Translations under genes and position numbers: made by a program | Assembly (NCBI GenBank): GCA_947460385.1 | Contig: CANHGT010000009.1 | Span: 1 to 32,534, forward strand | DNA length: 32,534 nucleotides | Direction: 5' to 3' | Source of the DNA: Alphaproteobacteria bacterium | GTDB lineage: Bacteria > Pseudomonadota > Alphaproteobacteria > WRAU01 > Hepatincolaceae | Notes under the pieces: generated by a model | The model's database searches: none | What the model was told of the DNA's origin: nothing | Seen by the model: the letters and a program-made list of their open reading frames with translations, nothing else | Part shown: piece after piece, positions 1 through 32,534 of the stretch | Layout of the letters: every line of letters begins with the position of its first letter | Position numbering within the stretch: the stretch's first letter is position 1

Positions 1-1614
1 GTGTTAGAGAACAACATTTTTACCTTGCAAGTATCTAAAACACAAGGCGATGACCTGTTTGCAGAAAGCAATAAAGCACTATTATATAGTGATGTAAAAT
101 GCTTTGTGCAACAAATTTTTACTTTTCTTCATATTAAGAAAATTTGCTACAACCTTAAAGATTTTTTACAATTTTTTAACATCAATTATGTTGAAAGTTT
201 TGATGACACAATGCTCATGGCATATTTAATTGATGGAGTATCTATAAGTACCAACTTAAAAGAATCGCTTCAATTTTATTGTGAAAAACAATACTTAAAC
301 TATGATTTTGATAATAAAGTTTATTATACTGATATCATTTATAATTTGCATCACATATACCAAAAGCAACTTGTGTTACAAAAATGTAGCTATTTATATG
401 AATCAGTAGACAAGCCTTTAATTTTTACTTTAATAAAAATGCAAGAAAATGGTGTTTTAGTTTCTAAAGATGAACTGAAGAAGTTATCACAAGAATTTTT
501 AGTGGTGGCCAAAGATACAGAAGAGAAAATTTTTAGTATTGCGGGGGAGAATTTTAATTTATCTTCTCCTAAACAAATAGGGGAAATTTTATTTACTAAG
601 TTGCAAATAAAGGGTAAGAAAAATAAAAGTGGTTCTTGGAAAACAGGTGCATCCTTTTTAGAAGAATTAGCCGAAGAAGGCATTGAAATTGCCAAATTAC
701 TTTTAACTCATAGGCAGGTTAACAAATTAGTTAATACTTATACCGAACCACTTGGCAATAAAATTAACAGCACCACAGGTAGAATCCACTCTACATTTTT
801 ACAGTGCCATGTAACAACGGGGAGATTATCTTCTATTGAACCTAATTTACAAAATATTCCTGTAAGAACTAAGGAAGGCAAACGCATTCGCAATGCTTTT
901 ATAGCCAAAGATGGATATTCTTTATTGTCTTTAGATTATTCCCAAATAGAGCTAAGAATTTTAGCAGTTATAGCATCGGTTAAGAATCTAGAGGAAGCAT
1001 TTTTACAGAATGCCGATATTCATAAAGCTACTGCATCTAAAATATTTAATATACCCCTTATTGATGTAACCCAAGAGCAACGTTCAAAAGCTAAGGGTAT
1101 TAATTTTGGTATTATTTATGGACAAACCATGTATGGCTTAGCTAGTGCTTTGAATATAGATAAAGACTTAGCTAGCATATACATACAAGAATATTTTATT
1201 AAATATCCAGAAATTAAAACTTATATGGAACAAACCATCAATGTTGCCCAAGAAGATGGCTATGTAAAAACTTTGTGGGGAAGAAAGTGTATTATTAAAG
1301 ACATTGATTCTTCTAACTTTACCTTAAGGAACTTCGCCCAAAGATCAGCAATTAATGCTAGAATACAAGGAACGGGTGCAGATATTATAAGAAAAGCTTT
1401 AAACATGTCAATGGATTTTATTGTTAGCAATAATTACGACGCTAAAATTATTCTACAAATTCACGATGAAATATTAGTAGAAGTGAAGGACGAAATAGCA
1501 CAAGATTTATCTGCAAAGCTTACCAATATTATGGAAAGTGTTTGTAATAACCTAGATGTGATGATTCCACTAAAAGTAGATAGCAATATAAGTAAACATT
1601 GGCTTAAAAACTAG
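1..1614 (+). CDS. polA: DNA polymerase I, C-terminal part (5' end cut by window)
   Basis: DNA polymerase I fills gaps in replication and excision repair. The reading frame is open at base 1, and the apparent GTG there is probably an internal codon. The 5'-3' exonuclease domain and the start of the 3'-5' exonuclease domain lie outside the window. Visible residues 30-115 match the rest of the exonuclease fold (NLKDF near 52, DDTMLMAYL near 70). The polymerase domain is complete: TTGRLSS at 272-278 followed by PNLQNIPVR; motif A LDYSQIELR with catalytic D312; motif B RSKAKGINFGIIYG at 361-374; motif C QIHDEI with D489. All catalytic polymerase residues are present, so the polymerase should be active. 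Whether proofreading is intact cannot be judged because the first exonuclease motif is not in view. It converges on the Trm112-like gene with only 30 bases between. Confidence 0.96.
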   Translation: MLENNIFTLQVSKTQGDDLFAESNKALLYSDVKCFVQQIFTFLHIKKICYNLKDFLQFFNINYVESFDDTMLMAYLIDGVSISTNLKESLQFYCEKQYLNYDFDNKVYYTDIIYNLHHIYQKQLVLQKCSYLYESVDKPLIFTLIKMQENGVLVSKDELKKLSQEFLVVAKDTEEKIFSIAGENFNLSSPKQIGEILFTKLQIKGKKNKSGSWKTGASFLEELAEEGIEIAKLLLTHRQVNKLVNTYTEPLGNKINSTTGRIHSTFLQCHVTTGRLSSIEPNLQNIPVRTKEGKRIRNAFIAKDGYSLLSLDYSQIELRILAVIASVKNLEEAFLQNADIHKATASKIFNIPLIDVTQEQRSKAKGINFGIIYGQTMYGLASALNIDKDLASIYIQEYFIKYPEIKTYMEQTINVAQEDGYVKTLWGRKCIIKDIDSSNFTLRNFAQRSAINARIQGTGADIIRKALNMSMDFIVSNNYDAKIILQIHDEILVEVKDEIAQDLSAKLTNIMESVCNNLDVMIPLKVDSNISKHWLKN

Positions 1615-1644
1615 CCACACATCTTATGTTATAATCTGTGTTTA

Positions 1645-1818
1645 TTATTCAGCTATAGCCTCTTCTGCTAATAATATTACTATGTCATCTTTAATAGGGT
1701 AATATAGTTTAGCTTGTGCAGAATAAAACATGTTTTTTTCTTCTACATAAACTAATTCTCCACCTGTAACAGGGCATTGTAAAATTTTTAATAGTTCTTG
1801 TATTTGCTCGATCGTCAT
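1645..1818 (-). CDS. Trm112-like protein (YcaR/UPF0434 family)
   Basis: This is a 57-residue protein of the small Trm112 family. Relatives are zinc-ribbon-like partners that stabilise methyltransferases in archaea and eukaryotes; the bacterial role is less clear. The core motif is LQCPVTGGEL, followed by the usual YPI(K/R)DDIxILL ending. The alphaproteobacterial pattern CPVTxG, with one cysteine instead of a zinc-binding set, is seen. A longer frame reaches 1878, but I prefer ATG at 1818: it has AGGA seven bases upstream, and the extra 20 residues (rich in K, I and N) do not fit the family. A CcrM-type GATTC site lies in the leader at 1835-1839. Confidence 0.82.
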   Translation of the reverse strand: MTIEQIQELLKILQCPVTGGELVYVEEKNMFYSAQAKLYYPIKDDIVILLAEEAIAE

Positions 1819-1852
1819 GCAAAAATCCTCATATGATTCATTATTCAAAGTA

Positions 1853-1883
1853 ATTATAACTTTTTTTATAAAAAACATTGCAA
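1853..1883 (-). promoter_or_regulatory. Possible promoter for the Trm112-like gene
   Basis: On the minus strand TTGCAA (1883-1878) is followed after 19 bases by a perfect TATAAT (1858-1853). The spacer is longer than the optimal 17, so this is weaker than the divergent tRNA promoter that uses the same palindromic TTGCAA. The predicted leader to the ATG at 1818 is about 28 bases. Confidence 0.4.
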
Positions 1884-1906
1884 AAAAATTAAAATAATTG
1901 TATTAT
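1878..1906 (+). promoter_or_regulatory. Sigma70-type promoter for tRNA-Gly
   Basis: TTGCAA at 1878-1883, a 17-base spacer, and TATTAT at 1901-1906. Initiation near 1913 would leave about a dozen bases before the mature tRNA 5' end at 1925. It probably also drives the glycosyltransferase gene downstream of the tRNA. Confidence 0.65.
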
Positions 1907-1924
1907 ATGATTAATGTAGCAAAT

Positions 1925-1999
1925 GCGGGTATAGCTCAGTGGTAGAGCGCAACCTTGCCAAGGTTGATGTCGAGGGTTCAAATCCCTTTGCCCGCTCCA
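1925..1999 (+). tRNA. tRNA-Gly (anticodon GCC)
   Basis: The cloverleaf folds fully. The 7-bp acceptor stem GCGGGTA/TGCCCGC contains one T-G pair. The D arm begins GCTC and ends GAGC, around the usual AGTGGTA. The anticodon stem CAACC/GGTTG encloses loop TTGCCAA with anticodon GCC. The T arm has GAGGG, loop TTCAAAT and CCCTT. The discriminator base is T, as expected for glycine, and CCA is genomically encoded (1997-1999). No terminator follows: the next gene starts 13 bases on, so the two are probably cotranscribed and separated by tRNA processing. Confidence 0.97.
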
Positions 2000-2012
2000 T
2001 TTAATATATAAT

Positions 2013-3026
2013 ATGACTAACAAAATAATAAAACGTTATATATATTATTATTTAACTAGTTTTGTTATTTGTACTCCTTTATTGTCCTCTATATATCGTT
2101 ATTTTAGTTATAAAAAAAATTTAAAAATTCTTTTTGCCTTAAAACAACAATACGTTGTTGATAATACTATAGATATGCACCCTAAATTAGATGAATATTT
2201 ACACCTATATGCTAAATTTATTATTATGAATGATTACCATTCTATAATTAAATTAAGAAAATTACACAAACCTTTGTTAAGAATAAGTGATGGTGAAATT
2301 TTTGCTTTTTTAGGTGGGAAAGCTATATCTTGCGTTCAAAACAATAGCGACGCCTTATCTATTGCACTGGCTAATGTATATACTAATAAAAATATTGTAC
2401 TAGGGTTGTTAAAACCATCATTGTCATATATAAATTTAATACGTTATATTAATGAAGCATTATTAGTGTCTGAACCTAAATTTAAAGAATTGTTAGATAT
2501 TATTGCTAAAAATAAGAACATTTATTATTCTGCTTTTGTGAATAGACCAAATAAAATATATGGATTTTTATTGTGGAAAAAAATATGGCAAAATAAAATA
2601 TATGGATTTTTATTGTGGAAAAAAATATGGCAAAATAAAAATGTTTGTATTATTACAGGCAAAGATGGTAACAATGGTAATTTTGATGTTTCTCCATTAT
2701 TTAACAATGTAAAATCTTTAAGTTCTATAGAAATTCCACCTACCAATGTTTTTCTTGAATATGAAAGTATTTTAAAAAAAGCACTAACATTTCCTAAAGA
2801 CACAATTTTTCTTTTAGGCATGGGTTCTACTGCAAAAATAATGCTTGTAGATTTATATAATAATGGTTATAAGGGTTTTGACATTGGGCAAATAGTATCC
2901 CAATGTAATTTTGCCATTGGAATTAATAAAGAACAACCCGAATATATATTAAGACGTATATCAGATAAAAAAGCTTTTTTTCAAGAAGAGCGTAACAGAT
3001 TACTAGCAAGTAACATTAAATTATAG
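2013..3026 (+). CDS. GT-D fold glycosyltransferase (DUF1792-type), with internal 14-residue duplication
   Basis: I assign this 337-residue protein to the GT-D glycosyltransferases from two hallmarks. One is LLRISDGEIFAFLGG at 88-102, whose D93-x-E95 corresponds to the metal-binding DxE of the 'R-x-GDGE' motif. The other is the C-terminal LLGMGSTAKIMLVDLYNNGY followed by GFDIGQI, matching the family's 'G...A..L...G....DIG' ending. Such enzymes add sugars to surface glycans or glycoproteins; donor and acceptor here are unknown. Residues 9-28 are hydrophobic and could anchor the N-terminus in the membrane. The segment NKIYGFLLWKKIWQ occurs twice in tandem (about residues 180-207), encoded by two identical 42-bp units, an unusual recent insertion that keeps the frame. 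There is no clear Shine-Dalgarno. It sits 13 bases after tRNA-Gly. Confidence 0.7.
   Translation: MTNKIIKRYIYYYLTSFVICTPLLSSIYRYFSYKKNLKILFALKQQYVVDNTIDMHPKLDEYLHLYAKFIIMNDYHSIIKLRKLHKPLLRISDGEIFAFLGGKAISCVQNNSDALSIALANVYTNKNIVLGLLKPSLSYINLIRYINEALLVSEPKFKELLDIIAKNKNIYYSAFVNRPNKIYGFLLWKKIWQNKIYGFLLWKKIWQNKNVCIITGKDGNNGNFDVSPLFNNVKSLSSIEIPPTNVFLEYESILKKALTFPKDTIFLLGMGSTAKIMLVDLYNNGYKGFDIGQIVSQCNFAIGINKEQPEYILRRISDKKAFFQEERNRLLASNIKL
2549..2632 (+). repeat. Perfect 42-bp tandem duplication inside the GT-D gene
   Basis: Bases 2549-2590 and 2591-2632 are identical over all 42 positions, and a third, 8-base start of the unit follows (2633-2640). The unit is 14 codons, so copy number can change without breaking the frame. 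The absence of any silent difference between copies indicates a very recent duplication, or an assembly artefact. Confidence 0.95.
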
Positions 3027-3103
3027 TATTTTGTTCTATATTTTTTAAAAATATCTACTCCTATCAATATTATCAAACTACAAATATCTTAATTCAGCCA
3101 TAC

Positions 3104-3165
3104 TAGATACATGCTTTAACAAGCATATGAATGTGATATGTAATTGTTTAAAAGCAATGTATCTA
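3104..3165. repeat. Long imperfect hairpin in convergent intergenic region (possible bidirectional terminator, sRNA or palindromic element)
   Basis: The 149-base gap between the GT-D gene and prs contains a nearly complete inverted repeat. TAGATACAT (3104-3112) pairs with ATGTATCTA (3157-3165). GCTTTAACAA (3113-3122) pairs with TTGTTTAAAAGC (3144-3155), with two unpaired bases. CATAT (3124-3128) pairs with ATATG (3136-3140), leaving a 7-base loop. There is no T-tract after either arm, so it is not a standard intrinsic terminator. Its position fits shared termination for the two converging genes, or a mobile palindromic element. Upstream, 3042-3058 is a simple AT palindrome. Confidence 0.55.
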
Positions 3166-3175
3166 TAGAAGACTT

Positions 3176-4117
3176 CTAATTACTTAAGAATAACGAAGAA
3201 AGTGAACTTTCTTTATGAATTCTTTTAATACTTTCTGCAATCAAATTAGATGCTGTAATGTATCTAATTTTTTTACTATCTAAAATTGCGGGGGTGGCAT
3301 CTATAGTGTCTGTAGTAATAAACTCTGAAATTCCACTTGCCTCTATTTTAGCTAAGGCATCACCTGAAAAAATTCCATGAGTTACTACTGCTTTTACATT
3401 TTTTGCCCCACGATTCATTAAAGCATTAGCTGCATTACATAATGTTCCTGCAGAATCGGCAATATCATCAATTAAAATACATTGTTTGCCTGATATATCG
3501 CCTACTATGTTCATAACTTCAGATACACCCGCTCTTGGACGTCTTTTATCTATAATAGCAATATCACAACCCAACCATTTAGCTACCGACCTAGCTCTTA
3601 CAACTCCACCTACATCGGGCGATACTAAAACTATTTCTTCTGGATTTGGCAACATTTTTTTAATTTCTTCTATAAATAAAATATTAGCAAATAAATTATC
3701 TACAGGAATATCAAAAAAACCTTGTATTTGTGCTGCATGTAAATCTAACGCTAAAACTCTATCTGCACCCGCTTTGGTAATTAAATTAGCTACTAATTTG
3801 GCTGATATTGGTGAACGAGGACTATTTTTTCTATCTTGTCTAGCATAACCAAAATAAGGCATTACTGCGGTAATACGACTAGCAGACCCCCGTTTTAAAG
3901 CATCAATTGTAACTAGCAACTCCATTAAATTATCATTCACAGGCGATGATGTAGATTGAATAATAAAGGTATCTTCTCCCCTTATGCTTTCTTTAATATC
4001 TACATTAATTTCTTGATCGGCAAACTTCCCTATGTTGGCTTTTGCCAACGGGATACCTAATAATTCCGATATTTTACTAGATAATTTTTTATTAGAATTG
4101 CCTGCAATTAATTTCAT
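3176..4117 (-). CDS. prs: Ribose-phosphate pyrophosphokinase (PRPP synthetase)
   Basis: It makes phosphoribosyl pyrophosphate from ribose 5-phosphate and ATP, the precursor for purine, pyrimidine, histidine, tryptophan and NAD synthesis. The 313-residue length is normal for class I enzymes. Visible motifs in order are: the N-terminal [30 protein letters not shown], which carries ATP-binding arginine and nearby catalytic residues; the [19 protein letters not shown] metal-binding stretch; [11 protein letters not shown] and IIDKRRP; and the PRPP loop [12 protein letters not shown]. The ATG has GGAG six bases upstream. It is the last gene of the operon that starts at 9015, 15 bases behind pgeF, an adjacency common in alphaproteobacteria. 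Confidence 0.96.
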
Positions 4118-4132
4118 TTTTTACTCCATAAA

Positions 4133-4906
4133 TTATTTTAATAAGATAACCGATAATTGTAATCCTCTACTTGCTTCATTTTTATGACAGCTCCGACGAT
4201 GACTAAAAAAATTGTCTTCTTCTAAGTAGGTGTTGTTGGGTAAAACATCAATTTGTGATAGTGATAACCCTAAATTTTTTAACTTATATACAGCGTAACC
4301 TGTAAAATCAAACAAAAATTTGTTGTGTTGAGTGCTTGTAAAAAAACTAGCACTACTGCTATCTTTACTAAAAAAAGCACCGTAAAAACTTTCATCTACC
4401 TCATAACTTTCTTTTCTAATTGAAGGACCTATTGCTACTAACAAATTGCTCACTAAAGAATTTTTTTTCATAAATTCTAATATAGTATTTTCTAAAATTC
4501 CCTCTAATAAACCACGCCAACCCGCATGTACTGCAGAAATAATTTGTAATTTTTTATCTACAAATAGTACAGGTAGGCAGTCGGCCGTTACTACTCCAAT
4601 AGCTAGTTTGTTATCTATAGGGGAATCTCTGCTTAGAATTAAACCATCACCCTCTGAATTGCATATATTATTATTCACCCACAATACTCTATTAGAATGA
4701 ACCTGCTTTAACACAACTATATTTTCACTGTTTATTTGAAATTTATTGGCAATAATGTCTCTATTTTTAATAACGTTTTGTTCTACATCGCCTACATTTA
4801 ATGAAAAATTTAAAGAAGCAAAATTACCTGTACTCACTCCTCCTTCTCTGCCAAAAAAAGCATGCTCTATAAAATCTACCTGAGATAATAATTTAGAGTG
4901 AAACAA
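4133..4906 (-). CDS. pgeF: Purine nucleoside phosphorylase / peptidoglycan editing factor (YfiH/LACC1 family)
   Basis: Family members are cytoplasmic zinc enzymes. E. coli YfiH (PgeF) prevents mis-incorporation of serine into peptidoglycan precursors, and relatives cleave purine nucleosides. The protein has 257 residues, with HAFFGREGGVSTGN near the N-terminus. The metal/catalytic triad is H70 (VHSNR), C110 (VTADCLP) and H127 (VHAGWRG), and the characteristic ending is SHRRSCHKNEASRGLQLS. The start is TTG at 4906, with GAGG five bases upstream; no closer in-frame ATG preserves the family's N-terminal motif. It lies 28 bases after ccrM and 15 before prs. Confidence 0.9.
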   Translation of the reverse strand: MFHSKLLSQVDFIEHAFFGREGGVSTGNFASLNFSLNVGDVEQNVIKNRDIIANKFQINSENIVVLKQVHSNRVLWVNNNICNSEGDGLILSRDSPIDNKLAIGVVTADCLPVLFVDKKLQIISAVHAGWRGLLEGILENTILEFMKKNSLVSNLLVAIGPSIRKESYEVDESFYGAFFSKDSSSASFFTSTQHNKFLFDFTGYAVYKLKNLGLSLSQIDVLPNNTYLEEDNFFSHRRSCHKNEASRGLQLSVILLK

Positions 4907-4934
4907 GAGAACCTCTTTTTTTAATATTTAATTA

Positions 4935-6011
4935 TTATTTATCTGCACAAAAATCATTATAATATTTTTTACGTAAATCATTAATAGAGGTCATTTGCTG
5001 ATTCTTTACAACGAACCAGTAATCCCAACCATTAACATTTTTATTCATTATTTTAGTAGCCACTTGATGAATTGAACCTTTAATATCGCTGTTTTGTAAT
5101 TGTAATGATCCATCTAAGTTTATTATAGCTTGATTTTTTTTAATATGATCGTATAAAACATCATTATTATTTAAAAGATTGGCTTCTATTAAATTGCCCA
5201 AAGAAATTCGTTTTGTAATGACAAAGTGTTTGTATTGGATATTTTCCAAGACTTCCGTTTGGTTAATTCTATCTTGAGCTAATTGAAAATAGGCTGAATC
5301 TAATTCTATTCCAATAAAGTGTCTGTTTAACATTTTAGCTACCGCCCCCGTTGTTCCTGTTCCCATAAATGGATCTAAAACAACATGATGTTCTTGTGTG
5401 GTGGCAAGCAATATTCTAATAAGTAGTTCTTGAGGTTTTTGGGTGGGGTGTGCGGTTTGATTATTAATTTTTAGCCTCTCGATACCCGCACAAATGGGAA
5501 TATTCCAGATACTATTCATTTGCTTATCATCATTTAAAATTTTCATAGAATGATAATTAAAACAATATTTAGTTTCTTTAGTTTTGGTTGCCCAAATAAG
5601 CGTTTCATGGGCATTGGTAAATCTAAGCCCTTTAAAATTAGGCATGGGATTAGTTTTTTGCCAAATTATATCATTTAAAATCCAAAAATCTAAATCTTGC
5701 AATATTTTACCTAAACGAAAAATATTATGATAACTACCAATTAGCCAAATACTGCCACTTGGCTTTAATATTCTATGAACCTCTTTTAACCACGAAGTAC
5801 AAAATTCATCATATAAGGCAAAAGAACTAAATTTATCCCACTTGGCATCTTGCACTCCATTTACTTTTGTTCTATCTGGTCTATAAAGTGTGGAATCTAA
5901 TTGCATATTATAGGGAGGGTCTACAAATGCTAAATCTACCGTGTTTGAAGGAATATTTTTCAGTAGTTCTAAGCAATCACCTAATAATAAATTAATTGGT
6001 TTATTTAGCAT
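4935..6011 (-). CDS. ccrM: CcrM-type DNA adenine methyltransferase (GANTC)
   Basis: This is a beta-class N6-adenine methyltransferase. It has the catalytic DPPY motif at D31-Y34 and, later, the AdoMet-binding DPFMGTG at 213-219. Long stretches match Caulobacter CcrM as I remember it: SYHNIFR, FWILNDI, NPMPNFKG, NAHETLIWA, AHPTQKP. The C-terminal CcrM extension, which contacts DNA, is present: EANLL, DGSLQ, GSIHQ and NGWDYW. CcrM methylates GANTC after replication and times cell-cycle transcription, usually with GcrA, which is not in view. I start at ATG 6011, which shares bases with the TAA of the GT2 gene (TAATG) and gives the family's N-terminal length. A TTG at 6032 would add seven residues and has no better ribosome site. 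A dedicated methyltransferase partner restriction enzyme is not seen. Confidence 0.93.
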   Translation of the reverse strand: MLNKPINLLLGDCLELLKNIPSNTVDLAFVDPPYNMQLDSTLYRPDRTKVNGVQDAKWDKFSSFALYDEFCTSWLKEVHRILKPSGSIWLIGSYHNIFRLGKILQDLDFWILNDIIWQKTNPMPNFKGLRFTNAHETLIWATKTKETKYCFNYHSMKILNDDKQMNSIWNIPICAGIERLKINNQTAHPTQKPQELLIRILLATTQEHHVVLDPFMGTGTTGAVAKMLNRHFIGIELDSAYFQLAQDRINQTEVLENIQYKHFVITKRISLGNLIEANLLNNNDVLYDHIKKNQAIINLDGSLQLQNSDIKGSIHQVATKIMNKNVNGWDYWFVVKNQQMTSINDLRKKYYNDFCADK

Positions 6012-7000
6012 TATTTTTTTAATTTCATCCAAATAAAGAAAAATTTATATAGATTGTATTTATTTTTTAATAATAAGTTATATTTGATTTTTTTAAAAGG
6101 CGAAATTTTATATATTGGGTCATCTAAATTAATATAAAACAAAGACTTAGAAGCTAATTGAAAAAATATTTTACGCTGATTATCTTGCTTTTTAAATAAA
6201 TTTAAAAAAGATAGCATGGTTTTTAACGTTTTAATACTATACAGTGCTTTATAGCTATCCCAAACATTATACTTTATTAAGATGTCTTTAGTAAGTTCCA
6301 TAGACTGAATAATATGCTTCGCTTTATCTATATTAAACCCATTTGTCATAATAGAATTAGCCCTTACATGATAAATATACAAATAAGCATTTACAAAGCT
6401 AATATTTGTAGCCAAAATAATAGTGTGCCAAAAAAATGGAATATCTTCATATAATAGACCTTTGGGAAATTCTATATTATAAGATTGTAAAAAGCTCCGT
6501 TGAAATAATTTGTTCCAAGCAGTTACTCCTGAATGTACAACTAATTGTTTATCGCCTATGCTAGAGTATATTGTACTATCAGACAAATTGCGAGATTTAC
6601 TAATATACTGATTATTTGCTACACATTTTTTATAATTAAAAATTATTACATCTGACTTATCTTGAATGCTTTTGTTATAAAGTATTTCATAAGCATTAAG
6701 TTCTAACTCATCATCGGCATCAAAAAAATGAATATACTCTCCTGTAGCTTGCTTCATAGCATTATTACGACTTTGAGATAAACCTTGATTACTTTGATTA
6801 ATAAGCTTAATTCTTGGGTCTAACTGTTGATTGTTTTTTATAATATCAAGAGTGCTGTCGGTAGAACCATCATTTACAATAATAATTTCAATGTCTGATA
6901 AAGTTTGTTTTACAGCACAATCTATAGCTCTTTGAATATATAAATCAACATTATAGGCAGGAATTATGCAGGTGATTTTAGGCGTTTTAATATTAAGCAT
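6011..7000 (-). CDS. Family 2 glycosyltransferase
   Basis: This is a 329-residue inverting GT-A glycosyltransferase, probably building lipopolysaccharide or another surface glycan. Motifs are IIPAYN at the N-terminus, IIIVNDGSTDST, SQSRNNAM, the metal-binding D94-A-D96-D97 in FFDADDEL, then AWNKLFQRSFL and LLYEDIPFFW, typical of the acceptor-side region. The C-terminus is basic and aromatic (FFIWMKLKK), suggesting peripheral membrane contact. I choose ATG at 7000, which overlaps the end of the GT4 gene by eight bases. An in-frame ATG at 7018 would lie further inside the upstream gene. The stop overlaps the ccrM start, so translation is likely coupled. Sugar specificity cannot be read from the sequence. 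Confidence 0.88.
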   Translation of the reverse strand: MLNIKTPKITCIIPAYNVDLYIQRAIDCAVKQTLSDIEIIIVNDGSTDSTLDIIKNNQQLDPRIKLINQSNQGLSQSRNNAMKQATGEYIHFFDADDELELNAYEILYNKSIQDKSDVIIFNYKKCVANNQYISKSRNLSDSTIYSSIGDKQLVVHSGVTAWNKLFQRSFLQSYNIEFPKGLLYEDIPFFWHTIILATNISFVNAYLYIYHVRANSIMTNGFNIDKAKHIIQSMELTKDILIKYNVWDSYKALYSIKTLKTMLSFLNLFKKQDNQRKIFFQLASKSLFYINLDDPIYKISPFKKIKYNLLLKNKYNLYKFFFIWMKLKK

Positions 7001-8108
7001 TATTTTGCCGTTTATCATCTAATAATCTAACTAATTTTTGTGGAGAAAATTTAATTAAGCAATTATTATAACCAAGCAGTGCTAGCATTTTTGTTTTAGT
7101 TGTATTCTCAATTAACAGGCTAATTGCATTAAATATATTTTCTTTGCCTACTGAATCTAAATAAGACGCATGTTGCCCGCTAATTTCTTTTAAACCACCA
7201 TTGCCCGAACTAATTACAGCACACTTGGCTAAGTGAGATTCAACTGCAACCAAACCAAAAGGTTCTTGTGTTTTAGTGGGAATAACTGATATGGTAGACT
7301 CTTGCATTATATGGAATACTTCCTGCGATGATAAGTTATTCATAATAGTTAACTTATTTTCTAATATCAACTTTTGAATTTCAGGTTTTTTTAATAGCTT
7401 TTGAAAATATAATACATATTTAGACTTGCTAGAGAAGAATGCTCCAACCACAATGGCTGTCCAAGTAGGATATTTAGATAATAACATGGGCAAAGAATCT
7501 AAAAATTCTTCAATACCCTTGTAAGCAAGAGGCTTACCTACAAAGATAATTTGCGACTTTTTCTCTACTACATCTTTATTTGCTAGAAAGGGAGAAATAT
7601 GTCCGTAGGTATTATACATGGTAAAGATACGATCTTTAATCTTAGGATACAAGGCGGTAAGGGAGTTATGTACAAAATCACTAATACAATAAATTTCAGC
7701 AATATGTTTGATATATCTAAAATAAAAAATCTTTCTTAATAGAGAAAATTGCTCTTGAAACCTATTAATAAGGTATTCACCATGTTTAATTAAGGCTACT
7801 TTTATAGTTGGAATACTCTTTTTAATTTCACTAGCCAAAATACAATCTTGATGTATTTCTACCCTAGTAATTTGTAACTGTTTTAGTTGCTCTATAACCA
7901 TTTTATTGTATTTCTTTTTAGAATTATATATTTTATCTATAATGACTAAATTATTGAATTCAATTGGGGTCTCGGTATATGAGGTAAATATTATAATGTC
8001 TTTTTTCCATTTACTATATGTAACATAAGGTAAACCCGCTAAAACTACAGGACGAGTATTTATTTGAGAGCATGGATTATTATAAGGAAAAACAACAGCT
8101 ATTTTCAT
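6993..8108 (-). CDS. Family 4 (GT-B) glycosyltransferase
   Basis: This is a 371-residue retaining glycosyltransferase of the group 1 family. The C-terminal nucleotide-sugar domain shows IIFVGKPLAYKGIEEFL (around 188-204) and the EX7E signature EPFGLVAVE with E282 and E290, followed by SGNGGLKEI. The N-terminus MKIAVVFPYNN is the usual first strand, though the glycine-rich acceptor loop is poorly conserved. It starts four bases beyond the solute-binding gene's stop and overlaps the GT2 gene, so the three are one transcription unit. A role in lipopolysaccharide core or other envelope glycan is inferred from the two adjacent transferases. The donor is unknown. Confidence 0.87.
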   Translation of the reverse strand: MKIAVVFPYNNPCSQINTRPVVLAGLPYVTYSKWKKDIIIFTSYTETPIEFNNLVIIDKIYNSKKKYNKMVIEQLKQLQITRVEIHQDCILASEIKKSIPTIKVALIKHGEYLINRFQEQFSLLRKIFYFRYIKHIAEIYCISDFVHNSLTALYPKIKDRIFTMYNTYGHISPFLANKDVVEKKSQIIFVGKPLAYKGIEEFLDSLPMLLSKYPTWTAIVVGAFFSSKSKYVLYFQKLLKKPEIQKLILENKLTIMNNLSSQEVFHIMQESTISVIPTKTQEPFGLVAVESHLAKCAVISSGNGGLKEISGQHASYLDSVGKENIFNAISLLIENTTKTKMLALLGYNNCLIKFSPQKLVRLLDDKRQNNA

Positions 8109-8112
8109 GGCA

Positions 8113-9015
8113 TCAACTTGAGATATTAAAATATTTTTGATATAATTGTTCTATTAGACCTATTTTTTGTAAATTATGCAAATAAGATTGAAACTCTAAA
8201 GAATCTTGAAAAGGTTTTGCAAAAGCAAGTGAAACAGGATTATCAAAGTTTCTATTAGGTTCTATGTGAAACATTTTTATTCCTGAATGCGATTCATTGT
8301 ATAAATAATTTGTAATTGTTTGTATATTGGCAACCCCAAAATCTAAATCATGCTCTATCATATCATTAATTAGAATGTCCCAATTATAATAATAATTTAT
8401 CATGCTGTGATTACCACTAAAACTTTGTTTTAGATTATCTACATATCTGGCATTACGATATACACCAAAATTATAATCATTATTAACTGTTAATGCCAAA
8501 GCATTGATGTTTTTTTCTTGGTTAGTAATATTTAATTTAGGTATACCAAAAAAAACAAGGGGTAAATATAAATATGGGCTAGAAAAATGAACAAGATCAA
8601 GATTTTTTTTATTCCATTCAATGCCATCTACAATAATATCTATGTCTCCATCATGCAGTGCATTTTCTAGTTGTACTTGGGGCAACTGAATAAAAAAAAC
8701 TTCTTTTTTCATATTATGTGCAACAATTTCTATCACATCTACTACCAAGCCTTCAGGCATACCATGATTCATGTATATTAGCGGATATTCTTTGCCACTG
8801 GTTCCTACAATTATGTTATTAGGATTATTTTGGTGCAAAGCAATGTTATGACGCATTGTGCTATTTAATAGTAAATAAAGAGATAAAATTGATATAATGA
8901 AAAATACTACCAAATATAATAATGCATTAGTTTTACTAATGTTTAAAAAGTGTAAGCAACGAATTGTAAACACTGTAACAATCATAGTAGAAACAATCAT
9001 TAATATAAGAAACAT
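8113..9015 (-). CDS. Membrane-anchored solute-binding protein (SBP_bac_3-like)
   Basis: The soluble part (about residues 65-300) resembles family 3 periplasmic solute-binding proteins: IIVGTSGKEYPLIYMN, then GLVVDVIEIVAHNMKKEV, ALHDGDIDIIVDGIEWN and FSSPYLYLPL, with a late region like 'YLHNLQKIGLIEQLYQKYF'. Instead of a cleavable signal it has two hydrophobic segments (about 1-18 and 31-50) separated by a short loop with Arg and Lys. By the positive-inside rule this places the binding domain in the periplasm. No permease or ATPase gene is near, so it may be a sensor or an orphan receptor. Start: ATG at 9015 has AGGG eight bases upstream. TTG at 9021 is only two bases from that site. It heads the operon through GT4, GT2, ccrM, pgeF and prs. 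Confidence 0.72.
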   Translation of the reverse strand: MFLILMIVSTMIVTVFTIRCLHFLNISKTNALLYLVVFFIISILSLYLLLNSTMRHNIALHQNNPNNIIVGTSGKEYPLIYMNHGMPEGLVVDVIEIVAHNMKKEVFFIQLPQVQLENALHDGDIDIIVDGIEWNKKNLDLVHFSSPYLYLPLVFFGIPKLNITNQEKNINALALTVNNDYNFGVYRNARYVDNLKQSFSGNHSMINYYYNWDILINDMIEHDLDFGVANIQTITNYLYNESHSGIKMFHIEPNRNFDNPVSLAFAKPFQDSLEFQSYLHNLQKIGLIEQLYQKYFNISS

Positions 9016-9038
9016 TATCAATACCCTAAATATATCCT

Positions 9039-9067
9039 TTTACAAACAGGATAAGTTTTTTTATAAT
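9039..9067 (+). promoter_or_regulatory. Sigma70-type promoter for rnd
   Basis: TTTACA at 9039-9044, a 17-base spacer ending in seven T's, and a perfect TATAAT at 9062-9067. Predicted initiation near 9074 gives a leader of about 64 bases that begins almost exactly with the inverted repeat at 9076-9104. Confidence 0.65.
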
Positions 9068-9075
9068 AAAATTAC

Positions 9076-9104
9076 AAGGTGAATATCTAAGAACTTTTCA
9101 CCTT
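9076..9104 (+). promoter_or_regulatory. Inverted repeat at the predicted 5' end of the rnd transcript
   Basis: AAGGTGAA (9076-9083) and its exact complement TTCACCTT (9097-9104) flank a 13-base loop. It starts within a few bases of the predicted rnd transcription start. It could be a 5'-stabilising stem in RNA or an operator in the divergent region between rnd and the glycan operon. No T-tract follows immediately, so it is not a terminator. Confidence 0.5.
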
Positions 9105-9137
9105 ATAAAGATAACCTATTTATAAAGATTTTACAAT

Positions 9138-10325
9138 ATGGAATATGTTTTTATTGAAGAGCAAAGTTTTTTAGATTTTTATGTTTCAGACATGAAAGGA
9201 GCATCTATTTTAGCAATAGATACAGAATTTATGAGAAAAGAAAAGTACTACCCTGAGGTGTGCTTGATTCAAATTTCTTATAAAAAAGGCTTTGCAATAG
9301 TAATAGATTGTTTAAAGTCGTTAGATTTAACAGAAACAATGAAAGTGATTTATAATCCTAATATCAAGAAAGTCTTCCATAGTGGTAGACAAGATATGGA
9401 AATATTTTTGTACTTAAATAATAAGTTGCCTACTAATATTTTTGACACACAATTAGCTTTGTTAGGGTTAAATATAGGGCAGAATTTAAGCTACGAAAAG
9501 ATGGTTAAATATTTGTTAGATGTAGAACTAGATAAAAATCTTACAGTTAGCAATTGGTTTAAACGCCCTTTATCTAAAGATCAAATAAAATATGCTGCAT
9601 TTGATGTTTTATATTTATATTTATTATATGAAAAAATCATGCAGTTGTTAAACAAACATAATAAATTACATTGGGTAGCAAATCTATTTCTTCCGTTGGA
9701 AAATCCAAGTTATTATGACAGCAATTTGAATAAAATATTGTTAAAATTCTGTGATACCTCTCATGACCCAAACTTCCTGAATACCGCAAAAGATTTATTG
9801 CAATGGAGAGAACAGCTTGCTAAGAATATCAATATTGCAAAAAAGTTAATTTTAAAAGATGAAGTAATAGCAGAATTATCACAACTTCGCCCTAGCACTA
9901 CTGATGAACTTGCATCTATTTTAGATGATACAATAATAGAACTATATGGAACAGAAATTATTGAAGTTATTACTAGCGTTAATCAAGATAACATTATTTC
10001 TAAAGATTCTTTTATGCCAACCAATTATGTGAACCATTTAAACAATGGGCAAAAAGACCTATTAAATATTTTGCGTACTCTTTTAAACAATGTGGCAGAT
10101 AAATATAAAATTCATGCTGATTTAATTTGTATTCAAGAAGATTTAGCTTGTTTAATTATTAACATAGATAAGCTTGAAACATTAGCATTTGCTACTTGGA
10201 AATACGAGGTGTTTATTAATGATGCTATAGATTTTTTACTGGGTAAAGTATCTATTAAAGTGCAAGACAATTGTTTAGTACTGCATGTATTAGATGAGCT
10301 TACACAACATACTACAAAAGAATAA
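9138..10325 (+). CDS. rnd: Ribonuclease D
   Basis: This 3'-5' exoribonuclease trims tRNA precursors and other small RNAs. The 395-residue protein has a DEDDy nuclease domain: Exo I D28-T-E30 in AIDTEF; Exo II D86 in FHSGRQDMEIF; Exo III Y152 and D156 in YAAFDVLYLYLLYEKI. All catalytic residues are present. An HRDC-like helical domain follows (about 210-285, LLQWREQLAKN, ELSQLRPSTTDEL). The last 100 residues are a diverged second helical region. No strong Shine-Dalgarno precedes the ATG. It is transcribed alone, divergent from the glycan operon and convergent with the flavin oxidoreductase gene. Confidence 0.93.
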   Translation: MEYVFIEEQSFLDFYVSDMKGASILAIDTEFMRKEKYYPEVCLIQISYKKGFAIVIDCLKSLDLTETMKVIYNPNIKKVFHSGRQDMEIFLYLNNKLPTNIFDTQLALLGLNIGQNLSYEKMVKYLLDVELDKNLTVSNWFKRPLSKDQIKYAAFDVLYLYLLYEKIMQLLNKHNKLHWVANLFLPLENPSYYDSNLNKILLKFCDTSHDPNFLNTAKDLLQWREQLAKNINIAKKLILKDEVIAELSQLRPSTTDELASILDDTIIELYGTEIIEVITSVNQDNIISKDSFMPTNYVNHLNNGQKDLLNILRTLLNNVADKYKIHADLICIQEDLACLIINIDKLETLAFATWKYEVFINDAIDFLLGKVSIKVQDNCLVLHVLDELTQHTTKE

Positions 10326-10370
10326 TATATAACTGTAGATAGCTTGAAAAAACAAACATATAAATGTTAA

Positions 10371-10429
10371 AATACAGTGGTAAGCATCACTAAATATTTT
10401 ACTATGTAAGTTATGCTTAAAACTGTATT
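10371..10429. repeat. Long imperfect hairpin between convergent rnd and oxidoreductase genes
   Basis: In the 164-base gap, AATACAGT (10371-10378) pairs with ACTGTATT (10422-10429). After a symmetrical 2x2 internal loop (GG opposite AA), TAAGCAT (10381-10387) pairs with ATGCTTA (10413-10419), leaving a 25-base loop. The 15 pairs in register are unlikely by chance. T-rich sequence follows on both strands (ATTATTATA on +, ATTTTAACATTT on -), so it may end transcription in both directions. The rest of the gap shows only a small AACAT/ATGTT hairpin at 10355-10368. Confidence 0.55.
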
Positions 10430-10489
10430 ATTATAAATAAACAACAGAAAAATCCCAATAAATTAGCTATCATGCAACAACTATGCTTA

Positions 10490-11896
10490 TTAATCGCCTT
10501 TCATAATCGCATTCACTAATTCTTGAATGCTTGGAATATAGCCATTTTTATACATTGGATCATGTTTAAACCTATACGCATGATGCCCCGAGAAAACTAA
10601 ATTATCTTGTACACTGCCACCGTGTCCTACATCTTGCAAAGTTTTTTCAATGCAAAATGAACGAGGATCAGGCAGACTTCCTGTAGTATTATTTTTCTCT
10701 TCTTTGTCGCACCAACCACTAAAACGACAATGACTTAAACAACCCATACAACCAACCTGATCTTTTCTAATTTGATCGGCATCTGCTTGTTTAACAAAAA
10801 TTACTGTATCATCAGGTGTCTTAAGTAAAGTATCTAGCCCTTCCGAAATATAACCCATTGCACGAGGATAGTCTACTTCTTGTACATAAAAGTTAGTAAT
10901 ACCGTTGCCACTAGGAATTTGCTTGGTAAACTCTTCATTAGCTCTACGTGATACTTTCATTTGTCTGGCACTACGTTCTTCTAATTTTATTAAAAAAGGA
11001 TTTCTAATTGCAGATGAATAAAAGCCCGTTGGTGAAAAATTATGCAAAGATACACCTCCATCATCAACATTTAATAATGCTTGTTTATAAGCATCACTAA
11101 TTGGGCTTTCTTGAGTTAATAGTGGACGGGTTCCAAATTGAAATGCTAACAAACCAACATCTTTATTATCTATATACCTTTCCCATTCTTTCAAATTCCA
11201 TACACCACCTGCCATAATAATAGGAACATGTGATAAATTTAAAGAATTTAACGATGAACGTAAATCTACTATTCTTTCATATGGATCTTGGGGAATTTTT
11301 GGATCTTCTTTACTAGATAAACCATTATGCCCACCTGCCAACCATGGGTCTTCATAAACTACACCACCTAATAATTCAGCTACTTTATTGTAAGAACGCA
11401 ACCATAAAATTTTAAATGCTCGGGCAGATGAAATAATTGGATAATAATATACCTTATGCTTAGCGGCAATATCAGACAAAGAATAAGGTAAGCCCGCACC
11501 ACATGTAATACCATGGATTAAACCTTTTACACCACTTAGAACTTCATCTATAATTTGTGATGTACCGCCAGCTTCCCATAAAAAATTCATATGGATTCTA
11601 CCGTTACCCGATGCAACATCATAAGCAATTTTTGCTTGGTCTATACCACCAGCAATACTATATTCTACAAGCCTTTGAAATTTTTCTTTTCTTGTCATAT
11701 TTTCATCAAAAATATATCTTAACACATTCCCTTCACTGTCTAAAAAATCAGGATTTGTGCCAGAAATAGTTCCTACGGCACCACATTTAGCAAAATTGCC
11801 TGCGGTTAAACCCGTAGAAACATTAATTCCCTTTCCACCTTCAATAATAGGCAAAACATCAGCATTGGATATTTGTATTTTATCTAATTTAAACAC
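10490..11896 (-). CDS. Nitronate monooxygenase-family flavin oxidoreductase with C-terminal cysteine cluster
   Basis: This is a 468-residue FMN-dependent TIM-barrel protein of the nitronate monooxygenase / NAD(P)H-dependent flavin oxidoreductase group. Barrel landmarks are IIEGGKGINVSTG and CGAVGTISG near the N-terminus, LIHGITCGAGLPYSL, GGHNGL, IIMAGGVWN and LAFQFGTRPLLTQES. It is longer than the classic enzyme (about 320-360 residues). The extra C-terminus carries C383-x2-C-x3-C-x5-C396 (in GCMGC, SHCRF, GWC), which could bind an iron-sulfur cluster or zinc. The substrate is unknown. Start: GTG at 11896 has GGGG six bases upstream; TTG at 11902 abuts that site. It follows pnp closely and probably shares its transcript. 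Confidence 0.78.
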   Translation of the reverse strand: MFKLDKIQISNADVLPIIEGGKGINVSTGLTAGNFAKCGAVGTISGTNPDFLDSEGNVLRYIFDENMTRKEKFQRLVEYSIAGGIDQAKIAYDVASGNGRIHMNFLWEAGGTSQIIDEVLSGVKGLIHGITCGAGLPYSLSDIAAKHKVYYYPIISSARAFKILWLRSYNKVAELLGGVVYEDPWLAGGHNGLSSKEDPKIPQDPYERIVDLRSSLNSLNLSHVPIIMAGGVWNLKEWERYIDNKDVGLLAFQFGTRPLLTQESPISDAYKQALLNVDDGGVSLHNFSPTGFYSSAIRNPFLIKLEERSARQMKVSRRANEEFTKQIPSGNGITNFYVQEVDYPRAMGYISEGLDTLLKTPDDTVIFVKQADADQIRKDQVGCMGCLSHCRFSGWCDKEEKNNTTGSLPDPRSFCIEKTLQDVGHGGSVQDNLVFSGHHAYRFKHDPMYKNGYIPSIQELVNAIMKGD

Positions 11897-11913
11897 CAGC
11901 AACCCCGTTCATA

Positions 11914-14004
11914 TTATATTTTTTTAGTTAAACGAATTTTACCTTTTTCATCAATATTGACTACTTTTACTTGTAAAGTTTCACCCTCTTTAATAAAATC
12001 ATGAATATTGCTTTCTTTATTAGGAGTAACTTCACTAATATGTAAAAAACCATCATTCTTACCTAAAAAGTTAATAAAAGCACCAAATTCTAATACTTTT
12101 ACCACTGTACCATCATATATTTTATCTATTTCAGGAACTGCTACTATAGATTTAATAGTTTTTAAGGCTGCTTCAATACCTTCTATGTTTATACCCGAAA
12201 CTTTAACTAAACCATCATCACTAATATCAACTTTTACATCGTTATTAGCACAGATTTCTTTAATTATTTTTCCACCACTACCAATGATATCTTTAATTTT
12301 ATCTTTATTCACTTGTAAGGTATGAATTTTTGGTGCCCACTTGCTTAATTCTGTCTTAGGTTCTGACATTGCTTTATTCATTTCACCAATAATATGTAAT
12401 CTACCTTTATGGGCTTGGGATAATGCTTGCTCCATAATATCATAAGTTATTGAGGTAATTTTAATATCCATTTGTAAAGCTGTAATGCCTTGATCGGTAC
12501 CTGCAACTTTAAAGTCCATATCTCCTAAATGATCTTCATCACCTAAAATATCAGATAATACCGCATAAGCATTGTCTTCTTTAATTAAACCCATTGCAAT
12601 TCCTGCTATTGGACGTGGCATTGGCACACCAGCTGACATTAAGGCAAGAGATGCCCCGCACACTGTTGCCATAGAAGACGAACCATTGCTTTCAGTAATT
12701 TCAGAAACTACTCTAATGCTGTAAGGGAATAAGTCTTTACTTGGTAAAAGTGGGTGAATAGCACGCCATGCTAATTTACCATGACCAATTTCACGCCTAC
12801 CTGGGCTACCAATTCTACCTACTTCGCCCACTGAAAAAGGAGGGAAGTTGTAATGTAGCATGAAATCTTCTCTAGTATCACCTTCAATATCATCAATAAT
12901 TTGCGAATCGGCATCAGTACCAAGAGTAGCAAAAACCATTGCTTGGGTTTCTCCTCTTGTAAAAATAGAACTACCATGAACCCTATTAAAACAATCTACT
13001 TCTGCCACAATTGGACGAACTTGTTCTAAAGTTCTACCATCTATACGTACCTTCTTATTAAGAACATCGCTTCTTACAATATCTTTTTCTAAATTTTTAA
13101 AATAATAATTGAAATTTCTTGCAACTAATTCTTCAGAAAAACGATCATCACCTTGTAGCGATTCTTCAGTAGACACTTTCACAGCATTAATCATTGAACT
13201 TCTAAGAGTTTTATCTTTTTCTGCGAAGGCTAACCTTAATTTAGCTTCCGATAGTTCGGCAATCGTTGTAGCAAACAACTTTAATTCATCGCTGTCTAAG
13301 GTGGCGAACTCATAAGGAGTTTTATTCACTGAACCCTTAAAATCTTCTATTAAAGTAATTACTTCTGCAAATGATTGATGAGCAAATTTAACCGCTCCTA
13401 ACATTTGTTCTTCATTTAATTCTTTTGCTTCTGATTCTACCATCAAAACGCCTTGCTTAGTTCCTGCAACAACTAATTCTAAGTTACTATTTAATAGCTC
13501 TTGTGCTGTTGGATTTAAAACATAAGAGTTGTTTATAAACCCTACTTTTGCTGCACCTACTATATCCATCATAGGAACACCTGAAATTGCTAATGCTGCA
13601 GATGCACCTATTAATGATACTATATCGGTTGAGTTTTCATCGTCATATGTGATAACAGATACAACTACTTGTACCTCATTACGAAATCTTTCATCAAATA
13701 AAGGTCTTACAGGTCTATCAATTAAACGAGATATAAGTATTTCACGTTCTGTTGGTCTACCTTCTCTTTTAAAAAATCCACCTGGTATTTTACCAACGGC
13801 ATAATATTTATCTTGATAGTTGACAGTTAATGGAAAGAAATCTAAAGCAGAATTTGCTTTTTTCCCAAATACAACTGTGGCTAAAACTTGTGTGCCACCT
13901 AGCCTTGCTATTACGGCACCATCTGCCTGTCTTGCTATTTTACCTGTTTGTAAAGATAATTCTTTTCCACCCCAAACAATGGTTTTTTCCGTAATGTTAA
14001 ACAC
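11914..14004 (-). CDS. pnp: Polynucleotide phosphorylase
   Basis: This phosphorolytic 3'-5' exoribonuclease acts in RNA turnover and is a degradosome component. Its 696 residues match the family length. Domains in order: RNase PH 1 (about 10-145, with RLIDRPVRPLF); helical linker; RNase PH 2 (about 320-540, with RIDGRTLEQVRPI, FTRGETQAM, GRREIGHGKLAWRAI and DFKVAGTDQGITALQMDIK, whose aspartates are catalytic); KH domain (about 555-610, IIGSGGKIIKEI); S1 domain (about 620-690, GTVVKVLEFGAF and DGFLHISE). The GTG start is two bases after the rpsO stop, using AGGAG inside the end of rpsO. The rpsO-pnp pair is often autoregulated in bacteria; I see no direct evidence here. Confidence 0.97.
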   Translation of the reverse strand: MFNITEKTIVWGGKELSLQTGKIARQADGAVIARLGGTQVLATVVFGKKANSALDFFPLTVNYQDKYYAVGKIPGGFFKREGRPTEREILISRLIDRPVRPLFDERFRNEVQVVVSVITYDDENSTDIVSLIGASAALAISGVPMMDIVGAAKVGFINNSYVLNPTAQELLNSNLELVVAGTKQGVLMVESEAKELNEEQMLGAVKFAHQSFAEVITLIEDFKGSVNKTPYEFATLDSDELKLFATTIAELSEAKLRLAFAEKDKTLRSSMINAVKVSTEESLQGDDRFSEELVARNFNYYFKNLEKDIVRSDVLNKKVRIDGRTLEQVRPIVAEVDCFNRVHGSSIFTRGETQAMVFATLGTDADSQIIDDIEGDTREDFMLHYNFPPFSVGEVGRIGSPGRREIGHGKLAWRAIHPLLPSKDLFPYSIRVVSEITESNGSSSMATVCGASLALMSAGVPMPRPIAGIAMGLIKEDNAYAVLSDILGDEDHLGDMDFKVAGTDQGITALQMDIKITSITYDIMEQALSQAHKGRLHIIGEMNKAMSEPKTELSKWAPKIHTLQVNKDKIKDIIGSGGKIIKEICANNDVKVDISDDGLVKVSGINIEGIEAALKTIKSIVAVPEIDKIYDGTVVKVLEFGAFINFLGKNDGFLHISEVTPNKESNIHDFIKEGETLQVKVVNIDEKGKIRLTKKI

Positions 14005-14006
14005 TA

Positions 14007-14285
14007 TTATTTAACTCCTCTTAATTGTAATTTTTCAAGCAATTCACTATATTTAGCAAAATCATTATTTTTGATATAGGTTAATAGTTTTTTACGTCTA
14101 CTTACCATTCTTAACAAACCTCTTCTTGAATGTAAATCTTTCTTATGAATCTTCATATGATTAGTTAGCAATGTAATTTGCTGGGTTAAGATTGCCACCT
14201 GTACTGGTTCTGAACCCGTATCTTTAGGGTTAATAGCAAAGCTTTTTATTAAAGCTTCTTTTTGTTCTTTTGTAATTTGCGACAT
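14007..14285 (-). CDS. rpsO: 30S ribosomal protein S15
   Basis: S15 is a primary 16S rRNA-binding protein needed for assembly of the 30S platform. The 92-residue protein shows the S15 pattern: DTGSEPVQVAILTQQI, LTNHMKIHKKD, then HSRRGLLRMVSRRKKLLTYI with the conserved rRNA-binding His/Ser/Arg, and a C-terminal LLEKLQLRGVK. ATG at 14285 has GGAG seven bases upstream and is preferred over the GTG one codon earlier. It lies 17 bases after truB and is translationally adjacent to pnp. Confidence 0.97.
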   Translation of the reverse strand: MSQITKEQKEALIKSFAINPKDTGSEPVQVAILTQQITLLTNHMKIHKKDLHSRRGLLRMVSRRKKLLTYIKNNDFAKYSELLEKLQLRGVK

Positions 14286-14302
14286 CACATTTCTCCGATT
14301 GC

Positions 14303-15202
14303 TTAATTTATTAAATGACGATAATTATTAAATACTCTTAAAAACCTTACAACCCCATTGTTGTATTCCAACAAAGCTATCAATTGTTTGTCAAACATTG
14401 CGGTAAACACAATATTTGGAAAGTCTTTATTAAATATTAGGCTATTAAGCCTGCCATGTAATAAATCAATTGCTTGGTTTTTAGTTAAAATATAAGCCAA
14501 GATGTCATCCAGCATATATTCCACACTTAATAAAAAATCATCAACATTTTCTTTTATATTATATATCATATTTGAATCAATTAAAACTATTTCTTTATTG
14601 ATATGAATTTTTTCACGTTTTAAATAGCTAACACAACCGATACAACCTAAATATTCTGCAATATCTTCACCTAATGTTCTAATATAAGTACCTTTACTTA
14701 CATTAGCTCTTAGTATAACTGTTTTATTTTTGCTATTGTAATCTATTAATGATAATTCATGAATTGTTACTTCCCTTGTTGGCATTTTAAAGTCAACACC
14801 TTTACGAGCTAAGTCGTAAGCCCTTTGCCCTTCAATTTTAATTGCAGAAAATTTAGGGGGAGTTTGTTGTATGGAACCTTGAAAATGGCTTAAAACATTG
14901 TTTAAATTATTTAAAGAAGGAAATTCATTATTTTGTTGAATAACTTGCCCCTCCATATCTTTAGTATCAGTTTTTATGCCAAATTGAATAGTAAATAAAT
15001 AAGTTTTATCTTTATTTAGAACGTAATCTACCGTTTTAGTAGCTTCTCCTAATGCAATCGGAAGAACGCCTTCTGCCATAGGATCTAGAGTACCACCATG
15101 CCCCACCTTACTTTTGGGGAATTGTTTTTTTATAATGCTTACTACTTTGGTAGACAACCAACCAGGTGGTTTATACACAAACAACCAACCATGTACTTCC
15201 AT
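14303..15202 (-). CDS. truB: tRNA pseudouridine(55) synthase
   Basis: TruB isomerises U55 in the T loop of tRNAs. The 299-residue protein begins with WLFVYKPPGWLS, followed by VGHGGTLDPMAEGVLPI with catalytic D40. Further motifs are KTYLF and FGIKTDTKDMEG, then QTPPKFSAIKIEGQRAYDLARKG and RANVSKGTYIRTLGEDIAEYLG. The C-terminal part is compact and diverged from PUA. Start: ATG at 15202 lies one base beyond the rbfA stop and gives the standard N-terminus. An in-frame TTG at 15229 lies inside rbfA and adds residues that do not match the family. It sits in the rbfA-truB-rpsO order typical of bacteria. Confidence 0.95.
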   Translation of the reverse strand: MEVHGWLFVYKPPGWLSTKVVSIIKKQFPKSKVGHGGTLDPMAEGVLPIALGEATKTVDYVLNKDKTYLFTIQFGIKTDTKDMEGQVIQQNNEFPSLNNLNNVLSHFQGSIQQTPPKFSAIKIEGQRAYDLARKGVDFKMPTREVTIHELSLIDYNSKNKTVILRANVSKGTYIRTLGEDIAEYLGCIGCVSYLKREKIHINKEIVLIDSNMIYNIKENVDDFLLSVEYMLDDILAYILTKNQAIDLLHGRLNSLIFNKDFPNIVFTAMFDKQLIALLEYNNGVVRFLRVFNNYRHLIN

Positions 15203-15203
15203 A

Positions 15204-15605
15204 TTATATATCTTTAAACCACTGTTCAACTTCTTCTATTCTATCAAATTGCGTTTCTATTTTAAAGAATAATTGAGGAATTACCTTAATGTTTAATTCT
15301 TTAGAAAGAATTTTACGAAAAAATGGAACACATCTTTTCATTGCAGAAAGCAACTCTTTTTGTTTTTCATTGTTATCTATTCCCATAGATAAAAAATCAT
15401 AGAAATAAACAGTAGCCACCGAACTATCTGAATTGACATCTACATGGGTAATAAGAATATTTCTATCAAACAGTACATAATCTTTTACTTTAGATTTCTG
15501 AAATAATTCTGATATAATACGCTTAATTTCTTTACCCATTTGCAATGGACGTTTAGATTGTTTACCTTTTCTTTGTGCGATAACTAAATCAGAATTAAAA
15601 TCCAT
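15204..15605 (-). CDS. rbfA: Ribosome-binding factor A
   Basis: RbfA is a cold-shock-associated factor that binds the immature 30S subunit and helps 16S rRNA 5'-end maturation. The 133-residue protein has the KH-like RbfA fold: RPLQMGKEIKRIISELFQ at the N-terminus, ILITHVDVNSDSSVATVYFY in the middle, and LNIKVIPQLFFKIETQFDRI near the end, matching the family's 'R..P.L.F..D...'. It lies 8 bases after infB, and its stop is adjacent to the truB start. The Shine-Dalgarno (AAGGA) is rather distant from the ATG, so coupling to infB translation is likely. Confidence 0.93.
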   Translation of the reverse strand: MDFNSDLVIAQRKGKQSKRPLQMGKEIKRIISELFQKSKVKDYVLFDRNILITHVDVNSDSSVATVYFYDFLSMGIDNNEKQKELLSAMKRCVPFFRKILSKELNIKVIPQLFFKIETQFDRIEEVEQWFKDI

Positions 15606-15613
15606 GAATAAAA

Positions 15614-18193
15614 TTACATATCCTTCTTGGCTTGTAAATGTTGTTTAACAGCTTCTTTTTCATAACACTCAATGATATCTCCAACAATAATATCGTTGTA
15701 TCCATCAAAAGATACACCACATTCAAAACTATGCTTCACTTCTTTTGCATCATCTTTAAAGCGTTTTAATTGCGATAATACACCTGTATATATGATTTTA
15801 TTTTTACGTAAAATTCTTACTAGTGCTGAACGTTTTAGAACTCCATCGGTTACATAACAGCCACCAATATTACCTACTTTACCAACACTAAACACTTCTC
15901 TAATTTCGGCATGCCCTATTACATTTTCAACTATATCAGGATCAAGCAAACCACCCAATGATAGATTAACATCATCTATAAGTTTGTAAATAATAGAGTG
16001 ATATCTAACATCAACTTTGTCGCTCTTAATAAGATTTTTAGCACCAGAATTAGCAGAAACATTAAACCCTAAAACTAAACTATCGCTTACTTGTGCTAAG
16101 TTTACATCAGATTCATTGATTTCTCCAACTGCCGAATGAATTACTTTTACTTCTACATCTTGATAATTTAATTTTTTCAAAGAACCTAAAATAGCTTCAA
16201 GTGAGCCTTGAACATCGGCTTTAATAACTAAAGATAATGTTTTTACTTCAGATATTCCTTGCTTTAAGAAAGAGTCTAAGTCAAAATCGTCTTGCTTTTG
16301 CGATTCGCTTGCTTGGGCTTTTTCTAATCTGTAAGCAACAAGTGCTTGGGCTTTAACCTCATTAGGAACAACTAAAAAATCATCTCCAACATTAATGCCT
16401 GAGCTAAATCCAGATATTTCAACAGGCATAGATGCTCCTGCAATTTTTAATCTTTCATTTTTATCATTAATCATTACTTTTATTTTGCCCATAGTGGTAC
16501 CACAAACAAAAAAATCACCAACTTTTAACTGCCCTCTTTCAATTAAAACAGTAGCTAATACGCCAAAACCTTTTTCATTTCTAAACTCAATAACACTACC
16601 TTTACCCAAAGCTTTATTATTTGTTTTAATATCTAGCATTTCAGCTTGTAATATAATAGTTTCTAAAAGCTGATCTATGCCTATATTTTCTTTAGCTGAT
16701 ATCTCAACGCATAAAATATCTCCGCCCATTTCTTCAACTACTAGATTCTGTTGCAATAACTCTGTTTTTACACGCATAGTATCTTTTTCGGGCTTATCAA
16801 TTTTATTAATAGCTACAATCATTGGAACATTGTAAAATCTAGCATGATTAATAGCTTCAATAGTTTGTGGCTTAATTCCATCATCTGCTGCTACTACTAA
16901 AATTACAATGTCGGTTACTTTAGACCCACGAGAACGAATTTGACTAAAGGCTTCATGACCCGGTGTATCTAAAAAAGTAACAACCTGTCCTTTAGATGTG
17001 GTTATTTGATATGCTCCAATATGCTGGGTAATGCCACCTGCCTCTTTAGCTACAACACTTGTTTTACGCATAGTATCTAACAAAGTTGTTTTACCATGGT
17101 CTACATGGCCCATAATAGTTACAACAGGAGGACGTGCAGTTAAATCGCTTGGAGAATCATTAAAATTATAAAATTCTTCCTCAATGCTTGCTAAATCATT
17201 AATAACTAAAGTGTGTCCTAAATCTCCCATTAGAACATCTACTGTATCTAAATCTAACAAAGTTTCACTATCTGCAGAAATGCCTAATTTTTTCAAAGCT
17301 TTCATTAAAAATATTGATTTTTCAGATAGCCTATGGGCTAAATCTTGCAAGACAATAGGACGAGACAGTTCAATTGTTTTTAATACTTTTTCTCTTCTAA
17401 TATTATTACGCTTATTTTTACGTTTTGTAGGATATACAAACTTTGGAGTTTTTTCAACAACAACATCTTCCACTTCTTCGTCGTCTTGCACAACAACAGA
17501 TGTATCTACATTACGCCAATTAGTTTGCTGGTTACGTTTTTTATCTTGCTCACTTAAAACTTTTTTCTTAGCAGGCTTAACCACTTCATTATCTGTAGCT
17601 CTGCTTGACAGCTTACTTAAAACTAAAGATGATAGATAAGGAGCTTTCTTTTTAACAGATTCTTCTTCTTTTTGATCAACTATAGCATTAATGTTTTCAT
17701 TGTTCTCAACAACAACTTCTGCAATCTCATCAACAGGTATATTGCTTTCGTTAATATTATTGGTATCTATATTTTCTTTAATTACAGACTGAGGAGTTTC
17801 TGAAGAATCTTTAACCACTAAACTTAACTGGGCAACAAAATTCTTTACTTCCTCTGTGTTTTTAGAAGCATTTTCTACAAGTTTGTGTCTAATATCTATT
17901 TCTTCTTGTGTAAGCTTACGCTTACCATCGCTATTAGCTACTACCTGAACTGTTTTATTTGCATCAAGCTTAACATCTTTCTTAGATTCAGGCATAGCAA
18001 CATTAGTAACACGTTGGGTTCCCACAACTTCTACTATTGCTCCTCTTCCTGATCTACCACCAGACTTGACAACCTCTTTATTAATATTTAAATCTTCAAG
18101 AGTAACTTTCCCACCTAAGCTTAATGTTTTTTTAGGCTTCGTGGCTTTAATTGTATCTTCTACATTTTTTTTGTCTTCATTATCCACAAGCAT
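15614..18193 (-). CDS. infB: Translation initiation factor IF-2
   Basis: IF-2 is the GTPase that delivers initiator fMet-tRNA to the 30S subunit and promotes subunit joining. At 859 residues it is near the usual length. The N-terminal 270 residues are low-complexity and charged (K, E, D, V, N) and contain the alphaproteobacterial GGRSGRGAIVEVVGTQRV segment near 43-60. The GTPase core has G1 GHVDHGKTT from 362, GGITQHIGA, G3 DTPGHEAF from 409, and NKID at 463-466, followed by ISAKENIGIDQLLE. Domains II-IV follow (FGVLATVLIERGQ, VKADVQGSLEAI, HAEIREVF). ATG 18193 has AGAGGGG only one base before it. GTG at codon 3 (18187) is better spaced and may be the true start. Confidence 0.97.
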   Translation of the reverse strand: MLVDNEDKKNVEDTIKATKPKKTLSLGGKVTLEDLNINKEVVKSGGRSGRGAIVEVVGTQRVTNVAMPESKKDVKLDANKTVQVVANSDGKRKLTQEEIDIRHKLVENASKNTEEVKNFVAQLSLVVKDSSETPQSVIKENIDTNNINESNIPVDEIAEVVVENNENINAIVDQKEEESVKKKAPYLSSLVLSKLSSRATDNEVVKPAKKKVLSEQDKKRNQQTNWRNVDTSVVVQDDEEVEDVVVEKTPKFVYPTKRKNKRNNIRREKVLKTIELSRPIVLQDLAHRLSEKSIFLMKALKKLGISADSETLLDLDTVDVLMGDLGHTLVINDLASIEEEFYNFNDSPSDLTARPPVVTIMGHVDHGKTTLLDTMRKTSVVAKEAGGITQHIGAYQITTSKGQVVTFLDTPGHEAFSQIRSRGSKVTDIVILVVAADDGIKPQTIEAINHARFYNVPMIVAINKIDKPEKDTMRVKTELLQQNLVVEEMGGDILCVEISAKENIGIDQLLETIILQAEMLDIKTNNKALGKGSVIEFRNEKGFGVLATVLIERGQLKVGDFFVCGTTMGKIKVMINDKNERLKIAGASMPVEISGFSSGINVGDDFLVVPNEVKAQALVAYRLEKAQASESQKQDDFDLDSFLKQGISEVKTLSLVIKADVQGSLEAILGSLKKLNYQDVEVKVIHSAVGEINESDVNLAQVSDSLVLGFNVSANSGAKNLIKSDKVDVRYHSIIYKLIDDVNLSLGGLLDPDIVENVIGHAEIREVFSVGKVGNIGGCYVTDGVLKRSALVRILRKNKIIYTGVLSQLKRFKDDAKEVKHSFECGVSFDGYNDIIVGDIIECYEKEAVKQHLQAKKDM

Positions 18194-18207
18194 ACCCCTC
18201 TCAATCT

Positions 18208-19719
18208 TTAATCAATATTACGTGCCTTCATTATTAACTCTTCAGCTTCTTTTGTATCAATTAAATCCTTAGGCAACATATCTATTAATTCAAAAATAGA
18301 TAAATCTCCCATATCTTCAATGGTTTTAACCCCATTTTTACCTAAACAAACTAACACTTCATCATTATTAATTAAATTGATAAGTTCTTGTGAAACCCCT
18401 AAGTTAGCAATTTCTTCTTTCATTTTTAATCCTATTTCCTCTATAAATGCTTTCGCACGATCTGTCAACTCTTCAATAATATCATCATTAAAGGCGGCTA
18501 TTGACGACAAAGATCGCCCTTTATCACCTATTATATCTTCTACTGTATTAAACCCTTCAGCCACTAATAATTGCGCTATTACCTCATCTACATCTAATGC
18601 ATTAATTAAATTAGTTGTTTTATCATGAATAGACTTTTGACGCATTTCTTTTTCATCTTCCTCGCTCATAAGATCAATATGCCAACCAACAAGACGTGAA
18701 ATCAAGTTAATATTTTGACCACCCCTGCCAATTGCCATGCTTAAATTATCACTTTTCATTACTACAGAAACAGTTTTCTTATCTTCATAAACAATTATCT
18801 TTAAAACTTCTGACGGATAGAACGCATTAATAACATAATTAGCCACATTGTCGGAATAATGAATTAAATCTATTTTTTCACCCTTAAGCTCGGCCAAGAC
18901 ACCTTGAATACGAGAGCCTTTAAAACCTACGCAGGTACCTATTGCATCTATACTCGGATCTTTAGAAGATACTGCAATTTTAGACCTTGAACCTGGGTCT
19001 CGGGCTATACCGTGGGTAGAAATTACACCTTCATACACTTCAGGAATCTCTTGTTCAAACAACCTTCTAATGAAATTAGGATGAGTTCTTGATAGCATAA
19101 TTTGTTGGGCTTTAGGGTCTCTTTTTACTTCTGTAATTAACGCCCTAACTTTACTACCAACCTCAAAGTATTCTCTTTGAATACAATTATCACGCCTTAA
19201 AAAAGCTTCTGCCTTATTACTTAATTCAACGAACAAATTACCCATTTCAACACGTTTTACAATGCCACTAACTAATTCACCAACTTTATCTTTATAAGCT
19301 TCATACTCTCTTTCTTTCTCTGCCTCTTTAATTTTATGCAAAATACCTTGACGAAAAGATTGTACATAATTACGGTCAAAATCTAGAGGTGGCAAAGTTT
19401 CTCTTAACTCATCACCTAGAACTGCATCGGCTTTTATTCTTTTTGCTTCAAGCACTGTTATTTCTTTATAATGATCTTCTACAACATCAACAACCATTAT
19501 AATTCTTTGAACTAAAATAGCACCCTTAATGCGATTAATAATAACTTCTATATTGTGCAATTCTCCATATTTAACTAAAGCTACCTTTTGCAACGCTGTT
19601 TCCATTGCAACAAAAACCTCTTCAACTAAAATGTTTTTGTCTTTTGCCACATTGTGGATAATATCTATTAAATCTGGTCTAGCTTGTAACTCTAAATAGC
19701 TATCATTATTCTTTAACAT
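18208..19719 (-). CDS. nusA: Transcription termination/antitermination factor NusA
   Basis: NusA binds RNA polymerase and nascent RNA, modulating pausing, termination and antitermination. The 503-residue protein has the N-terminal polymerase-binding domain (about 1-125, IHNVAKDKNILVEEVF, METALQK), an S1 domain (about 130-200, GELVSGIVKRVEMGNLFVEL), KH1 and KH2 (about 230-345, with SRSKIAVSSKDPSIDAIGTC, GFKGSRIQGV, and IGRGGQNINLISRLVGW), then two acidic helical repeats (about 365-500) as in other proteobacteria. ATG at 19719 has GGAG six bases upstream, better than the ATG one codon earlier. It overlaps the end of rimP, so coupling is likely. NusA autoregulates this operon in E. coli, relevant to the leader hairpin at 20246-20272. 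Confidence 0.96.
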   Translation of the reverse strand: MLKNNDSYLELQARPDLIDIIHNVAKDKNILVEEVFVAMETALQKVALVKYGELHNIEVIINRIKGAILVQRIIMVVDVVEDHYKEITVLEAKRIKADAVLGDELRETLPPLDFDRNYVQSFRQGILHKIKEAEKEREYEAYKDKVGELVSGIVKRVEMGNLFVELSNKAEAFLRRDNCIQREYFEVGSKVRALITEVKRDPKAQQIMLSRTHPNFIRRLFEQEIPEVYEGVISTHGIARDPGSRSKIAVSSKDPSIDAIGTCVGFKGSRIQGVLAELKGEKIDLIHYSDNVANYVINAFYPSEVLKIIVYEDKKTVSVVMKSDNLSMAIGRGGQNINLISRLVGWHIDLMSEEDEKEMRQKSIHDKTTNLINALDVDEVIAQLLVAEGFNTVEDIIGDKGRSLSSIAAFNDDIIEELTDRAKAFIEEIGLKMKEEIANLGVSQELINLINNDEVLVCLGKNGVKTIEDMGDLSIFELIDMLPKDLIDTKEAEELIMKARNID

Positions 19720-20215
19720 CATTTACTCCGTTTATATCAAAGTCTTTTAATACATCTAAACTTGCTTTATCTATATCGTTATAATCAATAAAAAGTTGAT
19801 CTTTGTTGCACAAAAATTCAATTCCTTGCTCATTTGCAAGTAACAATTTACCTTGCCATTTTTTTTGATTATTAATTAACTTTTTCGTTGTAATTTTAAT
19901 ATTGTTGCCTTCAAATCTTTTATAATCATCATATTTTAATAAAGGTCTATCTATGCCTGGAGAACCAACAATAATATTATACTCTGTACCAATTAAATCT
20001 TTTTCTTCTATAGGAGTGGCTATCGCCCTACTAAACTTTGCACAATCTTCAACGGTAACAGGAAGGTAAACATTGTTACCTTGAGTATCTGTGGCTAATT
20101 TTTCTAACAAAACGTCTAATTCTTTATTTTTGTAAGTTAATGATACAATCAAATAGCCCAATTCATTAGCAATAGGGCTTACCAAAATCAAAAGTTGACT
20201 TTCTAACTGTGTCAT
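19706..20215 (-). CDS. rimP: Ribosome maturation factor RimP
   Basis: RimP assists 30S maturation around S12. The 169-residue protein shows ANELGYLIVSLTYKNKELDVLLEK, VTVEDCAKFSRAIATPIEEKD and YNIIVGSPGIDRPLLKYDDYKRFEG, the family's 'VSSPGLDRPL....F.RF.G' signature, and a C-terminal SH3-like part. It is the first gene of the rimP-nusA-infB-rbfA-truB-rpsO-pnp operon. The only in-frame ATG fits family length; AGG lies eleven bases upstream, a loose ribosome site. A near-consensus promoter and a terminator-like hairpin precede it. Confidence 0.92.
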   Translation of the reverse strand: MTQLESQLLILVSPIANELGYLIVSLTYKNKELDVLLEKLATDTQGNNVYLPVTVEDCAKFSRAIATPIEEKDLIGTEYNIIVGSPGIDRPLLKYDDYKRFEGNNIKITTKKLINNQKKWQGKLLLANEQGIEFLCNKDQLFIDYNDIDKASLDVLKDFDINGVNDVKE

Positions 20216-20245
20216 ATCATCATAAACCTTGTTTTATTAATGTAT

Positions 20246-20272
20246 AAAAAAAGCGGTAATAAAAACCGCCTT
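20246..20272 (-). terminator. Intrinsic terminator: end of trmB and/or attenuator in the rimP operon leader
   Basis: Read on the minus strand, GCGGT (20269-20265) pairs with ACCGC (20257-20253) around a 7-base loop, with AA/TT extending the stem past one bulged C. Seven T's follow at 20252-20246. It is a G+C-rich stem in an AT-rich region. It lies downstream of the trmB stop (20341) but also downstream of the predicted rimP promoter (20332-20304), so rimP transcripts must pass through it. Confidence 0.8.
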
Positions 20273-20303
20273 ACTGCACAAGATAATTTATATCTACACT
20301 TAT

Positions 20304-20332
20304 ATTATAATATACTTTTAAGTTCCTTGCAA
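20304..20332 (-). promoter_or_regulatory. Sigma70-type promoter for the rimP-nusA-infB operon
   Basis: On the minus strand TTGCAA (20332-20327), a 17-base spacer, then a perfect TATAAT (20309-20304). Predicted initiation is near 20297, giving a leader of about 80 bases to the rimP ATG that includes the intrinsic hairpin. Confidence 0.68.
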
Positions 20333-20340
20333 TCAATTAT

Positions 20341-21012
20341 TCACTTTTTATTTATAAAATCACAATATGTAATTTTGCTATTATTAACCAAGGCTTTTCT
20401 TTCATATTTAGTGGTGATATGACCTACAGGAGCTTGGGTAAAATCTTTTGTATCATTAATATCCCAAATAAAGTCTCCACTACCCAAGATATGTTCTAAT
20501 CCCCACGAAACATAATTATAATGATCGGATACAAAACGCAACTTACCTGAAGGTTTAAGAATTTTATGAAAAATCATTAAATTGTTAGTGTTAATAATTC
20601 TGCGTTTATTGTGTTTACTTTTAGGCCAAGGGTCTGGGAATAAAATAAATATATTGTCAAACATATTTTCATTTAAAGCATCTAAAATATAATGGATATT
20701 ATCATTATATAGCCTTAAGTTTCCTACATTGTTATTATGAATTTTTTCTAATAAATTAGAAACTCCATTTAAAAACACTTCAACCCCTAAATAAAATTTA
20801 TTAGGATTATTGATGACCGATGCAGATAAAAAATCTCCACTACCAAAGCCAATTTCTAAATTAACTTCTTGGTGCGTTTGATTTGCTTTTAATAAAATGT
20901 TGTTAATATCATTAACATCTATCAAGTATTTAGGCAAAACATGATCTAATAAGTTTTGCGACTTTTCGCTTAAATGTGATAGTCTCCTACCATAAAAATT
21001 AATAAAATTCAC
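20341..21012 (-). CDS. trmB: tRNA (guanine-N7)-methyltransferase
   Basis: TrmB makes m7G46 in the tRNA variable loop using AdoMet. The 223-residue protein has the conserved N-terminal FYGRRLSHLSEKSQNLL, the AdoMet loop LEIGFGSGDFL, a second acidic strand FYLGVEVF, the catalytic/tRNA-binding signature FPDPWPKSKHNKRRI, and the late TKYERKAL. The GTG start at 21012 has GGA six bases upstream; a nearby ATG at 21023 is out of frame and closes immediately. A TATAAT (21036-21031, minus strand) lies 19 bases before the start codon without a convincing -35. It follows metK but is separated from it by a terminator. Confidence 0.94.
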   Translation of the reverse strand: MNFINFYGRRLSHLSEKSQNLLDHVLPKYLIDVNDINNILLKANQTHQEVNLEIGFGSGDFLSASVINNPNKFYLGVEVFLNGVSNLLEKIHNNNVGNLRLYNDNIHYILDALNENMFDNIFILFPDPWPKSKHNKRRIINTNNLMIFHKILKPSGKLRFVSDHYNYVSWGLEHILGSGDFIWDINDTKDFTQAPVGHITTKYERKALVNNSKITYCDFINKK

Positions 21013-21044
21013 AACAAATCCATGTTTGACATTATAATTGTACT

Positions 21045-21080
21045 AAAAAAAGATAACCCCAAAATAAGGTCTATCTTTTT
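21045..21080 (-). terminator. Intrinsic terminator after metK
   Basis: On the minus strand AAAAAGATA (21080-21072) plus ACC (21070-21068) pair with GGT (21058-21056) and TATCTTTTT (21055-21047), with a single bulge and a 9-base loop. The second arm ends in a run of seven T's, as in A-tract/T-tract terminators. It lies about 30 bases past the metK stop. Confidence 0.68.
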
Positions 21081-21108
21081 CTAGCAAAACAACATAATTT
21101 AATTATAG

Positions 21109-22278
21109 CTATACTTTTAACAATTTCTTTATTTGATCAATTAAATCAATTTTTTCCCAAGTGAAAAATTTATCATCGTTCTCTCTACCAAAATGACCAT
21201 ATTTAGCTGTTGGCTGGTATATTGGTGCATTAAGTGATAAATGCGTACGAATCCCCTTAGGTGATAAATCTAGCAAAGATGGTATCATACTTTCAATTAA
21301 TCTATCGTCTACTTTGCCTGTACCTTTAGTATCTACATATACAGATAAAGGTTGAGAAACACCAATAGCATAAGCAATTTGTATTAAACATTCTTTCGCT
21401 ACGCCTGATGCTACAATATTTTTGGCTAAATATCTTGCTGCATAGGCTGCTGATCTATCAACTTTTGTAGGATCTTTACCAGAAAAAGCTCCACCACCAT
21501 GGGGGGCATAACCACCATAGGTATCTACGATAATTTTTCTACCAGTAAGCCCTGTATCTCCATCTGGTCCACCAACCACAAATCTGCCTGTAGGATTAAT
21601 ATGATGAATACAATCATCAGGATTATATAGATGTTGCGGTAAAACTTCCTTTAATATAGGCATAATAATATTTCTTACATCTTCTAGGGATAAAGATTCT
21701 TCATGTTGGTGTGAAACAACAATAGTATGCACCTTAGATGGCTTACCATCAACATACTCCATAGTAACCTGACTTTTAGCGTCGGGAAGTAAGCCTTTTA
21801 CCTTACCATCTTTACGCTTATTGCTAATACTACTTAAAATTTTATGTGCATAATAAATTGGGAAAGGCATAAAATTTGGCGTATCATTGTTTGCATAACC
21901 AAACATTAAACCTTGATCTCCTGCACCTTCTTCTTTTACAGATGTACTATCTACACCTACTGCAATATCTGCCGATTGGTCGTGCATAAAATTTGTAATA
22001 TTTAATTTTCTGTAGTCAAATCCTTCCTGAGTATACCCAATTTCTTCAACTACACCTCTTGCAACATTGTTAATTTCTTCATATGTGTATTCAACGGATG
22101 TTTTAATTTCACCTGCAAGAATAACGGTGTTGGTAGTAACCAAAGTTTCTACTGCCACTCGTGCATAAGGATCTTTTGCTAAGAAATAATCTAAAACTGC
22201 ATCGGATATTTGGTCTGCCACTTTGTCGGGATGTCCTTCTGATACTGATTCACTTGTAAATAAATATGATTTTACCAC
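21109..22278 (-). CDS. metK: S-adenosylmethionine synthetase
   Basis: MetK condenses methionine and ATP to AdoMet, the methyl donor for CcrM and TrmB also encoded here. The 389-residue protein has [24 protein letters not shown] at the N-terminus, [28 protein letters not shown] (ATP binding), [18 protein letters not shown], and [19 protein letters not shown] from residue 261. All active-site motifs are intact. Start: GTG at 22278 has GGAG six bases upstream and gives the standard short leader before LFTSESV. The GTG four codons earlier has no ribosome site. It follows the XRE regulator, an arrangement conserved in alphaproteobacteria. Confidence 0.96.
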
Positions 22279-22307
22279 GCTATGCTCCACTATTAATATG
22301 AATTTAT

Positions 22308-22320
22308 ATCAATTATTGAT
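22308..22320. promoter_or_regulatory. Short palindrome at the XRE regulator/metK junction
   Basis: ATCAAT-T-ATTGAT is a perfect 6+1+6 palindrome spanning the stop codon of the XRE regulator gene, about 30 bases before the metK start. It could be an operator for that regulator, but an AT-only-plus-C/G palindrome of this size can occur by chance in this base composition. Confidence 0.3.
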
Positions 22321-22708
22321 CATTATTTTTAGAAATAAATGACTGTATAACATCTAATAATAATTGCTTTTGATCTTCTTGTAAACAATTAAAATTTTGT
22401 ACAAGCTTAATAATTAAATCACTATTTTCTTTGCTCTCTCCCAAGTTATACAATTCTTTGTCTTTGCTATCAAAAAAATATTCGTCTTCATAAAAATAAG
22501 AGACTGAAACATCTAAGCAAGAAGCAAAATCTGATAGACGGCTTACGCCCATACGATTCATTCCTTTTTCATATTTCTGAATTTGCTGAAAAGTAACCCC
22601 TGTATATTCTGCTAATTGTTTTTGGGTTAATCCTAATTCTTGCCTTCTGTATCTAAGCATTTCTCCTGCATAAACATCGGCATCTTTTGGTGATCTAGTT
22701 TTTGTCAT
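22313..22708 (-). CDS. XRE-family helix-turn-helix regulator
   Basis: This is a 131-residue DNA-binding protein with a single Cro/C1-type domain at about 15-70: LRYRRQELGLTQKQLAEYTG, then VTFQQIQKYEKGMNRMGVSRL and ASCLDVSVSYFYE. The C-terminal 60 residues are acidic and helical, without a recognised ligand domain. A regulator of this type between lnt and metK is a long-standing alphaproteobacterial synteny, so it is likely a chromosomal regulator rather than a phage repressor. Targets are unknown. AGG six bases before the ATG supports the start. Confidence 0.9.
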   Translation of the reverse strand: MTKTRSPKDADVYAGEMLRYRRQELGLTQKQLAEYTGVTFQQIQKYEKGMNRMGVSRLSDFASCLDVSVSYFYEDEYFFDSKDKELYNLGESKENSDLIIKLVQNFNCLQEDQKQLLLDVIQSFISKNNDQ

Positions 22709-22715
22709 TAATTAC

Positions 22716-24254
22716 CTATTTTCTCTTACAAAACCAAGTTAACATCACAACCATAATAACATACAACATGATTGTAATGATAACTAACATATTTTTATAA
22801 GTAAAAGAATAATAAGTTGCAACTCTTTGTATGTCTACAATTTGCAGGTTATACTTACTACTATAACCATTACTTAGATATTCATAATTACCTAATGGAT
22901 TAATTATAACAGATTTACCCAAATTAGCAACTTTAACAGTTGTAACCCCACCTTCAATTGAACGCATTCTTAATAAAGAATTCATTTGGTCTAATTCTAT
23001 AGAATTATTGAACCAGCCTTCATTGGTAATATTTAGGAGCCAATCAATATTTTTATATGATAGCATAGCATTGCTGAAAATGGCTTCAAAACAAATAATT
23101 ATCGCAAATTTATCTTGATTCCCTATAAAAATCGTTTGATTATCTCCTGCCTTTAAATTAGACAAATTAACAAAAGTTTGAATAAATGGAAGATAATTGG
23201 CAAAGGGGATATATTCACCAAATGGCACTAATTTAATCTTGTCGTAATAAGATACAATCTGTTTGGTTTTGCCACTTATCATATAAGCAGTATTATAAAC
23301 GTTCATATTATCTGTTCTTAAAGCACCCATAATAAGTTTGCTTTTACTTGGAATTTGATTTACTAGTGTTTGCCATCTTGTTGAATTGTCATCAAAAAAG
23401 AAATTAAATGCAACCTCGGGTAAGATAATATAGTCGGGATATTGTTGTAAATTAATATTAGAAAAAGCTTGATTTAATGTGTTCAAAAAAATTTCTTCTG
23501 TTTTATTATAGTCATTTTTATCATTTTGTAATACTGAAGTTTCTACTAATGACAAAGAAATAGTCTTAGGATTGCTGAGTAAATTAGCATAATTTAAACG
23601 ATAATAACCATAACACCATAACGATGATATGCCTATACAATATATTGATAATAATAATATGCGTGGCAATAAAGATATTTTGAATATAAATATAGATATA
23701 AATAATATAAATAGCAGAATAGTTAATATAGATAATCCAAATGCTCCAATTATAGATGCTATTTGTAGTATTTCTAAACTAAAATCCCAAATTTGTCCTG
23801 CTATAAGCCATGGAAAACCTCCAAACAAATATTCTTTAAGAACTTCTGTCGTAGCTAAACCAATAAGGGTAGCTAATACAAATATCAATTTGCTATGTTT
23901 ATTACTAATAAATATTAAAAATGCCCAAGGGAGAAAAAAGATTGCGTATAACACACTAAAGCCTAATAACACCAAAAATGGTAAAAACCAACCAGATAAA
24001 ATATATTGACTAGAATAAAAAATCCAATAAAATCCTGAAAAAGTTACCCCCAAAGATAGGCTTAGACACATGAATATTGTTTGTAGAAAATTATTAGCTA
24101 ACCTAAAAATATATGTTGCCCCTATCCATACAATAAAAATAATAACAAAACAATTGATTGGTGGAAAAGCAAGTGGATATAAAAGACCTAAAGCAAATAT
24201 GACGCCATATGTTTTTATAAAAAAATTATCATCAAATAAGAAGCTTTTAATCAT
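22716..24254 (-). CDS. lnt: Apolipoprotein N-acyltransferase
   Basis: Lnt adds the third acyl chain to the N-terminal cysteine of lipoproteins in the inner membrane. The 512-residue protein has about six to seven N-terminal membrane helices (1-215), with SGFYWIFYS and GGFPWLIAGQ in the loops. A periplasmic nitrilase-fold domain and a final C-terminal helix (VIITIMLYVIMVVMLTW) follow. The catalytic triad is E280 (LPEVAFNFFF), K339 (YDKIKLVPFGEYIPF) and C388 (IIICFEAIF). The start ATG overlaps the corC stop by eight bases, so translation is coupled. Confidence 0.95.
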   Translation of the reverse strand: MIKSFLFDDNFFIKTYGVIFALGLLYPLAFPPINCFVIIFIVWIGATYIFRLANNFLQTIFMCLSLSLGVTFSGFYWIFYSSQYILSGWFLPFLVLLGFSVLYAIFFLPWAFLIFISNKHSKLIFVLATLIGLATTEVLKEYLFGGFPWLIAGQIWDFSLEILQIASIIGAFGLSILTILLFILFISIFIFKISLLPRILLLSIYCIGISSLWCYGYYRLNYANLLSNPKTISLSLVETSVLQNDKNDYNKTEEIFLNTLNQAFSNINLQQYPDYIILPEVAFNFFFDDNSTRWQTLVNQIPSKSKLIMGALRTDNMNVYNTAYMISGKTKQIVSYYDKIKLVPFGEYIPFANYLPFIQTFVNLSNLKAGDNQTIFIGNQDKFAIIICFEAIFSNAMLSYKNIDWLLNITNEGWFNNSIELDQMNSLLRMRSIEGGVTTVKVANLGKSVIINPLGNYEYLSNGYSSKYNLQIVDIQRVATYYSFTYKNMLVIITIMLYVIMVVMLTWFCKRK

Positions 24255-25122
24255 AATAGACGCATATTTTGTTAATTTTTACAGGATCAACAGATAAAAT
24301 TCTAAATTCTAACCCACTTTCATGAACTATTAATTCATTTTTAGCGGGAATATTGCCAACAAGTGCCACAATTAAGCCAGCAATTGTGTTGTATTCTTCA
24401 TATTCTGTAGTGGTAAATCTTTTACCTACATATGATTCTAAATCTTCTAGTTCTACCCTTGCATCTACTTCTAGTGTATTGGCATCAATCACTTGAATCA
24501 TTTTTACTGGAGCTTTATCGTACTCATCGGTAATTTCTCCTACAATTTCTTCCATCACATCTTCTATAGTAATTAAGCCATCAACACCACCAAACTCATC
24601 AACAACTATTGCCATGTGTAGCCTTTTTGTTCGCATTTCATACAGTAAATCAAAGATTTTCATATATGGGGATACAAACATAATTTGTCTTAAAATATTT
24701 TGCATGACCAAATTATTTTTCTTTTTTAAAATTGGCAACATATCTTTAATATGAATAAAACCAATTACGTCATCTAAATTCTCTTGGTACACTGGGAATC
24801 TTGAATAACCATGATTCTTGGTTAATTTTAAAATAGAATCAATATCACTGTCATGTTTTAATGCTATGATATCTACTCGGGGAATCATTATATCTTGGGC
24901 TCTTTTACCCCTTAAAGACATAATATTATTAATTAAATAGTGCTCTGATATATTATTATCTTCTTTGCTTTTATTATAATGAGTAAGCATAGATAGAATC
25001 TTTTCGTAGGTATAATCTTCTACTGTTACTTTATTAAAAAATAAGCGTGTTAAACTAAAATATTGTTTTAATTGGCTTAATTTCTGCAATAATGTTGAAC
25101 TAGAACTACTAGGTTCCGTCAT
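24247..25122 (-). CDS. CorC/HlyC-type CBS-domain protein
   Basis: The 291-residue protein lacks the N-terminal CNNM membrane domain and consists of a linker, two CBS domains (about 75-195; IMIPRVDIIALKHDSDI, RFPVYQENLDDVIGFIHIKDML, MAIVVDEFGGVDGLITIEDVMEEIVGEI) and a C-terminal CorC_HlyC domain (about 205-288). The family is implicated in Mg/Co efflux regulation and is conserved between ybeY and lnt. It is cytoplasmic by sequence. Its ATG, preceded by GGGGG, lies inside the end of ybeY (14-base overlap). Confidence 0.92.
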   Translation of the reverse strand: MTEPSSSSSTLLQKLSQLKQYFSLTRLFFNKVTVEDYTYEKILSMLTHYNKSKEDNNISEHYLINNIMSLRGKRAQDIMIPRVDIIALKHDSDIDSILKLTKNHGYSRFPVYQENLDDVIGFIHIKDMLPILKKKNNLVMQNILRQIMFVSPYMKIFDLLYEMRTKRLHMAIVVDEFGGVDGLITIEDVMEEIVGEITDEYDKAPVKMIQVIDANTLEVDARVELEDLESYVGKRFTTTEYEEYNTIAGLIVALVGNIPAKNELIVHESGLEFRILSVDPVKINKICVYYD

Positions 25123-25651
25123 AATCCCCCCAATAATTGGATGTAATTGTTTTTATATTTACCCCTAAATGATTTAATAGGGAATCTTCTTGTTGTTGCA
25201 TTACAGATGCATCTAAATGATTCAAATGGTCATAACCTAATAAATGTAATAAGCCGTGAACACATAATCTTTTAAGATGATCGGTAAAATCTATTTGAGA
25301 TAACTCTGATTCGTTTAAACAAGTATTTAGTGAAATAATAATCATTCCTAAATCTATGGGCATAGAATTTGATATATTTTGCAATTCTGCCAAATTATAA
25401 TATTGCAAAGAGAGTACATTGGTAGATTTATTCATATTTCTAAATTTTAGATTATACTTGCTCATTAAATTATCATCAACCAGCATAACCTCTATAAAAA
25501 CATACGAATCATATAAATGAGCTAATTTTACATTTTCCCTGAATATAAAACTTAAAGAATCAATCAATATTTTATTTACTATTTGCTTTAAGGCAGATAG
25601 GTTAGACCTAAAGGCTTTAACTTGCCTAGCTGATATACTTACTTCAAACAT
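25109..25651 (-). CDS. ybeY: Endoribonuclease YbeY (16S rRNA maturation)
   Basis: YbeY is a zinc-dependent RNase involved in 16S rRNA 3'-end processing and 70S quality control. The 180-residue protein has the metal motif H132-x3-H136-x5-H142 in HGLLHLLGYDH, the upstream MNKSTNVLSLQY (family 'N..YR..d..TDVLSFP'), and LGMIIISLNTC. Here the residue after TDV-like 'STNVLS' is diverged but the zinc ligands are intact. The usual phoH-like neighbour is absent. Instead the secretion adaptor gene ends 14 bases upstream, and the ATG has no strong ribosome site, suggesting dependence on upstream translation. Confidence 0.9.
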   Translation of the reverse strand: MFEVSISARQVKAFRSNLSALKQIVNKILIDSLSFIFRENVKLAHLYDSYVFIEVMLVDDNLMSKYNLKFRNMNKSTNVLSLQYYNLAELQNISNSMPIDLGMIIISLNTCLNESELSQIDFTDHLKRLCVHGLLHLLGYDHLNHLDASVMQQQEDSLLNHLGVNIKTITSNYWGDYDGT

Positions 25652-25665
25652 TGATTTATTTCATA

Positions 25666-26928
25666 TTAAGGCTCAGACAAGGCATTATTAAAAACCCTTA
25701 AAATAGGTTTCATTATATAACTCATAACCGTTCTTTCTCCTGAAACTATATCTACTTCGGCAACCATACCAGGATAAATAGGTTTACCGCCTCCAAATCC
25801 TTTAGTAGTAGATTCAATTTTTACTGCATAATAAGGCATACGAGTACCTTCATCCATAAAAGTATCACCACTAATATCTACTATATTGCCTTTTAATTGA
25901 CCATAAATAGAAGAATCATATGCTGTAACTTTAATATTAACTTCTTGACCGTTCCATATTCTTCCCCTATCTTGAGGCATAATACTAGCTTCTACTAATA
26001 ACATTTCATTACTTGGAATAATTTCAGCTATTGTTTCACCCGCCTTGATAATACCACCTATTGTATTATACTGCAATGCTTTTACTACTCCATCTACAGG
26101 AGAGACAATATCTGTTCTGCTTACCCTATCCATATTTGCACTAATATTTTCTTTTAGTTTTTCAATTTCAATTAAAGTAGAAGAAAGCTCTGTTTGAATA
26201 TCTACTAACATTTTAGATTTAGACTCATCTAATCTACTCGATGCTTCGCCAATTGATTTTTCAGTACTAATCATTCTATTTTGCAAATCTTCTAAATCTG
26301 TTAATAAGTTTTGGGTTCGTAATCTAGAATCAATCAGTTCTTTTTGTGAACCTGCACCACTTTTAACAATACGTTCTAAAATATCTTGCTGTTCTTTAGT
26401 AAATTGATATTGCAACTGTAAATTTTTAGTTCTAGCTCTTTCTTCTTGCAATTGTAATCTACGCAGATCTATTTGTTGATCTAACACGGAAAGGGAGTTG
26501 TGAAAATTTTCTTTTCTTTGTAAAAATAATTTCTTTTCATTTTCAACTATATTTGGAACTTTTTCAACTATTTCACTAGGAAATTGTATTTCTTCTCCGC
26601 CTACTAATTCTGTTCTTAGGCGTGCTTCTGTGGCCAATTTTGCATACAAATTAATTTGTAATTCGGTTAAACTAGAAAGAGCAAATTCATTTTTAATGCG
26701 GTAAATTAATTGCCCTTCTTTAACTTGTTGCCCCTGCTTTACTGCAATTTCAGATACTATACCACCTTCTAAATGTTGAATTTGCTTAACTTGTCCTGAT
26801 GGAACAATTTTACCTTGACCCCTAACAAATTCACCCACTTTCATTAATGAAGCCCATAAAATAAACACTACAACCATTAAAAATATAGGAAAAGCAAAAA
26901 CCTGATAATGAAACTTACTTAAATTCAT
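25666..26928 (-). CDS. HlyD-family type I secretion periplasmic adaptor
   Basis: The adaptor links the inner-membrane ABC exporter to an outer-membrane TolC-like channel. The 420-residue protein has a short cytoplasmic tail and one membrane helix (about 10-30), then the first lipoyl half (GKIVPSGQVKQIQHLEGGIVSEI, VKQGQQVKEGQLI at about 40-82). A long coiled coil follows (about 95-265, rich in L, Q, E and R), then the second lipoyl half (DIVSPVDGVVKAL), the beta-barrel, and the conserved C-terminal PGMVAEVDIVSGERTVMSYIMKPI. This fits HlyD/LapC closely. GGAG lies five bases before the ATG. It is 15 bases after the ABC gene and just upstream of ybeY. No TolC gene is in view. Confidence 0.94.
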   Translation of the reverse strand: MNLSKFHYQVFAFPIFLMVVVFILWASLMKVGEFVRGQGKIVPSGQVKQIQHLEGGIVSEIAVKQGQQVKEGQLIYRIKNEFALSSLTELQINLYAKLATEARLRTELVGGEEIQFPSEIVEKVPNIVENEKKLFLQRKENFHNSLSVLDQQIDLRRLQLQEERARTKNLQLQYQFTKEQQDILERIVKSGAGSQKELIDSRLRTQNLLTDLEDLQNRMISTEKSIGEASSRLDESKSKMLVDIQTELSSTLIEIEKLKENISANMDRVSRTDIVSPVDGVVKALQYNTIGGIIKAGETIAEIIPSNEMLLVEASIMPQDRGRIWNGQEVNIKVTAYDSSIYGQLKGNIVDISGDTFMDEGTRMPYYAVKIESTTKGFGGGKPIYPGMVAEVDIVSGERTVMSYIMKPILRVFNNALSEP

Positions 26929-26943
26929 AATAACTCCTATCCC

Positions 26944-29112
26944 TTAAACAGTTTTTTTACTTTGCAACATTGCTATAACTTTTTCCTTAGTATCATCTAC
27001 TACAACTGTAGAATTATCTATTAATAGCACCCTCTCTACCAAATTAAGTTGGGTTGGTTTATGTGTAATTAATATAAAGGTTTTATCTACGACATACTTA
27101 CGAATGTTCTCCATAAATGTTGCTTCAAGCGAAGTATCCATTCCATTTGTTGGCTCATCTAACATTAAGATAGGAGGATCCATTAATATTGCCCTAGCTA
27201 ATGCTATAATTTGTTGCTGTCCTCCTGATAAGTTTCTACCCATTTCTTGTACTACCATGTCATCTCCCTTGCCAGATAACGCAGTAATTAGCTTTACCCC
27301 TGCTAAATCACAGGCTTTTTGATATTGTTCTTCTGACACATTAGTACCATTCATCATAATATTTTCCCTTACCGTACCATGAAAAAAGAAAGATTTTTGT
27401 GGCATAAAGCCAACAGAAGAACGTAGCTCACTAATATGAATATTGTTAATATCAATCCCATCTAATTGTACTTCTCCACTATTGTTAAAATCTAGCCCTA
27501 ATAACAAACGAGTAATTGTACTTTTTCCTGCACCTGTTTTACCAATAATTGCTACTTTATCTTTAGCTTTAATTGTAAAACTACACTTATTTAAAATAGG
27601 TTGTTTCATAGAAGGGTAAAAGAAGGTTACATCTTTAAAGGTAATTTCTCCTTTAAATGGTGCCTTTGCTCCATAGTTCTCTGTTTCATCTTCCATAGGA
27701 GAATTAACAATTTTTTCTAAATGACGTAAAGTATTTTGAATAGAGCGATATCTAACTATCAGCCCTGCAAAAGCTATTACTGTACTCATAATTCTAGATA
27801 CAACCGTACTTGAGGCAATAAGACCACCTGTAGTCATTGAATTATTTGATATTTCAAAAACCCCAACCACCACAATAATAATTGTAACTACATTCATAAT
27901 CCACAAAGAGAAATTTGTAGATATATTCACCCATAAGTTATAATTATAATGTGAACGATATGCTTTATCTAAAACTCTACGCCACTTAGATAAAATTTTT
28001 CCAATATAATTAAAAGTTTTAATACTTTCAATTCCTGCAACAGTTTCTATAAGCATTCCATTTTTGTTTTGATCTTCATTTAACATGCCAGCATGATTCT
28101 TCTGCATTGGCACTTGGAAAAAAATATTTGCCATAAAAACTATAAAAGATGCTACAAGTGCTACTAGCAACATAGTGGGAGAAATTACAAACAATAATAT
28201 TAAAAACATAAGTAAGAATGGTAAATCTATTAAGCTTGGAATAAACCGAGAAAAATAAAATTCTCTTACCATAGAGAGTTCTTTAAATAAAGAATTTTTT
28301 GCTCCATTACTTAAATTTAGCCCCGTACCTTTCATGTTTAAAAGCTTACTAAGTAAAACTTGGTCTACCTCATTGCCAATATTTAAAGAAATATAATCGG
28401 TTAAATATGATTTAATAATTTTAAAAATAAAATCAAAAAAATACATAGTTAGCATACCAAAGGCTAGCACCAACAAAGTAGAAATAGCGTAGTTTGGAAC
28501 TATTCTATCATAAACATTCATTGTAAAGAATGGACTTATTAATGCAAATAAACTAATAAAAAAACTAATAACAATAATTTCAACAAATACAACTTTAAAT
28601 TTACCGATAGAACTAAATAAGAAACCTGTACGCCTTAAAAATGAAGATACAGATAAATCTTCTTCATAAAAAAAGATAGTATAGCCTGTATACTGATGAA
28701 CGAAATCCTCTGGTTTGAAAACTTCATCGCTTTGGGTGACAGGATTGTAACCTTCATTATCATCTAATATTGTATAGCTTTGCTTTTTAGACAACAAGGC
28801 TATGCAAGGGCCTGTTTTAATATCTAAAATATTAATTCTACGTAATTCAGCTACAAGACCAATTTTTTGTGCTAATGCCATAATATCTACAGTGCTAATG
28901 CCTAAATTTTCCATTGGCACATTAGAATATAAAATTTCAGGGCTAACTTTCTTATTAAAAGCTTTAATAATTCTTTCAAATGCTAAACGTAACTCTACGC
29001 TAGAACTATCTGAACCTGCATCTTTCATTTCTACCTTAAGTTCTTCTTTAGGTGCAGTAGAAAGGTTAGTAGAAAGATCTTGCTTTATATTCTCATTTTT
29101 GTCGTCTTGCAT
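26944..29112 (-). CDS. Type I secretion ABC transporter (permease-ATPase, LapB/HlyB type)
   Basis: This 722-residue exporter energises one-step secretion of unfolded proteins. It has an acidic N-terminal tail (1-35). A C39-like region follows (about 38-150, STVDIMALAQKIGLVAELR, GPCIALLSKKQSYTIL). It lacks the catalytic cysteine at the start of a true peptidase, so it is a substrate-recognition domain rather than a leader protease. Six membrane helices (about 170-440) precede the ATPase. Walker A is GKTGAGKST from 524, signature LSGGQQQ from 628, Walker B ILMLDE with D652-E653, and H-loop ITHKPT. GGA six bases before the ATG supports the start. A repeat-rich 129-base region separates it from the giant coiled-coil gene. 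Confidence 0.94.
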   Translation of the reverse strand: MQDDKNENIKQDLSTNLSTAPKEELKVEMKDAGSDSSSVELRLAFERIIKAFNKKVSPEILYSNVPMENLGISTVDIMALAQKIGLVAELRRINILDIKTGPCIALLSKKQSYTILDDNEGYNPVTQSDEVFKPEDFVHQYTGYTIFFYEEDLSVSSFLRRTGFLFSSIGKFKVVFVEIIVISFFISLFALISPFFTMNVYDRIVPNYAISTLLVLAFGMLTMYFFDFIFKIIKSYLTDYISLNIGNEVDQVLLSKLLNMKGTGLNLSNGAKNSLFKELSMVREFYFSRFIPSLIDLPFLLMFLILLFVISPTMLLVALVASFIVFMANIFFQVPMQKNHAGMLNEDQNKNGMLIETVAGIESIKTFNYIGKILSKWRRVLDKAYRSHYNYNLWVNISTNFSLWIMNVVTIIIVVVGVFEISNNSMTTGGLIASSTVVSRIMSTVIAFAGLIVRYRSIQNTLRHLEKIVNSPMEDETENYGAKAPFKGEITFKDVTFFYPSMKQPILNKCSFTIKAKDKVAIIGKTGAGKSTITRLLLGLDFNNSGEVQLDGIDINNIHISELRSSVGFMPQKSFFFHGTVRENIMMNGTNVSEEQYQKACDLAGVKLITALSGKGDDMVVQEMGRNLSGGQQQIIALARAILMDPPILMLDEPTNGMDTSLEATFMENIRKYVVDKTFILITHKPTQLNLVERVLLIDNSTVVVDDTKEKVIAMLQSKKTV

Positions 29113-29146
29113 TGCATATCCACTACTTGTAATTTTAATAATACCA

Positions 29147-29205
29147 CATAAATATTACATAAATTTTTAATCCTATAAAGCAAAAAATCCTATCATAAAT
29201 TTTTA
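29147..29205. repeat. Ordered direct repeats flanking the predicted secretion-operon promoter
   Basis: CATAAAT occurs at 29147, 29158 and 29194; the last two extend to the 12-base CATAAATTTTTA. AATCCTAT occurs at 29169-29176 and 29186-29193. The order is A, A, B, spacer, B, A, all in direct orientation, and the first two A copies are 11 bases apart, one helical turn. The putative -35 lies between the two B copies and the -10 overlaps an A copy, as operators would. Confidence 0.6.
29154..29183 (-). promoter_or_regulatory. Possible promoter for the type I secretion genes
   Basis: On the minus strand TTGCTT (29183-29178) is followed after 18 bases by TGTAAT (29159-29154), five of six matches to the -10 consensus. 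A start near 29147 gives a leader of about 35 bases to the ABC transporter ATG. Confidence 0.4.
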
Positions 29206-29241
29206 TTTTAACAGTAGAATTTTCTTAGCATTAATAATCTA

Positions 29242-32200
29242 TTAATCTTCTTTTTTACTGTCTACTTTCTGATTAATTGCCTGACCAATTTGCTTCATAT
29301 TAGCAAGAATATCTATTTTCTTACCTTGTGGAATTACGGTAGATATTTCACTGTTCATAGATTGAAAAGGTAGTGCTACATCATCTCTCTTAACTACTTT
29401 TTGTTTGCTTTCATATAAGTTTAATAATTTATCAAATTCATTTTTCATAATATTTTCAACATTTTTACTATCTTTAGATAAAGTCTCTTCTAGCTTCTTG
29501 TTACTTAATAACAATGATTCATACTGGCTATTGTAATCTTGCACCACATTATTTAATGTCTGTGAAACATCTTCAATCTTTTTAGCAATACTGACAACTT
29601 CTGCATTGTCTAAAGAATTATCTTTTACTTGCGCACTTTGCAAGTGTAATTTTAAATTCATTAATTCATTTTTTAATGATGAAACCTCATTTTGCTTTTC
29701 ACTAATATCATCAAGAATTGTTTTTAAATCTGATGATTGATTATTACTTGCTAGCAACGACATAATTTCTAATTTAAAACTATTCAAATTGTCATTAATA
29801 TGATCTTCCCTTGATAATAACTTATGCACATTATCAGAAAGCCTAATTAGAATATTGCCATCTATATTGCTTGCAGAATCACTAGATAATTTTTTAAATT
29901 GTTCACCTATGGAAAATAACGTATCCTTCAACTCTATTTGTTGATCTTTAATTTTTTTGATATCTACATTCATTAAATTAAAATCTATGCTTGAATCAAC
30001 TTTGTCCAATTGGTTATACTTGCTGAAAAAATCATTTAACACATTATTTCTAGCATTGATGTTGTTTAACAAATTGTAAATATCTTTCAATAAATCATCA
30101 TAAGATCCACTATTTACATTTTGAAAATTAGATATTTTGTTTAAAACATCTGTTTGTTGCTCTTCTAATTTTGATAAAATAGAAAAATTCTGATTAAATA
30201 AAGTTCGTACATGCTCATTATTTTCAATATTAACATTGCGACTATCTGCAGATGATTCTTTGTATAACGTTATAACTTCTTCTTGATTCTTAATTATATC
30301 TTCCACATTCACAAATAATCTTTTAAAAGATTCTTTTAAATCACTAGATTTCATTGAATAGATTGCTTGGAAGACATCATGTAGTAAACTTTTAGTATCA
30401 TTAGAATCTTGTTGCAGTTTGTGTAAGTAATAAGAAACACTATCAACACTATCTTGTTGCTCTTGCACTGCTTCTAACAGCTTACCATGCACTTCTCTTG
30501 CATTCTCTAGCTCTTCGGTAGTTTTAGTGTAAAAAATATCCTGATTAGACTTCATTTCTGATAATAAAGCAGAGTATAGGCTATCTTGATTAACTAATTT
30601 ACTGGTAAAAGAAACATTTTCATCTACATATAATTGTTGCAGATGATCTGTTTGATTCTTAATATCTAGCAATAATTGATACATATCATGCTTGCTAGAT
30701 TTACCATCACTAATTATATTATTTAATTTTTCTTGCTTATCTTTCAATTCATTAACAGCATTCATAGTATCTATAGATACCACCTCTAATGTCTTACTAG
30801 TTACTTTATTATCTAATTCTTTCAACAAATTATTTTGATAAGATTGTTGCACAGATAAATCTTTTATGTGATGCAACATTTCAGATTGATCATCATTAAA
30901 AGATTTTAAATAGATATCATAGTTTTTTTTTATATCATTCAATATGTTACTGTTGTTATCTTTATCTTGTAATTTATCATTGAGCCTAGCAATGCTATGT
31001 ATAACTTCCAGCAACTGCTTATTGCTATCATTAAATTTATTTAATGAATCTATTTTTAACTCATAACTCAATGATTTCACTTGGTCTAAAATATTATGTA
31101 ACACTTGTTCTTGCTTATCATCTACATTATTGCTATTGCTATTTTCAGAAACCAATGAGTTCATAATTTTATATTGCATAACATCTTTTATAATGCCATC
31201 ATATCCATTTGAATTAGCAGATATAATGTGCGGTGAAACAGAATCATTATTTTTATTAATTAAATTAGAAACCATTAAATTCAACATTACAGACGATAAA
31301 TCATCTTTAGGGCTACTTTTAGCTTCCACTAACTTTTCTATAGCACCCATTAAACTTTTTGTTGTATTATCTTGATCTTTTGTTATTATGCTATTTTTTA
31401 ACCTTTCAATAGAATTGCTTAAAACATTGCTATCTGAATTGTTATCCTTAGAATGTAAACTACTTTTTAATTGAGTCATTTCTTCAAGGAGCTTAGCATA
31501 TTTATCATCTTGTTTATGATTCTGTTCTTTTATATGCTTTAGTTCATTTAACAATAAATCGTACTCTTTGCTAACATGAGGTAAGTTTAATGATGTAGAA
31601 TCAGAATCTTTGCTAATAATTGCTTCTTTGAGGGAATCAATTTTTTCTAATAAATTAACATTGCTGTGAAACTCTTTTAATGATTGCACCTCGTTCTTCA
31701 CATCAACCATAGCTCTATTAATATCTTGATCTAACAAGGTGTTGTCTTTAATCTTTACTGCACTATTATTGCCAGAGATTATATCTTCTAGTTTGGCAAT
31801 ACGGTCTAATAGAACTCTATCATCATTGTGTTGCTTAATATTGTTCAGTTCATTTACAATATTATTATAGGATGCGTCTCTATTAGTAAGTTGATTATCT
31901 ATATTGCTCTTATTAATTTTGTCATGCAATAAGTCAAGCTTCATTTCTAAGTTGTTATGATGCAAACTATTATTAAGCTTGATGTATTCTTGGGAATTAT
32001 CTACAGCAGGCTGAGAGATAACTTCTTTCACTTGTGGAGATACTGACATTGAATACTTATAGGCATCAGATATTTTATCTTTCAGATGTTCTAATTCTTT
32101 AGATATAGATATTAATAAGTCTCTATCATTGTTACGACTGTTTAATGCGTGGCGTAAATCATTTAATTCACTAGCAAATTGAAGATCTACATCTTTTCTG

Positions 32201-32534
32201 TTTAAATCATTAAACAGGCGTACAGCTTGATCGTAATGAGTGCCTGTTGCGGTTTCACTTACTTTATTATTTTGTGATCTATTTTCATAATCATTAGCTA
32301 TTTTGTTTTGTAGATTCTCTAAATTTCTTGTTACATTTAATAATGCTTCTCTATCTCTGCTATAATCTATGTCTCTTCTACTTAATTCTCTACGTACATC
32401 ATTAAGTTCACTCGCAAAATGATTGCCTGAATCTTTATTCATTAATGTACTTACTGTTTGCAATAGTTGATCTTGGGTTAAGCCTACTGGTTGTCTTTCA
32501 TGAAAACTATCCCTGTTTGTATAATCACTTGCTA
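29242..32534 (-). CDS. Giant coiled-coil repeat protein, N-terminal end beyond window
   Basis: I do not recognise the family. The frame stays open to the window edge, so this is a C-terminal fragment of 1096 residues; the TTG at 32463 is internal. It is almost entirely predicted alpha-helical coiled coil (heptads rich in L, I, N, D, S, K, E), with no hydrophobic membrane segment, no cysteine and no tryptophan, and few glycines and prolines. The first visible part has tandem repeats of 80 residues: FASELNDVRRELSRRD and FASELNDLRHALNSRN recur 240 bases apart. More degenerate copies follow (VNELNNIKQHNDDRVLLDRI, LNELKHIKEQNHKQDDKYAK). The C-terminus is basic/acidic mixed (ending KVDSKKED) and lacks RTX glycine-rich nonapeptides. 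It lies upstream of the type I secretion genes. It could be a secreted substrate, an intracellular scaffold or a filament protein. Confidence 0.75.
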   Translation of the reverse strand, partial: ASDYTNRDSFHERQPVGLTQDQLLQTVSTLMNKDSGNHFASELNDVRRELSRRDIDYSRDREALLNVTRNLENLQNKIANDYENRSQNNKVSETATGTHYDQAVRLFNDLNRKDVDLQFASELNDLRHALNSRNNDRDLLISISKELEHLKDKISDAYKYSMSVSPQVKEVISQPAVDNSQEYIKLNNSLHHNNLEMKLDLLHDKINKSNIDNQLTNRDASYNNIVNELNNIKQHNDDRVLLDRIAKLEDIISGNNSAVKIKDNTLLDQDINRAMVDVKNEVQSLKEFHSNVNLLEKIDSLKEAIISKDSDSTSLNLPHVSKEYDLLLNELKHIKEQNHKQDDKYAKLLEEMTQLKSSLHSKDNNSDSNVLSNSIERLKNSIITKDQDNTTKSLMGAIEKLVEAKSSPKDDLSSVMLNLMVSNLINKNNDSVSPHIISANSNGYDGIIKDVMQYKIMNSLVSENSNSNNVDDKQEQVLHNILDQVKSLSYELKIDSLNKFNDSNKQLLEVIHSIARLNDKLQDKDNNSNILNDIKKNYDIYLKSFNDDQSEMLHHIKDLSVQQSYQNNLLKELDNKVTSKTLEVVSIDTMNAVNELKDKQEKLNNIISDGKSSKHDMYQLLLDIKNQTDHLQQLYVDENVSFTSKLVNQDSLYSALLSEMKSNQDIFYTKTTEELENAREVHGKLLEAVQEQQDSVDSVSYYLHKLQQDSNDTKSLLHDVFQAIYSMKSSDLKESFKRLFVNVEDIIKNQEEVITLYKESSADSRNVNIENNEHVRTLFNQNFSILSKLEEQQTDVLNKISNFQNVNSGSYDDLLKDIYNLLNNINARNNVLNDFFSKYNQLDKVDSSIDFNLMNVDIKKIKDQQIELKDTLFSIGEQFKKLSSDSASNIDGNILIRLSDNVHKLLSREDHINDNLNSFKLEIMSLLASNNQSSDLKTILDDISEKQNEVSSLKNELMNLKLHLQSAQVKDNSLDNAEVVSIAKKIEDVSQTLNNVVQDYNSQYESLLLSNKKLEETLSKDSKNVENIMKNEFDKLLNLYESKQKVVKRDDVALPFQSMNSEISTVIPQGKKIDILANMKQIGQAINQKVDSKKED
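32161..32471 (-). repeat. 80-residue (240-bp) tandem repeats at the window-edge end of the giant gene
   Basis: The stretch coding for FASELND starts around 32421 and recurs around 32181, exactly 240 bases apart. Related flanking residues (D-Q-x(5)-LxxKD before it, RD-x-L-L-x3-x-x-L-E-x-L-x-x-K-I after it) are seen in both units. The visible copies are diverged at the DNA level, so they are old. Further copies probably lie upstream of the window edge. Confidence 0.7.

Follow-up and report, generated by a model that had tools for sequence, protein, structure and literature searches.

The leader of the rimP-nusA-infB operon in the stretch analysed here (the whole 32,534-nt sequence, hereafter the window, from a draft alphaproteobacterial genome of 1.09 Mb in 66 contigs) carries a promoter-like site followed by an intrinsic-terminator-like hairpin, and probably constitutes an attenuator in which NusA would stimulate termination in the leader of its own operon. 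The earlier note on this DNA had taken the layout to be an independent one, which proved to be wrong: it is best regarded as a family-level variant of the rimP-leader (PMC2965389), and occupies the same place in most of the alphaproteobacterial loci examined. The kind of switch is thus already known, and it is the usual stem sequence that the window's form has evidently lost.

The rimP leader in the window

Gene order along the minus strand is lnt, a repressor-like gene, metK, trmB, rimP, nusA, infB, rbfA, truB and pnp, with a 93-aa frame sitting between truB and pnp. The upstream gene, trmB (20341-21012; TIGR00091, E = 2.8e-36, over the cut-off), has its stop at 20341, and rimP, the first gene of the operon (19706-20215), starts with the ATG at 20215, so that a 125-base gap containing the promoter-like site and the hairpin is left between them. 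The rimP product contains the Pfam RimP_N and RimP C-terminal domains, both over cut-off, and matches the NCBIfam RimP models with a best E of 1e-26, below their curated cut-offs. It is followed on the same strand by nusA, the proposed source of the regulator (18208-19722; TIGR01953, E = 2e-108), and by infB (15614-18193; TIGR00487, E = 1.7e-206), both over cut-off. A MAG whose record is titled Rickettsia typhi (L057) falls into the window's family, with a NusA 58% identical to that of the window, and its label is probably wrong.

Both parts of the promoter and early terminator that the earlier note had placed in this leader were recovered. The promoter-like site (20304-20332, minus strand) consists of TTGCAA (20332-20327) and TATAAT (20309-20304) with a spacer of 17 bases, and agrees with the consensus at 10 of 12 positions. 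The terminator-like element (20246-20272, minus strand) is formed by the hairpin AAGGCGGU-UUUUAUU-ACCGCUUU (20272-20250), with eight pairs and a loop of seven, and by a run of seven T's (20252-20246) which partly overlaps the stem and ends about 30 nt before the rimP ATG. Transcription is predicted to start near 20297, assuming 7 nt past the -10 element, in which case the terminated RNA would measure about 51-54 nt, a little more than the 45-50 nt expected earlier.

Taken alone, the promoter-like site is not significant, with 88 such sites in the scan vs. 71.4 (sd 9.6) in shuffles. The hairpin is modest in energy (-9.3 kcal/mol vs. a median of -14.7 in 49 relatives from outside the family), and the 83-nt leader folds 1.5 sd better than its shuffles (z = -1.5), which is not unusual. 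The hairpin is, nevertheless, the single terminator-like site in the 13 kb between 15000 and 28000, vs. 4.4 in shuffles, indicating that this stretch is poorer in such sites than its composition predicts. Stronger evidence than promoter score, energy or folding is provided by position. We surveyed 672 kb of the window's genome (34 stretches plus the window), taking as genes the open frames of at least 100 codons and not the annotation. Of the tandem gaps of 60-600 bases, 127 in all, 8 held a sense terminator (a stem of ≥7 pairs, ≥4 of them G-C); terminators on either strand were present in 6 of 30 convergent and in none of 46 divergent gaps. While five of the other seven tandem-gap terminators lie 20-29 nt past the upstream stop, the window hairpin lies 68 nt past the stop of trmB.

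The stretch between the predicted start and the hairpin (20280-20298, minus strand) holds a weak AT-only stem, AGATA...TATCT, and neither stepwise folding nor a duplex test yielded an antiterminator in the window leader (duplex z = +1.1). Rfam covariance models recognised in the window only a tRNA at 1925-1996, leaving the leader unmatched, and in 14 of the other loci they gave two matches up to E = 1, one of them lying away from the leader (755-813 in L025). A sub-threshold match of STnc390 to the leader hairpin of L031 (26.8 vs. 50 bits) was read as chance. In DNA similarity searches against relatives the whole leader matched itself only, the rest being scattered short matches. At the start of rimP we noted a three-codon frame, ATGATGATATGA (20223-20212, minus strand), the stop of which overlaps the rimP ATG; AAGG at 20230-20227 is 6 nt from the second ATG of this frame and 11 nt from the rimP ATG. 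L005 and L006 show no such frame where their rimP begins.

Leaders across Alphaproteobacteria and the family variant

We examined 87 loci (L003-L032, L059-L089 and L090-L115), after dropping L057 and L058, which represent the same places as L004 and L005. By tblastn, rimP was found in 65 of them, or in 61 alphaproteobacterial loci, the window's own included, once four loci from Firmicutes were subtracted, three of which have a hairpin before rimP. A sense terminator within about 250 bases of rimP is present in 45 of the 61 alphaproteobacterial loci, with 1.7 expected from 20 shuffles of each, 5 on the opposite strand, and none in a stretch inside rimP. The 16 loci missed by this criterion include nine with a bulged or more distant hairpin and seven in which the search located none (L022, L026, L028, L091, L094, L097 and L098), although in L098 a hairpin, AAAAGCGG...GCGCTTTTTTTG, is discernible by eye despite the search miss. 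About 100 nt 5′ of rimP, L026 has CTCTTTGAAAATTTGA, which we take to resemble ribosomal boxA. Nearly every leader hairpin is trailed by a T run, and the usual class stem, GTGGGCC...GGCCCAC or GCCCGC followed by the T run (40 sequences), covaries, with 93.8% of cells paired, 7 of 10 pairs changed on both sides and 0 of 500 shuffles as high, although these figures are inflated by the relatedness of the sequences.

TTG-type promoters scoring at least 7 of 12 were found within 110 bases 5′ of the hairpin in 44 of 53 leaders, vs. 11.1 in shuffles, and those scoring at least 9 of 12 in 25 of 53, vs. 2.4 (L021 was left out for too little upstream sequence). Between the hairpin and rimP, a promoter of at least 7 of 12 was seen in 3 of 44 leaders with gaps of at least 40 bases, which is not a like-for-like control, as gap lengths vary and many are under 110 bases. 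In view of this placement, transcription very likely begins 5′ of the terminator, which polymerase must then pass, as had been proposed for rimP transcripts. A conserved ATTCTT/ATCTT word recurs, by eye, close to where some leaders begin. A conserved competing stem, which the earlier note had suggested seeking in relatives, was not found across the 53 leaders (mean duplex z = -0.43, with seven below -2). A frame-length heuristic, applied to 52 leaders, assigned the longest upstream frame clearly to the opposite strand in 6 and clearly to the same strand in 24, with 22 unclear; for the hairpins of the six, a role as the terminator of a preceding gene is unlikely. The promoter-terminator layout before rimP is, as judged by this comparison, ancestral.

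The window's family has four members (the window, L004, L005 and L006), and all keep the promoter, the hairpin, its place and the T run, with promoter scores of 10, 9, 9 and 9 of 12 and with 31, 24, 25 and 24 bases from the end of the -10 element to the hairpin. Their stems differ (GGCGG...CCGC; AGGCGG...CCGTCT; GGGACTGT...ACAGTCC; TGGCAGT...ACTGCCA), and the GTGGGC...GCCCAC signature is missing from all four, so that sequence-specific recognition cannot be conserved in the window hairpin. In L005 a long inverted repeat, ATTCTTTTATCTTTT...AAAAGATAAAAGAAT, which may be a small mobile element, lies in the interval between the hairpin and rimP.

A class model, R1, was built without 14 of the 54 located hairpins, namely the four of the window's family, that of L021, and nine of bulged or irregular shape. 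It gave the window hairpin 14.7 bits (E = 0.72), and in the window's own genome the leader came last of seven R1 matches (E = 4.37), the best of which (G000:C45:7640-7680, E = 0.02, on both strands) lies elsewhere than in the rimP leader. R1 matches at E ≤0.01 occur in 41 of 58 genomes, and the top match is the leader in 27 by hand count, a count which is circular because 26 of the 27 gave a sequence to R1. As a specific marker R1 was rejected: in the rimP-less genomes described below, the nusA leader is among the R1 matches in 14 of 14, but is the top match in only four (G026, G061, G070 and G097).

Hairpins before nusA where rimP is not detected

In genomes of the SAR11 order, taken here as the order of L070 and L073 (the latter labelled Pelagibacteraceae), and of family f24, trmB directly adjoins nusA. 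The RimP_N domain was not found in any of 34 such genomes (37 searched, with three rimP-bearing controls matched), nor was the RimP C-terminal domain in any of 14 (18 searched, with four controls matched). A hairpin with a T run is nevertheless present between trmB and nusA in 32 of 32 loci, vs. 0.07 in shuffles and 2 on the antisense strand (33 loci were taken, and L172 was left out at a contig end). There are 14 distinct stems among these hairpins, mostly of the class type: GGTGGG...CCC(A/G)CC in the SAR11 order and ATGGGC...GCCCAT in f24. The 32 loci represent few events and not 32, as they belong to close relatives. In most of L159-L173 about 10 nt separate the -10 element from the hairpin, and the transcript would almost open with the stem, an unusually short leader for a terminator. 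In the L178-L187 group the hairpin all but abuts the trmB stop, with no convincing promoter ahead of it, which makes the case for an attenuator weaker there. Retention of the hairpin is not universal, since no terminator was found near nusA in six further genomes that yielded no rimP (G020, G011, G027, G057, G022 and G051) or in 11 of the 12 loci L074-L084 and L087.

The presence of the hairpin before nusA without detectable RimP points to nusA as the regulated gene. We tentatively suggest that the “rimP-leader” may really be a nusA autoregulatory element, kept by the SAR11 order and f24 after the loss of rimP, mostly with a stem of the GGTGGG type, while in the window's family the stem would have drifted freely and the promoter, spacing and terminator stayed. 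If so, NusA would need only a modest terminator at the leader position and no specific RNA sequence. The 2010 description left open which protein acts on the rimP-nusA-infB leader, and the rimP-less genomes that keep the hairpin before nusA would separate the two regulators named there, NusA and RimP (PMC2965389); the window's family, with its unconserved stem, poses the question of whether sequence or terminator strength is being sensed. Among the literature titles and abstract openings covered, there was no report of an element kept before nusA without rimP, and a term search of the main text of a 2009 structured-RNA survey in Pelagibacter (PMC2704228) gave no mention of nusA, rimP or trmB.

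Proposed mode of action and known systems

In the proposed mechanism, RNA polymerase would start near 20297 and meet a modest intrinsic terminator after about 50 nt. Were NusA plentiful, it would stimulate termination at the leader hairpin and only the short RNA would be made; were it scarce, polymerase would pass the hairpin and rimP-nusA-infB would be expressed. Such attenuation by NusA would require no antiterminator structure. Mondal et al. (2016) reportedly described autoregulation of B. subtilis NusA by attenuation without an antiterminator. In the leaders compared, the order of promoter and hairpin is conserved, with the hairpin standing between the putative promoter and the gene; that termination actually occurs at the hairpin, and that NusA is the factor involved, we infer. 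The conserved order of promoter, leader, terminator and gene, without a competing stem, fits protein-modulated termination rather than refolding, and NusA feedback is proposed for the window because of the precedents in the NusA operons of B. subtilis and E. coli together with this conserved arrangement. The comparison across leaders lends support to the earlier idea of an attenuator, which we regard as probable, with NusA its likeliest effector.

The same layout might respond to something other than NusA, be it RimP, another RNA-binding protein, NusG, polymerase speed or NTP level. RimP was also named, next to the suggested NusA, as a possible feedback regulator of the rimP-leader (PMC2965389), but a hairpin mostly of the class type persists ahead of nusA in genomes without detectable RimP, which speaks against RimP. 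NusA is the protein playing this role in B. subtilis (PMC12288461), and we consider a different factor unlikely. The hairpin could also stop transcripts of trmB, its immediate upstream neighbour on this strand, and in L178-L187 it is close to the trmB stop. That it can end trmB transcripts, as suggested earlier, is possible, yet this would be a secondary role: the window hairpin is 68 nt from the stop with the promoter-like site lying between, and hairpins are kept in the six leaders with an opposite-strand upstream frame. It is accordingly rather improbable that we are dealing with an ordinary trmB 3′ terminator, read through constantly and without regulation, and with a separate promoter for rimP. 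For the latter, the interval between the hairpin tail and rimP, roughly 30 nt, leaves too little room, and the one site found by scanning it (20248-20219) would start transcription inside rimP. Finally, the near-opening of the RNA with the stem in L159-L173 could suit a 5′ stabiliser or the start of a small RNA instead of a regulated terminator, but the T run after nearly every hairpin would be needless for a protective stem, and this reading is very hard to credit.

NusA-stimulated termination in the leader of its own operon can be compared with three described systems. The rimP-leader of Naville and Gautheret (2010), presented as the most ubiquitous attenuator (PMC2965389), shares with the window an intrinsic terminator in the 5′ leader of rimP-nusA-infB, a distance from terminator to gene of about 30 nt (within the range of 4-130 nt), no visible antiterminator, and NusA as the suggested regulator. 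In contrast, its GGGc(...)gCCC stem motif, present in most other alphaproteobacterial leaders, is lacking in the window, which is filed for this reason as a variant working like the rimP-leader, and in the SAR11 order and f24 the element precedes nusA with rimP undetectable. Our sequence comparison extends the 2010 description by showing the spacing of the predicted promoter across a class. In B. subtilis, NusA is autoregulated via NusA-stimulated termination in its own leader, and is stated to be essential there and in E. coli (PMC12288461); what it has in common with the window is a leader terminator in a NusA operon and the proposed NusA-stimulated termination. B. subtilis belongs to another phylum, however, and its rimP leader is 180 nt (PMC2965389) vs. 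about 80 nt in the window, which is known from its sequence alone and has a conserved promoter-like site upstream of the terminator. In E. coli, expression of NusA represses the operon (as cited in PMC2965389), and the metY-rimP-nusA-infB operon, like that of the window, encodes a termination factor and has terminators, t1 and t2, upstream of rimP (PMC6511841), but it also includes a tRNA gene and several promoters, as opposed to the one compact promoter and one hairpin predicted in the window.

Follow-up and report, generated by a model that had tools for sequence, protein, structure and literature searches.

Why should the gene of a giant coiled-coil protein lie directly before that of a type I secretion exporter in a small Hepatincolaceae genome? 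The question is raised by one end of the stretch of DNA analysed here (hereafter the window), which is the entire contig C9, 32534 bases, of the 1.09-Mb, 66-contig genome G000. The original prediction was that the protein could be an atypical secreted substrate of the exporter or, failing that, a very large cytoplasmic scaffold. The genes concerned are as follows.

29242..32532, reverse strand: 3' part of the gene for a giant coiled-coil protein (1096 residues plus stop)
26944..29112, reverse strand: ABC exporter for type I secretion, LssB-type, 722 aa, whose N-terminal domain is C39-like and degenerate
25666..26928, reverse strand: type I secretion adaptor of the HlyD family, 420 aa (TIGR01843, 345 bits, cut-off 209)

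As predicted, the open frame at 29242-32532 (reverse strand) contains neither Cys nor Trp over its 1096 residues and, because its maximum 19-residue hydropathy is 0.48, no membrane segment. At the frequencies of the other window proteins (Cys 0.81%, Trp 0.74%), zero Cys and zero Trp would arise with chance probabilities of about 1.5e-4 and 3e-4, respectively, for which the reference is ordinary globular proteins. The composition found is that of a coiled coil, with 34% Leu/Lys/Glu/Gln, 22% Asp/Asn, 1.3% Gly and 0.7% Pro. The helical periodicity exceeds that of shuffled sequences (z about 6 at 3.5-3.6 residues) and peaks at about residues 505-840, and AlphaFold2 run on the single sequence also returns, with a low mean pLDDT of 42, a model that is all helix with zero strands, which bears out the predicted coiled coil. 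As this model is too poor, it is not usable for a fold search. Searches of Pfam, NCBIfam and PADLOC with the 1096 residues found no family, a sequence search of the PDB gave nothing significant, and no match to a known cytoplasmic structural family emerged from Pfam, NCBIfam or the PDB sequences. Weak PDB matches to viral spike helices (E 0.1) were rejected as coiled-coil noise. The lack of RTX repeats also holds, for no GGxGxDxUx repeats were found in the 1096 window residues or in the orthologue of genome G001, and PF00353 has no match in the window protein; the 2679-residue orthologue of genome G002 carries a single stray motif. The C-terminus of the window protein is charged and helical, which is not how the RTX-type giants encoded in these genomes end.

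The exporter matches TIGR03375 with an E value of 4e-182, yet under the cut-off of that model, while PF00005 and PF00664 are above theirs. Its C39-like domain scores below the Pfam cut-off (E 0.003) and Cys first appears at residue 103 of the protein; therefore, the domain is likely to be without peptidase activity, which agrees with the non-peptidase N-terminal domain that had been predicted for this neighbour. Past the ABC and HlyD genes, housekeeping genes follow (ybeY, corC, lnt, metK, nusA, infB and pnp, by reading). Two other window genes were noted in passing.

2013-3026, forward strand: SP_1767-family-like glycosyltransferase open reading frame with an in-frame tandem duplication, in which NKIYGFLLWKKIWQ occurs twice
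4935-6032, reverse strand: by reading, an adenine-specific DNA methyltransferase, similar to the CcrM proteins of other alphaproteobacteria

Since the window is the entire contig, the coil gene is truncated by assembly. Completing it with upstream sequence succeeded in part: a search with the N-terminus of the G001 orthologue located the 5' end on another contig of the same genome, and no overlap of that contig with the window end was found.

L045:1-459, contig C51 of G000, reverse strand: coil gene, 5' part

The start of the coil protein on this contig reads MIRRSFLADVNPNSINFADVKKKIESKM. Tandem repeats are usual break points of assemblies, and C51 ends (L045:1-216) in 2.5 copies of an 87-bp unit, repeated perfectly in tandem where the coil gene encodes its N-terminal linker, which would account for the break there; the copy number of this repeat is probably variable. 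We infer the join of C51 to C9 from orthology, from position and from the ending of C51 in a tandem repeat. A low-complexity linker likewise follows the N-terminal peptide in the coil protein of G002. No adhesin gene precedes the coil gene in G000; the gene at that place encodes, by reading, a UDP-galactopyranose mutase.

Four Hepatincolaceae genomes were compared: G000, which contains the window; G001, a single contig of 1,340,442 bases; G002, a termite-gut metagenome-assembled genome; and G003, which is 0.9 Mb and 85% complete. An assembly from the termite Labiotermes has been placed in Hepatincolaceae (PMC11724238). The exporter was found in three of the four genomes, with 60% (G001) and 64% (G002) identity for the orthologues, and in all three a giant coiled-coil gene lies directly upstream, on the same strand in the two orthologous loci.

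L024:9687-13757 (G001), strand of the exporter, directly before it: coil orthologue, 1356 aa
L025:5929-13968 (G002), strand of the exporter, directly before it: coil orthologue, 2679 aa

The gap between the coil and ABC genes is 9 bases in G001, 30 in G002 and 129 in the window. The predicted link to type I secretion is thereby confirmed, homologues of the coil adjoining the ABC-HlyD pair in 3/3 exporter-bearing family genomes. The coil gene stays beside this pair even where the adhesin gene (G000) or the channel and TolC genes (G000 and G002) lie elsewhere. In the 85% of G003 that was assembled, a close exporter orthologue, a MotA-like tail, a giant RTX protein and the coil were all sought and none was found; the best ABC match there to the window exporter is distant, and loss of the system in this genome is likely. 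A coil in a relative that lacks the exporter, which would have told against the predicted link, was thus not seen.

The coil sequence itself diverges fast. For this reason the 1096 residues, when used directly as the query, retrieve no sequence but their own, and orthology rests mainly on position, on the N-terminal peptide and on one inner stretch. The last is an alignment (E 7e-6) of the G001 protein with the window protein around residues 442-490 of the latter (KDxxQYKxxNSL ... SLSxELKI). The N-terminal peptide has 18 invariant residues across the three genomes, including INFADVKK, and contains no signal peptide and no membrane segment; it is the best conserved part of the protein, and the C-terminus is somewhat conserved. 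Two of the three orthologues are free of Cys, and that of G001 has three.

A profile of the N-terminus found only the three family genomes among 385 alphaproteobacterial genomes and G000 only among 399 Pseudomonadota genomes (a sample that partly overlaps the 385), besides two weak matches judged to be chance. These two lie outside the family, with E values of 0.009 and 7e-4; one is to an unrelated 311-aa open reading frame and the other to what reads as the beta chain of phenylalanyl-tRNA synthetase. Exporter loci of non-family alphaproteobacteria were also surveyed: 40 regions were fetched, five in which a longest-ORF filter left no clear exporter frame were set aside, and a coil-like frame occurred within the stretch fetched at none of the remaining 35. 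The gene upstream of the exporter at these 35 loci was RTX-like in five and TolC in 11.

What the exporter carries is suggested by the other genes of the system, which lie in one row in G001 and in separate places in G000 and G002.

G001, single row: MotA-like protein with coiled tail, 1336 aa; MotB-like protein, 369 aa; TolC, 451 aa; RTX-type giant, 3487 aa; then coiled-coil protein, ABC and HlyD
G002, contig C7 (WRAU01000007; L034): MotA-like protein, MotB-like protein and TolC
G002, contig C4 (L025, L027): giant of 3826 aa, coil, ABC and HlyD
G002, contig C4, L048:7664-19099: second RTX-type giant, at least 3812 aa, about 10 kb after the exporter genes
G000, contig C12 (L033): MotA-like protein, MotB-like protein and TolC (PF02321)
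G000, contig C4 (L046): RTX-type giant, 3856 aa

Each of the three genomes thus has an RTX-type giant of 3487-3856 residues. PF00353 is above the Pfam cut-off in both giants of G002, and RTX-like motifs are present in those of G000 and G001. Their C-terminal regions are acidic, and an Asn/Ser/Gly-rich end is common to three of the giants. Judged by these sequence features, the giants are the likely cargo of the exporter, and from the nearness of the second G002 giant to the exporter genes one exporter may serve two adhesins.

Identity to the G000 sequences is 50-57% for the N-terminal parts of the MotA-like proteins and 53-60% for the MotB-like proteins. MotA_ExbB is at or near its Pfam cut-off in the former, whose channel domain also matches the PADLOC models of ZorA (E 5e-11), including ZorA3; a profile search of genome contigs with the MotA-like alignment yielded one locus, in the termite-gut genome. 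The heptad signal is strongest in the coiled tails of the MotA-like proteins (z 23-25 at 3.5), which are about 1000 residues long and, beyond residue 340, contain no Cys and no Trp in a total of 3343 residues. By homology to MotA and ZorA, these tails should be cytoplasmic. The MotB-like partner was modelled from the three aligned sequences as a helix at the N-terminus, a long middle part of low confidence and a domain at the C-terminus, the model confidence of 70-83 applying to this last domain only. The domain matches SiiA (6qvp) with a TM-score by target of 0.75-0.80; the value of 0.80, at 2.9 A, is the highest by target among the top matches, which include OmpA/MotB domains too. The partner is accordingly predicted to be SiiA/MotB-like, with one membrane helix, a linker and a peptidoglycan-binding-type domain. 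It matches none of the ZorB models of PADLOC, and PDB sequence searches with the MotA-like and MotB-like sequences gave nothing significant.

Together, the C39-like ABC exporter, HlyD, TolC, MotA-like channel, SiiA/MotB-like partner and giant cargo candidates make up a system that resembles Sii (SiiA-SiiF) of Salmonella SPI-4. Both have an exporter with a C39-like domain, an HlyD adaptor and a TolC-type pore; a giant non-fimbrial adhesin as the class of cargo; a MotA-like channel protein with a single-helix partner, the predicted domain of the Hepatincolaceae partner matching SiiA; and host contact at a microvilli-bearing epithelium. In Salmonella, SiiF interacts with SiiB, SiiAB controls the retention of SiiE and is dispensable for its secretion, and SiiA is described with the layout modelled here for the MotB-like partner (PMC12607715, PMC6272769). 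The Hepatincolaceae system differs in that its cargo candidates are RTX-type giants, whereas SiiE is a BIg-domain protein, in that its MotA-like protein has a coiled tail of about 1000 residues, and in that the exporter gene is preceded by the gene of an additional giant coiled coil, a free protein. The MotA-like gene belongs to the exporter row in G001 and lies with those of the MotB-like protein and TolC on a separate contig in G000 and G002. ZorA/ZorB of Zorya anti-phage defence likewise have a MotA-like channel whose cytoplasmic tail is long, and the ZorA3 models match the channel domain found here, but the Hepatincolaceae row has TolC and, in G001, an RTX giant, ABC and HlyD, and the rows read have no sign of defence effectors. 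With LapA/LapG systems, the LssB-type exporter and giant RTX-type adhesin are shared; instead of a LapG-type protease, the Hepatincolaceae have the Sii-like channel pair, and PF06035 was found in none of the four family genomes, with a control genome being positive. Channel and exporter also occur together outside the family: the alphaproteobacterium G238 has a Sii-like row with no separate coil.

G238, contig C7, L079: end of an RTX giant, ABC, HlyD, autotransporter-like protein (by reading), MotA-like protein of 579 aa, MotB-like protein of 195 aa and TolC

From this comparison, the coil looks like a family-specific addition.

We propose that the coil is probably a cytoplasmic coiled-coil subunit that serves a Sii-like type I secretion system as scaffold or tether, because it is linked to the exporter in 3/3 genomes, was, like the exporter, not found in G003, and is accompanied in these three genomes by separate cargo candidates. 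The scaffold option of the original prediction is therefore favoured, now as part of this system. Sequence and models establish the parts of the system, their conservation, linkage and co-occurrence, the coiled-coil nature of the protein and the SiiA-like partner. The coil would consist of the conserved N-terminal stretch (INFADVKK), the repeat-bearing low-complexity linker, a very long coiled coil and the charged helical C-terminus. It would work with the LssB-type exporter, HlyD, TolC, the giant RTX-type adhesin as cargo, the MotA/ZorA-like channel and the SiiA/MotB-like partner, binding the exporter on its cytoplasmic side, the coiled tail of the channel, or both, and would thereby gather or position exporters or hold the retained adhesin at the contact of the cell with host microvilli. 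We infer its retention in the cytoplasm, these contacts and its effect on adhesion from the sequences. Retention of SiiE requires an N-terminal coiled-coil domain of its own (PMC6272769), and by analogy it may be speculated that in Hepatincolaceae the coil is supplied in trans.

Could the coil itself be the cargo, i.e., a fibrous protein that is secreted or borne on the surface and has an atypical signal at its C-terminus? Its gene is directly before the exporter gene, a usual place of a substrate gene is upstream of the ABC gene, and several other alphaproteobacteria have an RTX-type substrate gene at this very position; two of three orthologues are without Cys and the C-terminus has some conservation. 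We consider this unlikely. Type I secretion signals sit C-terminally, whereas the coil is conserved best at its N-terminus, and its charged, helical end stands against the acidic ends of the RTX-type giants. The window protein has no RTX repeats, no coil-like frame takes the position in the survey of 35 loci, and a separate class of cargo, the RTX-type giants, is present. The Cys-free composition taken by the original prediction as a trait of secretion substrates is explained by coiled-coil composition; it is no sign of secretion, because the MotA-like tails share it and the G001 orthologue has Cys. The atypical substrate is thus left unsupported, each of the three genomes having better candidates, beside which the coil may be a second cargo.

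Rather improbable is an extension of the scaffold in which coil and MotA-like tails would form a cytoplasmic filament that passes the force of the proton channel to the exporter and pulls or locks the giant adhesins, perhaps at the polar stalk, as a motorised machine of adhesion with a cytoplasmic drive shaft. That the coil would instead be a filament in the cytoplasm that governs shape or polarity of the cell, e.g., of the polar stalk, and merely co-transcribed with the exporter, has a similarly small chance: the Hepatincola pole is drawn out into a stalk between microvilli (PMC9992710) and a giant cytoplasmic coil would suit shape control, but coil and exporter are present or absent together in four genomes, the coil stays beside the exporter while the other genes of the system move, and it has no match to a known cytoskeletal family in Pfam, NCBIfam or the PDB sequences.

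A cytoplasmic subunit of a Sii-like system would suit what is known of these bacteria. Hepatincola cells push a stalk-like pole between the midgut microvilli (PMC9992710), and Hepatincolaceae are described as non-motile and microvilli-associated (PMC11724238), a way of life that fits an adhesion machine. The two Hepatincolaceae genome papers searched name no adhesin, and among open-access papers none beyond the Salmonella reviews was found to link type I secretion, MotA and coiled coils. How a proton channel of the SiiAB type controls a giant adhesin held by its exporter is an open question (PMC12607715). Hepatincolaceae appear to have expanded the cytoplasmic side of their Sii-like system with long channel tails and a separate, exporter-linked coil, which would provide a natural handle on the step that couples channel and adhesin, and the system is a candidate machine for their attachment to microvilli.
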